A model generated the notes under the pieces. It saw only the letters and a program-made list of their open reading frames with translations. It had not been told where the DNA came from and made no database searches. 64,000 bases of DNA from Pseudorhodobacter ferrugineus DSM 5888 (GTDB lineage Bacteria > Pseudomonadota > Alphaproteobacteria > Rhodobacterales > Rhodobacteraceae): the NCBI RefSeq assembly GCF_000420745.1, contig NZ_ATVN01000006.1, forward strand, positions 1 through 64,000. Direction: 5' to 3'. Positions 1-64,000 of the stretch are shown here, piece after piece; position 1 is the first letter of the stretch; each line of letters opens with the position of its first letter. A program made the position numbers and the translations under genes.

Positions 1-1
1 G

Positions 2-262
2 TTCAGTGCCTCTGGCGGTGCATTGCTCTTCCACCTTCTGAGCAAGCTGTATGAACGCACCAGCGTCATCATCACCACCAACCTGAGCTTCAGCGAATGG
101 GCCAGCGTGTTCGGCGATGCCAAGATGACCACCGCACTGCTCGATCGTCTTACCCATCGCTGCCACATCCTCGAGACTGGCAATGACAGCTACCGCTTCA
201 AGGCCAGCTCCGAAACAGCGAAGAAAAAGCGAAAGGAGGCAACAGCATTGACGCCATCATGA
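2..262 (+). CDS. istB: IstB-like ATP-binding protein, C-terminal part
   Basis: This is the last ~86 residues of an IstB-type AAA+ ATPase, the helper of the IstA transposase in IS21 elements. The frame is already open at base 2 ([11 protein letters not shown]), and the segment holds the family's typical C-terminal block: [17 protein letters not shown], then [14 protein letters not shown] and a [16 protein letters not shown] tail. The Walker motifs would lie upstream of the window. The start is missing because of the window edge, not because of visible decay. In the family, IstB assembles on target DNA and activates IstA. Here it belongs to the element that broke dinB. Confidence 0.85.
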
Positions 263-283
263 CATAGAGAACATAACTAATGG

Positions 284-335
284 GTGGGTCAAATCGCGGT
301 GACAATGCCGGGTCAGTTCTCAGTGACAATCAACA
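284..335 (+). repeat. IS21 terminal repeat region
   Basis: Non-coding end of the element between the istB stop and the insertion point. It contains two copies of TGACAAT with a 24-nt period and the palindromic stretch around GGGTCAGTTCTCAGTGAC. IS21-type ends usually carry several such transposase-binding repeats. The final bases CAACA (331-335) are the element tip. Confidence 0.7.
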
Positions 336-1177
336 GAAATGGATTTCACCGGCTCGTCCCGACTGACCCGCCGCGTATCAAGGCCGCGCGAAAGGTGCCA
401 CAAACGGTCCCCCATGCTGCCGAACCGGACGGAAAGGTCCACCCGATCCCATCGCCGCAGGTCCGCGATTGTCCGGATTCCCGCCTTTTCCAACTGGGCC
501 CGCGTGGCCGCCCCGACACCCCAGATAATCGACACCGATTTCGGCAGCAAAAACGCCTCGGTCTCGGCCACCCCGATCACCGAAAATCCGCGCGGTTTAT
601 CAAGGTCGGATGCGATCTTGGCGAGGAACTTGTTGTGGGACAGACCAATCGAGCCAGTGATCCCCAGCTTTGCCTCCATATCCCGCACCAATCCGGCCAA
701 CAAAACCGCCGGAGGGGCACCATGAAGGCGCGCTGTTCCGGTGAGGTCTAGCAATGCCTCATCCAAGGAAAGCGGTTCGATTGACGGGGTCAGCGCCTCC
801 ATCATGGCGCGGATTTCGCGGGAAACGGCGACATATTCGGCCATTCTGGGCTTCACGACCACGGCCTCGGGGCAGAGTTTTAGGGCCTGAAACATCGGCA
901 TGGCCGAGCGGACGCCTTTGATGCGGGCAATATAACAGCAGGTGGAAACGACCCCCCTCGTGCCGCCCCCTACGATCAGGGGGAGGTCGCGATATTCGGG
1001 GTGGTCGCGTTTTTCAACGCTGGCATAAAAAGCATCGCAATCCATATGGGCGATGGAAAGGGTTTTGAGTTCGGGATGGGTCAGGATTCGAGGCGAGCGG
1101 CAGGCCGGGCATCTTTTCGGGGCCGGAGCCGCGCCGGTTTCAAAAAAGGAAAGGCAGACGCGGCAGAGGCTGAACAT
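336..1177 (-). pseudogene. dinB: DNA polymerase IV (DinB) truncated by IS21 insertion
   Basis: Y-family translesion polymerase reduced to its first 281 residues. A zinc ribbon is visible (C5-x2-C8 and C23-x2-C26), then the palm with the metal-binding HMDCDAFYASVE block (about 44-55) and the catalytic SLDEA block (137-141), then the HNKFLAKIASDLDKP block and the thumb helix-hairpin-helix. The family motif KSIS...ETTF stops after KSIS. The next four residues and the stop at 320-322 are encoded by the insertion sequence. The little-finger domain that holds DNA and contacts the sliding clamp is therefore missing. The catalytic core is intact, but stable polymerase activity is unlikely. The ATG at 1177 is followed at once by the conserved ribbon. 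Confidence 0.88.
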
Positions 1178-1220
1178 GGGGGGAGTATAGCAGGGCGCGG
1201 GCAGGCCGAAAACGGCCCAG

Positions 1221-1293
1221 ATGTTCGCGCGCGGACATTTTTATAAGGTGTTGATATGTATGGGTTTTGGTATTTTTGTTAACCGGATTTTAA
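1221..1293 (+). promoter_or_regulatory. Palindrome plus CtrA-type box (copy 1 of a two-part element)
   Basis: A GC palindrome, GTTCGCGCGCGGAC (1223-1236), sits inside ATGT...ACAT arms. After exactly 42 nt of AT-rich DNA comes TTAACCGGATTTTAA (1279-1293), a perfect TTAA-N7-TTAA match to the known CtrA recognition sequence. The same two parts with the same 42-nt gap recur on the minus strand at 48959-49029, and both boxes are preceded by TATTTTTG. The site lies upstream of the broken dinB (opposite strand) and about 210 bp upstream of the RelA/SpoT-like gene. CtrA binding is inferred from sequence only. Confidence 0.5.
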
Positions 1294-1304
1294 TGCGTAC
1301 ACAC

Positions 1305-1328
1305 GGGGGGGTAGGGGGTAGGGTGGGG
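1305..1328 (+). other. G-quadruplex-type tract in the 1178-1501 gap
   Basis: Four G runs (7, 5, 3 and 4 bases) are separated by loops of only two, two and one base, a textbook pattern for a stable parallel G-quadruplex on the plus strand. It starts 12 nt behind the CtrA-type box. The rest of the gap is G-rich on this strand up to about 1400 and then AT-richer. No further gene, tRNA or terminator is evident between 1329 and 1501. Confidence 0.5.
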
Positions 1329-1501
1329 CCTAGCCAACCGTTTGGGTGTTTTGTGGAGTGGGGGGTTGGTGGTTGGGACTGCCTGCATCGGTTGGGTTGA
1401 AATGGATGAGGTGGCACACAATGACTGCGCACCCTATGGGTTGCTCCAAGCCATCAAGAAACATACACGTATGAGTTGATGCCTTACGTTGGAGATCAAT
1501 A

Positions 1502-2593
1502 ATGGCTTGGCCGACGCCTCAATATTCGAAAAATAGAGTCCGCACAGCGGGAAAGAGAATTGCCAAGACATTCCACAACCACAATGGGCTCCTGCTTTGG
1601 AATATTAACATCGACCGCGAGGAATTTGACGTCGTGGAGAACTGGCGTACTTCACATGGCGCTGTATTAAACACCGCTCAAGCGTGGCTTCGCCGACTGG
1701 ATAAACTTCAGCGACCGATCGTTGGACAACGATTAAAACGATACAACACCATAGTTGATAAGCTTGCGACTGGCCGATCAAAAGATCTTTCGACGATGCA
1801 CGATATCGCAGGAGTGAGGGCAATTTTCCGGTCTGTAAAAGAAATACATGAATTTCGTGCCCAAATGCGATTGTCCAAAGCGCAGCACATTCTCATACAT
1901 GAAACGGACAAATTTGACTATTTAACCAACCCCAAAAACACAGGTTATCGGGGCATACATGAGGTAATGGAAAGACACGTCGATTCCAAAAGCGGGGCAG
2001 CTTGGAATGGGTTAAAATTCGAGGTACAATTACGAACGGCTGTGCAACATGCGTGGGCTACTGCAGTTGAAATTTTTGACGACACTCAAAGCGCTAGGTT
2101 TAAATTTCAAAAATCTGCCAATCCGGCATACGAACAATTCATGATAGCAAGCGAAATTTTTGCTAGAGTACACGAACAATCTGTTGGGTGCTTGGCGGAT
2201 AGAACTGACACTGAATTAGCTAATCGCTTCACAGAGTTGGAAGAAGAAACACGCACTGTGACCATGATACATGGGCTTCAAGTTGCCGTGAATTACCGGC
2301 CCTTAGAAAAGAACAGCATATTGCAACGAACTCATGATGGACAATTGTTCGTATATCCGTTTTCAAGCTTTCCTCAGGCACTAAGAGCTATTTCTGCCAT
2401 TGAAGCACGCCCTGAAACGCTAAATGCGGTTCTTGTCGGAGCAAAAACCCCCTACCATATTCGAGAAGCCTTCCGTAACTATTTTGAAGACACTTCTGAT
2501 TTTGTAGCACTTCTAGATGATGCATTAAGAAAAATACGCGGTCGAAATACAATTGACCTGTGGAATGCCGCCGCTCCCGCTAGGTCGAAATAA
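1502..2593 (+). CDS. RelA/SpoT-domain alarmone synthetase-like protein
   Basis: A 363-residue protein with one (p)ppGpp-synthetase-type nucleotidyltransferase domain (about 70-190) and no HD hydrolase, TGS or ACT domain. Key blocks are present: QRLKRYNTIVDKL (76-88) for ATP binding, HDIAGVR (100-106) for metal, GYRGIH (148-153) for the acceptor nucleotide, and FEVQLRT with E174 as catalytic glutamate, followed by QHAW. The ~170-residue C-terminus matches nothing I recognise. The N-terminus (PTPQYSK...AGK, then NWRTSH) is typical of a stand-alone RelA/SpoT family. Known single-domain relatives are either small alarmone synthetases or toxSAS toxins, including fused anti-phage types. The gene is clearly AT-richer than its neighbours and sits beside an insertion sequence, suggesting horizontal gain. 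Confidence 0.85.
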   Translation: MAWPTPQYSKNRVRTAGKRIAKTFHNHNGLLLWNINIDREEFDVVENWRTSHGAVLNTAQAWLRRLDKLQRPIVGQRLKRYNTIVDKLATGRSKDLSTMHDIAGVRAIFRSVKEIHEFRAQMRLSKAQHILIHETDKFDYLTNPKNTGYRGIHEVMERHVDSKSGAAWNGLKFEVQLRTAVQHAWATAVEIFDDTQSARFKFQKSANPAYEQFMIASEIFARVHEQSVGCLADRTDTELANRFTELEEETRTVTMIHGLQVAVNYRPLEKNSILQRTHDGQLFVYPFSSFPQALRAISAIEARPETLNAVLVGAKTPYHIREAFRNYFEDTSDFVALLDDALRKIRGRNTIDLWNAAAPARSK

Positions 2594-2647
2594 TTTAACT
2601 TTTCAAGTGTGTGCCAAGAAAATTTCAAGGTCAGGTGAACTATCCCC

Positions 2648-3463
2648 TCACCCAAACACCCGCTCCACCTCGTCCATCACCAGCTCCATCAGCATTCCCG
2701 TGGCCTCTGGCCCCGTAAAGCGCAGCACCCAGCCGTCGCGGGTCATTTCCCTGCGCACCACCACGCCGCGCGTTGGCCGCAGCAGCCTGCGGGGGTGGCC
2801 GGGGCGGTGGGGGGTGGGGTCGTCAAAGGACTGCTCGGCTTCTTGGAGGATGGGGAGGAGGGTTTGCCATTGGCCCTCGGGCGTATTGGCCGAGGTTTCA
2901 TGCAGCGCGGTCACGATCAGGTCGGTGAAATCGGCGCGTAAGGCGGCGGAAAGGCGGAGGAGTTGACGCTCGGACAAATGTTCGGGGGCGGTCAGCACGC
3001 CATCCAGCACATCAACCACCGAGGCCACATTGCGCAGACGATGGGCTTTGGGGCGCGGCGCGTGGGGGTAGAGCGCCTTGGTGGCGGCGTCGAGCGTGTC
3101 AAAATCGCCGGAATTGCGCAGGGTGACGATGATGCGGGCGCGTTCCCACGCGCTGGGGTTATGGCGGATGTCGTTTTCCTCAACCATCGCCGCCAATGCT
3201 GCGGTCAGGGTTTCGGGGGTGCGGATGAAGGCTGCGATTTCGGGCGTGGTGCCGCGCAGGGCGCAGAGGTTGGTGACGGCCGTCAGGCGGCGCAGGCCGG
3301 AGATAAGGGCGTAGCCGGTTTCGGTTTTGAACACCTCGATCGGCATGCGCAGGCCGCCTGATGCGATGGAGGATTGGAGTTCAGCCAGTGCGTCCGGGTC
3401 GAGGCCCGTGCGGTCGCGGGGCAAGGCGTGGGCGTCAATCTCGGCGATGGGGATTTGGAGCAT
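2648..3463 (-). CDS. ParB/RepB-like nuclease-fold protein
   Basis: A 271-residue ParB-family protein. The N-terminal ParB/Srx fold begins IPIAEIDAHALPRDR, with the box LISGLRRLTA (about 53-62, equivalent to the GERR nucleotide-binding motif) and a degenerate ENDIRHNP box. A helical region rich in Leu and Arg follows. I chose the ATG at 3463 because AAGAGG lies six bases upstream; an in-frame ATG at 3499 adds 12 residues but has no ribosome site. No ParA gene is adjacent and the protein is shorter at the C-terminus than chromosomal ParB, so it is probably a secondary ParB-like DNA-binding protein rather than the main partition factor. It is divergently arranged from the SPFH gene. Confidence 0.75.
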   Translation of the reverse strand: MLQIPIAEIDAHALPRDRTGLDPDALAELQSSIASGGLRMPIEVFKTETGYALISGLRRLTAVTNLCALRGTTPEIAAFIRTPETLTAALAAMVEENDIRHNPSAWERARIIVTLRNSGDFDTLDAATKALYPHAPRPKAHRLRNVASVVDVLDGVLTAPEHLSERQLLRLSAALRADFTDLIVTALHETSANTPEGQWQTLLPILQEAEQSFDDPTPHRPGHPRRLLRPTRGVVVRREMTRDGWVLRFTGPEATGMLMELVMDEVERVFG

Positions 3464-3532
3464 TGCGGGCCTCTTGCGTGGGGGGCGGATTGCCGCCATG
3501 TTTAACGGAACGGATTTCAAAGGGTTGGTGCG

Positions 3533-4414
3533 ATGGATATTGAGCAATTGATTGGTGGCAATGCGGTGTACCTTGCGGTCGCCGTGTTCATCATTGTGTG
3601 TATTTTTCTGGGGGTGCGGATTGTGCCGCAATCGGAAAAGCATGTGGTGGAGCGGTTCGGGCGGCTGCATTCGGTGCTGGGGCCTGGTATCAACTTTGTC
3701 GTGCCGTTTTTGGATAAGATTGCGCATAAGATTTCGATCCTGGAGCGGCAGTTGCCGACGGCGCGGCAGGACGCGATTACGACGGATAACGTGTTGGTGG
3801 CGGTGGAGACGAGCGTGTTTTACCGGATTACCGAGCCGGAGAAGACGGTGTACCGGATCCGCGATGTGGACGGCGCGATTGCAACGACGGTTGCGGGGAT
3901 TGTGCGAAGCGAGATCGGCAAGATGGAGCTGGATCAGGTGCAATCGAACCGCGCCGAAGTGGCGGCGAATATTCGTGAGCAGGTGCGGTTGCTGGTCGAT
4001 GACTGGGGCATCGAGGTGACGCGGGCCGAAATTTTGGATGTCAACTTGGATGATGCGACGCGCACGGCGATGTTGCAGCAGTTGAATGCGGAACGGGCGC
4101 GGCGGGCGCTGGTGACGGAGGCCGAGGGTAAGAAGCGGGCGGTGGAGTTGAACGCGGATGCCGAGCTTTATGCGGCGCAGCGGGAGGCCGAACAGCGGCG
4201 CGTGTTGGCGGATGCCGAGGCCTATGCCACAGGGGTGATTGCCGAGGCGATCAAGATGAACGGGATTGAGGCGGCGCAGTATCAGGTGGCGTTGAAGCAG
4301 GTTGAGGCGTTAACCGCCGTGGGGCAAGGGACGGGCAAGCAGACGATCATTGTGCCCGCGCAGGCGCTGGAGGCGTTTGGGGATGCGTTCAAGATGTTGC
4401 AGGGGCGCAAATGA
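3533..4414 (+). CDS. SPFH-domain (stomatin/QmcA-type) membrane protein
   Basis: A 293-residue member of the stomatin/prohibitin/flotillin/HflKC superfamily. One N-terminal membrane helix (about 12-30) is followed by the SPFH domain (VPQSEKHVVERFGR, then GPGINFVVPFLD, QDAITTDNV, and a GIEVTRAEI strand), then an Ala/Glu-rich coiled coil (about 185-250) of the type that forms oligomeric rings. The family organises membrane microdomains and modulates membrane proteases. The stop overlaps the next gene, an NfeD-like protein, by 4 bp. SPFH-NfeD pairs are a well-known partnership, so the two very likely act as one unit. Confidence 0.9.
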   Translation: MDIEQLIGGNAVYLAVAVFIIVCIFLGVRIVPQSEKHVVERFGRLHSVLGPGINFVVPFLDKIAHKISILERQLPTARQDAITTDNVLVAVETSVFYRITEPEKTVYRIRDVDGAIATTVAGIVRSEIGKMELDQVQSNRAEVAANIREQVRLLVDDWGIEVTRAEILDVNLDDATRTAMLQQLNAERARRALVTEAEGKKRAVELNADAELYAAQREAEQRRVLADAEAYATGVIAEAIKMNGIEAAQYQVALKQVEALTAVGQGTGKQTIIVPAQALEAFGDAFKMLQGRK

Positions 4415-4686
4415 GCTGGTTTGGCATGTGGTGGGTTTGGATCGTACTGGGGTTTTCCCTGGGGGTGCTAGAGGTGTTGGCGCCCGGATATATCTTTCTT
4501 GGGTTTGCGATTGGCGCGGTGGCGACGGGTGTTTTGGTCGGCGTTGGGGTTTTGGGCCATGCGCTGCCTGCCACCTTACTGGTGTTTGCACTGGCGTCTT
4601 TGGCCGCGTGGTTTGTAACGCGACGGCTGTTGGGCCCGCATGCGGGTAAGGCCAAGATGTGGGATCGCGACATCAACGACAACTAA
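4411..4686 (+). CDS. NfeD-like membrane protein
   Basis: A short (91-residue) NfeD-type partner of the SPFH protein. It starts inside the SPFH stop codon (ATGA overlap), which implies translational coupling. Three hydrophobic stretches are visible: WWVWIVLGFSLGVLEVLAPGY, FLGFAIGAVATGVLVGVGV and ATLLVFALASLAAWFV. The family's soluble OB-fold domain is very short here (about 20 residues, TRRLLGPHAGKAKMWDR), giving the short-form membrane NfeD. Its job is probably to support or localise the SPFH oligomer. Confidence 0.85.
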   Translation: MSWFGMWWVWIVLGFSLGVLEVLAPGYIFLGFAIGAVATGVLVGVGVLGHALPATLLVFALASLAAWFVTRRLLGPHAGKAKMWDRDINDN

Positions 4687-4785
4687 AGCGTTTCGACTTA
4701 AACCTTGCTCACATAACACTGCCTGAAATCAAAGATTTCAACGCGTTATGTGATGTATGTTAGGTCACGTTAAAGTCGAAACGCT
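4687..4785. repeat. Three-tier nested palindrome
   Basis: Immediately behind the nfeD stop lie three nested inverted repeats. The outer arms are AGCGTTTCGACTTA (4687-4700) and its near-perfect complement ending at 4785. The middle arms are TCACATAAC (4709-4717) and GTTATGTGA (4745-4753). The inner hairpin is GAAATC-AAA-GATTTC (4725-4739). The symmetric arms without a coding sequence resemble a palindromic dispersed element (REP/MITE-like). In RNA it would fold into one long interrupted stem that could end or protect the SPFH-nfeD transcript. Confidence 0.65.
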
Positions 4786-4841
4786 ATAGGGCCGCATTGG
4801 CCCGAAACGGCCGCTGTTGAACGTAGAGAAAGGGTCCAACC

Positions 4842-5111
4842 ATGCCCATTTTTGTTTTGGCCTTGCTGTGCATCGGCTTTTTTGTCTGGTCCCACTGGGG
4901 GCGCGCCAAAGCACGGTCTGAATTGAACCGCACCCTTGACCCGATTTGGGACCGGATGCGCAAGCCCAAGCAATGCAAATGGGTTTCAGGCCGCGCCCAT
5001 GACGGTGGTTTGCGCGAATTTACCTGTGAGACCTGCAAAGTGACGGCCTATAGCGGCAATCCAAACGGGCCGCAGCAGTGCAAAAAAAGCATTGGCGGCG
5101 CCGCATTATAG
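4842..5111 (+). CDS. Hypothetical membrane-anchored small protein
   Basis: 89 residues, not recognised. An N-terminal membrane helix (about 3-17, FVLALLCIGFFVW) is followed by a basic cytoplasmic or periplasmic domain with three conserved-looking cysteines (KQCKW, TCETCKV) and a fourth in QQCKKS. The CxxC pair suggests metal binding or a disulphide. The ATG follows AGAGAAAGGG at a fair ribosome-site distance. It stands alone between the nested palindrome and the convergent tspO. Codon use matches neighbouring genes, so I consider it real. Confidence 0.7.
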   Translation: MPIFVLALLCIGFFVWSHWGRAKARSELNRTLDPIWDRMRKPKQCKWVSGRAHDGGLREFTCETCKVTAYSGNPNGPQQCKKSIGGAAL

Positions 5112-5138
5112 GGCGGTTCGGCCCGAATGCGCCCGCAG

Positions 5139-5582
5139 TCAGTTCAAAACCACAATCGCCGTGTTCAGGGCCGTCGCCAGGCTGACCCAAGCGATATACG
5201 GCAGGAACAGCGCGGCGGACAACCGGTCACTGGCCCATTCGCGCCGAATGAACAGGGCAATCAGCACCCACATCGCAGCGATCACCACAAGCGCTGCCAA
5301 GGGTTGCTTTAGGCCAAAGAACACTGGCGACCATAGGAAATTGAGCGCCATTTGCCCCCACCACAGGCCCGCCGCCCCACCGTAGAGCCATTTGCGCGCA
5401 CCGACCCAGCCGATCAGCACGTAAAGCGTTGTCCACATCGGGCCGAACAGCCAGTTGGGCGGAGAGAACCACGGCTTTGCCAGACCCGCATACCATTCGC
5501 CCGGCAAGGTGCTGACACCGATCAGCCCGCCGATCACCGGAACCGCGATAATGAATGCGGCATAGATCCAGATGTTGCGCAT
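5139..5582 (-). CDS. tspO: TspO/MBR family tryptophan-rich sensory protein
   Basis: 147 residues with five predicted membrane helices and the tryptophan-rich pattern of the TspO / peripheral benzodiazepine receptor family: KPWFSPPNWLFGPMWTTLYVLIG (about 36-58) and WGQMALNFLWSPVFFG. Length and motifs are normal. In purple bacteria TspO sits in the outer membrane and influences tetrapyrrole export and expression of photosynthesis genes. Non-photosynthetic relatives use it in porphyrin and stress handling. It is monocistronic here, so nothing nearby defines the ligand. Confidence 0.9.
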   Translation of the reverse strand: MRNIWIYAAFIIAVPVIGGLIGVSTLPGEWYAGLAKPWFSPPNWLFGPMWTTLYVLIGWVGARKWLYGGAAGLWWGQMALNFLWSPVFFGLKQPLAALVVIAAMWVLIALFIRREWASDRLSAALFLPYIAWVSLATALNTAIVVLN

Positions 5583-5682
5583 AGCACGCCCCTTTTTCAG
5601 TTTGATTAAATCTTACCGACCGAAAGCCATCGGAATTGAAAACCCAACCCGTTCCGTGACGCGTTGAATTCGATCGACCCGT

Positions 5683-5895
5683 TTAATCCAGGGCCCGCGC
5701 TTCGGACACCAGCATGATCGGGATACCGTTGCGAATGGGGAAGGCCATTTTTGCGACCTTTGACACCAACTCTTGCGCCTCGGCGTCATAGGACAGCGTG
5801 GTCTGCGTCATCGGACAGATCAGCGCTTCAAGCATCCGGCGGTCGATGACCGGCGCGTTTTGCGGTGTACCATCGGGGCCGATTTTATCGCTCAT
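5683..5895 (-). CDS. Trm112 family protein
   Basis: 70 residues with the short Trm112 fold: [17 protein letters not shown] followed by [17 protein letters not shown]. In bacteria this fold is usually a small zinc-ribbon-like or accessory subunit linked to methyltransferases. Only one cysteine is present, so a complete zinc site is unlikely. The start overlaps the stop of the LON-domain gene by 4 bp (ATGA). It forms the last gene of the cnoX-LON-Trm112 operon, an order I associate with Rhodobacteraceae. Confidence 0.8.
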
Positions 5896-6545
5896 TGCAT
5901 TATCTCCTCGCCGCTTCCGCCACGCAGGGCGAATTCGATCAATGTTACCATCGTTTCGCGGCGCGTGACCAAGGTTGGCGCCTCGAGCAACGCCTGTTTG
6001 TCCTCGGGCGAGAACGGGCAGAGCATAGAGAGCGAATTGATCAACAACTCCTCATCTGCCTCGCTTAAACTCTCCCAATCGGTAGAAAGTTCCATCGATT
6101 CAAAAAATCGATTTAAAAGGTCCATGAACGCGGGCCGATCAAAGGCCGGGTCTTCCTCAACCCCGCCTTGGTCGCGTTCAAATCCCTGCCAGTCAACCTT
6201 TGCACGGCGATACGGGGAAAAGCCCTTGACCTCTTCGCGCAAGCGGAATCGCGACACGCCCGAAAGCGTGACCATATAGCGGCCATCCTCGGTTTCGGAA
6301 AAGCCGGTCAAACGGCCAGCGCAACCGATGGATTGCAGCTTGGCCTCACCGCCACCCGCGCTGGCGGGCACTTCACGCGTCTGGATCATACCGATCAGGC
6401 GCGCGGGCGTTTTCATGCAATCTTCCAGCATCTGCAAATACCGCGGCTCGAATATATGGAGCGGCAGGCGAGCGCGGGGCAACAGCAGCGCACCGGGCAG
6501 CGGAAAGATCGGGATCGTATCGGGGAGGTCTGATATATGTTTCAT
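5892..6545 (-). CDS. LON peptidase substrate-binding-domain protein
   Basis: 217 residues that correspond only to the N-terminal domain of Lon protease, with no ATPase or protease part: [26 protein letters not shown] (about 11-36) and the [29 protein letters not shown] region. Such stand-alone LAN proteins are widespread and their role is not established; substrate recruitment to protease or chaperone systems is a guess. It is the middle gene of a three-gene unit behind the CnoX-like chaperone-thioredoxin, which fits a protein-quality context. Confidence 0.85.
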
Positions 6546-6571
6546 AATCAGCAGCTAGGCCGCATTTTCAT

Positions 6572-7489
6572 TTAGACAAATATCATTGATGAAAGTTTGC
6601 GGCGCCCTTTCAGGACGATCGGATCTTTGGGCGGCAAGGCATCAAAAATCGTGAACAATTGTGTCTTGGCGGCGGCGTCATTCCACTCTCGGTCGCGGCG
6701 GAAAAGGTCAAGCAGCATCTCCACGGCCTCTTCGATCTTGCCGCTGGCGTGCAGGGCTGTGGCAAGGTCAAACCGCGCTTGCAGGTTGTCGGGGTCGGCA
6801 TCCACAGCGGCGCGCAATTCGGTTTCGGGGCCAGCGTTGGCGGCTTGGTGGATCAGGGCGATCTGGGCGCGCACGGCCTCAATTTCCTTGGCAGTGGCGA
6901 TTTTGGCGGGCACAGCGGCAAGGGCTGCCTCGGCCTGCGGCACCTGATCCAAGGCGATGTGGGCGCGCACGAGGCCCGCAAAGGCCAGCACGTTTTCCGG
7001 CTCTTCTTCCAAAATCGCAGCAAAGGTTTCCAGCGCATCGGCGGCGTCGCCTTCGGTCAGCATGGTTTCAGCCGCCTCAATCGCGTCGGCAAGGCCGCCA
7101 TCACCGCCAAGTGCGCCAACCTTTTCGACAAAGGCTTTCAGCTCGGACGCGGGCAAAGCGCCTTGGAAGCCGTCGACAGGTTTGCCTTGGAAAAACGCAT
7201 AGACGGTGGGGATGGACTGGATGCGCAGTTGCGCCGAAATATTGGGGCTTTCGTCCACATTGATCTTGACCATGCGGACCTTACCTTTGGCCGCTGTCAC
7301 CGCCGCCTCAAGCGCTGGGCCAAGCTGTTTGCAGGGGCCACACCACGGGGCCCAGAAATCCACGATCACAGGAACATCGGCGCTGCCTTCGATCACGTCT
7401 GCCATGAACGTGGCTTCGGACCCGTCCTTGATCAAATCTGCAGCTTGGGCGGGTTGTGCCGCGCCCGATTGGTCGCCAAACGTCAACAT
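6572..7489 (-). CDS. cnoX: CnoX/YbbN-type thioredoxin-TPR co-chaperone
   Basis: 305 residues: a thioredoxin domain (about 20-125) with the active site FWAPWCGPCK and the cis-proline block IQSIPTVYAF, then tetratricopeptide-like helices to the C-terminus. This is the CnoX architecture, a holdase that hands substrates to GroEL or DnaK and protects cysteines under oxidative stress. Unlike the E. coli protein (SQHC) the active site is a canonical CGPC, so redox activity is expected, as in other alphaproteobacteria. AGAGGT precedes the ATG. First gene of the operon with the LON-domain and Trm112 genes. Confidence 0.88.
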   Translation of the reverse strand: MLTFGDQSGAAQPAQAADLIKDGSEATFMADVIEGSADVPVIVDFWAPWCGPCKQLGPALEAAVTAAKGKVRMVKINVDESPNISAQLRIQSIPTVYAFFQGKPVDGFQGALPASELKAFVEKVGALGGDGGLADAIEAAETMLTEGDAADALETFAAILEEEPENVLAFAGLVRAHIALDQVPQAEAALAAVPAKIATAKEIEAVRAQIALIHQAANAGPETELRAAVDADPDNLQARFDLATALHASGKIEEAVEMLLDLFRRDREWNDAAAKTQLFTIFDALPPKDPIVLKGRRKLSSMIFV

Positions 7490-7610
7490 CGGATACCTCT
7501 TTGGTCATATCTGTTGCCTCTATATGCGCATTGGCGGGCAAAAGGCCAAGGGGCTTTGCAAGGATGCAGTGGCGCGGTAACTTGTGGTTTAACCCCAAAG
7601 GAGCCGCGCG

Positions 7611-8246
7611 ATGCCGATTTTGATGTGTTTTGGTGACAGCAACACCCATGGCACCCCGCCGATTGTGCAGCGCGGGGTTTATGCGCGCTATGACGCGGCG
7701 ACGCGCTGGCCCACGCGGGCGGCGGCGTTGCTGGGGCCCGATTGGGATTTGGTCGAAGAGGGGTTACCGGGGCGTACCAGTTGTTTTGATGATCCGATGA
7801 TGGGCGATCATATGAATGCGGTGATCGGCATGCGGATCGCGCTGAATTCGCACGGGCCGCTGGAGTATATGACGATCATGCTGGGCACCAATGACGTGAA
7901 AACGCGGTTTGGTGCGTCTGCGGAACGGATTGTGGCGGGGATTGCAGGGCTGGTGGATATGGCGCTGGCCCCCGATATGGCCGCGCGGCACCCTGGCTTG
8001 CGGATATTGCTGATCGCGCCGCCGCCGGTGCAGGAATTGGGGCCGCTGACGGGCGAATTTATTGGCGGGGCGGCCAAAGGGGCGGCTTTGGCGGGTGTGC
8101 TGGGGGCCTATGCGGCGGCGCGGGGGCTGGGGTTTCTGGATGCAGGCACAGTGCTGCAAACCAGCCCTATTGATGGCGTTCACTACGCGCCCGAGGGCCA
8201 CGCCGCCTTGGCTATAGCCGCTGCAAAAGCGCTCAAATCACTTTAA
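7611..8246 (+). CDS. SGNH/GDSL-type hydrolase (arylesterase-like)
   Basis: 211 residues with the SGNH hydrolase blocks: CFGDSNTHG with nucleophile Ser9 (block I), a conserved Gly in the EEGLPGRTS region (block II), LGTNDVK (block III), and DGVHYAPEGH giving the Asp and His of the triad (block V). No signal peptide, so it should act in the cytoplasm on small esters; the substrate cannot be read from sequence. AAAGGAG lies eight bases before the ATG. It is monocistronic, and a 22-nt dispersed repeat follows its stop. Confidence 0.85.
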   Translation: MPILMCFGDSNTHGTPPIVQRGVYARYDAATRWPTRAAALLGPDWDLVEEGLPGRTSCFDDPMMGDHMNAVIGMRIALNSHGPLEYMTIMLGTNDVKTRFGASAERIVAGIAGLVDMALAPDMAARHPGLRILLIAPPPVQELGPLTGEFIGGAAKGAALAGVLGAYAAARGLGFLDAGTVLQTSPIDGVHYAPEGHAALAIAAAKALKSL

Positions 8247-8253
8247 CCCAGCA

Positions 8254-8275
8254 TTTCATCTTTGCAAAAATACTC
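8254..8275 (-). repeat. Gene-end 22-nt repeat, copy 1
   Basis: TTTCATCTTTG then CAAAAATACTC on the plus strand, eight bases after the GDSL stop, in the convergent space between two genes. Near-identical copies follow stop codons at 13609, 51311 and 55199, and a diverged one at 59283. The sequence is AT-rich and does not form a hairpin by itself. Confidence 0.6.
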
Positions 8276-8286
8276 AAAAAAACCAT

Positions 8287-9069
8287 TTACCGAAGCGCAA
8301 TCAATTCGGCATGCAAACCCGCTGCCGCAACCAGCACGCCATCCGTACGCGGATCGGCTGCGTTGAACCGCAGCGTGGCGCCTGCCCCGTCACTAACCAC
8401 CGCCCCTGCCCGTGTGGCGATCAGAGCGCCTGCCGCAATGTCCCATTCCCACGTTCTGCGGAATGCCAGCATCGCATCAAACCGCCCTTGGGCCACAAGG
8501 CACAGGCGGTAGGCAAGCGATGGGCGGAACGCGCGGTGCAGGTCCGGCACGCCACCCGGCCAATGCTGTGCGGCCATATTGGGTTTTGAGGTCAGAACGC
8601 TGGCCCCTGCTACCCCCGTTTGCGCAGTGGCACGGATGGTTTGGCTGTTCAGCTGCGCGTCTGATGCCGCATGGGCGCTGTACATGCGGTCTTTGGCGGG
8701 CAAAAACACGGCACCGGCGATGATCCGGTCGCCTTCGGCAATTGCCAGCGAATGGGCAAAGCTGTCTTGGCCATCAATAAACGCGCGGGTGCCATCTATG
8801 GGGTCGATAATAAAACACCGCTGCTTGGACAGGCGGTCGGTACCATCGGGGCTTTCTTCGGACAGCCAGCCATAATCGGGGCGGGCGGTGCGCAGGCGGT
8901 CCGCCAGCATGGTGTTCACGGCCAAATCCGCCTCGGTCACGGGGCCTGCGCCATCGCCTTTGTCCCAGACCTGCGGGTCGCGTTTGAAGTGGCGCATGGC
9001 AATCACGCCCGCCTCGCGCGCGGCGGTGACCAGCAACGCCAAATCGGCATCAAGATCAGGCACCCGCAA
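8287..9069 (-). CDS. 3'(2'),5'-bisphosphate nucleotidase / inositol-monophosphatase family
   Basis: 260 residues of the lithium-sensitive phosphatase superfamily. Motifs: VTEADLAVN (substrate and metal side), LSEESPDG with the metal Glu, FIIDPIDGTRAFIDG (the diagnostic DPIDGT metal site, about 87-101), and WEWDIAAG with the last metal Asp. In this family CysQ-like members remove 3'-phosphate from PAP made in sulfate assimilation; others use inositol phosphates. I favour CysQ-like but cannot separate them by eye. The probable start is a TTG at 9069 with GAGGGG upstream, overlapping pmbA by 14 bp, so both are co-transcribed. Confidence 0.85.
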   Translation of the reverse strand: MRVPDLDADLALLVTAAREAGVIAMRHFKRDPQVWDKGDGAGPVTEADLAVNTMLADRLRTARPDYGWLSEESPDGTDRLSKQRCFIIDPIDGTRAFIDGQDSFAHSLAIAEGDRIIAGAVFLPAKDRMYSAHAASDAQLNSQTIRATAQTGVAGASVLTSKPNMAAQHWPGGVPDLHRAFRPSLAYRLCLVAQGRFDAMLAFRRTWEWDIAAGALIATRAGAVVSDGAGATLRFNAADPRTDGVLVAAAGLHAELIALR

Positions 9070-10399
9070 GCGTCAGCCCCTCAACCAACAAGGACGGCAC
9101 GCGGGTCGACATATGCATCCGTGCGTCATTGGCTGGCGTCATGCGCAGCAGCATATCGCGCAGGTTGCCCGCGATGGTGATTTCATTCACCGCATAGGTG
9201 ATTTCGCCATTTTCGACCCAGAACCCCGAAGCCCCGCGCGAATAATCGCCCGTGGTGGGGTTGATCGACGACCCGATCAACGAGGTGACAAGCAACCCCG
9301 TGCCCATATCGGCAATCAGGTCAGCGCGGCTTTTGGTCCCCTGCGTCAAATCAATATTCGACGTGCCCGGCGATGGCGGCGAAGAGGCCCCGCGCGCGGC
9401 ATTCGCGGTGCTGGGCATGCCCAGTTTGCGGCCAGTGGCAAGGTCAAGCACCCAACCCATCAACACGCCATTTTCCACAATTGCGCGCCGCGCGGTGGGC
9501 AAGCCTTCGCCATCAAAGGCGCGGCTGCCGGCCACGCGGGCGCGCAAGGGATCTTCGATTATCGACAAGCCTGCGGGCAAAATCTGCGTGCCCAGCGCAT
9601 CGCGCAACCAGCCAGAACCGCGCGCAATGGTCGTGCCGTTGATCGCGCCCAACACATGCCCGATCAGACCCGATGATATGCGTTCATCATAAAGTACGGG
9701 GTACGCCCCTGTTTTCGGTTTGCGCGCACCCACCCGTTCCAAGGCGCGGGCGGCGGCAAGCGCGCCAATCTCTTCGCCGCTTGGCAGATCGACGGCGTGG
9801 ATACGACCCTCGGCGGCCCAGTCCCGTTCCATCCCGGTGCCCGACCCTGTGAATGCCACGGCCGAGACCGAACGCGACGAGCGTGCATAGCCACCCGAAA
9901 AGCCGTTGCTGGCAGCCAGATGGATTTGGCGGCGCGACTGGCTGGCGCTTGCCTCGACTTGGGTTATGCCTGCCACAGCCATCGCGGCGGCCTCGGCGCG
10001 GCGGGCATCGGATTCGAGCACGGCGGCGCTGACCTCGGGCGTCAAATCGCACAGGTCCAATGCAGCCATATCCCAGTCACGGGCCAGTTGCGACGGATCG
10101 GCAAGCCCTGCATAGGGGTCGGTCGGTGCCTCGCGTGCCATTGCGACCGCGCGTTCGGCCACGGCGCGGATGGTGGCATCGGATGTATCAGACACCGACA
10201 CACAGGCCTGTCGCTGCCCGATCAGCACCCGCAGGCCCAATTCCACGCCTTCGGACCGTTCGGCCTGTTCCAGCGCGCCTGCGCGAATATCAATCGCGGT
10301 GGCGATCCCTTCGACGGCAATCGCATCGGCGGCATCGGCGCCTGCGCGTTTGGCAGCGGCCAGCAGTGCCGAGGTCAGCTGTTCAAGCGAACGGGTCAT
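9056..10399 (-). CDS. pmbA: PmbA/TldE-type metallopeptidase subunit
   Basis: 447 residues, matching the usual ~450 of PmbA (TldE). Typical parts are the N-terminal helical segment with ADAADAIAVEG, the ...RAGALEQAERSEGVELGLRVLIG region, and the C-terminal beta-rich half with GASGFWVENGEITYAVNEITIAGN. PmbA has no HExxxH zinc motif and none is seen here; it works as the non-catalytic partner of TldD, which degrades unfolded peptides and matures microcins and the CcdA antitoxin. TldD is not in the window. I took the ATG at 10399 (MTRSLEQLTSAL). The next gene starts inside its 3' end. Confidence 0.9.
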   Translation of the reverse strand: MTRSLEQLTSALLAAAKRAGADAADAIAVEGIATAIDIRAGALEQAERSEGVELGLRVLIGQRQACVSVSDTSDATIRAVAERAVAMAREAPTDPYAGLADPSQLARDWDMAALDLCDLTPEVSAAVLESDARRAEAAAMAVAGITQVEASASQSRRQIHLAASNGFSGGYARSSRSVSAVAFTGSGTGMERDWAAEGRIHAVDLPSGEEIGALAAARALERVGARKPKTGAYPVLYDERISSGLIGHVLGAINGTTIARGSGWLRDALGTQILPAGLSIIEDPLRARVAGSRAFDGEGLPTARRAIVENGVLMGWVLDLATGRKLGMPSTANAARGASSPPSPGTSNIDLTQGTKSRADLIADMGTGLLVTSLIGSSINPTTGDYSRGASGFWVENGEITYAVNEITIAGNLRDMLLRMTPANDARMHMSTRVPSLLVEGLTLAGA

Positions 10400-10465
10400 G
10401 GCAGTATCCTTTGGTATGTTATCTCGCAGGTAATCCGACACGCGCCCTATGGCAAGGCGCTGACA

Positions 10466-10493
10466 TGAAAAGGGCGGCCCCCAAGGCCGCCCC
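10466..10493 (-). terminator. Rho-independent terminator behind the DUF2125-type gene
   Basis: On the minus strand GGGCGGCC and GGCCGCCC form an 8-bp all-GC stem with a 5-nt loop (plus coordinates 10472-10492), followed by TTTTC. It stands between the gene ending at 10521 and pmbA starting at 10399 and should separate the two transcripts. Confidence 0.75.
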
Positions 10494-10520
10494 GGTATCA
10501 TAATGCTGGCCCAGCGCGGC

Positions 10521-12041
10521 TTAGAACGGTAGCGGATTGCCGTTGGACAGGATGGTGCCATCCTCTTTAATTTCGACCTCGGCGATAAAGCTGTCTGGGG
10601 TCGGGCCAGGTTTGGCCAACATACCCGCCATCATGCCAAAGGTCATGGTGATCTGCGGATCGACCAGCCCCAGCACTTGCAGCTTACCCAGCAGGGTGTT
10701 TGCGCCTGTTAGGGACAGGTTCACCTTGCCCGTTGGCATCGGCGCAACACCGCCCAACAGCGGTGATTTGGTGTTGTCAAAGGCCAAGGCGCCATTGCCG
10801 GTAAATTCTGCGCCTGCGACGGTCAGTTGCAACGCGTCAATATCCAGCGCCGAAACCTCTAGCGGGGATTTTTCGCCCATCATTGCCATTTCATCTGTGG
10901 ACAGCATGTCAACCAAAGGCTTGGCTTTGCCCCTAAGTGCAATGTCGAGCGTGGCCGGATCACGTGGCAAGGTGGCGCCGGGGTCGATCATGTTCCACAG
11001 CATATCCGACACGGTCAGACCCGAAAGGTTGACGTGCAGCGCAAAATCCTTGGGGTCGTCAGACTTGGCGATTGGCATCAAAAGGCTGAATTCGGCATTG
11101 TCATAGGCGGCTGAAAGTTCCGGAAACGGAATGGCAGAGCCGGACGCTTTCAGCGCGACACCTTTGCCGATGACGCCATAAGCGATGCGATCCTTATCCA
11201 TCGACACGTTCAGATTGCCGCCTTTGGACGCGCTTTCGATATTGGTGATGCTGCCCTCCTTGTCCGTGATGGCAAGGGTGAACCCACCGGCATCATAGGT
11301 AAACGACCCGTCTGTCGTGAACCCTTGTGCCAACATTGCCCCCATGTCGCCCGCAGCCAGCGCCTTTGGCACTGCCCCCGAGGATGCCCCCGCAATGCCC
11401 GTCATTTTACCGACCACATCAAACTTTTCACCCTTTTCAGGGTTTTCGCCACGGGCGTTGAAGGCAATTTCCCCAGCCGCGAAGGTAGAGTTAACCCCTG
11501 TCACGTCGCCTGGCGTTACCTGATAATTCGCCAGTATTTTGGACAGCGTCATGTCAAAATTCACATCGCTGGGTTTGCCATCGACCATGAAATCCAGCAC
11601 TTTGATGCCGACAGTATTGGCGACAACATCGTAACCAATCGCATCAGGCGTTCCGCTGGCCGTGACCACCAGTGCATTTTGCGTGATGACAAGAGTGCTG
11701 GCCGTGTCTTTGCCAGGCCCGTCCTTGCTGGCCATATTCACCTGATACGTGTCAGACATGGTAACTTCGACGCGGCCATCGCCGGTTTCACGGAACGCGA
11801 CCTGTGGAATGGTGCCTTTGACCTGTTGCCTGCCGCTGGACATATCAATCGCAAGGTCAGAAATGGTCAGCGTATCGCCTGCCCGAGACTCGGACCCTGC
11901 GGTGTAGGTTTGGCCATAGCTCGCGCCGACCTCTTTCCAGTTTTGCCAAACCTCATCGGCGGTTACATCGGCAAAGACGGGGGCAGCAAAACAGGCCGAC
12001 ACTGCGGCAAAGGATACGGTTTGGAAAAAATGCTTTGTCAT
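10521..12041 (-). CDS. DUF2125-type exported protein
   Basis: 506 residues with a clear Sec signal peptide (MTKHFFQTVSFAAVSACFAAPVFA, cut near residue 24). The mature protein is built of beta-strand-rich repeats with little Cys, and the C-terminus reads ...TILSNGNPLPF. I recognise it as the DUF2125 family, conserved in alphaproteobacteria and of unknown function; the fold suggests a periplasmic or outer-membrane-associated protein. The ATG at 12041 is chosen because the signal peptide starts there; longer in-frame versions add only unrelated residues. It is divergent from the SDR gene and followed by its own terminator. Confidence 0.8.
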   Translation of the reverse strand: MTKHFFQTVSFAAVSACFAAPVFADVTADEVWQNWKEVGASYGQTYTAGSESRAGDTLTISDLAIDMSSGRQQVKGTIPQVAFRETGDGRVEVTMSDTYQVNMASKDGPGKDTASTLVITQNALVVTASGTPDAIGYDVVANTVGIKVLDFMVDGKPSDVNFDMTLSKILANYQVTPGDVTGVNSTFAAGEIAFNARGENPEKGEKFDVVGKMTGIAGASSGAVPKALAAGDMGAMLAQGFTTDGSFTYDAGGFTLAITDKEGSITNIESASKGGNLNVSMDKDRIAYGVIGKGVALKASGSAIPFPELSAAYDNAEFSLLMPIAKSDDPKDFALHVNLSGLTVSDMLWNMIDPGATLPRDPATLDIALRGKAKPLVDMLSTDEMAMMGEKSPLEVSALDIDALQLTVAGAEFTGNGALAFDNTKSPLLGGVAPMPTGKVNLSLTGANTLLGKLQVLGLVDPQITMTFGMMAGMLAKPGPTPDSFIAEVEIKEDGTILSNGNPLPF

Positions 12042-12173
12042 GGGATAGGCTCTCCGTTTGAAATCGGTTTTTTGCAGCATCGGCGCGGGGCAGCGCGGGG
12101 TCAAGAGGTGGCAGATAGCAATCGGGCACGAAACCGTGTGCAAGCTGGGGATGTATTTGGGCCGAGAGGTGGC

Positions 12174-12202
12174 TGGAACTGGCCGCTGTGCTGCGTTAGC
12201 CT
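12174..12202 (+). promoter_or_regulatory. Predicted sigma-70-like promoter of the SDR gene
   Basis: TGGAAC, 17 nt, TAGCCT, within the 13-base block GCGTTAGCCTTTG that is also found upstream of the amidase gene at 15183-15195. Both lie 25-40 nt before a start codon. The -10-like element TAGCCT fits TAnnnT. Inference from two copies only. Confidence 0.35.
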
Positions 12203-12230
12203 TTGGCAAAGCGTATAAGCGAGGTGCAGG

Positions 12231-12986
12231 ATGCAGGTTTCGATGGATGGCAAGGTTGTGGCAATCACGGGCGCAAGCCGCGGGATAGGGGCCGCCAGCG
12301 CGCGGGTGTTTGCGGATGCGGGTGCGCGGGTGGTGTTGCTGGCGCGGTCCGGGGATGAGATTGCAGCACTGGCACGGGATATCGGGCGCGGGGCGCTGGC
12401 GATTGAATGCGATGTGGGGGATGAGGCTTCTGTGTCGGTCGCGATGGCGCAGATTGTGGACACCTGCGGCGGGCTGAATGTGCTGATCGGCAATGCGGGC
12501 GTGATTGACCCGATTGGCCGGATCTGTGACGTGGCGCCGGAAGATTGGTCGCGCGCCGTTGATATTAACCTGAAGGGCGTTTTTTACGGGATGCGGGCGG
12601 CTATCCCTTTGATGCGGGGGCGGGGCGGCACGATTATCACGGTATCATCCGGTGCAGCACATAACCCGTTGGAAGGGTGGAGCGCCTATTGCGCGTCCAA
12701 GGCGGGGGCGGCGATGTTGACGCGGGCGGCGCATCTGGAGGAAGGCAGCAGCGGGTTGCGGATTATGGGCATGTCACCCGGCACGGTGGCCACGGATATG
12801 CAGGTGCGGATCAAGGCGAGCGGGATCAACCCTGTCAGCCAGCTGGACCCGTCGGTCCATATTCCCGCCGATTGGCCCGCACGGTTGATGCTGTGGATGT
12901 GCGGCAAAGGCGGCGATGACTGGTTAGGGCAAGAGGTATCTTTGCGCGATGAGGCTGTACGCCGCGCTGTGGGGTTGGTGGCATGA
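12231..12986 (+). CDS. Short-chain dehydrogenase/reductase
   Basis: 251 residues, classical SDR. Rossmann motif ITGASRGIGAA (about 12-22), the NAG block (GNAGV, about 88), the catalytic Ser in TVSSGA and YCASK with catalytic Tyr and Lys near 159-163, then the MSPGTVATDM block. No substrate can be assigned. The stop overlaps the following crotonase-family gene (ATGA), so the two are translated together and probably act in one pathway on an acyl or hydroxy-acyl substrate. Confidence 0.88.
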   Translation: MQVSMDGKVVAITGASRGIGAASARVFADAGARVVLLARSGDEIAALARDIGRGALAIECDVGDEASVSVAMAQIVDTCGGLNVLIGNAGVIDPIGRICDVAPEDWSRAVDINLKGVFYGMRAAIPLMRGRGGTIITVSSGAAHNPLEGWSAYCASKAGAAMLTRAAHLEEGSSGLRIMGMSPGTVATDMQVRIKASGINPVSQLDPSVHIPADWPARLMLWMCGKGGDDWLGQEVSLRDEAVRRAVGLVA

Positions 12987-13597
12987 TTGAGCTGGCCATT
13001 GATGGCGGGGTTTGGACCGCCACAATCAACCGCCCCGACAAGGCCAATTCCCTGACGGGCGCGATGCTGGCCGATTTGGCAGATATTGCCGAGCGGGCGG
13101 GGCCCGAGGGCGCGCGGGCGTTGATTATCACAGGTGCTGGCCGCGTGTTTTCGGCTGGGGCGGATTTGGACGAAGCGCATGCGGGACTGGCCGTTAGCCC
13201 TGTGTGGGAGCGGCTTTCCGGCGCGATTGCAGCCTTGCCTTGCCTGACCATTGCCGCACTGAACGGCACCATTGCGGGCGGGGCGATGGGCATGGCACTG
13301 GCCTGTGATTTGCGGATTTCTGTTGCGGGGGCAAAGGTGTTTTATCCCGTCATGCGGTTAGGGTTTTTGCCGCAGCCGTCAGATGTGCCACGGCTTGTGC
13401 GCTTGGTCGGGCCTGCGCGGGCGTCGATGATTTTGATGGCGGGGCAGAAGGTTGACGTGACCGAAGCGATGGCTTGGGGGTTGATTGACCGTGTGGTGGA
13501 CGCCAATTTGCTGGATGTGGCGCGGGGTTTGGTGGTGGATTCTGTTTCTGCGGCACCGGAGCATGCGAGGTCGATCAAGCGCATGGTTTGGGGATAG
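12983..13597 (+). CDS. Crotonase-fold protein lacking both catalytic glutamates
   Basis: 204 residues of the enoyl-CoA hydratase/isomerase superfamily (usual ~260), with the C-terminal helices shortened. N-terminal strand WTATINRPDKANSLTG, oxyanion-hole region RVFSAGADLDEA and NGTIAGGAMGMALACDL are clear. In true hydratases this last motif has Glu before LALxCD and the next helix begins PE; here they are Gly and PV (YPVMRLGFLP). Both acid/base residues are therefore replaced, so water addition is unlikely; isomerase, hydrolase or a non-enzymatic role are open. It is coupled to the SDR gene by a 4-bp overlap. Confidence 0.82.
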   Translation: MIELAIDGGVWTATINRPDKANSLTGAMLADLADIAERAGPEGARALIITGAGRVFSAGADLDEAHAGLAVSPVWERLSGAIAALPCLTIAALNGTIAGGAMGMALACDLRISVAGAKVFYPVMRLGFLPQPSDVPRLVRLVGPARASMILMAGQKVDVTEAMAWGLIDRVVDANLLDVARGLVVDSVSAAPEHARSIKRMVWG

Positions 13598-13608
13598 GGC
13601 GGGATTTT

Positions 13609-13630
13609 GAGTATTTTTACAAAGATGAAA
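13609..13630 (+). repeat. Gene-end 22-nt repeat, copy 2
   Basis: GAGTATTTTT then ACAAAGATGAAA, 11 bases behind the crotonase-gene stop. It is the reverse orientation, relative to the preceding gene, of the copies at 8254 and 55199. The core is identical to the copy at 51311 on the same strand. Confidence 0.6.
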
Positions 13631-13706
13631 TGGCAAGATTTGTTGCGGGATTGCGGGGCGGCGGGGTTTAGGGCACAAGCGCGCAAAGCCGCATCAGGAG
13701 TGGATC

Positions 13707-13883
13707 ATGGATTATAACGCATCGGGAGCTGCCAAAATGGGTAAGAACGCGCCACGCTATGCCGAACATAACGCCAAAGGGACAGAGAAAAACCCTTATG
13801 GCGCGCAGCCCACAAAGGCCGAATTGGTGGCCCGCATGAAAGCGGCAGCCGAGGCCAAAAAGGCCGCTGCTAAGAAAGACTAA
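13707..13883 (+). CDS. Small basic hypothetical protein
   Basis: 58 residues: MDYNASGAAKMGKNAPRYAE start, then NPYGAQPTKAEL and an Ala/Lys-rich tail ending AAAKKD. AGGAG stands five bases before the ATG, giving a good ribosome site. Rich in Ala, Lys and Gly, without hydrophobic segments or cysteines, so a soluble, partly disordered cytosolic or nucleoid-type protein is likely. The stop overlaps the convergent UbiH-type gene by 4 bp. I do not recognise a named family. Codon choice and the ribosome site support a real gene. Confidence 0.65.
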   Translation: MDYNASGAAKMGKNAPRYAEHNAKGTEKNPYGAQPTKAELVARMKAAAEAKKAAAKKD

Positions 13884-15106
13884 ATCTGCTGCCCCTGCAA
13901 CAGGCGCGGCAGATCGCCGTCTAACCCTGCGGCGGTGCGGATGAAGCGGCGGCGCAGGGCTGGCATAGCATTTACCGCGCCCATCCCCAGATCACGCGCC
14001 ATGCGCAATAGCGGGTTATCGTTTGAGAACAAGCGATTGACGCTGTCCATGCCCAGCGCAAGGGCGGTTGTGTCAAACCTGCGCCATTGTTGATAGCGTT
14101 CCAGCACATCGACTGCGCCGAAATCTTCGCCTCGGCGCTGCGCCTCGATTAGCACCTGTGCCAGCGCGCCGACATCACGCAAGCCAAGGTTCAGGCCTTG
14201 TCCTGCAATGGGGTGGACACCGTGCGCCGCATCACCGACAAGCGCCAGACGCGGGGCGATAAAGCTGTTGGCCAGTGTGAGGTTGAGTGGGTAGGTGAAA
14301 CGGGTGCCTGCCAGTTTGATATTGCCCAGAAAGTCGCCGAAACGGGGGCGGAGCGCGTTCAGGTAATCTGAATCATTCAACGCTTGGATCTGGGTGGCGC
14401 GGGTTGTCTCCTCGCTCCACACAATTGACGAGCGGTTGCCGGGCAGGGGTAGAATGGCAAGTGGGCCTTGCGGCATGAAAAATTGGTGTGCGATGCCATT
14501 GTGGGGGCGGTCATGTTCGACGGCGGTGACAAGGGCGGTTTGGCCATAGGCCCAACCCGAGCGCGAAATCCCTGCGCGCTGCGCCGTGCCGCTGGCGCGA
14601 CCATCGCAACCCACAAGCAGGCGGGCGGAAAGCTGGCGGCCCGAGGCGAGGGTAACGGTAACGCCGGTTTGATCCGTGCTTTGCGCGGTGACGGTTTCGC
14701 CCGACAGCAGGGTGATGTTTGGTGCTGCCTGCATTGCGGCCAGAAAGGCGGCGTAGAGGTGGCGATCCTCGACCATGAAACCCATCGGGCCTTCTTCAAT
14801 CTCGGCATGGTCAAAATGGAGGAAAAAGGGGGCAGCCCCTGTGCCTGCATGGCCATCACTGGCCTTGATCTCGAGGATCGGCTGCACAAGGTCGGCGATA
14901 TGCGGCCAGACGCCGATGACCGACAGCAGGCGTTTGGAGGCATGGGCCAGCGAATAGGCGCGGCCATCAAAGCCGGCCTCGGCCCGTGCGGGGGCGGGGC
15001 GAGCATCAACCACCGTGACCCGCAAACCACCACCAGCCAAAGCCAGCGCCAAAGCGGGGCCATTCAGCCCGCCACCCACGATTAGAATATCTGCATCCTG
15101 TTTCAT
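13880..15106 (-). CDS. UbiH/UbiF/COQ6-family FAD monooxygenase
   Basis: 408 residues, aromatic-ring hydroxylase of ubiquinone synthesis. N-terminal FAD motif DADILIVGGGLNGPALALAL (about 4-23), the central VGCDGRASGTAQ block (DG motif), and the second FAD block LALVGDAAHGVHPIAGQGLNLGL(R)D are all intact. The family inserts hydroxyl groups on the quinone ring at the inner membrane using NAD(P)H and oxygen. Which ring position is modified cannot be told from sequence. I chose the ATG at 15106, where the conserved N-terminus begins; an upstream ATG at 15142 adds 12 residues. Confidence 0.88.
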   Translation of the reverse strand: MKQDADILIVGGGLNGPALALALAGGGLRVTVVDARPAPARAEAGFDGRAYSLAHASKRLLSVIGVWPHIADLVQPILEIKASDGHAGTGAAPFFLHFDHAEIEEGPMGFMVEDRHLYAAFLAAMQAAPNITLLSGETVTAQSTDQTGVTVTLASGRQLSARLLVGCDGRASGTAQRAGISRSGWAYGQTALVTAVEHDRPHNGIAHQFFMPQGPLAILPLPGNRSSIVWSEETTRATQIQALNDSDYLNALRPRFGDFLGNIKLAGTRFTYPLNLTLANSFIAPRLALVGDAAHGVHPIAGQGLNLGLRDVGALAQVLIEAQRRGEDFGAVDVLERYQQWRRFDTTALALGMDSVNRLFSNDNPLLRMARDLGMGAVNAMPALRRRFIRTAAGLDGDLPRLLQGQQI

Positions 15107-15162
15107 GCGGGTAATTATGGGGCAATCGGGTGCTTTGTCCATGCGCCCCGCCGATATTGCGA

Positions 15163-15191
15163 TTGTCCGATTGACGCAGGGGCGTTAGCCT
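15163..15191 (+). promoter_or_regulatory. Predicted sigma-70-like promoter of the amidase gene
   Basis: TTGTCC, 17 nt, TAGCCT, inside the block GCGTTAGCCTTTG shared with the SDR upstream region. The transcript would start near 15198, some 20 nt before the ATG at 15219. Confidence 0.35.
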
Positions 15192-15218
15192 TTGCGCAAC
15201 AACGGGAAAAGGTGGGTT

Positions 15219-16550
15219 ATGGCGGGCAATTGGCTTTGGATGACAGCGGCGGATTTGGGGCGCGGGATCGAGGCGGGCAAGATCAATCCGATGGAGCTGA
15301 CCGAGGCGTTTTTGGACTCGATTGAGCAGCACCCCGAGGCCAAACGCATTTATTCGCGCACCACGCCACGCCGCGCGCGGACCATGTCGATGGCGGCGGC
15401 TGACCGTGCCAAGGCGGGGCACCGGATTGGGCTGTTGGACGGTGTGCCGATTTCGTGGAAAGACCTGTTCGATGCGTCGGGAGCCCCGTGTGAGGCAGGA
15501 TCGGCGCTGTTGAAGGGTCGGGTGCCAGAGGTGGACGCCGAGGTGTTGACCACCGCCACCGCGCAAGGGCTGGTCTGTTTGGGTAAAACCCATATGTCGG
15601 AACTGGCGTTTTCGGGGCTGGGGCTGAACCCGATTACCGCCACCCCGCCGAATGTGAATGACCCAGAGGCGGTGCCGGGGGGGTCATCGTCGGGCTGTGC
15701 GGCGTCGGTTGCCTTTGGGCTGGCACCGGCGGCGATTGGGTCAGATACGGGCGGGTCGGTGCGGATACCTGCGGCGTGGAATGACCTTGTGGGGCTGAAA
15801 ACCACGCCGGGGCGGTTGTCATTGCGCGGGGTTGTGCCGCTGTGTGAACGCTATGATACCGTGGGGCCGCTGGCCCGCAGTGTCGAGGATTGCGCGCTGC
15901 TTTTGGCGGCGATGGAGGGCAGCAAACCTGCCGATCTGAATGGGGCCAGCCTGAAAGGCGCGCGGTTGTTGGTGTTGGACACCGTAGCGCTGGATGATCT
16001 GCGCGAGGCGCCGGAACGCGGGTTTGACGGGGCGGTGGATCGTTTGGCCCGTGCCGGAGCCAAGATTGAGATCGGGAAAATTCCCGAGGTAGTGGAGGCG
16101 ATGAGCCTTGCCGCGATCACCTTTACCGCCGAAGCCTATGGCATTTGGGGCAAGCTGATTGAGAGCGCGCCTGAAAAGATGTTCCCGCGCATTCTGGAAC
16201 GGTTCCGGTCGGGGGCGGCGTTTTCGGGGGCCGATTATGTGGCGGCGTGGCGGCGGCTGGAGGAGCTGCGCCTGATTTGGGCGAAAAAAACCGCCGCTTA
16301 TGATGCGGTGATCCTGCCCACAGCGCCGATTTTGCCACCCCATGCGCAGCGGTTGATGGAGGATCACGATTATTACGTCACCGAGAACCTGCTGGCGCTG
16401 CGCAATACGCGGATCGGCAATATGTTTGGCCTGTGCGGCGTGACCTTGCCCACTGGGCAACCATCTTGCGGGATTAGCTTTTTGGCGGCCCCTTGGCAGG
16501 AAGAACGGCTGTTGCGGCTGTGTTCGGCGGCAGAACGGGCGCTGGGTTAG
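15219..16550 (+). CDS. Amidase (amidase-signature family)
   Basis: 443 residues with the Ser-cisSer-Lys triad of the amidase-signature enzymes: GVPISWKD (catalytic Lys, about 77), PGGSSSGCAASVAFG (cis-Ser region) and SDTGGSVRIPA (nucleophile Ser). The family includes GatA, but no gatB or gatC is next to it and the length is below GatA (~490), so a stand-alone amidase acting on small amides is more likely. The ATG at 15219 has AAAAGGTGGG before it; a TTG nine codons earlier is less likely. Monocistronic. Confidence 0.87.
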   Translation: MAGNWLWMTAADLGRGIEAGKINPMELTEAFLDSIEQHPEAKRIYSRTTPRRARTMSMAAADRAKAGHRIGLLDGVPISWKDLFDASGAPCEAGSALLKGRVPEVDAEVLTTATAQGLVCLGKTHMSELAFSGLGLNPITATPPNVNDPEAVPGGSSSGCAASVAFGLAPAAIGSDTGGSVRIPAAWNDLVGLKTTPGRLSLRGVVPLCERYDTVGPLARSVEDCALLLAAMEGSKPADLNGASLKGARLLVLDTVALDDLREAPERGFDGAVDRLARAGAKIEIGKIPEVVEAMSLAAITFTAEAYGIWGKLIESAPEKMFPRILERFRSGAAFSGADYVAAWRRLEELRLIWAKKTAAYDAVILPTAPILPPHAQRLMEDHDYYVTENLLALRNTRIGNMFGLCGVTLPTGQPSCGISFLAAPWQEERLLRLCSAAERALG

Positions 16551-16706
16551 GCCAAACCGCGCTTATGGATAGTGGGGGAGGGACGAAAAAGACACAATCC
16601 CCACCCCCAACTGCACAATATCAAAGCGTTTTTCTGGACCGCGCCGCAATCCCTCGCTATCCTACATCCAAACGGGGCGACATGACCCCGACGAGATGAG
16701 GCAGCA

Positions 16707-17894
16707 ATGGCATTTCCTGAGCGGTTTTCTAACCTGCCAGAATACGCGTTTCCGCGCTTGCGGGCGCTTCTGGATCCAATCCCTGCAGGTGGGACGCCCA
16801 TCGCCATGACCATTGGCGAGCCGCGTCACCCTATGCCCGATTTCGTGGGGCCTGTGTTGGCCGCGAATTTGGACGGCTTTGCGATTTATCCACCCAATGA
16901 CGGCACACCAGAACTGCTGGTAGCGATTGCGGGATGGGTGCAGCGGCGGTACGATGTGACCTTGAACCCCAATCAGATTATGGCGTTGAACGGCACACGC
17001 GAAGGGTTGTTCAATGCGGCCGTTGCCCTGTGCCCGGAAACAAAGGGCGGCAAGCGGCCTGTCATTTTGATGCCGAACCCGTTTTATCAAGTCTATGCCG
17101 TGGCCGCGTTGGCGATGGGCGCCGAACCGGTTTATGTGCCTGCAACGGCGGCCACGGGGCATTTGCCCGATTATGCCAGCCTGCCACGCGACATTCTTGA
17201 CCGCACGGCGCTTGCTTACTTATGTTCGCCCGCCAACCCCCAAGGCGCGGTGGCCAGCACCGATTATTGGGCCGATTTGTTGGCACTGGCTGAAAAGCAT
17301 GATTTCCAAGTGCTGGCCGATGAATGCTATGCCGAGATTTACCGCGACACACCGCCCCCCGGTGTGTTGGCCGTGGCCAAGACCATAGGCGCGGACCCTG
17401 AACGCGCGCTGACGTTTCATTCGCTGTCGAAACGGTCAAACTTGCCCGGCCTGCGGTCTGGCTTTGTGGCGGGGGGGGTGCAGTCGATCACCCGCATCCG
17501 CCAATTGCGGGCCTTTGCAGGTGCGCCGCTGCCGTTGCCGATCCAAAAGGTGTCCGAGGCGGCGTGGAACGACGAGGCGCATGTGACCGCTTCGCGCGCG
17601 CTGTATGTTGAAAAATTCGCCCTTGCCGACCGCATTTTTGACGGGATGCAAGGGTATATGCCACCGCAAGCCGGGTTTTTCCTGTGGCTTCCGGTGCAAG
17701 ATGGCGAAGAGGCCACGGTAAAGCTGTGGCGCGAGACAGGCGTTCGGGTTTTGCCCGGCGCGTATCTGTCGCGCGATGTCGGCGGGGACAACCCCGGCGC
17801 AGGTTATATTCGGGTGGCTTTGGTCGCCCCAAAAGAAGAAACACAGCGCGGGCTGACCCTGCTTCGCGACTGTATTTACGGGCAAGGACGGTAA
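16707..17894 (+). CDS. Class I/II aminotransferase (DapC-like)
   Basis: 395 residues, PLP fold type I. Landmarks: IGEPRHPMP, the YPPNDGTPELLVAIAGW block (about 75-93), NGTREGLF, CSPANPQGAV, the DECYAEIY aspartate that holds the pyridine ring, and FHSLSKRSNLPGLRSGF with the Schiff-base Lys (about 245). Proteins of this type in Rhodobacteraceae are usually annotated as succinyldiaminopimelate aminotransferase (lysine and peptidoglycan precursor pathway). The assignment is by overall resemblance. It precedes ftsK by 3 bp, so they share a transcript. Confidence 0.82.
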   Translation: MAFPERFSNLPEYAFPRLRALLDPIPAGGTPIAMTIGEPRHPMPDFVGPVLAANLDGFAIYPPNDGTPELLVAIAGWVQRRYDVTLNPNQIMALNGTREGLFNAAVALCPETKGGKRPVILMPNPFYQVYAVAALAMGAEPVYVPATAATGHLPDYASLPRDILDRTALAYLCSPANPQGAVASTDYWADLLALAEKHDFQVLADECYAEIYRDTPPPGVLAVAKTIGADPERALTFHSLSKRSNLPGLRSGFVAGGVQSITRIRQLRAFAGAPLPLPIQKVSEAAWNDEAHVTASRALYVEKFALADRIFDGMQGYMPPQAGFFLWLPVQDGEEATVKLWRETGVRVLPGAYLSRDVGGDNPGAGYIRVALVAPKEETQRGLTLLRDCIYGQGR

Positions 17895-17897
17895 AAC

Positions 17898-20800
17898 ATG
17901 GCATCTTATCAGGTCAGACAGCGCGACCCATTGGTGGATCAAAACACCGCAGCAATGCTGGAACGGCGCGGTCGAGAGTTGCTGGGAACAGGCCTTATCG
18001 TGCTGGCCCTGATTTTCGTGGCAATGTTGGGCAGCCATTCGCCGAATGATCCCGGCTGGTTGGTGGCCACGGATGATCCGGTGAACAACGTGCTGGGGCG
18101 GTTCGGCGCATCGGTATCTTCAACTTTGTTCATCATTGGTGGGCTGGGGTCTTGGGGTATTCCGCTGATCCTTGGCGCATGGGGTCTGCGCTATGTTACA
18201 CATCGCGGCGAAGAGCGTGCGATGGGGCGTGTGGTGTTTGCCGTGATCGCAATTGCCTTGGCATCGGTGTTTGCGGCCATTCCAGGCCAAGGCCAAAGCG
18301 GCGCAATCGGTTTGGGCGGTTTGTTTGGTGACACCGTGATGGGCATGATCTTGTCGATCTTGCCACTAAGCGGGGTTGGGTTGCAGCTGCTGTCGCTGAT
18401 CTTTGGTGCGTTTTTGGTTGTGATGGGCCTGTTTGTAATGGGCTTTGACATGCGCGAATTGCAGTCAATCCGCCGTTTTGTGACCCTGTGTGTTGTGTCG
18501 ACCTATGCGACGGTCCTGTCCTTGGCAGGGCAATCTGCGGCAGGTACGGCCCGTGCAGCGCAACTGCTGGCCGATAAAAACCGTGCGCGCCGTGAAGTGG
18601 CGGCAAGTCGGGCACAATATGATGACGTGGTTTATGACGAACCCGTGCAGCCCGCACCCCTGCGGGCCGACCGATCAACGGGCGTGACGGGTGCCAACGG
18701 CTTTGGCCGCCCTGCGTCTTTGCGTCCAAATGGGCGGACCACTGCCCGCGCCGAACCTGAAATCTATGCGGGCCCCGCAGCCATTGCTGCACAAACAGGT
18801 TTTGCAGCGCCACAACTGGTGGCCGAACGTCACCCCGAACGCGCGCATGAAAAAGCGCCGGAAAAGACCGGCCTTTTGGCACGCGTGCCACAAATGATCC
18901 GCCGCGCGGCAACGGGCCATCACCCCGAGGCCGACCGGCCCGCCGTTGAAATGAATCAACCGTCTGAAGACCGTATCAAGGCGCGGATCAATGATGTGAT
19001 CCGGTCGCGGGTGCGCCATACCCCTGCGACGGCACAACCGACAGTGCAAACCGCTGTCCAAGCCGCCCTTGCGCGCCGTGAACCACCCGTTATGGGCCGC
19101 CGCGGCCCTGTGCCGCTGATCGCGACACCGCGCAACCGCCAGTCGATGGGCCTGCCGCCCGAGCCGCCAGTTATGGCAGCGCAGCCAGCGGCATTTGGCC
19201 CCAATATGTCACGCTTGTCGGTCACGTCCGCCAGCCGCCCCAGCCTGCCGCCTGCCCCACCCGTGATGGAATGGGACAACGATTTGGCCGACGACGAAGC
19301 GGGTCTGAGCCAATTCGCCGAGGCCGATTATGACGATTATGCGCCCGAGCCGGAAATCATCCGCGTATCGGCCCCGATGACGCGTTCGATTGCCCCTGAA
19401 CAGCGTCGCATCGTCCAGCCTGCAATGAAAAAACCTGTTACCCCGTCGCGGCAAGCCATTGCCGAGGCGCAGCCACGCCTGAAATTCGAAGACCAGCATG
19501 CCGCCTATGAACTTCCGCCGCTGAACCTGCTTGCCAGTGCCGATACCGTGCAGCGCCACACGTTGGCCGAGGAAGCGCTGGAAGAAAACGCGCGGATGCT
19601 GGAGGCGGTGCTGGATGATTACGGCGTTAAGGGCGAGATTGTCGCCGTGCGCCCCGGCCCTGTGGTCACACAATACGAACTGGAACCTGCACCGGGGCTG
19701 AAGGCCAGCCGTGTGATCGGTTTAGCCGATGATATCGCGCGGTCGATGTCGGCGCTGTCGGCACGGGTTTCCACCGTGCCGGGCCGATCGGTGATTGGTA
19801 TCGAACTGCCGAATTCATGGCGTGAAAAGGTTGTGCTGCGCGAAATTCTGGCGGCGCGCGATTTTGGCGACAGCTCGATGCGCCTGCCGCTGGCGCTGGG
19901 CAAGGATATCGCCGGCGAACCCATCGTGGCCAACCTTGCCAAAATGCCCCACCTTTTGATCGCGGGGACCACAGGTTCGGGCAAATCGGTGGCGATCAAC
20001 ACGATGATCTTGTCGCTGCTTTATAAACTGTCGCCCGAAGAATGTCGCCTGATTATGATTGACCCCAAGATGCTGGAACTGTCGGTTTATGACGGCATTC
20101 CGCACCTGCTCTCGCCCGTTGTGACCGACCCCAAAAAGGCCGTGATCGCGTTGAAATGGACCGTGGGCGAGATGGAAGAGCGCTATCGCAAAATGTCCAA
20201 GATGGGCGTGCGTAATATCGAAGGCTATAACGGCAAGGTGCGCGAAGCCTTGGCCAAAGGCGAGATGTTCAAGCGCACCATCCAGACCGGATTTGACGAA
20301 GACACCGGCGAGCCGGTGTTTGAAACTGAAATGGATACGCCCGTATCGCTGCCCTATATCGTGGTGGTGGTCGACGAGATGGCCGACCTGATGATGGTGG
20401 CGGGCAAAGAGATAGAAGCCTGTATTCAGCGACTTGCCCAAATGGCACGTGCCTCGGGTATTCACCTGATCATGGCCACACAGCGCCCGTCTGTGGACGT
20501 AATCACGGGCACGATCAAGGCGAACTTCCCCACGCGGATTTCGTTCCAAGTGACGTCGAAAATCGACAGTCGCACCATTTTGGGTGAAATGGGGGCGGAA
20601 CAACTGCTGGGCATGGGTGACATGCTGTATATGGCTGGAGGCGCCAAAATCACCCGTATTCACGGGCCGTTCGTGTCGGATGAAGAGGTTGAGGAAGTGG
20701 TCAACCACCTGAAATCCTTTGGCCCGCCCGCCTATATGTCAGGCGTGGTCGAAGGCGTGGACGAGGACAAGGAAAGCGATATCGACCTTGTTCTGGGCCT

Positions 20801-21011
20801 TGGGTCGGGCGACAGCAGCGAGAACGAACTGTATGACCAAGCGGTCGCCGTGGTGGCGAAAGACCGCAAATGTTCCACGTCCTACATCCAGCGCAAACTG
20901 GGGATCGGCTATAACAAAGCCGCGAAACTGGTTGAGCAGATGGAAGAAAACCACGTCATCACATCGGCTAACCATGTTGGAAAACGTGAGATTTTGCTGC
21001 CGGAACATTAA
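17898..21011 (+). CDS. ftsK: DNA translocase FtsK
   Basis: 1037 residues. Four to five N-terminal membrane helices (about 30-190) anchor it at the septum. A long Pro/Ala/Arg-rich linker (about 215-560) follows, with repeated PPVM-type motifs, and then the motor: [21 protein letters not shown] (Walker A), [13 protein letters not shown] (Walker B) and [16 protein letters not shown]. The C-terminal winged-helix gamma domain ([25 protein letters not shown]) reads KOPS sequences. It pumps chromosome ends toward dif at division. Length lies between short SpoIIIE and the 1329-residue E. coli FtsK, the difference being the linker. Confidence 0.95.
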
Positions 21012-21024
21012 GTGGCCTAAGGGT

Positions 21025-21086
21025 AGTGGTGGGTTAGCACCCACCCTACACATCGGGGGTAGGGTGGGTGACAACCCACCGCCACT
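21025..21086. repeat. Long inverted repeat between ftsK and lolA
   Basis: Left arm (21025-21049) and right arm (21059-21086) match over about 22 bases when one is reversed: GGTGGGTT near the outside and ACCCACCCTAC at the inside. They would fold into a GC-rich stem with a nine-base loop. It is 13 bases behind the ftsK stop. The GTAGGGTGGGT core resembles widely dispersed REP-like sequences. A terminator or mRNA-stabilising role is possible; no T-run follows. Confidence 0.55.
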
Positions 21087-21229
21087 CCCTCCCCTGCCCC
21101 GTGATCGCCATGTCTGTTCTTGGCAGGGAACCGCTCACATCCTTGTGTCGCATGTTGCAAAGGGGGTGCACCCCACCGCCACCGCCCTTATATGAAAGGT
21201 ATCAGGCTTAATGAGTGGGAACCACCAAA

Positions 21230-21850
21230 ATGAATCGCAGATCCTTTATCCGGTCGCTTGGCCTGCCATTTGCGGCGATGGCGTTGCTGACGGCACTGGC
21301 AATCCCTGCCGCCGCCGAGAAAATCTCGCTGAAAGAGATCTCTCGCTATTTGAACGGACTGACCACGGCACAGGCAGAATTTACCCAAATCAACGCAGAC
21401 GGGTCAATTTCCACCGGCACGCTGTATATTCAGCGCCCCGGCCGCGCACGGTTTGAATATAACCCGCCAGATAAAAACCTTGTGCTGGCAAGCAGCGGCA
21501 CGGTCGCGATTTTTGACGCAAAATCCAATCAACCGCCCGAACAATACCCCCTGTCGCGCACGCCTTTGTCGATTATTCTGGCCAATAACGTCGATTTGGG
21601 GCGGGCCAAAATGGTTGTCGGCCACAGCGTTGATGGCAACACCACGCGAGTGCGCGCCCAAGACCCCGAACATCCGGAATACGGGTCGATCGAAATGGTC
21701 TTTACCAGTGGCCCAACCGAACTCCGCCAATGGGTGATCCGCGATGACAGCGGCGGCGAGACAACGGTGATTTTGGGTGAAATGCAAAAGGGTGGCCGAT
21801 TGAAAGCGGCCTTGTTTAACATCGGCATTACAATCGAACAGCGCAAGTAA
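21230..21850 (+). CDS. lolA: LolA-type outer-membrane lipoprotein carrier
   Basis: 206 residues with a signal peptide (RRSFIRSLGLPFAAMALLTALAIPAAA). The mature part shows the LolA half-barrel: TTAQAEFTQINADGSISTG near the start, LYIQRPGRARFEYNPPDKNLVLASSG, then FDAKSNQPPEQYPLSRTPLSIIL and the beta-strands at the end. In the periplasm it carries lipoproteins from LolCDE to the outer membrane. The ATG at 21230 is preferred over a GTG five codons upstream because the twin-Arg-bearing n-region starts there. A perfect terminator follows at 21878. Confidence 0.88.
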   Translation: MNRRSFIRSLGLPFAAMALLTALAIPAAAEKISLKEISRYLNGLTTAQAEFTQINADGSISTGTLYIQRPGRARFEYNPPDKNLVLASSGTVAIFDAKSNQPPEQYPLSRTPLSIILANNVDLGRAKMVVGHSVDGNTTRVRAQDPEHPEYGSIEMVFTSGPTELRQWVIRDDSGGETTVILGEMQKGGRLKAALFNIGITIEQRK

Positions 21851-21877
21851 CTGCGCCCAGCCAATGCTGGATGTCAA

Positions 21878-21904
21878 AACGGGGGCCATTGGCCCCCGTT
21901 CGTT
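21878..21904 (+). terminator. Rho-independent terminator of lolA
   Basis: AACGGGGGCC-ATT-GGCCCCCGTT (21878-21900) gives a 10-bp perfect stem with a three-base loop, followed by CGTTTG. It sits in the convergent space between lolA and the lipoprotein gene and may serve both strands. Confidence 0.75.
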
Positions 21905-21922
21905 TGTCAAAGTAACGCCGCT

Positions 21923-22504
21923 TTACCGACGACACCCTTCAAGCTGCCCACGATACATTTCGGCGCGGTCCGCCACTTTTTGCGACACGACCAGCAGCCA
22001 CGGCTTGTCATTATAACTGCCGCGCGCATAGCCCGTGCGCCCTTCGTGATAGGCCAGATAGTGGCCGCGTGCATCCCATTTGGAAATGCCCAACCCCTTT
22101 TCAGTCTGATCCATATACCAGCCCATAAAGTCGGTCGCATCGGCGATACGGTCACGGCGGGCCGACCCGCGGCGCTCTTCGCGCTGGTATTCTTCCCATG
22201 TGCCATCCAGCGCTTGGCTATACCCATAAGCCGAGCTTTGGCGGCCCACAGGAATAATCCCCAGCATATAGTTATGCGGGGTTTTCGCATCACCAATGAA
22301 TTTTGATTCCTGATAGATGGTCGCCATCTGCACGTGAACGGGAATGCCCCATTTCCGCTCGGTCGCCTTCATCGCATTATAATATTGCGGACGTTCGCGT
22401 ACGATGCTGCACGCGCTGTCCAAATCACGGGGCGCCGAAAAATTACCGCCGCCGCAAGACCCTAGCAACAGCATTACCATCGACGCGCGGAGAAACCTGC
22501 TCAT
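21923..22504 (-). CDS. Lytic-transglycosylase-like (SLT) lipoprotein
   Basis: 193 residues with a lipoprotein signal (MSRFLRASMVMLLLGSC, acylated Cys17) and a compact SLT-type domain. The likely catalytic glutamate is in TIYQESKFIGDA (about 72), and the YGYSQALDGTWEEYQR block follows the usual G-x-x-Q helix; HYLAYHEGRTGYARGSY closes the domain. It should cut glycan strands of peptidoglycan at the outer membrane. The domain resembles small transglycosylase-like proteins and activity is inferred. Separated by 75 bp from the AEC carrier upstream. Confidence 0.82.
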   Translation of the reverse strand: MSRFLRASMVMLLLGSCGGGNFSAPRDLDSACSIVRERPQYYNAMKATERKWGIPVHVQMATIYQESKFIGDAKTPHNYMLGIIPVGRQSSAYGYSQALDGTWEEYQREERRGSARRDRIADATDFMGWYMDQTEKGLGISKWDARGHYLAYHEGRTGYARGSYNDKPWLLVVSQKVADRAEMYRGQLEGCRR

Positions 22505-22579
22505 ATGCCCCTCGCACATTATTATTTTGGAGTAACATAGGGCAAAACGCGCAAAAGGGAAATGGGGCAGCGCATAACG

Positions 22580-23461
22580 TCAGATCAGAAAAGCGAGAGT
22601 AAGCGGCAATGTCACAACTGACAGGAGCGTGGACACAATCACCATCCCCGCGACCGCATCGCCATCGGCCCCGTATTTGCTGGCCAGCATATAGGTTGTC
22701 ACCGCAACCGGCGTGCTGACCTGCAAAATCAGCACCGCCAAGGCCACAGGTTCCAGCGCAAAGACCTGCCCAACGGCCACGCCAATACACACGCAAATCA
22801 CCACCCGCAGCAGCGACAGCCAAACCGCCTGCCCCAACTTGCCCGGCTGCAACCGCGCGACCGCCACGCCCAACGTGATCAGCATCAGCGGGATCGCCAT
22901 TTGCCCGATCAGGTCCAGACTGTTGGTCAGCCAAAGGGGCGTGTGCCAGCCTTGCCACAAAAACAACGCGCCCAACAGCGTACCCGCGACCAAGGGTTCC
23001 TTGAACACCCGCAGGGGCGACCCGCCCTGGCTGACCAGCCACACGCCAAAGGTGAACCCCCACACCCCCGCAACGGCAAAGATCACCACTGCATAGCCCA
23101 AGCCCGCCTGCCCGAACGCAAACAGTGCAAGCGGCAGGCCAAGGTTACCGGTATTGCCAAAGATCAACGGCGACAAATACGTCCGCCGCTCCAGCCCCAA
23201 CACCTTTGTGGTGCCCCAAAACACCGCCGTCAGCAGGCCGTAGGCGGTGATCGCGGCGAACAATGTGTCGGCCAGCGCCGAGCGGTCCAACTCCGTTTTC
23301 ATCAGCGCGGTAAATATCAGGCACGGAGTCGCCAGCGTCATCGCCAAACGGGTCACAAATTCCATCCGGTATTCAAACCCAGCCTTGACCCACGCAAAGC
23401 CTATACCCGCCAAAATGCCAACGGGCGCAACGATTTGTAGAACTGTAAGGACAAGGTTCAC
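22580..23461 (-). CDS. AEC (auxin efflux carrier) family transporter
   Basis: 293 residues, about ten hydrophobic helices in two five-helix halves: VLQIVAPVGILAGIGFAWVK at the start, FGNTGNLGLPLALFAFG (family-typical N-G-N-x-G-x-P motif, about 100-116), and VALAVLILQVSTPVAVTTYMLASKYG near the end. Bacterial members move malonate, malate and other organic anions; the substrate here is unknown. It is monocistronic and divergent from hspQ. Confidence 0.85.
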   Translation of the reverse strand: MNLVLTVLQIVAPVGILAGIGFAWVKAGFEYRMEFVTRLAMTLATPCLIFTALMKTELDRSALADTLFAAITAYGLLTAVFWGTTKVLGLERRTYLSPLIFGNTGNLGLPLALFAFGQAGLGYAVVIFAVAGVWGFTFGVWLVSQGGSPLRVFKEPLVAGTLLGALFLWQGWHTPLWLTNSLDLIGQMAIPLMLITLGVAVARLQPGKLGQAVWLSLLRVVICVCIGVAVGQVFALEPVALAVLILQVSTPVAVTTYMLASKYGADGDAVAGMVIVSTLLSVVTLPLTLAFLI

Positions 23462-23544
23462 AGACTGTTTCCTTAATTTTCTGACTGGCCGGTAGACAAG
23501 ACCCCCGCATCGGGATTAGTAACCACAGTCAGAGGATGGGTGAA

Positions 23545-23871
23545 ATGCTTAAAACACGCGCGAAATATCATTTGGGCCAAGTGCTGCGCCACCGCAAACA
23601 TCCCTTTCGGGGTGTGGTGTTTGATGTTGATGCGATGTTCTCCAATACCGACGAATGGTATGAAAACATCCCCGAAGACAGCCGCCCGAAGAAGGACCAG
23701 CCCTTTTATCACTTGCTGGCCGAAAACGACCAAAGCTATTACGTCGCCTATGTGTCGGAACAAAACCTGATGCCGGATGAAACGGGCGAACCCGTGGACC
23801 ATCCCGATCTGTCCGACCTGTTTGGCGACTTTGAAGACGGGCGCTACCCGTTGCAATTTCAGCTGAACTAA
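23545..23871 (+). CDS. hspQ: Heat-shock protein HspQ
   Basis: 108 residues (111 with the upstream ATG). The HspQ/YccV fold is clear: AKYHLGQVLRHRKHPFRGVVFDVD at the start, SNTDEWYENIPEDSRPKKDQPFYHLLAEN and YVAYVSEQNLMPDETGEPVDHPD in the middle. HspQ binds hemimethylated DNA in some bacteria and is a specificity-enhancing factor and substrate of Lon. I chose the ATG at 23545 because GAGG stands nine bases upstream, whereas that GAGG abuts the ATG at 23536. The 3' end overlaps the convergent WYL regulator by 4 bp. A heat-shock promoter is not obvious. Confidence 0.9.
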   Translation: MLKTRAKYHLGQVLRHRKHPFRGVVFDVDAMFSNTDEWYENIPEDSRPKKDQPFYHLLAENDQSYYVAYVSEQNLMPDETGEPVDHPDLSDLFGDFEDGRYPLQFQLN

Positions 23872-24590
23872 GGGTCAGGCGCGCCCAATGCACCGCGCCG
23901 TGCTTGCCCCTCGCGGCGCATCTCTTGCAAAAACTCCCTTAGCAATGGCACCCGACGCGGGCGGAACGATGTGTCGGTAAGGGTGGCATCTGCAATCTGG
24001 TGCAGCTGAAACTTGCGGAACCCTTGGCGCAGGCAACACCACGCCAGCACCATCAACGTCCGGTCCAAGAACACCACCGACAAAGGCCAGATCCGCCGCA
24101 CCGACTGCGCGCCTGCCTTGTCGGTATAGGAAATATCAACCGCCACCTCATCCCAACAGGCTTGCCGGATCAGCGCCAATGCGGCAGGCGCAGGCGGGCG
24201 GCGTTCAAAGCGGTAGGTTTGCTGCACCGCATGCACGGCTTGGCGTTGTACCCGTTCGGGCAGGGTCGCGGTGATCTTGGCCAACGCCGCCTCGGCGGCC
24301 TGCGCCAATTCAGGATCGCCCGCCATCCGCACCTCGGACAGGCCCAGCACCAGCGCCTCTACCTCTAGCCGCGTGAACATTTGCGGCGGCAAAGCGGGGT
24401 CTTCGGTCAGGGTGTAACCATAGCCCGCCGCACCATCTATCAACGCACCCCCCGCCCGCAAGGTTTCAATGTCGCGGTAGAGCGTGCGTTCCGACACCTC
24501 GGTTTCCATGGCCAAACGCGCGGCTGTTACCGGCTGCGGCAAACGGCGCAGGGCATCAAGCAAGCGGAACAAGCGATCGGAACGGGCCAT
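23868..24590 (-). CDS. WYL-domain transcriptional regulator (YafY-type)
   Basis: 240 residues: an N-terminal winged helix-turn-helix (RLFRLLDALRRLPQPVTAARLAMETEVSERTLYRDIETLRAGG, about 5-47) and a C-terminal WYL-type ligand-sensing domain (about 140-205, VDISYTDKAGAQ ... WPLSVVFLDRTLMVLAWCCLRQGFRKFQLHQI). It is divergently transcribed from a glutathione S-transferase gene with only 70 bp between starts, and a palindrome lies between them. Control of that neighbour and of itself is the simplest reading. The inducer is unknown. Confidence 0.88.
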   Translation of the reverse strand: MARSDRLFRLLDALRRLPQPVTAARLAMETEVSERTLYRDIETLRAGGALIDGAAGYGYTLTEDPALPPQMFTRLEVEALVLGLSEVRMAGDPELAQAAEAALAKITATLPERVQRQAVHAVQQTYRFERRPPAPAALALIRQACWDEVAVDISYTDKAGAQSVRRIWPLSVVFLDRTLMVLAWCCLRQGFRKFQLHQIADATLTDTSFRPRRVPLLREFLQEMRREGQARRGALGAPDP

Positions 24591-24606
24591 AGCATACTGA
24601 CAGTTT

Positions 24607-24635
24607 TTGACAGGATGGTTTTGCTATACCATCCT
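24607..24635. promoter_or_regulatory. Candidate operator between the WYL regulator and GST
   Basis: AGGATGGT-N8-ACCATCCT (24612-24619 and 24628-24635) is a perfect 8-bp inverted repeat with a spacing of about two helical turns. It overlaps TTGACA at 24607-24612, which could be the -35 of the transferase promoter, though no good -10 is seen at the right distance. Placement between divergent starts fits binding by the WYL regulator. Confidence 0.5.
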
Positions 24636-24660
24636 CATAACAAACCGCAAAGGATATCCC

Positions 24661-25254
24661 ATGCTTACCCTGTACCACGCCGCCCCCTCCCGTTCGTCGC
24701 GGGTCATCACCTTGATCGACGAGATGGGGATTGGTGACAAGATCACCGTCAAGCACGTCAACATCCCCCGCCGTGATGGGACCGGCGCGCGCGACCCGTC
24801 AAACCCGCACCCCGAGGGCAAGGTGCCGCTGCTGGACCATGATGGCACCCTGATTTCTGAAACCGGCGCGATCATGCTCTATTTGCTGGAACTGTTCCCC
24901 AACAGCCTTGCGCCCAAACCCGGCGACCCGAAGCGTGGCGAATTCCTGACGTGGATGTATTGGTACGGGTCGGTGATGGAACCCGTTATCGTGTTTGCCG
25001 CATTAGAGATGAACCATCCTGGCCTTGCCTCGACATTTCGCGATCATGCAGCGGCAGTGGCGCGTATTCGTGCAGCGTTGGAAAAGGGGCCATGGCTGAT
25101 GGGCGATACCTATACCGCCGCCGATCTGCTGGTGCATTCACCCTATGCGTGGTTTGCCGAAATGTTGCCAGATGACCCGCTGATCAAAGATTGGGTTGCG
25201 CGTTGCATGGCCCGCCCCGCCAACCTGCGCACCAAGGCGCTGGACGCTGGCTAA
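24661..25254 (+). CDS. Glutathione S-transferase family protein
   Basis: 197 residues. N-terminal thioredoxin-like domain (MLTLYHAAPSRSSRVITLIDE; the Ser-rich SRSSR is the glutathione-activating site; then GKVPLLDHDGTLISETGAIMLYL with the cis-Pro and the SE/SETGA glutathione-binding motif). The C-terminal all-helical domain has the YTAADLLVHSPYAWFAEM helix. AAGGATATCCC precedes the ATG. It is divergent from the WYL regulator, so it may be an inducible detoxification enzyme; the substrate cannot be told. Confidence 0.88.
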   Translation: MLTLYHAAPSRSSRVITLIDEMGIGDKITVKHVNIPRRDGTGARDPSNPHPEGKVPLLDHDGTLISETGAIMLYLLELFPNSLAPKPGDPKRGEFLTWMYWYGSVMEPVIVFAALEMNHPGLASTFRDHAAAVARIRAALEKGPWLMGDTYTAADLLVHSPYAWFAEMLPDDPLIKDWVARCMARPANLRTKALDAG

Positions 25255-25273
25255 ACCCCTAACTGGCCCCCAA

Positions 25274-26680
25274 TCAACTGGCCCGCTGCACGCGGGCCAG
25301 TTGCACCGCCAGAATACCGCCCGCGATGATGACAACACCCGCCACATCCCACAACGTCAGGCTTTCGCCCAGCAACACAGACGCAACGACCACGCCAAAA
25401 AACGGGTTCAGGAAATGGAACGCGGCCGCCCGCACCGCCCCGATGCGTTCAACCAGCTTGAACCAAACCCAAGTGGCAAGCAGCCCCGGCACCAAAGTCG
25501 TATAGGCAAACGCCCACCCCAAACGCGGGGTCCAGTTTATATCCCAGCTTTCCAAACTTATCGCCGCCACAGACAGCAGCGCCGACCCCACCAGCATCTG
25601 CAACCCGACCACCATCAGCAGGTTGCCCCCCGCCATGGCCCCGCGCACCGACAGCGTGGCAAAGGCCAGCGCCAGCACGCCGATACCAAGGAACCCAAGG
25701 CCCATCAGGTCCACCCCGTCCGAAATCCGGTGGCCCATGATGATGCCCACACCAATCATTCCGGCCACAAGCCCCGCATAGCCCAAGGCTGGCAGGCGTT
25801 CGCGGAATATCAACCACCCCGCCAGCGCCACGACCAACGGCATGGTTGATGCGACAATGGCGGCCAGCGACGCCTCGACCCACTGCATCGCGACAAAGTT
25901 AAACCCAAGGTACAGCGCGTTTTGGCAAATGCCGAAAAGGATCGTGGCGCGCCATTGGTTACGGGTCAGCCGCGCGGTTTGGCCCAAAGCATAGGCAATC
26001 CCAACCCCGATCAGCCCCGACACCAAAAACCGCAGCGCAAGGGCTGTCATCGGCGGCGCATCCGCCACGATCATGCGGGCCGACGTAAAGGCCGATGACC
26101 ACATCAGGGCAAAGGCCAGCCCCATGAAAATCGCGCGTATGTCCATGCGGGTATCCATTTGCAGCGCGTCGAACCGTTCGGGCATGAACGGAATATCCGT
26201 ATCGCCCGGCCGCGCGCCCGCCGCCGTCAGCATTGCATGGATTTGCCCGCGGTGGTGGGTTTGATGGTTGAACAGCTGCAAAACCAAAACCTGCTTGGGC
26301 TTTGTCACCTCGCGCCCAACTGCGCCAGAATACCAGCTTAAATCCGCGTCAAACCACGCGGCATCAACCCCATGTGCCCATGCCAATATTTGCGCATCAA
26401 ATGCGGCCCGAGCGATGCAAAACGCATCCCAGCTTTGCTCCATAACCGCAGATTGCGTGATGCCACCCGTAGGCGCGCCGGTTCCCGCAAATCGGTCCAG
26501 CCAAATCCGGTCACCCCAAAGGATATGCGCAAAAGTCTTTTCAATGGACCCAAAGAACGCCCCCCGATCCAACTGCCGCGCGGCAGCGTCCAACCCGCTG
26601 GCGGCAGCCATAAGGCTTTCGTTCTGCCACAGGTTATAGCGGGCCATCGCCACAGCGTAATCTTTGTTCGGCACAGTCAT
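25274..26680 (-). CDS. DinB-family protein fused to an EamA/DMT transporter (single reading frame)
   Basis: 468 codons open from end to end. Residues 1-~172 are a complete DinB/YfiT-like four-helix protein with its metal histidines (HILWGD; FNHQTHHRGQIHAML). Residues ~176-468 are a complete ten-helix drug/metabolite transporter with two EamA halves. In relatives I know, these are separate proteins; here no stop lies between ERFDALQ and the usual transporter start. Internal ATGs at 26158 and 26146 could start the carrier alone, but neither has a clear ribosome site. The DinB domain would lie in the cytoplasm, which is topologically possible. Real fusion, stop loss or sequencing error remain open. 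The gene has no partner operon. Confidence 0.8.
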   Translation of the reverse strand: MTVPNKDYAVAMARYNLWQNESLMAAASGLDAAARQLDRGAFFGSIEKTFAHILWGDRIWLDRFAGTGAPTGGITQSAVMEQSWDAFCIARAAFDAQILAWAHGVDAAWFDADLSWYSGAVGREVTKPKQVLVLQLFNHQTHHRGQIHAMLTAAGARPGDTDIPFMPERFDALQMDTRMDIRAIFMGLAFALMWSSAFTSARMIVADAPPMTALALRFLVSGLIGVGIAYALGQTARLTRNQWRATILFGICQNALYLGFNFVAMQWVEASLAAIVASTMPLVVALAGWLIFRERLPALGYAGLVAGMIGVGIIMGHRISDGVDLMGLGFLGIGVLALAFATLSVRGAMAGGNLLMVVGLQMLVGSALLSVAAISLESWDINWTPRLGWAFAYTTLVPGLLATWVWFKLVERIGAVRAAAFHFLNPFFGVVVASVLLGESLTLWDVAGVVIIAGGILAVQLARVQRAS

Positions 26681-26722
26681 GCTCCCTCGGCTATGTTTGA
26701 ATCAGGTAAGCCCAGCGCAAAG

Positions 26723-26753
26723 AAAAAGGCCACCCCATTTTCTGGGGCAGCCC
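26723..26753 (-). terminator. Rho-independent terminator of the HU gene
   Basis: On the minus strand GGCTGCCCCA-GAAAA-TGGGGTGGCC forms a GC stem with one internal mismatch pair, directly followed by TTTTTC (plus coordinates 26723-26753). It lies 28 bp downstream of the HU stop. Confidence 0.7.
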
Positions 26754-26780
26754 GTAAAGGTCGGCAAGCCGATCCTAGGA

Positions 26781-27068
26781 TCAGTCGTTGACCGAATCCT
26801 TCAGCGCCTTGGCAATAGTGAATTTCACCTGCTTGTCGGCTGCTTTGGTCATGGTTTCGCCCGTTGCTGGGTTACGCACCTGACGCTCTGGGCGGGCGCG
26901 GCACGCCATTTTGCCGAGGCCTGGCAGCGTGATCGCGCCACCGCTTGCAACTTCACGGGTCACAATCGCGGCAACGGCGTCAAGCGCTGCACCAGCGGTT
27001 TTCTTGTCTGCGCCCATTTCTTCAGCCAGCGCTGCAATCAACTGCGTCTTGGTCATTGGCTTGTTCAT
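26781..27068 (-). CDS. HU-family DNA-binding protein
   Basis: 95 residues, the normal HU/IHF length. N-terminal helices MTKTQLIAALAEEMGADKKTA with VAAIVTREVASGGAITLPGLGKMA, then the DNA-minor-groove arm RPERQVRNPATGETM with the conserved RNPxTG tip, and the closing FTIAKALKDSV helix. It bends and compacts DNA. The ATG at 27068 has AGGA close by; an upstream in-frame start adds five residues. It is monocistronic with its own terminator. Confidence 0.92.
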   Translation of the reverse strand: MNKPMTKTQLIAALAEEMGADKKTAGAALDAVAAIVTREVASGGAITLPGLGKMACRARPERQVRNPATGETMTKAADKQVKFTIAKALKDSVND

Positions 27069-27235
27069 AAGTCCTGTCTCCATGTACTTGCCCTGTCATT
27101 ATGCAGGGCCTTTGCAGCCCTTTGGGGCGGATACCCCGCTACACAGGTTTTTGCCACCTAAATCAAGTGCAAATTCCAGTAAATCAGCACCCATTGGTGG
27201 GTTTTCCCTATGTCGCGGGCAGTTTGCGGGCCCAA

Positions 27236-28717
27236 CTACAAAAATGCAGTTTCTTCAAAGCTGCGCAACTTACGGCTGTGAATCCGCTCCAGCGGCATCT
27301 CGCGCAACCGCTCCATCGCGCGAATACCGATTTTCAGGTGCCGCGCGACTTGGGTTTTATAGAAATCCGACGCCATGCCAGGCAGCTTCAACTCGCCGTG
27401 CAAGGGCTTGTCTGATACGCACAGCAAGGTGCCATACGGCACCCGAAACCGGAATCCGTTGGCGGCAATCGTCGCACTTTCCATGTCCAGCGCAATTGCC
27501 CGCGACTGAGACAGGCGTTTCACAGGGCCAGATTGGTCGCGCAATTCCCAGTTGCGGTTGTCAATCGTGGCAACCGTGCCTGTCCGCATGATCCGCTTCA
27601 GGTCAAACCCCTGCAATTGCGTCACTTCGGCCACCGCGTTTTCCAGCGCGATCTGAATCTCGGCCAGCGCCGGAATGGGCACCCAAACGGGCAAATCATC
27701 GTCCAACACGTGGTCTTCGCGCAGGTACGCATGGGCCAACACAAAGTCACCCAGCGACTGGCTGTTGCGCAGACCCGCGCAATGCCCCACCATCATCCAC
27801 GCATGCGGGCGCAGCACGGCAATATGATCGGTCGCGGTTTTGGCATTGCTTGGCCCCACCCCGATATTGACCAAGGTAATCCCCTGCCCATCGGCGCGTT
27901 TCAAATGATAAGTCGGCATTTGCGGCAGCTTCAGCGGCACAGGCATCGCCCCATCTGCCGAGATCAAAATCGTATTCCCCGTGCCAACAAAGGCGGTATA
28001 GCCGCTGTCCGGGTCGGCCAGCATTTCGCGGGCGAACCCCTCAAATTCCTCGACATAGAACTGATAGTTGGTGAACAGCACATGGTTCTGGAAATGATCG
28101 GGGTCGGTCGCGGTATAATGGGTCAGGCGCGCAAGGCTGTAGTCCACCCGCTGCGCAGTAAACGGCGCCAGCGGGAACGACCCGTCAGCATAGGCGGTAC
28201 GGGTGCCGTTGACGATATCGTCGTTGGTCGTCGCCAAATCCGGCACGTCAAACACATCGCGCAGGCTGAAATTCAAAACTCCTTCTTGCGGAATAGACAC
28301 ATCAGGGTTGCCTGCCACCGCAAAATGCACCGGAATGGGCGTATCGGACGGGCCAATTTGCACCGTCACCCCGTGGTTTTTCATCAACAGATCAATCTGC
28401 TGGATCAGGTATTTGCGAAAAAGATCTGGCCGCGTGATCGTGGTCGAATAGGTGCCGGGCTGGGCCACATGGCCAAAGCTTAACCGACTGTCGCTTTTGG
28501 TAAAGCTGGTCGTTGTCAGACGGATTTCGGGATAATGCGCCCGTATCCGCGTGGCGGGCTTCCCCCCCCTAACGGCAGCGCTGAAATGCTGGGCCAAAAA
28601 CTCGGTCGCCTCGGCATAGAGTTCCTGCAACCTGTCCACCGCTTTCTCGGCCGAGTTAAAGCTGTCGCTGACCGGATGCTGCGGGGTCAATACGGGAAGT
28701 TTCGTGTCGTCGTTCAT
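27236..28717 (-). CDS. amn: AMP nucleosidase
   Basis: 493 residues (E. coli Amn 484). N-terminal AMP-regulatory domain (about 1-180) followed by the catalytic nucleoside-phosphorylase-type fold: TLVNIGVGPSNAKTATDHIAVLRP (phosphate and ribose side), HAWMMVGHCAGLRNSQSLGDFVLA, and ALDMESATIAANGFRFRVPYGTLLCVSDKPLHGE with the catalytic Glu/Asp segment. It splits AMP into adenine and ribose 5-phosphate, setting adenylate levels. All motifs are intact. Single gene. Confidence 0.95.
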   Translation of the reverse strand: MNDDTKLPVLTPQHPVSDSFNSAEKAVDRLQELYAEATEFLAQHFSAAVRGGKPATRIRAHYPEIRLTTTSFTKSDSRLSFGHVAQPGTYSTTITRPDLFRKYLIQQIDLLMKNHGVTVQIGPSDTPIPVHFAVAGNPDVSIPQEGVLNFSLRDVFDVPDLATTNDDIVNGTRTAYADGSFPLAPFTAQRVDYSLARLTHYTATDPDHFQNHVLFTNYQFYVEEFEGFAREMLADPDSGYTAFVGTGNTILISADGAMPVPLKLPQMPTYHLKRADGQGITLVNIGVGPSNAKTATDHIAVLRPHAWMMVGHCAGLRNSQSLGDFVLAHAYLREDHVLDDDLPVWVPIPALAEIQIALENAVAEVTQLQGFDLKRIMRTGTVATIDNRNWELRDQSGPVKRLSQSRAIALDMESATIAANGFRFRVPYGTLLCVSDKPLHGELKLPGMASDFYKTQVARHLKIGIRAMERLREMPLERIHSRKLRSFEETAFL

Positions 28718-28880
28718 TTGCTTTTTCTTTTCAAAAATGATCCAGTATTAAGCGCAACACCGTGCGAATGCGCAAGCCCTGTTTCATAGTAAAGCATCGC
28801 AACAGCACATGACAAACCCGTGACACAGCCAGCCATAAAATCAAGTTGCACCGCCCCACGGCACGGCCGATAACTGGGAT

Positions 28881-29723
28881 ATGACAACACTCCTCTCCCT
28901 CGGTCACGGCTATTCGGCCCAAGCACTTGCCAAACGGCTGGTCCCGCTGGGCTGGCACATCATCGGCACCACCCGCACGGCAGACAGCGCCGCAGCACTG
29001 GCGGCAACGGGGGTTGAACCGCTGGTTTGGCCCGGTACGCCCCTTGCTCCTGCGCTGGCCCGCGCCACCCATCTGCTCACCTCGATCGCGCCCGATGGGA
29101 ATGGCGATCCGGTGCTGGCCGCACATGCCGCCGAAATCGCGGCGGCGAAACTGGACTGGGTGGGCTACCTCTCCACCACAGGCGTTTACGGCGACCACGG
29201 CGGCGGCTGGGTAGATGAGGACACCCCATTAACTCCCAGCACCAAACGCGGTCAGCAGCGCGTTCTGGCGGAACAGCACTGGCAAGCCCTTGGCCTGCCG
29301 CTTCACATCTTTCGCCTTGCCGGCATCTATGGCCCCGGTCGCGGCCCCTTTGCCAAGGTGCGCGAAGGCACCGCCCGCCGCATCCTGAAACCCAATCAAG
29401 TGTTTTCGCGCATCCATGTCGATGACATCGCGCAAACCGTGGCATCCAGCATCGCGCGCCCCAACCCCGGCCAAATCTACAATGTCTGCGACAATGACCC
29501 CGCCCCACCCGAAGACGTGATCGAACATGCCGCCCACCTGCTGGGCCTGCCCATTCCGCCTTCGGAAAACTGGGCGGATGCCGACATGACCCCAATGGCA
29601 CGCAGCTTTTATGCCGAAAGCAAACGCGTTCGAAATGACCGGATCAAAAGCGAATTGGGCGTCGACTTGATGCACCCTGACTACCGCGCAGGGTTGAAAT
29701 CCCTGCTGGACCAAGATCCGTAA
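28881..29723 (+). CDS. SDR-type NAD(P)-dependent epimerase/reductase (YeeZ-like)
   Basis: 280 residues of the extended SDR family. The N-terminus has an altered dinucleotide motif (LGHGYSAQALAKRL), then YLSTTGVYGDHGGGWVDEDTPLTP with the TGVYG active-site strand, FRLAGIYGPGRGPF and the IHVDDIAQTV block typical of YeeZ-like proteins. The catalytic Tyr-x3-Lys pair is not in its usual form, as in other YeeZ relatives, so enzymatic action is uncertain. Monocistronic. Confidence 0.82.
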   Translation: MTTLLSLGHGYSAQALAKRLVPLGWHIIGTTRTADSAAALAATGVEPLVWPGTPLAPALARATHLLTSIAPDGNGDPVLAAHAAEIAAAKLDWVGYLSTTGVYGDHGGGWVDEDTPLTPSTKRGQQRVLAEQHWQALGLPLHIFRLAGIYGPGRGPFAKVREGTARRILKPNQVFSRIHVDDIAQTVASSIARPNPGQIYNVCDNDPAPPEDVIEHAAHLLGLPIPPSENWADADMTPMARSFYAESKRVRNDRIKSELGVDLMHPDYRAGLKSLLDQDP

Positions 29724-29801
29724 AATCCGCTTTCTTTCCGATCCGAATATCCATCTGCCCTAACGTGTCTGGGCAGATTTGTCTTGGCTTGCGCGCAGCC
29801 C

Positions 29802-30563
29802 TCAACCAGCCCGCACAAACACAGGCGCATCCAGCGCCGACCGCGCGGCATCAAACACATAGCCGCCCGTATCAAACCCTTGCAAAGCCTCAGGGTCCGT
29901 CAAACGATTTTCCGCAATAAACCGCGCCATAGCACCCCGCGCCTTTTTGGCATAAAAACTGACAATCTTGGCCTCACCATTCTTGTCTTCCAAAAACACC
30001 GGCGTAATCACCGGCACCGTCAGCGCCTTGGTATTCACCGCGCCGAAATATTCGATCGACGCGCAATTGATCAACGCGCGCGCTCCTGTCGCCGCCACGG
30101 CCTCATTCAACGCAGCCGCCACCTGTCCCCGCCAATAGGCATACAAATCCGCCCCACGCGGGTTTTCTAGCTTGCTGCCCATTTCCAACCGATAGGCCTT
30201 GATCGCATCCAATGGGCGCAAAACACCGTAAAGCCCCGACAAAATGCGCAAATGGTCTTGCGCCCAGCGCAGCGCATCTGCGTCCAGCGTCTTGGCCTCT
30301 AGCCCCGCATAGGTATCGCCTGCGAAAAACAACGCGGCGGGCCGGGTTTCGGCCACATCAAAACCCGCAAACCGTTCCACATTCAACTGCGCCAACGGTT
30401 CGGATATATCCATCAATTTGCGCAGCTTGCTCGCTGTCAACTCGCGCGCCACACCGGCCAACACCTCGGCATCTGCCCTAAAAATAGGCGCAGTTGCGCT
30501 AAACCCTGCGGGCAGAGTTGCTTTATCGTCAAGCCGTTTGGCGGGGGAAATTACTGTCAACAT
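29802..30563 (-). CDS. yaaA: Peroxide stress protein YaaA (DUF328/UPF0246)
   Basis: 253 residues, standard length. Family landmarks: MLTVISPAKRLD at the start, LRKLMDISEPLAQLN, ALFFAGDTYAGLEAKTL, the strongly conserved LRILSGLYGVLRPLD and IKAYRLEMGSKL, and near the end YAKKARGAMARFI. In E. coli YaaA is OxyR-controlled, binds DNA and limits iron-driven DNA damage after peroxide. No OxyR site could be identified here. recQ lies just upstream on the same strand (31 bp), which gives a DNA-repair neighbourhood. Confidence 0.92.
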   Translation of the reverse strand: MLTVISPAKRLDDKATLPAGFSATAPIFRADAEVLAGVARELTASKLRKLMDISEPLAQLNVERFAGFDVAETRPAALFFAGDTYAGLEAKTLDADALRWAQDHLRILSGLYGVLRPLDAIKAYRLEMGSKLENPRGADLYAYWRGQVAAALNEAVAATGARALINCASIEYFGAVNTKALTVPVITPVFLEDKNGEAKIVSFYAKKARGAMARFIAENRLTDPEALQGFDTGGYVFDAARSALDAPVFVRAG

Positions 30564-30594
30564 GCTAATCTATCTAAGGTCCAAGGGCAAAAGG

Positions 30595-32640
30595 TCAATC
30601 ACCCGCAATCACGGCCAGAAACGCGGCCCCGAAACGATCGGTGCGCGGGCCGCCCATGCCGGGAATACGGTCCAGATCGGCCAGCGATGCGGGGCGCTTT
30701 TCGGCAATATGGCGCAAGGTGGTTTGGGTACAAGACACGGGCTTGTCTATCCCGTCCGGCCCGCGCTGCAACTCCAGATGCACCTGTGCCAATCGGTCAA
30801 ACACCGCGCCCGCATCACGCCCCGCAAGGCGCATGCGCTGGGGGTGCAGGGCCTGCGCCCCTTCGCCGGTAATCACCGCCAAAAACGCCGCGCCATAGCT
30901 TTCCAGCTTTTTCGCACCAATCCCTGTGATCCGCGCCATCCCGTCCAAATCACGGGGGCGTTTTTCGGCCATTTCAATCAACGTGCGGTCGGGGAAAATC
31001 ACATAGGCAGGCACCCGCGCCGCCTCGGCCAGCGCGCGCCGCTTGGCCTTTAGCGCCGACATCAGCGGTGCATCCTCATCCGACACAAGCGCTTTGACCA
31101 CGGGGCCAGAGCTGGCCGATTGGATCGTATCCTTGCGCAAAGTGATGCTTTCCTCGCCGCGCAAAATGGGGCGGGCGGCATCGGTCATGCGCAACGCACC
31201 ATATCGTTCGGTATCGGGCCGCACCAAATCACGCCCCATCATCTGGCGAAACACCGCGCCCCACGCGGGTTTGGACAGGTCCTTGCCCACCGCAAAGGTC
31301 GGCAATTGGTCATGCCCGCGCTGCACCACCTTGGCCGTGGCATTGCCGGTCAGGATGTCAATCAAATGCCCCGCCCCGAACGACTCCCCTGTGCGCAAAA
31401 TGGCCGACAGCGCCTTGCGCACCGCATCGGTCGCATCAAACAACAACGCGGGGCGGTCACAAATATCGCAGTTGCCGCAGGGTTTGGACTCTTCACCGAA
31501 ATACCGCAGCAGCACCTCACGCCGACAGCCCACAGCCTCGGCCAAGCCCAGTAGCGCGTTCAGGCGGGCATGGTCGGCATCTTTGCGGTCATTGGGGGCC
31601 AAGCCTTCGTCAATCTGGGAACGGCGCAGGCGAATATCGTCAGGGCCGTACAGCGTAAGGGTTTCGGCAGGGGCAGAATCGCGCCCCGAGCGACCGATTT
31701 CCTGATAATACCCCTCGATGCTTTTGGGCAAATCGGCATGGGCGACCCAGCGGATATCGGGTTTATCAATGCCCATCCCGAACGCCACCGTGGCGACCAC
31801 GATCAACCCATCCTCACGCTGAAACCGTGCCTCGGTTGCGCGGCGGTCTTCGGCATCCATCCCGCCATGATAGGCGGTGGCCGGATGCCCCGCCTCACGC
31901 AGCGCCTGCGCCAGCGTTTCGGTTTTCGCGCGCGTGCCGCAATAGACAATGCCCGACTGCCCCTTGCGCGCCGCTGCAAAGGCCAAAATCTGCTTGCGCG
32001 GATTGTCCTTTACTTGAAACGCCAAATGAATATTGGGCCGGTCAAACCCGCGCAAAAATGTCGATGGGGCCACCCCATCAAACAACCGCGTCACAATCTC
32101 GGCGCGGGTTTCTTCATCCGCCGTGGCGGTGAACGCGGCCAAGGGCACGTTCAAGGCGCGGCGCAATTCACCAATGCGCAGGTAATCGGGGCGAAAATCA
32201 TGGCCCCATTGCGACACGCAATGCGCCTCATCCACCGCAATCGCGGACACACCCACGCGGCGCAACATCTGCACCGTGGCCATGGATGCCAGCCGCTCGG
32301 GCGCGAGGTACAGCAGTTTCAACCGCCCCTCATCCAGCGCCGCAAAAACCTCTTCCGTCTCGTCATCGGTATTGCCCGATGTCAGCGCCCCCGCCTCTAC
32401 CCCCGCCGCCTTAAGCGCGCGGACCTGATCGCGCATCAATGCAATCAGCGGCGACACCACAACTGTCACACCGTCACGGCACAGCGCGGGCAATTGGAAA
32501 CACAGCGATTTCCCGCCCCCCGTTGGCATAATCGCCAAACAGTTTTCACCAGCCAAAACGGCATCCACAATCTCGGCCTGACCGGGCCGATATTCGGAAA
32601 ACCCGAAAACAGAGGCAAGAAGGTCCGTGGGCGCGGCCAT
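30595..32640 (-). CDS. recQ: ATP-dependent DNA helicase RecQ
   Basis: 681 residues. Helicase motifs: MPTGGGKSLCFQLPA (Walker A, about 39-53), VDEAHCVSQWGHDFRPDY (DEAH plus the RecQ aromatic loop), GIVYCGTRAKTE, and GRSGRDSAP. A zinc domain with cysteines is present (VGCRREVLL ... KPCGNCDIC), then the winged-helix part. Two HRDC-type domains follow (about 515-590 and 605-675), one more than E. coli RecQ (609 residues); that accounts for the extra length. It unwinds 3'-tailed DNA in RecF-pathway repair. The ATG at 32640 is preferred over the adjacent TTG. It is 6 bp behind the yggT stop. Confidence 0.95.
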   Translation of the reverse strand: MAAPTDLLASVFGFSEYRPGQAEIVDAVLAGENCLAIMPTGGGKSLCFQLPALCRDGVTVVVSPLIALMRDQVRALKAAGVEAGALTSGNTDDETEEVFAALDEGRLKLLYLAPERLASMATVQMLRRVGVSAIAVDEAHCVSQWGHDFRPDYLRIGELRRALNVPLAAFTATADEETRAEIVTRLFDGVAPSTFLRGFDRPNIHLAFQVKDNPRKQILAFAAARKGQSGIVYCGTRAKTETLAQALREAGHPATAYHGGMDAEDRRATEARFQREDGLIVVATVAFGMGIDKPDIRWVAHADLPKSIEGYYQEIGRSGRDSAPAETLTLYGPDDIRLRRSQIDEGLAPNDRKDADHARLNALLGLAEAVGCRREVLLRYFGEESKPCGNCDICDRPALLFDATDAVRKALSAILRTGESFGAGHLIDILTGNATAKVVQRGHDQLPTFAVGKDLSKPAWGAVFRQMMGRDLVRPDTERYGALRMTDAARPILRGEESITLRKDTIQSASSGPVVKALVSDEDAPLMSALKAKRRALAEAARVPAYVIFPDRTLIEMAEKRPRDLDGMARITGIGAKKLESYGAAFLAVITGEGAQALHPQRMRLAGRDAGAVFDRLAQVHLELQRGPDGIDKPVSCTQTTLRHIAEKRPASLADLDRIPGMGGPRTDRFGAAFLAVIAGD

Positions 32641-32646
32641 CAAGGA

Positions 32647-32934
32647 TTAGTAGAAAAATTCGACGTTATTGGTCAGAATGATCCGCAAACCAAAGATCAC
32701 CAGCAACACCACCAGCGGCGCAAGGTCCAGCCCCAAACCACCCGGCAAAAACGCCCGCACACGGCTGTAAACAGGTTCTAAAGTGCGATTCAAACCGTCC
32801 CAGATTTGGGCCACCAAAGGCTGCCGCAGGTTCAACACCTGAAAATTTATTAGCCAGCTCATGATAATATGGGCAAAGATGATGAACTGCGCGACTTGCA
32901 GGATCATCATCAAAATCTGGAACAAAGACTGCAT
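32647..32934 (-). CDS. YggT-family membrane protein
   Basis: 95 residues with two hydrophobic hairpins, as in the YggT family: SLFQILMMILQVAQFIIFAHIIMSWL and the repeat-closing LGLDLAPLVVLLVIFGLRIIL, with NRTLEPVYSRVRAFLP between them. The family is conserved and probably integral to the inner membrane, with proposed roles in cell-envelope or osmotic adaptation. The ATG at 32934 is the family start; a longer frame upstream is unlike YggT. Leads a yggT-recQ pair. Confidence 0.85.
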   Translation of the reverse strand: MQSLFQILMMILQVAQFIIFAHIIMSWLINFQVLNLRQPLVAQIWDGLNRTLEPVYSRVRAFLPGGLGLDLAPLVVLLVIFGLRIILTNNVEFFY

Positions 32935-33062
32935 TCTGGGGGCTCCTACCACTAGGGATAGCAGATAGGTACTGCGCCCGCCCCCAAAGGGCAACCGTTT
33001 CCGCAGCGTTTCGCTTGACCGTAGCGCCGCACTGCGGCATCCCCCGCGCAAAGGAGCCAGTA

Positions 33063-33596
33063 ATGTACCCATATCTGCGCATGTTCAAAGAATTGTGGAA
33101 ATTCCGCAATGCCCCTGCCTTGCCCATTCTTGGCACCCATATCAGCCACCACCGCTGCTGGCCGCAAGACATCGACCCGTGGCGCGAGTTGAACAACGGC
33201 CGCACCCTGACGCTCTATGATTTGGGCCGCATCCCGCTGGGTCAGCGCGTGGGGCTGCATAAGGTGCTGAAACGCAACCAATGGGGCCTGACCGTGGCCG
33301 GCGCCAGCACCCGCTACCGCAAACGCGTGCGCCTGTTTGACCGTGTGGAAATGCGCAGCCGCTGCATCGGTTGGGACGCGCGTTTTCTCTATATCGAACA
33401 AAGCATGTGGAAGGGCGGCGATTGCACCAGCCATGTGCTGATCCGCTCGGCCATCACATCCAAATCCGGCATCGTCGCACCGATTGAGGTGCTCCAGGCA
33501 CTTGGCGAGGACACCCAAGCCCCGACCCTGCCCGATTGGGTGGCCGACTGGATTGACGCCGACGCCATGCGCCCCTGGCCACCGCTGAAAGGCTGA
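33063..33596 (+). CDS. Acyl-CoA thioesterase-like (hotdog fold) protein
   Basis: 177 residues resembling the 4HBT/THEM6-type hotdog thioesterases: an N-terminal LWKFRNAPALPILG, the PWRELNNGRTLTLYDLGRI block carrying the likely substrate-binding Asn/Asp, and beta-strands RKRVRLFDRVEMRSRCIGWDARFLYIEQSMW. No operon partner. AAAGGAG precedes the ATG by seven bases. The substrate is unknown. It may hydrolyse acyl-CoAs or act in lipid turnover. Confidence 0.75.
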   Translation: MYPYLRMFKELWKFRNAPALPILGTHISHHRCWPQDIDPWRELNNGRTLTLYDLGRIPLGQRVGLHKVLKRNQWGLTVAGASTRYRKRVRLFDRVEMRSRCIGWDARFLYIEQSMWKGGDCTSHVLIRSAITSKSGIVAPIEVLQALGEDTQAPTLPDWVADWIDADAMRPWPPLKG

Positions 33597-33661
33597 CCCG
33601 TTTGCGTGCTTGCGTCAGCACCCCGTTTCGGGCTTGATCGGGGCAAACGCGGGGGGCGGAT

Positions 33662-35005
33662 ATGACATCGGCAAAGAAACGCATCTGGGGCTGGTACTTT
33701 TTCGACTGGGCCAGCCAACCCTATAACACCTTGCTGATCACCTTTATCTTTGCGCCCTATATCAAGGATCTGCTGGGCGATGGCAGCCGCGCACAGGCCG
33801 CTTGGGGCTATGGCATCGGGCTTGCCGGTCTGGTCATCGCGCTGCTCGCCCCTTTGTTGGGGGTTGTCGCCGACAAAGCAGGCGGGCGGATGCGATTTAT
33901 TTGGTTGTTTTCGGTGATGTATGTCGTGGGCGCATGCGGGCTGTGGTACGCCGCCCCCGACAATTTCAACCTCTATCTGGTCATGTTTTCCTTTGCCATC
34001 GGCTTGGTCGGCATGGAATTTGCGACCATTTTTACCAATGCCATGCTGCCCGATCTAGGGACCGAAGCCGAGATTGGCAAAATCTCCGGCTCGGGCTGGG
34101 CATTCGGCTATATCGGTGGGCTGATCGCCCTGATCACCATGCTTTTGCTGCTGGCCGAGGGCAAAACCGGCAAAACCCTGATCGGCATTTCGCCGCTGTT
34201 CGGCCTTGATGCCGAGGCCCGTGAAGGCACTCGTTCGGTCGGCCCACTGACGGCGATCTGGTATGTCGTGTTCATGATCCCGTTTTTCCTGTGGGTCAAA
34301 GAACCGGCCAGCAAGGCCACGATGGGCATCATGGCCGCCGCGCGCACAGCCATCCCCGAGCTGAAACTCAGCCTGCGCGCCTTGCCCAAACAGCGCAGCC
34401 TGTTCGCCTATCTGGGATCATCGATGTTCTACCGTGATGCGCTGAACGGCATGTATGTGTTCGGCGGCATCTATGCGGCAGGCGTGTTGGAATGGCAGGT
34501 CACGCAGGTCGGCGTGTTCGGCATCCTTGCATCCGTCACAGGGGCGTTGTTTGCATGGCTGGGCGGCAAGGCCGACAGCCGCTTTGGCCCCAAACCCGTG
34601 ATAACCCTGTCCGTCATCGTCCTTACCTTGGTCGCCATCGGCGTGGTCATGGTGTCGCGCACATCGGTGTTCGGCATTCCGGTTGAAGCGACAAGCAAAC
34701 TGCCCGATATCGCCTTTTATATCCTTGGCGCAATGATCGGCGCGGCGGGGGGCGCGCTGCAATCGGCCAGCCGCACCATGCTGGTCCGCCAAACCGACCC
34801 GGCCCGTATTACCGAATCCTTTGGCCTTTATGCACTGGCGGGCAAGGCCACATCCTTTATCGCCCCCTTGTCCATAGGGCTGGTCACAGACATCACGGGC
34901 AGCCAGCAACTTGGCATATCCCCGCTTATCGTGCTGTTTCTCATTGGCCTAATTCTGCTATGGTGGGTAAAACCGCAAGGTGACCGAAACGTGGGGTATC
35001 TGTGA
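33662..35005 (+). CDS. MFS transporter, UMF1 family
   Basis: 447 residues, about 12 membrane helices. The start KRIWGWYFFDWASQPYNTLLITFIFAPY is the hallmark of UMF1 (vacuole-effluxer Atg22-like) carriers. The N-terminal half has the conserved A-motif-like loop GVVADKAGGRMRFIWLF; a second is AWLGGKADSRFGPKPV in the C-terminal half. The substrate is unknown; Atg22 relatives export amino acids. The stop codon shares its A with the start of mepA (overlap of 1 bp), so both are co-translated. Confidence 0.87.
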   Translation: MTSAKKRIWGWYFFDWASQPYNTLLITFIFAPYIKDLLGDGSRAQAAWGYGIGLAGLVIALLAPLLGVVADKAGGRMRFIWLFSVMYVVGACGLWYAAPDNFNLYLVMFSFAIGLVGMEFATIFTNAMLPDLGTEAEIGKISGSGWAFGYIGGLIALITMLLLLAEGKTGKTLIGISPLFGLDAEAREGTRSVGPLTAIWYVVFMIPFFLWVKEPASKATMGIMAAARTAIPELKLSLRALPKQRSLFAYLGSSMFYRDALNGMYVFGGIYAAGVLEWQVTQVGVFGILASVTGALFAWLGGKADSRFGPKPVITLSVIVLTLVAIGVVMVSRTSVFGIPVEATSKLPDIAFYILGAMIGAAGGALQSASRTMLVRQTDPARITESFGLYALAGKATSFIAPLSIGLVTDITGSQQLGISPLIVLFLIGLILLWWVKPQGDRNVGYL

Positions 35006-35907
35006 TGTTGAAACCGTTTTTCTTTGCGATTCCGCTGATCACGGCCCTCGCAGCCCCCAATGCGGGCCTTGCCCAATCCCTTGCAAACCAGTTGTTCGGC
35101 GCCAAAAAAGACGCGTCAGACCAAGCCGCCATGCCCGTTGGCAGCTATGCCAAAGGCTGCGGCGCGGGCCATGTGCAACTGCCCGAAACCGGCCCCACAT
35201 GGCAGGCGATGCGCCTGTCGCGTGGCCGCAATTGGGGCCAACCCGTGATGATAAACTACCTAGAAGACCTTAGCCGCGCCGCCGTATCTGTGGGCTGGAA
35301 AGGCCTGTATATCGGGGACATTTCGCAACCGCGCGGCGGGCCGATGACCTCGGGCCATGCCAGCCACCAAATCGGGCTGGACGCCGATATCTGGATGTTG
35401 CCGCCCAGCCGCTTGAACCTGTCGCGGTCCGAACGCGAAAGCATCAGCTCTATTCCCGTGCGGTCCGGCGACCAGCGGTCTGTCACGAAAAACTGGACAC
35501 CGCGCCACCATGCCTTGCTAAAGGCCGCAGCATCCGATGCCCGCGTAGACCGTATTTTCGTCGCCGCCGCGGTAAAGCTGGAAATGTGCAAAACCGCGCG
35601 GTCGTCGGATAAGGCGTGGTTGCAAAAAATCCGCCCCGTGGCAGGCCATGACACCCATTTTCACGTGCGCCTGAAATGCCCTGCGGGGGCAAGTGCGTGC
35701 GAAACGCAAAAACCAACCGTGTCCAGCCTGTCGAACGGTGGCAATGGCTGTGATGATACGCTGAACTGGTGGGTCACAGACTATCTGAACCCGCCAAAAT
35801 CCACTGCCAAAAAGCCGAAAAAACCGTCCGCGCCCAAACGCGGCCCGCGGCAATACACAATGGCGGATCTGCCAAACGCATGCAAAAACGTCCTCGCCTC
35901 GCGCTAG
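35005..35907 (+). CDS. mepA: Penicillin-insensitive murein endopeptidase MepA
   Basis: 300 residues with a signal peptide (MLKPFFFAIPLITALAAPNAGLA). LAS-type (M74) metallopeptidase: GPMTSGHASHQIGLDADIWM carries the first zinc His and Asp (about 112-131), HDTHFHVRLKCP carries the HxH zinc/catalytic site (about 214-225), and several cysteines fit disulphides. It cuts D-Ala-mDAP crosslinks of peptidoglycan in the periplasm. The C-terminal tail is basic and Pro/Lys-rich. The following gene starts 28 bp before its stop. Confidence 0.93.
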   Translation: MLKPFFFAIPLITALAAPNAGLAQSLANQLFGAKKDASDQAAMPVGSYAKGCGAGHVQLPETGPTWQAMRLSRGRNWGQPVMINYLEDLSRAAVSVGWKGLYIGDISQPRGGPMTSGHASHQIGLDADIWMLPPSRLNLSRSERESISSIPVRSGDQRSVTKNWTPRHHALLKAAASDARVDRIFVAAAVKLEMCKTARSSDKAWLQKIRPVAGHDTHFHVRLKCPAGASACETQKPTVSSLSNGGNGCDDTLNWWVTDYLNPPKSTAKKPKKPSAPKRGPRQYTMADLPNACKNVLASR

Positions 35908-36776
35908 TCGCGATGCTGGCGGTTCTGGCGCTTGACAGCAGCGCCGCCACTTTGCACGCGTCCAATTTCATCGGATCCTATATCTGGCGCAGCCGTGATC
36001 CCAATCACGGCGGCTTTTCAGGGCTGGAACTGTCTGCGGATGGCAGTCGTTTCACTGTGATCGGTGATCGCGCAGGCTGGACCATCGGGCAAATCACCCG
36101 TGACGGTCGGGGCCATATCACCAAGATCACCGCCGCCCCCGTCGCGGATCTGAAGGATAGCGATGGCCGCCCTTTGCCCGCGAACCGGGCCGATTCCGAA
36201 GGGCTTGCGATTGCCCCGAACGGTCAGGCCTTTGTCAGCTTTGAAGGCATTGGCACGGCCCGCATCATGACATTTAGCACCTTATCGAAACCAGGTAAGG
36301 ATTTGCCCCGCCCACCCGAATTCGCCACTTTGCGCAAGAATGGGGCCCTAGAGGCGCTGGCGATTGACGCCAAAGGCACCCTTTACACCCTGCCAGAAAG
36401 CCCGCGTGGCAGCGGCCCCTATCCGGTTTTCCGCTATGCCAAAGGTAAATGGGATCAAACCCTAACCTTGCCCCGCAGCAAAGACTTTGACGCGGTAGGT
36501 GCCGATTTCGGCCCCGATGGGCGGTTTTACCTGCTGGAACGCGGCTTTCACGGCATTTTTGGCTTTTCCAGCCGTGTGCGCAGCTTTGCCCTAACGGCCA
36601 AAGGCTTTGCAGATCAGCGGGTCGAACTGCAAACCGCCCCCGCCACCCATGACAACCTTGAAAGCATTTCCGTTTGGCGCGATGCGGCGGGCGACATTCG
36701 CATGACCATGATCGCCGATGATAACTTCTTTTGGGCACAGCGCACCGAAGTGGTGGAATACCGCGTAATCCGTTGA
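35880..36776 (+). CDS. Phytase-like esterase-domain exported protein
   Basis: 298 residues with a signal peptide (MQKRPRLALVAMLAVLALDSSAA). The mature part is the 'esterase-like activity of phytase' beta-propeller: GGFSGLELSADGSRFTVIGDRAGWT near the start, ANRADSEGLAIAPNGQAFVSFEG, and HDNLESISVWRDAAGDIRMTMIADDN near the end, where acidic residues could hold calcium. Substrate unknown; a secreted phosphoesterase is possible. It begins inside the 3' end of mepA in another frame, so translation of the two is linked. Confidence 0.83.
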   Translation: MQKRPRLALVAMLAVLALDSSAATLHASNFIGSYIWRSRDPNHGGFSGLELSADGSRFTVIGDRAGWTIGQITRDGRGHITKITAAPVADLKDSDGRPLPANRADSEGLAIAPNGQAFVSFEGIGTARIMTFSTLSKPGKDLPRPPEFATLRKNGALEALAIDAKGTLYTLPESPRGSGPYPVFRYAKGKWDQTLTLPRSKDFDAVGADFGPDGRFYLLERGFHGIFGFSSRVRSFALTAKGFADQRVELQTAPATHDNLESISVWRDAAGDIRMTMIADDNFFWAQRTEVVEYRVIR

Positions 36777-36860
36777 CAACCCCGCCCGCGCAGGCGTAAA
36801 GCGCGCCGTCCCCATGTCGGGGGCCAAGTATCCGCTACCTTGATAAAACGGAAAAATCAC

Positions 36861-37484
36861 ATGACCAAACACCTCCTCCCCGGCGTTATCGCCATGGCGG
36901 CCATCGTTGTGGCCTCTAACATCCTTGTGCAACATCTGTTCGGCCAGTGGCTGACATGGGGTGCATTCACCTATCCGCTGGCGTTTTTGGTCACGGACCT
37001 GATGAACCGCTTTTACGGTGCCGCCGCCGCCCGCCGCGTTGTGCTGGTGGGCTTTGCCGTCGGGTTGGTCTGTTCCTTTGTCGGCACGCAAATTATGGGC
37101 GAATTCGGCCCACTGGTCACCTTGCGCATTGCCATTGGGTCGGGTGCCGCTTTCCTGACCGCCCAACTGCTTGACGTAGCTATTTTCGACAAACTGCGCC
37201 ATGGCAGCTGGTGGCGCGCGCCTTTGGCATCCACCCTTGTCGGGGCCAGCGCCGATACGGCGATCTTTTTCACGATCGCCTTTTCGGCGGGGCTTATTTG
37301 GCTTGAACCCGGCAATGATATTGCTTGGGCGAATGAAACCCTGCCGGTCCTTGGTATCGGGCCAAATGCGCCTTTGTGGGTGTCACTCGCGCTGGCTGAT
37401 TGGGGCGTGAAACTGGCGCTTGCCTTGCTGGCCCTGATCCCGTTTCGCATCATCGTGAAAAAGTTTCATACAAATGTTGTGTAA
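36861..37484 (+). CDS. Queuosine-precursor transporter (YhhQ/DUF165 family)
   Basis: 207 residues, about six membrane helices. Family landmarks: WLTWGAFTYPLAFLVTDLMNRFYG (the conserved TYPxxFLxTD...Y block, about 32-55), VGTQIMGEFGPLVTLRIAIGS, and LLDVAIFDKLRH. YhhQ of E. coli imports preQ0/preQ1 for the tRNA modification queuosine. I looked for a preQ1 riboswitch in the 84-bp leader and saw no convincing one. ATG at 36861 chosen; a TTG at 36840 would add seven residues. Confidence 0.88.
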   Translation: MTKHLLPGVIAMAAIVVASNILVQHLFGQWLTWGAFTYPLAFLVTDLMNRFYGAAAARRVVLVGFAVGLVCSFVGTQIMGEFGPLVTLRIAIGSGAAFLTAQLLDVAIFDKLRHGSWWRAPLASTLVGASADTAIFFTIAFSAGLIWLEPGNDIAWANETLPVLGIGPNAPLWVSLALADWGVKLALALLALIPFRIIVKKFHTNVV

Positions 37485-37555
37485 AAACTTTTGACAAACG
37501 GAAAATATGTGCCACCTTCACATTATCAGAAACCCATTTGAAAGGAGGTGGTCCA

Positions 37556-37612
37556 GTGTCGAGAGTGATGGTGGAGAAACGTGTCGGGACAATCAGCGGG
37601 GGTGTTTGCTAG
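37556..37612 (+). CDS. 18-codon micro-ORF with exceptional ribosome site
   Basis: GTG start, product MSRVMVEKRVGTISGGVC, stop TAG. The leader has AAAGGAGGTGGTCC (37541-37554), which pairs with the 16S rRNA 3' tail at 13 of 14 positions and has a seven-base spacing, far stronger than any other site in the window. Upstream is TTGACA (37491-37496), although the -10 is not clear. Downstream are two GC hairpins (around 37612-37622, and the GGCTGGACG region) and a perfect terminator at 37683. The unit is free-standing between yhhQ and the convergent nagA, so it is not an attenuator leader of a following gene. It may be a micropeptide gene, a dual-function small RNA, or a ribosome-sequestering RNA. 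I do not recognise the peptide. Confidence 0.5.
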   Translation: MSRVMVEKRVGTISGGVC

Positions 37613-37682
37613 GGGCAGCCCCCAGTAAAGCACACCTCTGGCTGGACGTGTCGTCCTAACTGGCCCGTCTCCTTAAAACTCG

Positions 37683-37716
37683 GAAAGGGTTGCCTTAACA
37701 GGCAACCCTTTCTCTA
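37683..37716 (+). terminator. Rho-independent terminator of the micro-ORF unit
   Basis: GAAAGGGTTGCCT-TAAC-AGGCAACCCTTTC (37683-37712): 13-bp perfect stem, four-base loop, followed by TCTATTTC. It closes the micro-ORF transcript and lies in front of the convergent nagA end. Confidence 0.85.
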
Positions 37717-37773
37717 TTTCGGGCACCGTTATTCTCCAAGTCGGGCACAATCAAACCTGCAGCAAGTGCCGCG

Positions 37774-38895
37774 CTACAGCGCCACCCCACCCCACCAGTT
37801 TTTTTCAACGCGCCAATCGGGAGCAAGATACACCATATCGGCGCGCCGCCCGACGGCCAGATGCCCCAAAGTATCGCCCATCCCGATCAACGCCGCAGGC
37901 GTAGATGTTACCATCGCCAGCGCTGCCTCAGGGTTTACCCCGATTTGTCCCACCAACACACCAAGCGCGCGGTCCAGCCGCAAATCGGCCCCTGCCAAAG
38001 TGCCATCATCCAGCGTCAACCGCCCGCCCTCGCGCCGAATACGACGCCCGCCCAAAACCATCTCGGTCAAATCGGTGCCAGCAAAAGCCATGCAATCCGA
38101 TATCAAAAACAAACCCTCGGGCCGTGCGGCAAGCGCAATCCGCAGCGCGGCGGGTGACACATGTATCCCATCTGCAATAATACCGGCGGGCAAGGTTGTG
38201 TCCAGCACCGCCCCCACCAACCCCATATTGCGCCCCGACATAGGTGCCATCGCATTGAAAAGATGTGTCGCACAGCCCGCACCCACAGCGATATAGGCCA
38301 TCGCCTCGTCATAGCTGCAGTCGCTATGCCCAAGGCTGACCAACACACCCGCCTGCACCAAGGCGCGCACTTGGTCCAAAGACGCCGAACATGGGGCCAG
38401 CGTTACCTTTAGTACCGGCAGCTTTTGCGCCGCATCCAACAATAAGGTCAAATCAGACGCAGACATCATTCGAATAAGGTCCGGATCATGGGCACCCTTG
38501 CGCCGCGGGTCCAAATGCGGGCCCTCCAGATGCAGCCCCAAAAAACCGGGCACACTAGCTTGCGCCGCCTCTATCGCGGCGTCAATCACCCGACGGGTCG
38601 CATCAGCAGTATCGGTAATCAATGTCGGCAACACGCCTGCACAGCCCATCAGAATATGCGTCGCACAAATTGCCGCAATCCGTCCGGCATCGGCGGTGCC
38701 GTCCAACATAATACCACCGCCGCCATTTACCTGCAAATCCACAAAGGCCGGCGCCAAAATACCACCCTGAAACATTGGGGCCGCCGCTCCAGCCGGCGCA
38801 ATGTTTGTGATTATACCACTCTCAACCATAACCGCCTGATTTGCCAGCAATCGCTTGCCATCAAAAACCTGCGCTCCTGAAAAAATTTGCGGCAT
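37774..38895 (-). CDS. nagA: N-acetylglucosamine-6-phosphate deacetylase
   Basis: 373 residues of the amidohydrolase superfamily. Metal and substrate motifs: FVDLQVNGGGG (about 51-61), LHLEGPHLDPRRKGAH (metal Glu), LGHSDCSYDEA and THLFNAMAPM (metal His residues), LISDCMAFAGT (catalytic Asp), then the beta-sandwich close GRRADMVYLAPD. It removes acetate from GlcNAc-6-P in amino-sugar recycling. No other nag gene is adjacent; the precursor carriers and NagB must be elsewhere. Confidence 0.92.
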   Translation of the reverse strand: MPQIFSGAQVFDGKRLLANQAVMVESGIITNIAPAGAAAPMFQGGILAPAFVDLQVNGGGGIMLDGTADAGRIAAICATHILMGCAGVLPTLITDTADATRRVIDAAIEAAQASVPGFLGLHLEGPHLDPRRKGAHDPDLIRMMSASDLTLLLDAAQKLPVLKVTLAPCSASLDQVRALVQAGVLVSLGHSDCSYDEAMAYIAVGAGCATHLFNAMAPMSGRNMGLVGAVLDTTLPAGIIADGIHVSPAALRIALAARPEGLFLISDCMAFAGTDLTEMVLGGRRIRREGGRLTLDDGTLAGADLRLDRALGVLVGQIGVNPEAALAMVTSTPAALIGMGDTLGHLAVGRRADMVYLAPDWRVEKNWWGGVAL

Positions 38896-39268
38896 TTACA
38901 CTCTCGGGTCCCGTTGGCTTGGCACAGCATAGCCATAACTGTCACATAGATGCACCAGTGTTTTTCTAAACTCAAAGCGCCGACACGGCCCGCTGTACGC
39001 TAAACGCTATATCTTCACCCAAAAATTAAGTCGGTTTGGCGCAATAGGCAGTCCTTTTCACCTTTAGATTGCACATTTCCTTAAAAAATCCCGCCTACGG
39101 CATATCCAATGCGAGCTACATTTATCGAAAGATAGCTATTTGTGTCTGAATGCGCGGAAACCCCCTAGAAATTGTGTCCGAAACTAGGTATTAAGGCATT
39201 AATGGGGCAAAAATGCTCAATAACAAAGCCGGGCTAAAACAATCCCGGAAATGAGGCGGAGTAGTATC
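38896..39268. other. AT-rich divergent spacer upstream of the adhesin gene
   Basis: 373 bp between divergent nagA and the adhesin gene, clearly AT-richer than the genes. No open frame of note. Symmetric sequences include ATTAA-GGCA-TTAAT (39190-39203) and a CCGGG...CCCGG pair near 39231-39247 in the likely 5' leader. This spacer probably carries the regulated promoter of the adhesin operon; I could not place -35/-10 boxes with confidence. The adhesin start has GGCGGAG about nine bases before it. Confidence 0.55.
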
Positions 39269-42200
39269 ATGGTTAGAGCGATTGATTTCGCTGTCCGCAC
39301 TTCTGCGGGCAATGTTGTACGCGGCGCGGTGTCTGGTGACGGCGGCAGCGAGTTTCTTCAGATTGGGTCCGGCGAATCCGTATCCCTTAATCTGCCTCAA
39401 TCCAGTGTAGTGGCCTATGAACGGCAGGGCACGGACCTTATCCTAAAACTATCAGACGACCGCAGCATTACCCTGAGCGGCTATTTTGAATCCGCTGCGG
39501 GCGAGGATAACAAGCTATACCTCAGCTCGAACGGCGAAGTGACAGAGGTCTTTTTGACCGATGGCGGCGATGGCGCGATGTATGCCAATTACGGCCCCGT
39601 TGATACATGGAACAAATATTCAAACGTCGATGACCTTCGTTTTACCGATGACGGCACCTTGCTAGCGGCCGAAGGTTACGCAGATGACGAAGTGGGCATG
39701 GGCATGTTCGCGCCTGCGCTGTTGGGCTTGGGCGGCGGCGGTCTTGGTACGGCTGCAGCAATTGCCGGCGGCGCGGCTGTCATTGGCGGCGGTATTGGTG
39801 GCGGCGGCGGTGGTGGTGGTGGCAGCCGCACCCCCCCAGCCGTGGACAACGCGCTTGACAGCAAAGATATTAGCACCAACACCCCCGACAAGGCCGTGAC
39901 CGTAACAGGCACGGGCGAACCGGGTGAAAAGGTCGAAGTCAAAGTCGGCGACAAAACCCAAACCACGACCATCAAAGACGATGGCACATGGGAAACCAAG
40001 TTCGAAGGCGGCAACTTCCCCGGCGACGGCAAGTTTGAAGCCGAGGTGAATGTCACAGACAAAGACGGCAAAACTGAAACCTTGGACGGTCCAGAATTTG
40101 TTATCGACCTGACCCCGCCAGTCGTAACGGCGACCGAAGGCACCGTGGCCGCAGGCGATATTGAAAACCTTGCAGAATACGCCGACGGCGTGACCATCAA
40201 AGGCGAAGGCGAATCCGGCGCGACCGTTTCGGTTGTGGTCAACGGTCATACCCAAAGCACCACCATCAGGGATGGCAAATGGGAAGTCACCTTTACCCAG
40301 TCGCAAATTCCTGCGGGCGACAACACCTTCCCCGCCATCATCACCGCAACTGACCCGATGGGCAACAAAACCGTTATCACAGAGTCCATTCGGGTTGATA
40401 CCATTCCCCACCCGCTATCGTTCAACACGACCGCAGGCGACGACACGATCAACTTGGTTGAATCGGGCGGCCAAGTTGTCGTGACCGGCTCCTCTACCGC
40501 AGGTGCAATGGTCAGCGTGACCATGGGCGGCACCCTGAAAGAAGTGAAAACCGGCACCGATGGCAAATGGGAAGTTAGATATGACGCTGGCACCTTTACC
40601 GCCGATGGCACCAACGTAACCCTGACCGCAAGAACGGTTGATGCTGCGGGCAACCCCAGCGAGACCACACAAACGCTCAAGATCGACACCTCGACCAATG
40701 TCAGCTTTGACACGACACCAAAACTGGCCGGCGATGGCATTATCAACGGCGACGAGGCCAAATCCGACGTCTTGATCACCGGCAAATCCGAAGCTGGCAC
40801 CAAATCAGTGTCAGTAACATGGAACAACACCACAGTACCGGCCGAAGTGTCTGCCAACGGCGACTGGACCGTGAAATTCCCCAGCGCGTCTATCCCCGCA
40901 TCTGGTACCTCTACCGCGATCGTCAACTCGGTTGATGCCTATGGCAACGCGGGCCGAAACGAACGCACCATCACGGTTGACCGCGAAACCACCGTTTCCA
41001 TCGACGCCAATCAGGCCGGTGGTGACAACATCATCATGAGCACGGAAGCCAACGCGGGCGTTACCATTACCGGCCGTGCCGAAGCAGGGGCCAAGGTTGA
41101 AGTCAGCTTTCAGGGCAAACCGGCTCACACGGTTTATGCCAATGATGCAGGCGTATGGTCGAGCAAGTTCGAAAGCAGCGAAATCACCCGCGGCACCTTT
41201 ACAAACGGCCCGAACACTCAGGTCAGCGTAAAATCCACGGATCTCGCGGGCAACACCGACACCAAGACCCACACCATCGCCATCGACACCGAAGTCACCA
41301 ACTTTGACCTGACCGAGATGTCCACCGGCGATGATGGCGTCCTGAACAACATCGAGGCCCGCAGCGGACTGACCGTCAGCGGCACCGTCGAGGTCGGTGC
41401 GCAGTCGGTTATGGTCACCTTTGGCACCTTTGGCACCTATCCCGCCACAGTCAACCCCACTGCCGGAACTTGGAGGGTGACAATCCCCGCAGGTGTCATT
41501 CCAGCAGGCGAAACCACTGTCGAACTGACTGCGGTTGCCAAAGACAAACTTGGCAACATATCGCCTCCGCATACCGAAAACGTCGAAATCGACCGTATCG
41601 TCACGCCCTTTACACGGGGTGGCAGCGGCTTGATCGGTGGCGATGGCACCCTGAACGCGGTCGAAGTTGCAAGCGGCCTTGACCTTGCCGGAACGGGTGA
41701 ACCCAAGTCCACGATGGTCGTAAGGTTGCCAAGCGGCGCCTTCCAAGAGGTGCATATCGACGACAGCGGCACATGGAGCGTCCGCTTTGAGGCAAATCAA
41801 CTGCCACGCGGCAATAACGTCAGTATGAGAATCACCTTTGAGGCGACGGACAAGGCCGGCAACTTCACCAGCTTCGACGAAACCGTAAAGATTGATACGG
41901 TTGCCCCAGACGCGCCCGAAGTCACCGACATCCTGAAATCCACCTCGGGCGCCAAAGGCCTCAGCGGTGTGTTCCTCGATGAAACGATTGACACCAACTT
42001 CTCGTTCCACCGTGTCGGCGCAAATGGCAGCGATACACCTTTGAATCTGAAAACAGGGTCGCTCGGGTCCGATTTCGCTCGGTTTGACAACGCAACGGTG
42101 CCAGAAGGCGACTATCTGGTCATCAATCACCATGATGCGGCGGGCAACGACTCGGCAACCTTGCTGGTCACCAATAACACGGGTTCCATTTCGGTTGATC

Positions 42201-42472
42201 TGAACAATGCAGCGTTCAAGAACTTCGACTTCACGTCGCTGGATCTGACTCTTGCCCCAACCAACATGACCATCAGCGCAGAAAAGCTAATTGCCATGAC
42301 GGGTCCGGACAACACACTGATGGTCAAGGGCGGGGCAGACGATCAGATCACCCTGCAAGGCGGCAGTCTGGCAGCAGATCAAGGGTCGTCCCCAAGTGGA
42401 TATCTCCTCTACCATCTGGGCGACAATGCCGCCTCGATCTATCTGGACGACGACATCAAACCAAACTTCTAA
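39269..42472 (+). CDS. BapA/LapA-like Ig-repeat adhesin, type I secreted
   Basis: 1067 residues. The N-terminus (about 1-95) is a BapA-prefix-like segment (SSVVAYERQGTDLILKLSDDRSITLSGYF). A Gly/Ala stretch (about 150-187) follows, which in related adhesins precedes the repeats and may serve retention. Seven bacterial Ig-like modules of 90-100 residues (about 190-890) end in D/N-x-x-GN...xxIDT-type signatures; the modules are diverged. The C-terminus (about 890-1067) lacks GGxGxDxxx RTX nonapeptides, so the type I signal would be unconventional. Gene order with a TolC-type protein, ABC exporter and HlyD adaptor right behind makes export by this system very likely. No LapG or LapD homologue is within the window. 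Confidence 0.85.
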   Translation: MVRAIDFAVRTSAGNVVRGAVSGDGGSEFLQIGSGESVSLNLPQSSVVAYERQGTDLILKLSDDRSITLSGYFESAAGEDNKLYLSSNGEVTEVFLTDGGDGAMYANYGPVDTWNKYSNVDDLRFTDDGTLLAAEGYADDEVGMGMFAPALLGLGGGGLGTAAAIAGGAAVIGGGIGGGGGGGGGSRTPPAVDNALDSKDISTNTPDKAVTVTGTGEPGEKVEVKVGDKTQTTTIKDDGTWETKFEGGNFPGDGKFEAEVNVTDKDGKTETLDGPEFVIDLTPPVVTATEGTVAAGDIENLAEYADGVTIKGEGESGATVSVVVNGHTQSTTIRDGKWEVTFTQSQIPAGDNTFPAIITATDPMGNKTVITESIRVDTIPHPLSFNTTAGDDTINLVESGGQVVVTGSSTAGAMVSVTMGGTLKEVKTGTDGKWEVRYDAGTFTADGTNVTLTARTVDAAGNPSETTQTLKIDTSTNVSFDTTPKLAGDGIINGDEAKSDVLITGKSEAGTKSVSVTWNNTTVPAEVSANGDWTVKFPSASIPASGTSTAIVNSVDAYGNAGRNERTITVDRETTVSIDANQAGGDNIIMSTEANAGVTITGRAEAGAKVEVSFQGKPAHTVYANDAGVWSSKFESSEITRGTFTNGPNTQVSVKSTDLAGNTDTKTHTIAIDTEVTNFDLTEMSTGDDGVLNNIEARSGLTVSGTVEVGAQSVMVTFGTFGTYPATVNPTAGTWRVTIPAGVIPAGETTVELTAVAKDKLGNISPPHTENVEIDRIVTPFTRGGSGLIGGDGTLNAVEVASGLDLAGTGEPKSTMVVRLPSGAFQEVHIDDSGTWSVRFEANQLPRGNNVSMRITFEATDKAGNFTSFDETVKIDTVAPDAPEVTDILKSTSGAKGLSGVFLDETIDTNFSFHRVGANGSDTPLNLKTGSLGSDFARFDNATVPEGDYLVINHHDAAGNDSATLLVTNNTGSISVDLNNAAFKNFDFTSLDLTLAPTNMTISAEKLIAMTGPDNTLMVKGGADDQITLQGGSLAADQGSSPSGYLLYHLGDNAASIYLDDDIKPNF

Positions 42473-42486
42473 GGGGGGGCAGAAAA

Positions 42487-43863
42487 ATGCCCTTCATCTT
42501 GGGAAAGACAGCACGCGGCGGGGCGAAACGCTCCGCTGCGGCAGCGGGCGCATGTGCGGTCATCGCGCTCCTGTCAGGCTGCATGGATAACAACGGCCCT
42601 GGCGTGTCCATGTTCGGCGGCACCAACCCCTCTGACCCCGCCGCGATGGGGGCGGATACAAACGAAATGTCCTTGGCGGCAAGCGATCAGGCGGAACGCG
42701 GCGAAAACCGGTCTGCAATCATTGATGATCTTATCGCGCGCCGCTCGGTTATCCCCGCCAATGGCCCCTATGCGCAGGTCGCCACCGGCGTTTTGTCCGC
42801 AAACAAGGGCGCCGCCGCTGCCGAATTGCGCGTGGCAAGGCTGAAGGCCGAGGCGAAATCGAAAAACTGGCTCCCGTCTATCGGCCCGTCGATCAGCCTC
42901 ACGTCGCTGGGGACGCTGGCAGCATCCATTCTTGTGGAACAAGTGCTGTTCGACAACGGCAAACGCGGGGCCGAACGGGCCTTTGCCGCCGCCGATGTTG
43001 AAATCGCTGCCGTCGGCCTGTCGGATGAAATGAACACCCGTGTTTATGAAGGGCTAAGCTATTACATCACCGCCCAGCGCGCACAGGCACAAGCCGCAGT
43101 CGCCACCCGTGGCCTGACCCGCATGCAAGACTATGGCCGCATCATGGGTCTGCGCGTATCGGGCGGCCTGTCCGACCGGTCCGAAGAACGGGTGATACAG
43201 GCCAAAATTGCCGAAATGCAATCCGCTGGCACCGCCGATATGGAAACCGCAACCACCGCAATGGCCGAACTGAATGCGATGATGCAGGTTCCGATCAGCG
43301 GCCTATCCGGCCTGTCCAGCTTGAACCCGCATACAGGCCCATCCGAACCGCTGACCGTCCTACGGTCCAGTGGCGAAGGGCGGCGGTCGGTGGCCGAGGC
43401 CAAAATGGCCCGCGCCGGGTTTTTGCCCACGCTGTCCGCCAGCGGCAACCTTGGCAAAGGCGGCATGACCGGCGGGCTGAACATCAATACCGAAAACGGC
43501 ATCGGCTTTGGCACGGGTGCCAGCCTTCGGGCCATCAAGGCCAGCACACAGGCCGCCACGCAGCGCACCGAAAGCGCCCGTGACGATGCTCAGCGCAAGC
43601 TGGTGGCAATTGAACGCGACATTGCCACGCTGAAAGCACGCGAAGTCCAAGGCGCCACCGTTCTGGCCCAAACCGAGGCCAATCTGGATATGTTCACGCA
43701 GCAATACAAATTTGGTCGCCGCCCTTTGATGGAATTGGTCGGAATGTTCGAAACTTTTGCGGCGATGGAGCGTGAAAACGTTGCGCTTAAATATGACATT
43801 GCGCTATTAAATCTTCAAATTGCTAAAATTCGTGGCGTATTGGTGGACGGGGTTAAAATGTGA
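42487..43863 (+). CDS. TolC-family outer-membrane lipoprotein of the type I system
   Basis: 458 residues with a lipoprotein signal (ACAVIALLSGC, Cys near 36) instead of the signal-peptidase-I site of classic TolC. The rest is TolC-like helix-rich: repeated alpha-hairpins (VLSANKGAAAAELRVARLKAEAKSKNWLPSIG; AARTES-type coiled coils) and the end FGRRPLMELVGMFETFAAMERENVALKYDIALLNLQIAKIRG. It should form the outer-membrane duct for the adhesin. A 4-bp overlap (GTGA) couples it to the ABC exporter. Starts 15 bp behind the adhesin stop. Confidence 0.85.
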   Translation: MPFILGKTARGGAKRSAAAAGACAVIALLSGCMDNNGPGVSMFGGTNPSDPAAMGADTNEMSLAASDQAERGENRSAIIDDLIARRSVIPANGPYAQVATGVLSANKGAAAAELRVARLKAEAKSKNWLPSIGPSISLTSLGTLAASILVEQVLFDNGKRGAERAFAAADVEIAAVGLSDEMNTRVYEGLSYYITAQRAQAQAAVATRGLTRMQDYGRIMGLRVSGGLSDRSEERVIQAKIAEMQSAGTADMETATTAMAELNAMMQVPISGLSGLSSLNPHTGPSEPLTVLRSSGEGRRSVAEAKMARAGFLPTLSASGNLGKGGMTGGLNINTENGIGFGTGASLRAIKASTQAATQRTESARDDAQRKLVAIERDIATLKAREVQGATVLAQTEANLDMFTQQYKFGRRPLMELVGMFETFAAMERENVALKYDIALLNLQIAKIRGVLVDGVKM

Positions 43864-46079
43864 ACGACCGTGTGGTCGCCTTTGACATAAACGCCGATAG
43901 AAGTAACGCTTCTATCAGCCCGTCTGCACGGCCCACACCGTCCCAACGCCCCCATAAACCACGCCACACCAACCGCGCCATGACCCGCGCACAGCTTGCC
44001 TCGGTTTACGCAGGCTTGCTTGGGTCTGACATCGCCGCCGCTGATCTGCTTGAACACATCCAGATCGCGGCAGGCAGTGGCCAGCTTGGCCTTGATGAAA
44101 TGGCCGCCGCCCTGCGTGGTATGGGCCTGACTGCCAAGGTCGAAAAAGCGCCGAAAAATACCGAAGGCGCCTGGCCCGCGCTGGCCTTGATGAAATCAGA
44201 TCAGGTCGTGCTGGTGCTGGGTCAATCCCAAGACACGGTCGAGGTGTATGACACTACCTGCCCCGACAATCGCGCCGAAGTGCCGCTGGCCGATTTTACC
44301 TCAGTCTTTACCGGCAAGATTTTGCGCGCCCGTACCACGATGGCCGATCTTGAAACCCGCCATTCCGACAAGGCGGCGGCGACCCATTGGTTCTGGGGTG
44401 AATTTCCCCATTACCGCCGCCAATTGTTCGAAGTGGCCGCAGGCTCTGCCGTGGCGAACCTGCTGGCCGTTGCCGTGGCGCTGTTTTCCTTGCAGGTCTA
44501 TGACCGCGTGATCCCGCATAAATCCGAACCAACCCTGTGGGTGCTGGCCTTGGGCGCGGTCATCGCTGTGCTGCTCGAAGGCATCCTCAAAATGGCCCGC
44601 TCGGGCCTGATGGATGTCACGGGCCGCCGCATTGAACTGACCGTGCAATCGCGGTTAATGCACAAGCTGTTGGGCATGAAACAAACCCCCGGCATGCGCA
44701 ATCCCAGCCAAACCTTCAGCGCCATGCGCGAATTTTCCTCGGTGCGTGAATTTTTCACCGCTTCCACCATCGGCACAATGGCGGATATTCCGTTCATCCT
44801 GATCTTCCTGTTGCTGGTCGCCTCCATCGGTGGCAATCTGGTCTGGATTTTGGTGGTCGGCGGCATCTTGATGGTCGCGCCGGGGTTCTTTTTTCAGAAA
44901 AAGATGATTGCCCTGACCCAATCGACCCAAGGTGCGTCGATGCGCGCCTCTCGGCTGTTGTACGAGGCGGTGTATGAACAAGAAACCGTCGCCACCCAGC
45001 GCGGCGAAGACCGTGTGAAACGGATGTGGCAGGAACTTGTCACCCTTTCGGCGGTCAAATCCTCGGAACAGCGCCACCTGTCCTCGGCCCTGACCTATTG
45101 GGCCCAAGGCGTGCAGCAAGCGACCTATATCCTTGCCGTCGTCGGGGGCGCGTACCTCGTGTTTTCCGGCGATTTCACGATGGGTACGATCATCGCCATC
45201 GGCATCCTGACAGGCCGCACCCTTGGCCCCTTGGCGCAGCTTTCTGCCACCCTTGCGCGCTGGTCCAACACCAAGGCCGCACTTACCGGTCTTAACGCCA
45301 TCGCCAACGCCGAACAGGCCGAAGATACGGGTCGCAAATACCTGCGCCGCGACCGCCTGACCGGCACCTATGAACTGCGCGGCCTTGAATTTAAATATGA
45401 CGAAACCGCCTCTGCCACGGTCGAAATCAACGCCTGCAAAATCCCCGCAGGCCAGCACGTTGCCGTGCTTGGCACGAACGGGTCCGGCAAATCCACTTTC
45501 CTGCGCGTGTTGGCGGGCCTGTATGAACCCACCGCTGGCCGCATCATGCTAGACAATATCGACATGAGCCAAATCCACCCCCGCGACCTGCGCCGTGGCA
45601 TCGGCTATCTGGGCCAAGAGGTCCGGCTATTTTCCGGCACCATCCGCGACAACCTCAACCTCAGCCAATTGGAACGCGACGATGAGCGTCTGTTTGACGC
45701 GCTTGATTTCGCGGGCATGGGTCAGTTCATCCGCAACCACCCCCGCGGCCTCGACCTTGTAATCCGCGAACTGGGCGAAGGACTGTCCGTAGGCCAGCGC
45801 CAATCCATCGGCTGGGCCCGCATGTGGCTGCAAAACCCGCAAATCGTGCTGCTGGATGAACCCACCGCCGCCCTTGACCAAACGCTCGAGGCGACGCTGG
45901 TCAGCCGCCTCTCCACATGGCTTGAAGGGCGCACAGCGATCATCGCCACCCACCGCGTGCCCATCCTGCAACTGACCACCCGCACCCTGATCCTGCAAAA
46001 CGGCAAACTGGCCGTTGATGGCCCCCGAGAGGCGGTTTTGGCCCACCTGAACAAGGCCAACGCAGGGGGCGCGAAATGA
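43860..46079 (+). CDS. Type I secretion ABC exporter (LapB-type, degenerate C39 domain)
   Basis: 739 residues, GTG start inside the preceding stop. An N-terminal ~130-residue C39-like domain lacks the catalytic Cys, as in exporters for non-processed substrates such as LapB/HlyB. Then five to six membrane helices (about 190-455; FEVAAGSAVANLLAVAVALFSLQVYDRVIP at the first). The nucleotide domain has LGTNGSGKSTFLRVLAG (Walker A near 538), signature LSVGQRQ (near 642, Val for Gly), IVLLDEPTAALD (Walker B) and the switch His in ATHRVP. It drives ATP-powered export of the adhesin across both membranes together with its neighbours. Confidence 0.92.
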   Translation: MNDRVVAFDINADRSNASISPSARPTPSQRPHKPRHTNRAMTRAQLASVYAGLLGSDIAAADLLEHIQIAAGSGQLGLDEMAAALRGMGLTAKVEKAPKNTEGAWPALALMKSDQVVLVLGQSQDTVEVYDTTCPDNRAEVPLADFTSVFTGKILRARTTMADLETRHSDKAAATHWFWGEFPHYRRQLFEVAAGSAVANLLAVAVALFSLQVYDRVIPHKSEPTLWVLALGAVIAVLLEGILKMARSGLMDVTGRRIELTVQSRLMHKLLGMKQTPGMRNPSQTFSAMREFSSVREFFTASTIGTMADIPFILIFLLLVASIGGNLVWILVVGGILMVAPGFFFQKKMIALTQSTQGASMRASRLLYEAVYEQETVATQRGEDRVKRMWQELVTLSAVKSSEQRHLSSALTYWAQGVQQATYILAVVGGAYLVFSGDFTMGTIIAIGILTGRTLGPLAQLSATLARWSNTKAALTGLNAIANAEQAEDTGRKYLRRDRLTGTYELRGLEFKYDETASATVEINACKIPAGQHVAVLGTNGSGKSTFLRVLAGLYEPTAGRIMLDNIDMSQIHPRDLRRGIGYLGQEVRLFSGTIRDNLNLSQLERDDERLFDALDFAGMGQFIRNHPRGLDLVIRELGEGLSVGQRQSIGWARMWLQNPQIVLLDEPTAALDQTLEATLVSRLSTWLEGRTAIIATHRVPILQLTTRTLILQNGKLAVDGPREAVLAHLNKANAGGAK

Positions 46080-47254
46080 TGACCTCCTTCGATCACGGGC
46101 TGGACGAAAAGGCCGAAAAGCCCAGCCGCATGATCTGGATCATCTTTGGCGTGGTCGTGGTGTTTATCGTCTGGGCCGCCTTTGCATGGGTCGATGAAAT
46201 CGTCCGCGCGCCCGGTCAGGTCGTCTCCTCCTCGCGCCCGCAAATCATCCAAAACCTCGAAGGCGGCATTCTGGCGGAACTCAACGTGGCCGAAGGCGAT
46301 GTGGTCGAACCCGGCCAAACCCTCGCCCGCCTGTATGGCACGCAATACCAATCGGCGGTCGATGATCTGCGCGACCAAATCGCCGGCCACGAAATCCGCC
46401 GCAGCCGGCTTGAGGCCGAAATGGCCGGCATGCTGGAATTTGACCCCCCCGCCGATCTTGCCCAACGCCTGCCCGATATCGTGTCGTCCGAACGCGCCTT
46501 GCTGGCCGCCCGTCAGGGTGACTTTATCGCCCGCCGCGACGGTGCCAAACAGGTGCTGATACAGGCGCAAAAGGAACTCGACCTACTTGAAAACATGTAC
46601 AATCAGGAAATCGCCCCTTTGATCGAGGTGACAAAGGCGCGCCGCAGCTTTCGGGATGCCGAAAACCGCTATTCCGACACCACCACCCAAATGGAACTGG
46701 AACGCGCATCGGAATATTCCGACACGCTGAAAGAACTCACCTCGCTGCGCCAAAACCTGAAAGGTGCGGCTGATCAGCTGAACCGCACCATCCTGACCGC
46801 CCCCATGCGCGGCGTGGTCAACAAACTGTCCATCACCACCATCGGCGGCGTCGTGCGATCCGGCGAGGAGATCATGCAAATCGTACCGCTGGATGAGGAA
46901 ATGTTCATCGAGGCCAAGGTAAAACCCGCCAACATCGCCTCGGTCCGCCAAGGGCAGGAAGCCACGATTAAACTTTCCGCCTATGATTACACCATCTACG
47001 GCTCTTTGCAGGGCGAGGTCGTGCTGGTGTCTGCCGACACGTTCAAAGACGACCGCTCGCGCAATCCCGACGGCGACCCCCACTACAAAGTCACCCTGCG
47101 CGTTGACCTGAAACACCTCACCGAACGCCAAGCACGCATGGAAATACGCCCCGGTATGCAAGCCGAGGTAGAACTGCAAACCGGCGGCAAAACGATCCTG
47201 ACCTACCTCACCAAACCGCTGTATAAATCGCGTGAGGCACTGAGAGAGCGTTAA
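46076..47254 (+). CDS. HlyD-family type I secretion adaptor
   Basis: 392 residues, ATG overlapping the exporter stop by 4 bp. One N-terminal membrane helix (about 20-42, RMIWIIFGVVVVFIVWAAFAWVDE), then barrel-sandwich halves with QNLEGGILAELNVAEGDVVEPGQTLARL (lipoyl-like) around two long coiled-coil helices (about 95-230), and the beta-barrel part ending VLRVDL..RPGMQAEVELQTGGKTILTYLTKPL, the conserved HlyD closing motif. It bridges the ABC exporter to the TolC-type duct. Last gene of the four-gene unit; its end overlaps convergent pabB by 4 bp. Confidence 0.92.
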   Translation: MMTSFDHGLDEKAEKPSRMIWIIFGVVVVFIVWAAFAWVDEIVRAPGQVVSSSRPQIIQNLEGGILAELNVAEGDVVEPGQTLARLYGTQYQSAVDDLRDQIAGHEIRRSRLEAEMAGMLEFDPPADLAQRLPDIVSSERALLAARQGDFIARRDGAKQVLIQAQKELDLLENMYNQEIAPLIEVTKARRSFRDAENRYSDTTTQMELERASEYSDTLKELTSLRQNLKGAADQLNRTILTAPMRGVVNKLSITTIGGVVRSGEEIMQIVPLDEEMFIEAKVKPANIASVRQGQEATIKLSAYDYTIYGSLQGEVVLVSADTFKDDRSRNPDGDPHYKVTLRVDLKHLTERQARMEIRPGMQAEVELQTGGKTILTYLTKPLYKSREALRER

Positions 47255-48387
47255 TCCGTCAGGTTGGCATAGCGTGCTTTGATAATTGCCTCGGCATATT
47301 CGTCTTGCGCCATACTGTCATGAACAATCCCGCCGCCTACGTTCAACCGCACCGTACCATCGGCCTGACAGGCCAAGGTTCGGATCGCCACGTTAAACTG
47401 CATTGTGCCATCGGGTGCGATCCACCCGATAGATCCGCAATAGGCATCACGGGCCTGCGACTCTAGCGATCGGATAATTTGCATCGCACGGATTTTCGGC
47501 GCGCCGGTGATCGACCCGCATGGAAACAACGCGGCGAAAATGCCCTGCACCGTCACCGCTGGCAACAGTTGTGCCACGATCCGCGATGTCATCTGGTGCA
47601 GCGTAGCATAGGTTTCAATCGTGAACAGGTCCGGCACCTTCACGCTGCCAACCTCTGCCAAGCGGCTGATATCATTGCGCATCAAATCCACAATCATCAG
47701 GTTTTCCGCTTGATTTTTTTCCGATGTCTTCAGCCATTCGATATTGGCGGCATCTTGGGCATCCGTCTGGCCACGCGCCACGGTGCCCTTCATCGGCTTT
47801 GTCTCAATCTTGCCCGTGCCATCCACCTCAAAGAACAGCTCGGGCGACCGTGACAGCAACACCGGCCCGCCCAGATCGACAAACGCACCATACGGCACCG
47901 GCTGCTTGTCGCGCAGCTTTTGATACAGTGCCAAAGGCGCCCCCGAATACCGCGCCACCAGCGGAAAAGTCAGGTTGGCCTGATATATATCACCCGCCGC
48001 AATATACTCTTTCAACGGGCCAAAGGCCGCATCATAGGCAGCTTGGTCCCAAACCGCCTCGGGCGCAGTCAGGGTGGCAGGCGCGGACGGATCTTGTGGG
48101 TGCGATGCGACTGGCCCGTCAAACACCCCAAAATGCAGCAGCGGCATGGTTCTGTCGGCCGGAATAAGGTCGGCCAATTTGTGCGAAAACACATACCCCA
48201 ACTCATAGCTAGCATAGCCTGCCAGCCAGAACCCGTCTGCCTTGGCCTGTTCCATCGCGGCGAACGCGGCAGGCACCTCGGCAGGAGCATCCGCCCGAAT
48301 TATGAAACGCGGCGCCGAAAATGCTGTGCCACCCGCCAGTGGTCCGGTATCAAATATAACCTGATATTGGGCCGAACCGGGCTGCAT
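47251..48387 (-). CDS. pabB: Aminodeoxychorismate synthase component I
   Basis: 378 residues of the chorismate-binding family: KPMKGTVARG, ENLMIVDLMRNDISRLAEVGSV (catalytic Mg-binding helix), LHQMTSRI, and PCGSITGAPKIRAMQIIRSLE. It makes 4-amino-4-deoxychorismate for folate using ammonia from PabA or another glutaminase. The pabA/pabC genes are not in the window. The 378-residue length is shorter than E. coli PabB (453), typical of alphaproteobacterial forms lacking the N-terminal extension. It follows the Dabb-domain gene with only 2 bp between. Confidence 0.9.
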   Translation of the reverse strand: MQPGSAQYQVIFDTGPLAGGTAFSAPRFIIRADAPAEVPAAFAAMEQAKADGFWLAGYASYELGYVFSHKLADLIPADRTMPLLHFGVFDGPVASHPQDPSAPATLTAPEAVWDQAAYDAAFGPLKEYIAAGDIYQANLTFPLVARYSGAPLALYQKLRDKQPVPYGAFVDLGGPVLLSRSPELFFEVDGTGKIETKPMKGTVARGQTDAQDAANIEWLKTSEKNQAENLMIVDLMRNDISRLAEVGSVKVPDLFTIETYATLHQMTSRIVAQLLPAVTVQGIFAALFPCGSITGAPKIRAMQIIRSLESQARDAYCGSIGWIAPDGTMQFNVAIRTLACQADGTVRLNVGGGIVHDSMAQDEYAEAIIKARYANLTD

Positions 48388-48389
48388 AA

Positions 48390-48683
48390 TCAGAAATCCG
48401 CAGCAATCCGCAGATCCCGCAAGGGTCGCACGATATCAATAGATTGCTGATACAACGGGTGGGATTTATAGGCCGAAAGCGCATCCTGATTTGCAAACTC
48501 AGCATAAACAACAACATCAACTTCGCCCGACAACGCGTCATCACGGGTGTTGTTGCGGACCTCGAACACATCCGCATGCGGAATCTCGGCCAGCAATGAC
48601 AATCCCTCAATAATGCGCGAAACATCATCTTTGTTCTTTGCGCTGAAAAATACGACATGCCGGATGTTGGGGCGGGACGACAT
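48390..48683 (-). CDS. Stress-responsive Dabb-domain (dimeric alpha-beta barrel) protein
   Basis: 97 residues: NIRHVVFFSAKNKDDVSRIIEGLSLL at the start and VDVVVYAEFANQDALSAYKSHPLYQQSIDIVRPL, a typical Dabb / ferredoxin-like monooxygenase fold. Members act as small monooxygenases or scavengers; the function here is unknown. ATG at 48683 chosen, with GGAGAG six bases upstream; 10 more residues are possible from 48713. It shares a transcript with pabB. Confidence 0.8.
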   Translation of the reverse strand: MSSRPNIRHVVFFSAKNKDDVSRIIEGLSLLAEIPHADVFEVRNNTRDDALSGEVDVVVYAEFANQDALSAYKSHPLYQQSIDIVRPLRDLRIAADF

Positions 48684-48958
48684 TAAAAGCTCTCCGATTT
48701 CTCTATATAACAAGGGGCTCGCAGCAAGCTGGGTAACTGCCTTATATCAGCATTACAAGTATAGGCACCGCGAAACGCCGCGCTATTTGGCCGCGACTGC
48801 CCCGCGCAATCCAGATAGGGCACGCCCTTTGCGGGACCAGTACAAAAGCAGGTATGAAAAGCGCGGCAAAACCATAAACAATTCCGCGCAGGCCCTCCGG
48901 CGCCTCTCCATCTGGGTCGAGGGTCATCCAGACCCCGTACAAACCCTCACTGATTGTG
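48684..48958. other. Spacer with one weak open frame
   Basis: Together with the element at 48959-49029, the gap between the Dabb gene and the MATE gene is 348 bp. A minus-strand frame with TTG at 48942 or ATG at 48927 runs to 48742 and encodes about 60 residues with one hydrophobic helix (GIVYGFAALFIPAFVLV). Its beginning lies about 20-35 nt behind the CtrA-type box, so it could be a small membrane protein under that box, but the ribosome site is weak and I do not recognise it. No RNA gene was seen. Confidence 0.35.
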
Positions 48959-49029
48959 TTAAAATTAGGTTAACAAAAATAGAAATATTGTTTTATTTCA
49001 GATGCATAACTAAACGTCCGCGCGCGAAC
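48959..49029 (-). promoter_or_regulatory. Palindrome plus CtrA-type box (copy 2 of the two-part element)
   Basis: Reading the minus strand: GTTCGCGCGCGGAC (plus 49016-49029) directly behind the MATE-gene stop, exactly 42 nt, then TTAACCTAATTTTAA (plus 48959-48973), a perfect TTAA-N7-TTAA. The same parts, order and spacing occur at 1223-1293. TATTTTTG precedes the box in both. The intervening 42 nt are AT-rich but not conserved. What it regulates is open; a weak open frame follows in the same direction. Confidence 0.5.
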
Positions 49030-49031
49030 AT

Positions 49032-50426
49032 TTACCGTGCAAACAACCCGCCAATCACCTCACGCCCTACTTTTCGGGCCACTACCATCGCCAAAACCCA
49101 GCCCGAAATCACGGCCAAAGCCACCCCGAACCAAACCCCCCAAATATCAAAATCAAGCACCCGGACGAAAATCCAGACAAACAAAGCCACCGCGATCCCT
49201 TGCCGGTAAATCCCGATCCAAAGCGTCCAGATCGGCTTTTGCAGCGCCTGCAAAAACGAGTTGATTGAGAACAGCATCATATAGAACGGCAACACAAATC
49301 CATCGACATGCAGGTAACTCACCCCCACCCGAATGACCTCGGGATCATCGGTAAAAAACCCCATCGCCCATTCCCCACCAAACCATAAAACCGGGCAAGC
49401 CACGGCCATCATCGCGAACCCCAGTTTCCAGCAAAAGAACACCGCCGCACGCACCCGATCATGTTCCCCCGCCCCGAAATTCTGCGCCGCAATCGGCAGC
49501 AAAGCCCCCGTCATTCCCAATACAGGCAGCAACATAATCTGCTCCACCCGCAACGCGATCCCGTAGGCAGCCACAGCCGAACCGCCAAATCCTTTTAGAT
49601 AAAACTGGATCACAAAGCCGGTCAAAAACATCACCGCTATGGACAGGCTGGTCGGCAGCATCTGCCGTAAAATCGTAGCATAGGTGGCCCAATCCGGAGC
49701 AAATTCGGGCATTGAGAGGCCCTTCATGATTTTGCGACCAAACAACCGATACAGAATATAAACCATCACCCCGGTCTGACTGACCACGGTCGAGGCGGCG
49801 ATCCCGTTGAACCCCATGCCCTGCACCAGCCCCGGCATGCCATAAATAAACAACGGGTTCAGTCCGACATTGGCGAAAAACGCGACCACAAGCGCACGCT
49901 GCATCGATTTGGTGTCACCCCGTGCCTGCAAAACCCCATTGCCTGCATAGGCCATCAAGAACCCCGGCAAGGCCAAGATCAGCCAGATGAAATAGCTGGT
50001 CCCTGCATCGCGGTACTCGCCCGGCTCCGACACCAGCGCAATAAGCGCCGGCCCCAGCCAAACTGCGATGATCATCAAAATAACCGTCAACAACGCCCCC
50101 AGCCCCATACCTTGAACGGCCAATTTGCGGGCCTGATTTTCATCTTTGGCACCTTTGGCCTTGCCAACAAGCGCGCCCATCGCGGCGCCAAGGCCAAAAC
50201 CCACGGCCATATTGATAAAGAATGCTTGAAATCCTACGGCCAAACCTGCCTGCGCCTGGGTAGAGATCTGGCCAGCAAAATACACGTCCACCACGTTATA
50301 CAGCGTGGAAAACAACATCCCTACGGCCGCAGGCAATGCCAAAGCCCGAAAGTGCCCAGCCATAGACCCTTGCGTCAGATCCCGATCAAGCTTTGCGCCA
50401 TCGGCCACAACAGACTCTCTTTCCAA
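49032..50426 (-). CDS. MATE-family efflux transporter
   Basis: 464 residues, 12 membrane helices in two six-helix halves of the multidrug and toxin extrusion family: MAGHFRALALPAAVGMLFSTLYNVVDVYFAGQ at the start and ALRVEQIMLLPVLGMTGALLPIAAQNFGAG at the second-half conserved block. It exchanges cations for drugs or metabolites; the substrate cannot be told. A TTG at 50426 has GGAG close upstream; a GTG six codons later is also possible. Its stop lies 3 bp from copy 2 of the palindrome/CtrA element. Confidence 0.88.
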   Translation of the reverse strand: MERESVVADGAKLDRDLTQGSMAGHFRALALPAAVGMLFSTLYNVVDVYFAGQISTQAQAGLAVGFQAFFINMAVGFGLGAAMGALVGKAKGAKDENQARKLAVQGMGLGALLTVILMIIAVWLGPALIALVSEPGEYRDAGTSYFIWLILALPGFLMAYAGNGVLQARGDTKSMQRALVVAFFANVGLNPLFIYGMPGLVQGMGFNGIAASTVVSQTGVMVYILYRLFGRKIMKGLSMPEFAPDWATYATILRQMLPTSLSIAVMFLTGFVIQFYLKGFGGSAVAAYGIALRVEQIMLLPVLGMTGALLPIAAQNFGAGEHDRVRAAVFFCWKLGFAMMAVACPVLWFGGEWAMGFFTDDPEVIRVGVSYLHVDGFVLPFYMMLFSINSFLQALQKPIWTLWIGIYRQGIAVALFVWIFVRVLDFDIWGVWFGVALAVISGWVLAMVVARKVGREVIGGLFAR

Positions 50427-50501
50427 TCCGCTCCGTCGCGAATTTCCCGGTATCTAGCCCAAAGTGGCGCAATAGCGAACCCGCCATGAAAACGGTAACA
50501 T

Positions 50502-51257
50502 TTACCGGATCCGCGCATCAGGAGTTGGCAACAGCGCAACCCGACCATCATCGCCCAATACCGAAACATCGCGCCCTTCAATTGCCACAGCCGTCAACGG
50601 CCCACCATACGCGGCAGAACTGTCAATATTCACGCGGTTGCCATAGTTCACAGCCGTATCAAGGGCCGTATGGCCGTGGACAACCAACCAAGGAAACGCG
50701 CCGCGATAGTCCAAAAAACCGTCGCGGATCCAGCACAGATCATCCTCGGTTTGGTCCGTGACCACAATGCCGGGGCGAACACCGGCATGTACAAACATCG
50801 CATCCCCGTATGCGAAACAGGTCGGGCGGCTGGACAGAAAGGCGCGATGCGCGGCGGGCACGGCGGCGACAGCCTCGGCATGAACCGGGGCCAAGGGGCG
50901 ATCACCAGCGTTGGCTACACCGTATGAGGCCAGGGTCGTACTGCCGCCGATACGGGGGTGTAAGTAGGAATATTCGACGCGCAGGCCAGGGTCTTGGGCG
51001 TGTGGGTCATCCAAAAAAAGGGTGAGCATGCGATCGTGATTGCCCTTGAGGACGATCCAGTTTTCACCTGCTGCAATGCCCTGCGCAAGGTAGTCGATCA
51101 CGCCACGGCTGTCGGGACCGCGGTCGCATAGGTCACCGATATGAATGATCGGAGCATCGGTATCGCCACATCTGGTTTTGTCGGCAGCTATGCGGGCATG
51201 GGCGGCGATCAAAAGGTCAAGATGGCCGTGAATATCGCCTATGGCATAGCTTCGCAT
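50502..51257 (-). CDS. Metallophosphoesterase (bis-tetraphosphatase / PP2A-like)
   Basis: 251 residues of the calcineurin-like phosphoesterase superfamily: AIGDIHGHLDLL (GD-x-H, about 5-16), IHIGDLCDRGPDSRGVIDYL (GDxxDRG), LKGNHDRML (GNHD) and LVVHGHTALDTAV (GH near 197), with NIDSSAAYGGPLTAVAI at the end. This set is typical of prokaryotic serine/threonine phosphatases and diadenosine tetraphosphatases (PrpA/ApaH-like). The substrate is not decidable by eye. Monocistronic behind serA, with a GC-hairpin and 22-nt repeat in the gap. Confidence 0.85.
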   Translation of the reverse strand: MRSYAIGDIHGHLDLLIAAHARIAADKTRCGDTDAPIIHIGDLCDRGPDSRGVIDYLAQGIAAGENWIVLKGNHDRMLTLFLDDPHAQDPGLRVEYSYLHPRIGGSTTLASYGVANAGDRPLAPVHAEAVAAVPAAHRAFLSSRPTCFAYGDAMFVHAGVRPGIVVTDQTEDDLCWIRDGFLDYRGAFPWLVVHGHTALDTAVNYGNRVNIDSSAAYGGPLTAVAIEGRDVSVLGDDGRVALLPTPDARIR

Positions 51258-51281
51258 TGCAGGTCTTTCTTTGTGGAAAGG

Positions 51282-51332
51282 CCGGAGGGCGCTGCCCCCC
51301 GGACCCCCCGGAGTATTTTTACAAAGATGAAA
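51282..51332 (+). repeat. GC-hairpin plus gene-end 22-nt repeat, copy 3
   Basis: The 22-nt repeat GAGTATTTTT then ACAAAGATGAAA (51311-51332) lies nine bases from the serA stop. Next to it is a GC hairpin, CCGGAGGGC-GCT-GCCCCCCGG (51282-51302, one A.C mismatch), and a C-rich run. Seen from serA, the order is stop, repeat, GC hairpin. Confidence 0.55.
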
Positions 51333-51341
51333 TTAGCGTGA

Positions 51342-52937
51342 TTAGGCCACGTTGAATTCCAAAGGTTTGACTTGTTGGAACATGCCGGTTCCTTCGAGAA
51401 GGTCAACGACTTTCGGGTCGATCGGTTGATCGAGGTACAAAAGCGCAATCGCATCCTGACCCGCGCCGGACCGGCCAAGGGTAAAGTTTGCGATGTTGAC
51501 GTCGTTTTTGGCCATGGTCATGCCCAAAAGGCCGATGATACCCGGCACGTCTTCGTTCGTGGTGTAGAGCATGTGCTGGCCCACCTCGGCGTCGATATTG
51601 ATGCCTTTGATCTGAATAAATCGCGGTTTTCCGTCGCTAAAACAGGTGCCCGCGATAGAACGTTCGCGTTTGTCCGTTACCACGGTCAACTTGATAAACG
51701 CATCAAAAGCGCCGGATTTTTCCTGACGGGTGGTGGCGATCTGGATACCGCGCTCTTTGGCCACGACAGGGGCCGACACCATGTTCACATCGGGGTTGGT
51801 GGCCTTCATTATGCCTGCAATCGTCGCACAGTTCAGGGCGGCGAGGTTCATATCGGCGACATGACCGTCATAAAGCACGTTAATCGCCTTGATCGGTTCA
51901 TCGGTCATTTGGCCGACAAAAGCGCCGAGATGTTCGGTGAGTTTGACCCATGGGCCCATCACGGCAGCTTCTTCGGCTGTGACCGAAGGCATGTTCAAAG
52001 CGTTCTGCACGGCCCCTGTCAGCAGGTAATCCGACATTTGTTCGGCCACTTGCAGGGCCACATTCTCTTGTGCCTCGGAGGTAGATGCGCCCAGATGTGG
52101 TGTGCAAACCACGTTGGGCAGGTTGAACAGCGGGCTGTCGGTGGCGGGTTCCACGGCGAAAACGTCGAACGCGGCGCCTGCAACATGACCGGATTTCAGC
52201 GCCTCGGCCAAGGCTGCCTCATCTACCAGACCGCCGCGGGCGCAGTTGATTATCCGCACGCCTTTTTTGGTTTTGGCAAGGTTGGTCGCGTCGAGGATAT
52301 TGCGGGTTTTGTCGGTCAAGGGCACATGCAGGGTGATAAAATCGGCGCGGGTCAGCAGTTCGTCCAGTTCCACCTTGGTGACGCCCATCGACTTGGCGCG
52401 CTCTTCGGACAGGAAGGGGTCATAAGCCACGACCTTCATATGCAGGCCCAGCGCGCGGTCGCAGACGATGCCACCGATGTTGCCCGCACCGATCACGCCG
52501 AGAGTTTTGTTGAACAATTCTACGCCCATAAAGCGCGATTTTTCCCATTTGCCAGAATGGGTTGAGGCGTTTGCTTCCGGCAGTTGGCGGGCCACGGCGA
52601 ACATCATCGCAATCGCATGTTCGGCGGTGGTGATCGAGTTGCCGAAGGGCGTGTTCATCACGATAACGCCCTTTTTCGACGCGGCCGGAATGTCGACGTT
52701 ATCGACGCCGATGCCTGCGCGCGCGATGACCTTCAGGCGGTCGGTGTTTTCCAAAAGCTTGGCTGTGACCTTGGTCGCGGACCGGATGGCGAGGCCGTCA
52801 TAATTGCCGATAATCTCGGCCAGTTTTTCCTTGTCTTTGCCAAGGTTGGGCATGAAATCGACGTCGATGCCACGGTCGCGAAAGATTTGGACGGCGGTTT
52901 CAGACAGTTCGTCGGATACGAGGACTTTGGGGGCCAT
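51342..52937 (-). CDS. serA: D-3-phosphoglycerate dehydrogenase
   Basis: 531 residues, the long SerA form. NAD-binding GVIGAGNIGGIVCDRALGL (about 147-165), catalytic Arg/Glu/His in INCARGGLVDEAAL and CTPHLGASTSEAQ, then the ASB domain and a C-terminal ACT domain (VPGIIGLLGMTMAKNDVNIANFTLGR) likely to bind serine. First committed step of serine synthesis: 3-phosphoglycerate to phosphohydroxypyruvate. The ATG at 52937 has AAGGAG nine bases upstream. It follows serC by 85 bp on the same strand. Confidence 0.95.
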   Translation of the reverse strand: MAPKVLVSDELSETAVQIFRDRGIDVDFMPNLGKDKEKLAEIIGNYDGLAIRSATKVTAKLLENTDRLKVIARAGIGVDNVDIPAASKKGVIVMNTPFGNSITTAEHAIAMMFAVARQLPEANASTHSGKWEKSRFMGVELFNKTLGVIGAGNIGGIVCDRALGLHMKVVAYDPFLSEERAKSMGVTKVELDELLTRADFITLHVPLTDKTRNILDATNLAKTKKGVRIINCARGGLVDEAALAEALKSGHVAGAAFDVFAVEPATDSPLFNLPNVVCTPHLGASTSEAQENVALQVAEQMSDYLLTGAVQNALNMPSVTAEEAAVMGPWVKLTEHLGAFVGQMTDEPIKAINVLYDGHVADMNLAALNCATIAGIMKATNPDVNMVSAPVVAKERGIQIATTRQEKSGAFDAFIKLTVVTDKRERSIAGTCFSDGKPRFIQIKGINIDAEVGQHMLYTTNEDVPGIIGLLGMTMAKNDVNIANFTLGRSGAGQDAIALLYLDQPIDPKVVDLLEGTGMFQQVKPLEFNVA

Positions 52938-53022
52938 TTGGCGCGCTCCTTGAAAAATGGGTGTCTGCAAAACGTATGTTTTGCGTATTTTTTGCGTATG
53001 CCATTTTGGCAGCACGCGAATT

Positions 53023-54165
53023 TTACAGGGCGGCGATTTCGGCGTTGAACGCCCAATCGAGCCACGGCATGAGAGCGGCAACATCCGAGGTTTCCACCGT
53101 TGATCCGCACCAGATCCGCAGACCGGCAGGGGCATCACGGTACGCCCCGATATCAAACGCCACGCCTGCTTTTTCCAACCGTTTTGCCACGGCTTTGGCG
53201 AACGCCTCGCCATCCACAATCTGCGGATCGACGAATTTCAGGCAAACGCTGGTGGTCGAGGCGGTTGCCGGATCAACGGCAAGATTTTCGATCCAGTCAT
53301 GGGCCGCCACAAAATCGGCCACCGCCTTAGCGTTGGCATCGGCCCGCGCGATCAGACCTTTCAGCCCGCCGATCGTTTGCGCCCACTTCAAGGACACAAG
53401 ATAATCTTCAACCGCCAGCATCGAGGGGGTATTAATGGTTTCGCCCTTGAAGATGCCTTCGATCAGCTTGCCCTTGGAGGTCATGCGGAAAATTTTCGGA
53501 AGGGGCCAAGCGGGAGTATAGGTTTCAAGGCGTTCCACGGCGCGGGGCGACAGAACGATCACGCCATGCGCGCCCTCGCCACCCAGAACTTTTTGCCAAG
53601 AGAACGTGACCACATCCAGCTTGTCCCACGGCAAGTCCATCGCGAACGCAGCCGAGGTTGCATCGCAAATCGTCAGGCCCGCGCGGTTTGCGGGAATCGC
53701 ATCGCCATTGGGCAAGCGCACGCCCGAGGTCGTGCCATTCCATGTGAACACCACGTCTTTGTCAAAATCGACCTGTGCCAGATCGACGATCTCGCCATAG
53801 GGCGCCACACGCACCACGGCATCGAGTTTCAACTGCTTGACCGCATCTGTGACCCAGCCTTCGCCAAAGCTTTCCCACGCCAGCATTTCAACGCCGCGTG
53901 CGCCCAACAGTGACCACATCGCCATTTCAACAGCGCCCGTATCGGAACCGGGGACGATGCCCACACGGTAGCCTTCGGGCAGGCCCAGAATTTCGGTGGT
54001 CAGGTCAATCGCCTCGGCCAGTTTGGATTTGCCAACGGCAGCACGGTGCGAACGGCCCAAAGGCGCGTCAGCCAGCATGTCGAGGGAATAATTGGGGATT
54101 TTGGCGCAGGGGCCGGACGAAAAACGTGGATTCGCAGGCCGTTGGGCCGGGGTCGTACCAGTCAT
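53023..54165 (-). CDS. serC: Phosphoserine aminotransferase
   Basis: 380 residues of the alphaproteobacterial SerC type: [13 protein letters not shown] at the start, [63 protein letters not shown] with the PLP Lys in SWQKVLGG (about 195-200). It converts phosphohydroxypyruvate to phosphoserine. The leader carries a structure resembling the serC RNA motif. Genes serC-serA share a strand and serB starts divergently 153 bp away, so all three serine enzymes are together. Confidence 0.95.
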
Positions 54166-54240
54166 GTGGTATCCTCACAGATAAATGCCCTTCGTTGGGG
54201 AAGGGTGTCCCACTGCCGCATCTACGCCGCGGCTTGGGCT
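54166..54240 (-). promoter_or_regulatory. serC-motif-like RNA in the serC leader
   Basis: In the minus strand two hairpins precede the serC ATG: GCCGC...GCGGC (plus 54215-54233) and CCCTTC-N6-GAAGGG (plus 54188-54205), followed by a TGAGGATACCAC ribosome site. Two stems, immediately before the serC start of an alphaproteobacterium, fit the known serC RNA motif. I recall it by position and shape, not by alignment. It may adjust serC-serA expression. Confidence 0.55.
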
Positions 54241-54318
54241 GGCACAAGCCGAAAAATTGTCGTAAAGCGCCGCATCAACCAGAATAAACGACACGCTTGT
54301 CCACTATCGGAAACTTTC

Positions 54319-55191
54319 ATGTTCACAGCCACGCTTTTGACCAACCCCGCCACGCCTGTTCTGGACCGCACCAGCGTTGAATCCTTGCGCAATGCTTGGG
54401 GCGGGGGCGACGCAGTCTGGCTAAACCCCGCTATTGCCGCGGAATTTGCGATGCCCGCGATGCCCGCAAATCGTTGGGACGCGTGGGAAGGGTTGCAGGC
54501 GCTGGGGATTGATCTGATTGTCCAGTCCACGGAGAACCGCCGCAAACGCCTGCTGCTGGCCGATATGGACAGCACGATGATCCAACAGGAATGTATCGAC
54601 GAATTGGCGGATGAGGCGGGCGTGGGTGCGCATGTCGCGGGCATTACCGCGCGGGCGATGAACGGCGAGCTGGATTTTGAAGATGCGCTGCGCGAACGCG
54701 TGGCGTTGCTGAAAGGGCTACCCGAGGCGGTGATTGAACAGGTCTATGCCAATCGCATCACCTTTATGCCCGGTGGTGCAACTTTGGTGGCGACGATGAA
54801 GGCAAACGGCGCAGGGGCAGCGCTGGTTTCTGGAGGATTCACCGAATTTACGCGGCGTGTGGCGCTGGAACTGGGATTTGACGAAAACCGCGCGAACCTT
54901 TTGCATATTGAAAACGGTAAACTGGCGGGCACCGTGGCCGACCCGATTTTGGGGCGTGAGGCCAAGGTGCAGGCGTTACAGGAAATTGCGGCGCGGATGG
55001 GTATTACAGCAGCTGATGTGATGGCCGTGGGGGATGGCGCGAATGATCTGGGGATGCTGGGTCTGGCGGGTGCAGGTGTGGCACTGCACGCCAAACCAAG
55101 TGTTGCCGCGCAATGTGATATCCGCATCAACCACGGCGACCTGACGGCACTGCTGTATATTCAGGGCTATGCTGTGGCGGATTTCGCCTAA
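54319..55191 (+). CDS. serB: Phosphoserine phosphatase
   Basis: 290 residues. Haloacid-dehalogenase phosphatase: LLLADMDSTMI with nucleophile Asp82 and Asp84 (about 78-88), ALVSGGFTEFTRRVA (motif II Ser), and VMAVGDGANDLGMLGLAGAGVAL (motif III/IV). The N-terminal ~70 residues form an ACT-like regulatory segment. Last step of serine synthesis: phosphoserine to serine. It is divergent from serC with the leader element between. A 22-nt gene-end repeat follows the stop. Confidence 0.95.
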   Translation: MFTATLLTNPATPVLDRTSVESLRNAWGGGDAVWLNPAIAAEFAMPAMPANRWDAWEGLQALGIDLIVQSTENRRKRLLLADMDSTMIQQECIDELADEAGVGAHVAGITARAMNGELDFEDALRERVALLKGLPEAVIEQVYANRITFMPGGATLVATMKANGAGAALVSGGFTEFTRRVALELGFDENRANLLHIENGKLAGTVADPILGREAKVQALQEIAARMGITAADVMAVGDGANDLGMLGLAGAGVALHAKPSVAAQCDIRINHGDLTALLYIQGYAVADFA

Positions 55192-55198
55192 CTCCCGA

Positions 55199-55220
55199 TT
55201 TCATCTTTGAAAAAATACTC
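55199..55220 (-). repeat. Gene-end 22-nt repeat, copy 4
   Basis: TTTCATCTTTG then AAAAAATACTC on the plus strand, eight bases behind the serB stop; the same orientation relative to the gene as the copy at 8254, and one base different from it. Confidence 0.6.
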
Positions 55221-55251
55221 GCGCCGCAGGCATTGTCACCTGCCGCCTGCG

Positions 55252-56328
55252 CTATTGCCCCCAATCATGCGCCTGCATTTCACGCAAACGGCTTGCCGTG
55301 CGTTCAAATTCGAAACTACCGGACCCTTCAATATACAGCCGTTCGGGCGTTTCCGCCGCCGATGCGATCAGCCGCACCCGCGCCTCATACAGCGCGTCAA
55401 TCAGGGTCACAAAACGCTTTGCCTCATTATAGTTGCTGGCCGAAAGCTGGGGGATATCTTCCAGTATCAGCACCCGCACCGCCCCAGCGATGGCCAGAAA
55501 ATCCGCCGGGCCAAGGGGTTTTCCGCACAATTCCCAAAACGTGGCACGGCCCACACCGTTGGCAAAGCGCGGCAATTCCACCTCTCGCCCATTCACGGGT
55601 AGGCGCAGCGCCTCACTGCCACCACCCGACAAATCATCCCAAATCGCATCAATCGCCGCGCGCGCCTTGCCAGCGGGGTGGAAATAAACCTGCGCCCCTT
55701 CCAGCCGGTGCTGGCGGTAATCATTCGGGCTTTCCAGCGCCACAACCTGCATTCGGTCGCGCAAAAGCGCAATAAAAGGCAAAAACAACGCGCGGTTCAA
55801 CCCGTTTTTATACAAATCCTCGGGGATACGATTCGAGGTCGTCACCACCACGACCCCTGCTGCGAACAGCTTTTCAAACAGGCGCCCCACGATCATCGCA
55901 TCGGTGATGTCGGTGATCTGCATCTCGTCAAAGGCCAGCAGCCGAACCTCGCGGATAATCGCCTCGGCCACGGGTTCCAGCGCGTCATCAACACCCTTTT
56001 TGCGGGCCTCGTGCATCCCTTTGTGGATCTCTTGCATAAAGGCATGGAAATGCACGCGCCGTTTGGCTGTCGTGTCAGTGGCGGCGATGAACAGGTCCAT
56101 CACCATCGACTTGCCGCGCCCCACGCCGCCCCACAAGTACAGCCCCTTGGGCGCGGGTGCATCCTTGCGAAACAGGCCAGACAACAGGCCGGTTTTGCGC
56201 GGGCCTTGCGCCTCTGCCCAGACACGCAACGTCTCTAACACAGGCAAAATAGCATGTTGTGCGGGGTCTGCCCGCAGGCTGCCCTCGGCAATTTTGGCAT
56301 CATAGATTTGGGTCAATGTCTGGCGCAT
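55252..56328 (-). CDS. zapE: Cell-division ATPase ZapE (AFG1 family)
   Basis: 358 residues, near the usual 375. AAA+ ATPase: GLYLWGGVGRGKSMVMDLF (Walker A, about 62-80), VRLLAFDEMQITDI (Walker B), VVVTTSNRIPEDLYKNGLNR (sensor 1) and the R-finger region NRALFLPFIALLRDRM. In E. coli ZapE contacts FtsZ and destabilises the Z ring; mitochondrial AFG1 helps protein turnover. All motifs are intact. No partner in an operon. Confidence 0.92.
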   Translation of the reverse strand: MRQTLTQIYDAKIAEGSLRADPAQHAILPVLETLRVWAEAQGPRKTGLLSGLFRKDAPAPKGLYLWGGVGRGKSMVMDLFIAATDTTAKRRVHFHAFMQEIHKGMHEARKKGVDDALEPVAEAIIREVRLLAFDEMQITDITDAMIVGRLFEKLFAAGVVVVTTSNRIPEDLYKNGLNRALFLPFIALLRDRMQVVALESPNDYRQHRLEGAQVYFHPAGKARAAIDAIWDDLSGGGSEALRLPVNGREVELPRFANGVGRATFWELCGKPLGPADFLAIAGAVRVLILEDIPQLSASNYNEAKRFVTLIDALYEARVRLIASAAETPERLYIEGSGSFEFERTASRLREMQAHDWGQ

Positions 56329-56373
56329 AGCGGGGGTTTTAGCGCGCCCTTGCCCGCGATGCCAGTGTGCGCG

Positions 56374-57216
56374 TCACAGCACAATCTCCAACCCGTCAAC
56401 GCCCACATCCACAGGACCATCCCACGCCTCGGCCACCTGCGACAACCAATCCTGCGGGCCGATGGTCGGGTCATCGGCGGGCACGAGGTGGTTCAATGCC
56501 AGCCGCCCCACCCCTGCCGCATGGGCAATCCTGCCCACATCCGCCGCCTTGGTATGAGACGCATAAAGGTGATTGCGCAGCTTGTCGCCAAGGCCAGTTT
56601 TGGCAATAATCGTCTCTACGCCTGCAGGAAGCAGCGCCTCATGCACCAAAAGGTCGGACCCTTGGGCAAAACTGGCCAGCGGTGGAAAATAGGCCGTATC
56701 GCCACTGAAGGTAACAGATTTGCTGCCGTCAAAGCGTAAGGCAAAACAATCCTTGATCGGCGGATGTGGCACCCGCAACGCCTGCACCTTTATTGGCCCA
56801 TCCATCACCAAACCCTCATCATAGGCCTGTACAGTGACGATTTCGTCCAAGGGCGTGCGCCCCTCATCATAGACGCGGATGGAAATGTCATAGGAAACCG
56901 ATGCCATAAACCCCGCCCAATACGCCTCTATCCCCGGCGGGCCATAGACCGTAACGGGGGTTTTCAGGCCCGTGGTCCAAGCGGTGTGGATCAAGGGGCC
57001 AAGTTCCAAAATATGGTCCGAATGCAAGTGGGTGATAAAAATCAGATCAAGGGTCTTCAGGTCCATCCCCGCCTCGACCAGCCCTTTTGACACCCCCAAG
57101 CCGCAATCAATCACCACGCGCCGCCCGTCCAACTCCAGCAGGCTAGACGTCGGCATCGCACCCCCCGCCCGAATGGCGGGCCCGCCTTTGGTTCCCAGCA
57201 AAACCACCCTGTTCAT
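56374..57216 (-). CDS. Metallo-beta-lactamase-fold hydrolase (RNase Z / PhnP-like)
   Basis: 280 residues. MBL signature THLHSDHILELG (HxHxDH, about 64-75), with DCGLG before, SGDTAYFPPLASFAQGSDLLVHEALLPAG (metal Asp) and HTKAADVGRIAHAAGVGRLALNHLVP in the second half. The layout resembles ribonuclease-Z- or AttM-type enzymes without an obvious RNA arm. Substrate not decidable. ATG at 57216 chosen; the preceding stop is 8 bp away, indicating an operon with the DUF1428 gene. Confidence 0.83.
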   Translation of the reverse strand: MNRVVLLGTKGGPAIRAGGAMPTSSLLELDGRRVVIDCGLGVSKGLVEAGMDLKTLDLIFITHLHSDHILELGPLIHTAWTTGLKTPVTVYGPPGIEAYWAGFMASVSYDISIRVYDEGRTPLDEIVTVQAYDEGLVMDGPIKVQALRVPHPPIKDCFALRFDGSKSVTFSGDTAYFPPLASFAQGSDLLVHEALLPAGVETIIAKTGLGDKLRNHLYASHTKAADVGRIAHAAGVGRLALNHLVPADDPTIGPQDWLSQVAEAWDGPVDVGVDGLEIVL

Positions 57217-57223
57217 CGGCGCA

Positions 57224-57577
57224 TCACCCTTCAATTTCTGCAGCGAAACCGCCAAAGATCATGCGCGTGCCGTCCAGCGGCACCTGCATCATCAAGCCCC
57301 CCATCGCTGGGTCAGCCACTGCCAGTTCCATCACGCAATCACGGTGGGCACGGTCGTGAAATGTCATAAAACCAAACACCGGCACCTCATCCTCGCCGCA
57401 TTGAACGGCTTGCGGAAAGGATGCGAGCTTACCCATTGGCACGTTTTCGGGCCGCGTTTCCACGATCGACAACACGCCATGCGCCTTCCACATCGGGGCC
57501 ATTTGGGTCGAAAGGGCGAAATAGCCATCCAATTTGTCGCGCGGCACAGGGGCCACAAAGGTCTCATAATAGGTCAT
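57224..57577 (-). CDS. DUF1428 family protein
   Basis: 117 residues: MTYYETFVAPVPRDKLDGYFAL at the start and EDEVPVFGFMTFHDRAHRDCVM in the middle, the typical DUF1428 arrangement (ferredoxin-like dimeric barrel). Function unknown. The ATG at 57577 has GGAGGAACC six bases upstream and matches the family start; a longer version is not supported. First gene of a pair with the metallo-beta-lactamase-fold hydrolase. Confidence 0.85.
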   Translation of the reverse strand: MTYYETFVAPVPRDKLDGYFALSTQMAPMWKAHGVLSIVETRPENVPMGKLASFPQAVQCGEDEVPVFGFMTFHDRAHRDCVMELAVADPAMGGLMMQVPLDGTRMIFGGFAAEIEG

Positions 57578-57791
57578 TAGGTTCCTCCAGACCGCCATGC
57601 TAGCGCGGCTTTGCGTCTGCGTCGAACCCCAATTCGAACTGGCAAAAATCAAACTGAATTTGCCAAAACAGGTCCGCAAATCTTAGGCATTCCATCCGGC
57701 CAGAACCAGACTTTGGGGGCAAATGATAAGCATTTGTTAAGCTGTAAGCGACAATGCTTGGACCTGGGGGCGCTTGGATCAGGGTGCCAAA

Positions 57792-57956
57792 ATGACTGTG
57801 GAAATGATTGATGGGATTCGTGTTATGAAACTGAACGACCGTGCGCAGCGGGCGGTTATGGCAGATGACACGCTGACAATGGTACATATCTGGCGATTGC
57901 TGTCGGGCGGCCATGCGCTGCGCGATACCTGTGTGGGATGTCGCCAGTTTCTGTAA
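57792..57956 (+). CDS. Possible small protein upstream of the thiolase gene
   Basis: 54 residues, MTVEMIDGIRVMKLNDRAQR at the start and CVGC close to the end, not recognised. Reasonable codon use, and a strong terminator begins nine bases behind its stop (57966), which favours a real transcript end. The ribosome site (AGGGTG) is only fair. The AT-richer 57578-57791 stretch in front holds an inverted pair, AAGCATT...AATGCTT (about 57729-57758), near a likely promoter. It could also be just the edge of an RNA gene. Confidence 0.4.
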   Translation: MTVEMIDGIRVMKLNDRAQRAVMADDTLTMVHIWRLLSGGHALRDTCVGCRQFL

Positions 57957-57965
57957 CAGATTTGC

Positions 57966-57998
57966 GCCGCCCGGACTGTCGGGCGGCGGCTCGCTTTT
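57966..57998 (+). terminator. Rho-independent terminator before the thiolase gene
   Basis: GCCGCCCG-GACTGT-CGGGCGGC (57966-57987), an 8-bp GC stem, then GGCTCGCTTTT. It should stop a transcript that comes from the left, probably that of the small frame at 57792. Confidence 0.75.
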
Positions 57999-58103
57999 GT
58001 GACGGGTGGCCACACGGCCTTAAGGCTTGACCTTAAAGGGTCGCCGCGCATCAATGGGGTTGAACCTGTTTATCCATGGCCCAACAACCCAAAGGCTGAT
58101 CCC

Positions 58104-59279
58104 ATGACCGATATTGTAATTCTTTCTGGTGCCCGCACTGCGATTGGCACCTTTGGCGGGGCGCTATCCGGCTTTGCCCCGATTGACCTTGCGGCCCATG
58201 CGGCCCACGCGGCGATTGAACGGGCAGGTATTGCGCCGGATCAAATCGGTCAGGTCGTGTTTGGCCATGTCATCAACACCGAACCCCGCGATATGTACCT
58301 GTCACGCGTTGCTGCGATTGATGCGGGTATCCCCGATACGACACCCGCTATGAACGTGAACCGGCTGTGCGGTTCTGGCGCGCAGGCGATTGTGTCCGCG
58401 ACCCAAGCGCTGATGCTGGGCGATGCCGATTTCGCCTTGGCAGGCGGCGCGGAATGTATGAGCCGCAGCCCCCATATGCTGTCGTCTGCCCGCTGGGGAC
58501 AGAAAATGGGCGATACAGCGGCGTTGGATATGATGACAGGCGCGCTGACCTGCCCGTTTGGCACGGGGCATATGGGGGTAACGGCGGAAAACGTGGCGGC
58601 CGAGCAGAATATTTCCCGCACGGACCAAGATGCCTTTGCGATGCAAAGCCAAACCCGCGCGGCACATGCCATCGCGCAGGGGTATTTCACCGATCAAATC
58701 GCCCCGATTGAGGTGAAAACCCGCAAAGGTATGGTGGTTTTTGACACCGATGAACACCCCAAAGCCTCAACGCTTGAATCGCTCGCCGCCCTTCGTCCGG
58801 TTTTCAAAAAAGACGGCACTGTGACGGCGGGCAATGCGTCGGGTATCAATGATGGTGCCGCCGCCTTGGTACTGGCCCGTGCGGATGCGGCGCAAAAGGC
58901 GGGTCTGAAGCCGCGCGCGCGGATCCTTGGCTATGCCACAGCAGGGGTGCGGCCGGATGTGATGGGCTATGGCCCGATCCCAGCGGTCAAGGCGTTGATG
59001 GCGAAAACCGGCCTGAAACCCGATGATTTTGACGTTATCGAATCGAACGAGGCCTTCGCCGCCCAAGCGCTTGCCGTCACACAGGCCCTTGGCCTTGATC
59101 CCGCCCGCGTAAACCCCAACGGCGGCGCAATCGCCTTGGGCCACCCGGTCGGCGCAACCGGGGCCATCCTCACCGTCAAGGCGCTCTATGAGTTGGAACG
59201 CACCGGCGGCAAAATCGGCCTGATCACCATGTGTATCGGCGGCGGCCAAGGCATCGCTATCGCGATAGAACGGCTCTGA
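58104..59279 (+). CDS. phaA: Acetyl-CoA C-acetyltransferase (thiolase)
   Basis: 391 residues, biosynthetic-type thiolase. Nucleophile Cys in NRLCGSGAQAIV (about 88-99), the ALVLARADAA and GYGPIP blocks, ESNEAFAAQAL, the catalytic NPNGGAIALGHPVGATGA and the second Cys in CIGGGQG. It condenses two acetyl-CoA to acetoacetyl-CoA, the start of polyhydroxybutyrate or ketogenic pathways; neither phaB nor phaC is adjacent, so phaA is only one option. The ATG at 58104 is the family start. Confidence 0.88.
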   Translation: MTDIVILSGARTAIGTFGGALSGFAPIDLAAHAAHAAIERAGIAPDQIGQVVFGHVINTEPRDMYLSRVAAIDAGIPDTTPAMNVNRLCGSGAQAIVSATQALMLGDADFALAGGAECMSRSPHMLSSARWGQKMGDTAALDMMTGALTCPFGTGHMGVTAENVAAEQNISRTDQDAFAMQSQTRAAHAIAQGYFTDQIAPIEVKTRKGMVVFDTDEHPKASTLESLAALRPVFKKDGTVTAGNASGINDGAAALVLARADAAQKAGLKPRARILGYATAGVRPDVMGYGPIPAVKALMAKTGLKPDDFDVIESNEAFAAQALAVTQALGLDPARVNPNGGAIALGHPVGATGAILTVKALYELERTGGKIGLITMCIGGGQGIAIAIERL

Positions 59280-59282
59280 TCC

Positions 59283-59339
59283 TTTTTCTGTTCAAAAATA
59301 TCCTCGGGTGGGGTCTGGGGAGGGCAGACAGCCCTCCCC
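59283..59339. terminator. Hairpin and diverged gene-end repeat in the thiolase/pbpC convergent gap
   Basis: A diverged copy of the gene-end repeat (TTTTTCTGTTC then AAAAATATCCTC, 59283-59305) starts four bases after the thiolase stop. GGGGAGGGC-AGACA-GCCCTCCCC (59317-59339) then forms a 9-bp perfect GC stem. No T-run follows in either direction within a few bases, so termination efficiency is uncertain. It may serve both convergent genes. Confidence 0.55.
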
Positions 59340-59356
59340 AGCGGCCGCCAAGCAGC

Positions 59357-61393
59357 CTACCGCAAACGCACCCGCGCCCGCGCCGACCTGCCAACCCCGT
59401 CAATCACCGACAGCACCACAAACCCCGGCCCAAGGCTGGGCACCACCGCCTCGCGCCCGCGTGCGGCGACGACCACGGGCTGCCCATCGGCAAGCCACGT
59501 AAACGGCCCAACGCCACCGCGCACCCGCAACAGTAACCCGTCCGCCATCAACTCTACTTCGGCCCCATCGGGGGGAAAGGCCACGGCGGGCGCGTCCACC
59601 GCCTCAAACGCTGCGGCGCGCGACCGGAATTGCCGCAAAGGTTGGGGCAAGGCTGCATTGGCGACCATCAAGGTCGCGGCAGGCGGCGGCAATAAAGGCT
59701 CTAACCCGCGCTTTAACCGCGCAAAGGCTTGGAACAGCACGGGGGCGGCCAAATCGCCACCAAAGGCTCCCGGCACGGGCGTCCCATCTGCCCGCCCCAT
59801 CCAAACGCCAATCACATGCGCCCCGTCAAATCCAATCGCCCAGGCATCGCGGTGCCCGTAACTGGTGCCGGTTTTATAGGCCAAACGGTTGGCGGGCGCA
59901 CCCGCAGGCGGCGGCAGGCCCGACAGAATATCGCCCACCTGCCACGCCGCTACGGATGACAGAACACGCGCGCCTGCCACCCCGTCACCCGTCACATGCA
60001 AGGGCAGCACAACACCCCCACGCGCGATTGCGGCGTAAAGGCCTACCATATCCTCTAGCGTCACGCCCAAACCGCCCAGCGCAATCGCCAGCCCCGCCTT
60101 ACCCCCCGGCACGCGGGCATCCACCCCTGCGCGGCGCAAGGCGGCCAGTAGTTTGGCAGGGCCAAGCGCATCGGTCAGGGCCACAACGGGCAGGTTCAAC
60201 GACAGTTGCAACGCTTCGCGCACGCGGACCATGCCGCGAAACTGTTTGTCAAAATTCTGCGGCGCATAGCCGCCAAAATCCATCGGGCGGTCTTCGATCA
60301 GGGTTTCAGGGTGCGCGAGGCCTTGGTCGAACGCGAGGCCATAAACCAGCGGTTTCAACGTAGACCCCGGGCTGCGCCATGCCCGCGTCATATCAACAAA
60401 CCCCAGCCGTGCATCGGCGCGGTAGGCAGACGAGCCCACACTGGCCAAAACCTCGCCTGAACGGTGATCGGCCACGACAATCGCCACCTGCAATCGGTCG
60501 CCATGCGCGGCCACCGATTGCGTGGCAAGCTCTTCGATCCGCGCTTGCAAGGCGGCATCAAGGGTTGTGCGGATCAAGGCGGCATCGGGTTCGGCCGCGA
60601 CAAGCCGGTCCGCCACATGCGGGGCAAGGGCGGGGAAATCGCGGCGCTGGCGTGGCACCGCTTCGCGCAGGGCCGCTTGTCCCTGATCGGCCTCGATCAC
60701 CCCTGCGGCCACCGCGCGGGCCAGCACCTTTTCGCGGGCCATGCGGGCCACATCTGGCGCACGGTCGGGGCGGCGCGTTTCCGGCGATTGCGGCAGGGCC
60801 ACCAGCAAAGCCGATTGCGCAGGGGTTAACCGCCGCGGTTCTTTGCCGAAATAGGCGAGGGATGCGGCGCGCACACCTTCCAAATTGCCGCCATAAGGCG
60901 CGATTTGAAAGTAGAGTTGCAAGATTTGCGCCTTGGTCAGCCGCCGCTCTAACGCGAGAGCTAGGCGCGCTTGGCGCAGTTTACCTGCCAAAGCACCCGT
61001 CCCACTGTCTTCCAACAACCGCGCGACTTGCATGGTTAGGGTGGACCCGCCCGACACCACGCGCCCGTTCCGCAGGGCCTGCGCACCCGCCCGCGCCATG
61101 GCCCAGACATCCACGCCGGAATGGGTGAAAAAGCGCTTGTCCTCATAGGCCACAAGCATCGCCGTAAAGGCGGGGTCGACGGCCTCTTCGGCCACAGCCA
61201 TACGCCAGCGCCCATCGGCCACGGTATAGGCGCGCAGCAGGCGCCCATCGCGGGCCAATACCTCGACCGAGGTTTCAATGGTTAGATCAGGCAAGACCGT
61301 GGCCGCAACCCAACCCTCGCCCGCATCCCGCGCTATGGCCCCTGCCCAAAGGGCAAAGGCCACGGCGATAAAGGGACGCGCGCGCAGCTTCAC
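59357..61393 (-). CDS. pbpC: Penicillin-binding protein 1C
   Basis: 678 residues, GTG start. After a short N-terminal anchor comes a GT51 glycosyltransferase domain (about 60-215): YEDKRFFTHSGVDVWAM and GGSTLTMQVARLL are its catalytic blocks. Then the transpeptidase domain: SPGSTLKPLVYG (SxxK), SLNLP and YKTGTSYGHRDAWAIGF (KTGT), and the BiPBP_C carboxy domain. It joins peptidoglycan strands. It starts in the stop of the alpha-2-macroglobulin gene (4-bp overlap), the usual yfhM-pbpC pair, so they work together. Confidence 0.94.
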   Translation of the reverse strand: MKLRARPFIAVAFALWAGAIARDAGEGWVAATVLPDLTIETSVEVLARDGRLLRAYTVADGRWRMAVAEEAVDPAFTAMLVAYEDKRFFTHSGVDVWAMARAGAQALRNGRVVSGGSTLTMQVARLLEDSGTGALAGKLRQARLALALERRLTKAQILQLYFQIAPYGGNLEGVRAASLAYFGKEPRRLTPAQSALLVALPQSPETRRPDRAPDVARMAREKVLARAVAAGVIEADQGQAALREAVPRQRRDFPALAPHVADRLVAAEPDAALIRTTLDAALQARIEELATQSVAAHGDRLQVAIVVADHRSGEVLASVGSSAYRADARLGFVDMTRAWRSPGSTLKPLVYGLAFDQGLAHPETLIEDRPMDFGGYAPQNFDKQFRGMVRVREALQLSLNLPVVALTDALGPAKLLAALRRAGVDARVPGGKAGLAIALGGLGVTLEDMVGLYAAIARGGVVLPLHVTGDGVAGARVLSSVAAWQVGDILSGLPPPAGAPANRLAYKTGTSYGHRDAWAIGFDGAHVIGVWMGRADGTPVPGAFGGDLAAPVLFQAFARLKRGLEPLLPPPAATLMVANAALPQPLRQFRSRAAAFEAVDAPAVAFPPDGAEVELMADGLLLRVRGGVGPFTWLADGQPVVVAARGREAVVPSLGPGFVVLSVIDGVGRSARARVRLR

Positions 61394-64000
61394 TCGGCAA
61401 TCACAACGCGGTCCGCATCGGTTTGGGCGCGGTAATCGGGGCGGTACATATCCTCAACCGAGGCCGCCGGATGGTGGAAGCTACCGGGGGATACGGCCCG
61501 CACGACATAGGCAAGGCGCAAGGTGTTGCTGCTGCTCCAATCCACCGCGGTCAGGAAACGGTCTTGACGAAACTCGCTGTGCGCCACATCGTTTTGCACA
61601 TCCAGCCATTCAAAGCCGCCCACATCACCGCCGCGCAACAGGTTCGGGTTGTCGATTTCAAACCCCGCTGGCAGGGGGTCTGCCACCATCAACCGCGCCT
61701 CGGCATTACCAAAGGGGATCACCTCTAGCACCACGACATAGCGCGACCCTGCCGTGACCCCATCCGCCAGCGACACCCGCGTGCCATCTTCGGTGAAATA
61801 GCTGCGGGTGATGGCATAGCCGTTGCCACCTGCGGGGCCTGGCACGTCGGGCACACCGTAGGCTGTCAGCGTCAGGGTTGCGGGTTTGCCCGATCCATTG
61901 GCCACGGCCACCGTTTGCGGATCGCCAGCTTTCAGCACCCGCACAATGGGCCCGTCAACCGCCGCACCGTTCAGCGTGATGCCATCGGTGCCCGCACGGT
62001 CGATCAGGGCATTGGCGGCAAGCAGGGTCCATGTTGCCTCTTGCGTCGACAGGGTCCGCCCGTTGGGCCGCAGGGCCACGGCCAGCGCGTCACGGTCCAG
62101 CACGTTGGACCCCGCCTCGACCGCCAAGGTCAGCACGGCGGCCACATCGCGGCGGCTGCTGCCATAGTCGGTGCGGAATACCTGCGCGTCGTTAAAGGTC
62201 TGATACGCGGCGATCCGCGCGCCGGCTTTGCTGAACATCGCATCGGCGCGGCGCTGGTCGCCGTAGCTGGCCAGTGCAGCCCCCAGTTGCGCCTGCGCAA
62301 TCGGGGTGGCAAAGGCATCACCTTTCACATCGGCGTAATAGCGCAAATCGCCAATCGCCGCCGCCCCTTCGCGCGCCAGAACCATCAGCGCATAGGCCAA
62401 ATCTTCGCCGCCTTCGTCAAAGTCGGCGGTATAGTTGACGCGGTTGCGCAGGTTATCGAGGGCCGAACGGAAGGCGATATCGGGCACCGCGTAGCCTTGC
62501 GCCTTGGCACGGCTAAGGAAGTCGGTGACATAGGCATCGAGCCACGCATCCCCTTGGGATGGACCCCAAAGGCCAAAGCCGCCTTCGGACCCTTGGTTCG
62601 TCAACACCTCGGCCACCGCTTGGGAAATGCGGGTGCTGATGTTTTCAGCGCCTTTCAACTGCATCGCCTGCGCCACTTGGTCGAAATAGATCAACGGCAA
62701 GGCACGAGAGGTGATCTGTTCGGTACAGCCGTAAGGGTAACGGTCAAGAGCGGCGAGAAGCCCTGGGGCGTCGAGCCGCGCGATGGGCCCAACGGCCATT
62801 GTGGCAAGGCCGGACCCCGGCGCAAACCCGTCAAACGCCGTTTGGTCCAGCGTAAAGGTTTGGCCAGCCGCCAGTTCCAGCCGCGTGGTGCGGGCAATTT
62901 CGGGATCACCGCGTTGCACGGGGATTTGCAGGGTTTTGGTCAACTGCTTGCCATCGGGTGTGGTCAGGGTAATTGCCACCGATTGCAGCCCTTCCAGACC
63001 TGCAACGACAGGAACGGAAAACACCGCTTTGCCCCCCTCAGCCAGATCAAAGCCAGACGGCACCGCACCCAATGCCAGACCATTGGCGGTAACATCAAGG
63101 CCCATGCGGCCCGCTGGCCCCTTGGCATGAACGATTTCCAGCAAAACCCGGCTTTCATCGCCCGGGGCCATGAAACGCGGCACCGATGCGGTCACGACCA
63201 CAGGATCGCGGACCAACACATCGGCCGTGGCCTGCCCCACGCCGCGCGCAGACCAAACCACGGCCATGATCCGCACGGTGCCGTTAAAGGAGGGCATATC
63301 GAACGTGGCGCGGGCGTATCCATCGGCGCCCACGGTCACAGGGCCGGTGAAATAAGCCACCAACTCTTCGGTCGGGGGTGGGGCGTCAAGCCGTGCTTGG
63401 GCGGCACTGTCGCCACCCGATCGAACCACACCTTCGGCACCGTTCAACCCGTCAATCAAGCGACCATAAACATCGCGGATGCCCACACCCAGCTTGCGCT
63501 GGCCAAAGTAATGGCCCTTGGGGTCGGGCGATTTGAAAGAGGTCAGGTTCAGGATGCCGACATCAACAGCGGCAATCGTGGCATAGGCGGTATCGCCTGC
63601 TGTCAGACCATCCACCTTGATGGCCACATCCATCGGGCCACGCGGGGCAACTTCGGGCGACACCTCGACAGCTGCGACCAGCGCCTTATCGCCGGGATCA
63701 ATGCTGGCGTGGGCAAGACCCATTGCACGGGCAGGGTTGCGGCCTGCGGCCACATCCATTGGCCGCAGAACCGACGCGGTGACGTAAACGCCAGCGCCCC
63801 AATCATCGGTCACGTCCAGCGGGATTGTGTTTTCACCTTCCGAAACCTCAACCATTTTCATCGTGACCAAACGGTTTGACAGCACGGAAATCAGCGCCGT
63901 TCCCGCCGCACGCGGCACGATGCGCAGTTGCGCCACATCACCAGGTTTGTAGGCCGGTTTGTCCAATGACAGTTCCAGCGTATCTGGCGTGCTGGTCACA
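61390..64000 (-). CDS. Alpha-2-macroglobulin family protein (YfhM type), C-terminal part
   Basis: At least 869 residues, cut off by the window edge at its N-terminal side; full proteins exceed 1500. Seen are macroglobulin-like domains (LELSLDKPAYKPGDVAQLRI; bait-region candidate around SGGDSAAQARLDAPPPTEELVAYF), the A2M block TFDMPSFNGTVRIMAVVWS, and the helical thioester-domain region (PYGCTEQITSRALPLIY) where YGCTEQ holds the thioester Cys and Gln. Bacterial A2M traps host or competitor proteases in the periplasm. Couples to pbpC, which repairs peptidoglycan, as in E. coli. Confidence 0.93.
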   Translation of the reverse strand, partial: VTSTPDTLELSLDKPAYKPGDVAQLRIVPRAAGTALISVLSNRLVTMKMVEVSEGENTIPLDVTDDWGAGVYVTASVLRPMDVAAGRNPARAMGLAHASIDPGDKALVAAVEVSPEVAPRGPMDVAIKVDGLTAGDTAYATIAAVDVGILNLTSFKSPDPKGHYFGQRKLGVGIRDVYGRLIDGLNGAEGVVRSGGDSAAQARLDAPPPTEELVAYFTGPVTVGADGYARATFDMPSFNGTVRIMAVVWSARGVGQATADVLVRDPVVVTASVPRFMAPGDESRVLLEIVHAKGPAGRMGLDVTANGLALGAVPSGFDLAEGGKAVFSVPVVAGLEGLQSVAITLTTPDGKQLTKTLQIPVQRGDPEIARTTRLELAAGQTFTLDQTAFDGFAPGSGLATMAVGPIARLDAPGLLAALDRYPYGCTEQITSRALPLIYFDQVAQAMQLKGAENISTRISQAVAEVLTNQGSEGGFGLWGPSQGDAWLDAYVTDFLSRAKAQGYAVPDIAFRSALDNLRNRVNYTADFDEGGEDLAYALMVLAREGAAAIGDLRYYADVKGDAFATPIAQAQLGAALASYGDQRRADAMFSKAGARIAAYQTFNDAQVFRTDYGSSRRDVAAVLTLAVEAGSNVLDRDALAVALRPNGRTLSTQEATWTLLAANALIDRAGTDGITLNGAAVDGPIVRVLKAGDPQTVAVANGSGKPATLTLTAYGVPDVPGPAGGNGYAITRSYFTEDGTRVSLADGVTAGSRYVVVLEVIPFGNAEARLMVADPLPAGFEIDNPNLLRGGDVGGFEWLDVQNDVAHSEFRQDRFLTAVDWSSSNTLRLAYVVRAVSPGSFHHPAASVEDMYRPDYRAQTDADRVVIAE

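Follow-up and report, generated by a model that had tools for sequence, protein, structure and literature searches.

Organization of the locus

The window, which is the whole 64-kb stretch of DNA that was analysed, carries on its plus strand a very small gene-like unit. It lies behind yhhQ, which encodes a queuosine precursor transporter (NCBIfam TIGR00697), and in front of nagA (37774-38895), which is on the minus strand and convergent to the unit. A TTGACA box at 37491-37496, recognized in the sequence and by its match to relatives, is presumed to be the -35 box of the unit's own promoter, and the -10 region would be ACCTTC at 37514-37519, as judged from the 17-nt spacer. The transcript would then start about 8-14 nt before the Shine-Dalgarno (SD) block GAAAGGAGGTGGTCCAG at 37540-37556. 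The block contains the leader AAAGGAGGTGGTCC (37541-37554), which is followed by GTG, the start of a frame of 18 codons (VSRVMVEKRVGTISGGVC, GTG...TAG, 37556-37612). The frame is recognized from the sequence, from its length in relatives and from a stop-codon constraint. It is closed by TGC TAG at 37612, and the peptide ends in GGVC, exactly as an earlier note on this DNA had described.

Minimum free energy folding of this single sequence predicts one hairpin that contains the last codons and the stop (37595-37643) and a small one at 37644-37656. The former is absent from the RNAalifold consensus computed on A1. These hairpins are followed at 37659-37674 by ACTGGCCCGTCTCCTT, a look-alike of the 16S rRNA tail, which the fold, RNAalifold and duplex energies point to as the partner of the SD block in cis (the cis anti-SD). 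The unit ends at 37682-37713 with a terminator-like hairpin, whose tail is mixed but includes T; this hairpin is seen in the sequence, in the fold and in two-sided changes in relatives. The two additional hairpins that the earlier note had described are predicted here as well, but its "perfect" 13-bp terminator consists of 12 Watson-Crick pairs and one G-U pair. A simple terminator scan of this stretch of the window did not list the 37682-37713 hairpin, a sigma-70 consensus scan of the stretch found no promoter, and there is no 6S match at the locus.

Elsewhere in the window, the serC leader (RF00517, 54164-54215, minus strand, 68.4 bits) is the only Rfam match at the gathering level. The plus strand at 39251-42472 encodes a 1073-aa Ig-repeat protein with Ca2+-stabilised adhesin repeats, which also has a BapA-prefix-like match just around the cut-offs.

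The claim that the unit stands alone is borne out by the convergent orientation of nagA and by the -35 box, since at least 86 of 109 relatives have their best TTGACA match (5 or 6 of 6) between -46 and -51 relative to the block. In 101 of 110 relatives a same-strand yhhQ match does end 57-390 nt (median 72) ahead of the unit, so that the unit might be taken for merely the 3' UTR of yhhQ. The fixed distance of the -35 box from the block makes this extremely unlikely, as does the finding that outside the family the upstream neighbors are other genes, often on the opposite strand (the ORFs being guessed). The locus is most likely an independent small RNA gene with an inferred length of about 180-190 nt.

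Starting from the -35 box (37491-37515), several relatives read TTGACAAACACAAAATCTGTGTCA or something near it by eye. The TGACA...TGTCA inverted repeat that can be seen by eye in this type of stretch could be an operator.

Complementarity to the 16S rRNA tail

A search of the organism's own contigs gave no 16S gene, and the tail was therefore taken from relatives. Of 61 family genomes, the four that contain the search pattern show a 16S gene ending in CGGCTGGATCACCTCCTTTCTAAGGA, at five places in all. The leader AAAGGAGGTGGTCC is identical to the antisense of this tail at 13 of 14 positions, and the one deviating base, a G in place of A, can form a G-U wobble with the U of the rRNA. With the flanking G's included, the SD block can form 17 consecutive pairs, one of them G-U, with the whole 16S 3' tail. 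The energy of this duplex is -32.2 kcal/mol. Of 45 gene-like ORFs in the window, none has an SD stronger than -18.6 kcal/mol, even with the most favorable start allowed. The near-complete anti-16S Shine-Dalgarno sequence that had been noticed earlier is thus present, and its extent suggests that the RNA could bind the 30S subunit through the 16S 3' tail.

The exact 14-nt sequence AAAGGAGGTGRTCC occurs once in the 3.43-Mb assembly, with three further sites that have one mismatch. This single copy, together with the class-restricted distribution described below, rules out a chance occurrence of the block.

Conservation in Rhodobacteraceae

A DNA search of 61 genomes detected the unit in 27, all among the 37 family members (the own genome included), and in none of the 24 genomes from outside the family. 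Of 248 family genomes, each representing one genus, 228 contain a match at E <= 0.01 to a covariance model of the unit that was built from 46 units, and 20 gave no match; 207 of the 248 are matched at E <= 1e-10, as counted from the table, and some of the weaker matches may be stray terminators. The unit, for which the earlier note had proposed a search of this kind, is thus conserved in the family.

The 110 loci that were examined represent the better-scoring part of the match list (all E <= 5e-34), and one of them lacks its 5' end. Comparison of 109 blocks, of which one with a 1-base deletion was set aside, shows that positions 4-11 and 17 are invariant in 108 relatives; positions 18-19 were fixed by the filter. 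Position 12 is A in 65, G in 40 and C in 3 of the 108. As this variation is mostly between A and G, the pairing with the rRNA is mostly kept.

Relation to CC2171 and wider distribution

Judged by sequence, the window unit is distantly related to the Rfam sRNA CC2171 (RF01867) and forms the Rhodobacteraceae branch of an alphaproteobacterial group that includes CC2171. The earlier statement that no described equivalent is known is wrong because of this relationship. The RF01867 model matches the window with 26.2 bits and an E-value of 5.6e-4, below its gathering cut-off of 75 bits, in an alignment that spans model positions 1-159 with the middle unaligned. The two RNAs share 20 of 21 positions of the 5' block GAAAGGAGGUGAUCCAGUGUC (21 nt) and the terminal hairpin, are similar in length and occur in Alphaproteobacteria. 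They differ in that the stem CAUUGUC:GACAAUG, which closes CC2171 before its terminator, is absent from the window sequence, where instead the SD is predicted to pair with the cis anti-SD.

CC2171, a Caulobacter sRNA, is said to have been first reported by Landt et al. in 2008. In the accessible parts of the open literature no function of CC2171/RF01867 was found. A Mesorhizobium member of RF01867 appears in the sRNA table of PMC5596092, a source that describes the detection of 19 annotated sRNAs by sequencing. This table entry and the Rfam name as a Caulobacter sRNA indirectly suggest that the group is expressed.

The RF01867 model scores above its cut-off in 7 of 190 class genomes and matches 45 of the 190 at E <= 0.01, a few of these matches being due only to the end hairpin. 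A pattern search found the block together with the start codon at no fewer than 120 places in a collection of species genomes and in 37 of 289 class genomes. The pattern AAAGGAGGTGATCCNRTGTC is present in 42 of 299 phylum genomes, that is, in 42 of 86 inside the class and 0 of 213 outside it (classes counted from the list); the reversed pattern has no match in the 299.

In total, 174 units were sorted by their peptides into groups A-E, which are rough peptide patterns and not taxonomy (at least one family member, L028, was placed in E). Group A is mostly Rhodobacteraceae with VSRVILERGVGTVRG-like peptides; group B has VSHC... peptides and includes units above the CC2171 cut-off; group C has MSS... 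peptides; group D is Bradyrhizobium-like, with peptides ending in RCHLAGIAR; group E holds the remaining units. At the position of the closing stem of CC2171, a covarying stem is found in group B and none in group A. No neighbor gene common to the units outside group A was seen by eye, and many of the next genes point toward the unit, the ORFs in both cases being guessed from composition.

Several single cases were noted in this survey. The block was found in a MAG labelled Gemmatimonadota (L053), with a weak start-proximal stem (-5.2), which could be due to chance, transfer or mislabelling. One genome (G381) has two differing copies of the unit with different peptides, L329 and L330, of which L329 ends at a contig edge. 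In L088 (Azospirillum sp. B21), L122 and L137 the block is followed by a longer frame that begins with MSHGA.PV...LFGLA.LL and whose product, judged by eye, looks secreted.

The short frame and its peptide

All 109 frames of relatives start with GTG, and 103 of the 109 are 18 codons long. Codon 19 is TAA in 24, TAG in 34 and TGA in 45 of them, TGG in none and another codon in six (Fisher p 9e-12, relatedness ignored). Such an avoidance of TGG is hard to explain otherwise, and the short frame therefore looks translated. By this comparative stop-codon constraint, the unit has the translated short frame that is expected of a dual-function sRNA.

The peptide itself behaves differently. In the 63 distinct frames of the first set, pN/pS is 0.83 in frame versus 0.82 and 0.84 in the two shifted frames, and for codons 7-18 it is 0.84 versus 0.84 and 0.74, so that no selection at the level of amino acids is seen in this comparison of three frames. 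The contrast between codon 19 and pN/pS indicates that a translated frame of fixed length is kept with no sign of selection on the peptide as such, and the peptide as the product of the unit was rejected on the lack of a signal in pN/pS.

The earlier note had proposed a micropeptide among other possibilities. Translation, which this proposal needs, is backed by the constraint at codon 19, but a role of the peptide is weakened by the equal pN/pS values and by the fact that peptides of different lineages look unrelated by eye while the SD block is common to them. A plain micropeptide gene, in which the very strong SD would serve an abundant short functional peptide, is thus distinctly unlikely, even though start, frame and stop are strictly kept and Ser2 and Glu7 occur in 63 of 63 distinct frames, Ser2 being encoded by all four TCN codons (some of these frames come from units that were found with a pattern fixing TGTC). 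Rare codons (AGA, ATA, AGG) are frequent in the family consensus, which would also speak against such a gene, yet base composition explains them. The codon score of the consensus is 0.309 versus a median of 0.719 in gene windows, and that of the window ORF is 0.488, with a lower median of 0.383 for its shuffled nucleotides. Rare codons as a stalling device were rejected because the shuffled nucleotides score even lower than the window ORF.

RNA structure

The RNA 37535-37718 folds at -78.4 kcal/mol, better than 200 of 200 shuffles (z -4.0). In the predicted fold, 37542-37551 pairs with 37665-37674 and 37553-37557 with 37659-37663, so that the SD is not free, and the anti-SD stretch 37659-37674 that occupies it resembles the 16S tail itself. 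The duplex between the SD block and the cis anti-SD has an energy of -21.9 kcal/mol. The RNAalifold consensus of A1 contains the SD:anti-SD helix, backed by one-sided changes only because the SD is invariant, and the terminator stem, backed by many two-sided changes.

The mean pairing probability of the SD is 0.94 in group A versus 0.65 with shuffled downstream sequence, and 0.89 versus 0.74 in group D. It shows no excess over the shuffles in groups B (0.59 versus 0.72) and C (0.65 versus 0.68) and no clear excess in group E (0.72 versus 0.70). Sequestration of the SD as a universal rule was rejected, since groups B and C do not exceed the shuffled controls. The downstream SD-complementary stretch has a mean z of -1.59 in group A, -1.33 in B, -1.26 in C, -1.69 in D and -1.11 in E (163 units), which suggests a modest signal for mimicry of the tail in cis.

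In many units outside group A, codons 2-6 form base pairs with the nucleotides directly ahead of the terminator. The sequences of this start-proximal stem vary between lineages and the pairing is kept: over 152 units the duplex is at -9.36 versus -6.43 +/- 0.23 with permuted 3' segments, and 0 of 300 permutations are as good. Within the groups, as good a duplex is reached by 0 of 300 permutations in B, 0 of 300 in C, 3 of 300 in D and 20 of 300 in E; the stem is unsupported in group A (-8.02 versus -8.13, 210 of 300 as good). The shuffles, as well as the Fisher test, take related sequences as independent, and many of the units had been found with patterns that contain the block or with the model. 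The predicted structures may be read as variations of a common theme, in which the 16S-complementary 5' end is opposed by a fold that covers or adjoins the start site.

The anti-SD segment could also act on other RNAs. It contains nearly invariant columns in the alignment and is paired to the unit's own SD in the fold, as would be expected of a trans-acting antisense RNA. The anti-SD CCGTCTCC of such an RNA would be exposed once a ribosome sits on the RNA's own SD, and would then block SDs in further mRNAs. Across groups B to D, however, the best cis partner of the SD is found mostly inside the frame and differs in sequence. There is therefore no common seed, and such an antisense function is very unlikely.

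Neighborhood of arfB

According to the earlier note, there is no downstream gene to attenuate. This holds for the window, where nagA is convergent and the regulated gene that should follow an attenuator directly on the same strand is missing, but not for the relatives: in 88 of 110 family loci an arfB match follows downstream on the same strand. The median distance from the end of the model is 40 nt, often it is 24-25 nt, and the identity of arfB was confirmed by NCBIfam for two copies, one from L021 and one from the organism's own genome. In that genome, arfB is located elsewhere (G000:C4:77746), without a unit in front of it.

These findings bring up the possibility that the unit is an orphaned transcription-attenuation leader of arfB. 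Translation of the frame would then set read-through, coupling rescue capacity to the state of the ribosomes; the terminator is just upstream of arfB in most Rhodobacteraceae, and the lineage of the window would have lost its arfB neighbor. The frequent gap of 24-25 nt leaves little room for a separate promoter, and the yhhQ match upstream in 101 of 110 loci is also consistent with such a leader. The reading is nevertheless rather unlikely, because the unit is retained without an arfB match in 22 of 110 loci (21 of these with at least 700 nt of downstream sequence examined), because in a stricter test the arfB motif turned up within 500 nt of just 31 of the 69 first-set units in group A, and because no strong antiterminator is seen by eye. 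Terminators of the linked (87) and unlinked (22) loci are alike, with 3.55 and 3.59 T in 8 in the T-tract (p 0.74) and no difference in the G-C pairs of the stem (p 0.15), so that the idea of weaker terminators before arfB was rejected. Outside group A the motif is found in the available flanks of only three of 105 units: one is L028, the family member misgrouped by its peptide, and the other two have the motif on the opposite strand. Attenuation of arfB as a general function was rejected outside Rhodobacteraceae and retained as a rival reading within them. The unit would rather be a stand-alone RNA which in one family sits, and perhaps acts, before the ribosome-rescue gene arfB.

Two group C units, L068 (from a Hyphomonadaceae MAG) and L125, have the arfB motif upstream on the other strand, at distances of 238 and 1093 nt, respectively.

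A model for the function of the unit

The reading preferred here, with a probability of about 0.45, is that of a 30S-binding small mRNA/sRNA which would toggle between a closed and a ribosome-bound form. The process can be described in four steps. 1) The 5' end would pair with the entire single-stranded 16S 3' tail, the complementarity being seen in the sequence, and should therefore be a better trap for free 30S subunits than an ordinary mRNA is. 2) The 18-codon frame is, by comparison of relatives, maintained and probably read, and the act of translation would matter, no selection on the peptide being detected. 3) When no 30S subunit is bound, the SD would fold onto the 16S-tail look-alike just before the terminator, a pairing that appears to be conserved, and a bound or translating ribosome would open this fold; in other lineages the role of the switch may fall to the stem that codons 2-6 form with the nucleotides preceding the terminator. 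4) The two forms might differ in their output, which could be the holding or sparing of 30S subunits, the stability of the RNA or the freed anti-SD segment. Where arfB is directly behind the terminator, it may read the state of the RNA. The fourth step is the weakest.

Several observations weigh against a ribosome-responsive RNA. The extreme SD might merely drive high expression. The SD:anti-SD helix is backed from one side only, sequestration of the SD is not general across the groups, the start-proximal stem is unsupported in group A and weakly supported in group E, and the cis-mimic signal is modest (mean z from -1.1 to -1.7). For codons 7-18, pN/pS is 0.74 in one shifted frame, below the 0.84 of the true frame.

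A somewhat improbable variant is an RNA dedicated to the 30S subunit, which would serve as a decoy or cap along the whole 16S tail, would compete with its own built-in copy of the tail, and would store, sense or protect idle 30S subunits. A protective role is plausible, since 16S rRNA in vitro was better protected against RNase R when an oligonucleotide complementary to its 3' end was added (PMC10901742). The earlier idea that such an RNA may sense or drain ribosomes would fit the findings.

The observation of the mini-gene in the earlier note is confirmed as real and beyond chance, and its interpretation is partly supported. The cis anti-SD, the -35 box, the link to arfB in relatives and the Rfam relative had been missed.

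Comparison with known systems

6S RNA mimics a template and thereby holds RNA polymerase. The window RNA would follow the same principle, imitating a template and thereby keeping hold of a core machine, but that machine would be the 30S subunit. Alphaproteobacteria also have anti-SD sRNAs, among them the 'cuckoo' RNAs. The anti-SD sRNA BbsR14 likewise carries an anti-SD-like stretch, but, as described in PMC7717549, its motif is in two stem-loops, whereas the window RNA has one stretch, predicted to pair with its own SD. The extended SD sites of Staphylococcus aureus have in common with the unit a long start-proximal SD-aSD pairing and short leader frames; extended pairing is described as characteristic of that organism (PMC13009471), however, while the assembly of the window has one exact 14-nt site, on a stand-alone RNA. 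Dual-function or attenuator-derived small RNAs such as rnTrpL/peTrpL are also short RNAs with a short translated frame, but rnTrpL is described as leaderless and as the tryptophan attenuator (PMC10117765), whereas the window unit has a maximal SD and its frame contains no run of codons of one amino acid. Two earlier-predicted ncRNAs are reported to be translated (PMC4117421). Several Rhodobacterales motifs are listed in PMC8632094, the main text of which does not contain the words arfB or release factor.

Biological implications

The mini-gene stands alone in the window, yet it has relatives, and these raise its interest. The same 16S-complementary block heads differing mini-frames in many Alphaproteobacteria, the frame being kept and the peptide apparently not, and the 16S-tail look-alike in cis or a start-proximal stem may oppose the binding of the ribosome. 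An Rfam name for which no function was found thereby becomes a testable group. If the decoy reading is true, the RNA would be a ribosomal counterpart of 6S RNA, and the conserved arfB neighbor in Rhodobacteraceae would link it to ribosome rescue. If the RNA binds 30S subunits in cells, it would represent a ribosome-directed regulatory RNA of Rhodobacteraceae, rhizobia, relatives of Caulobacter and others.
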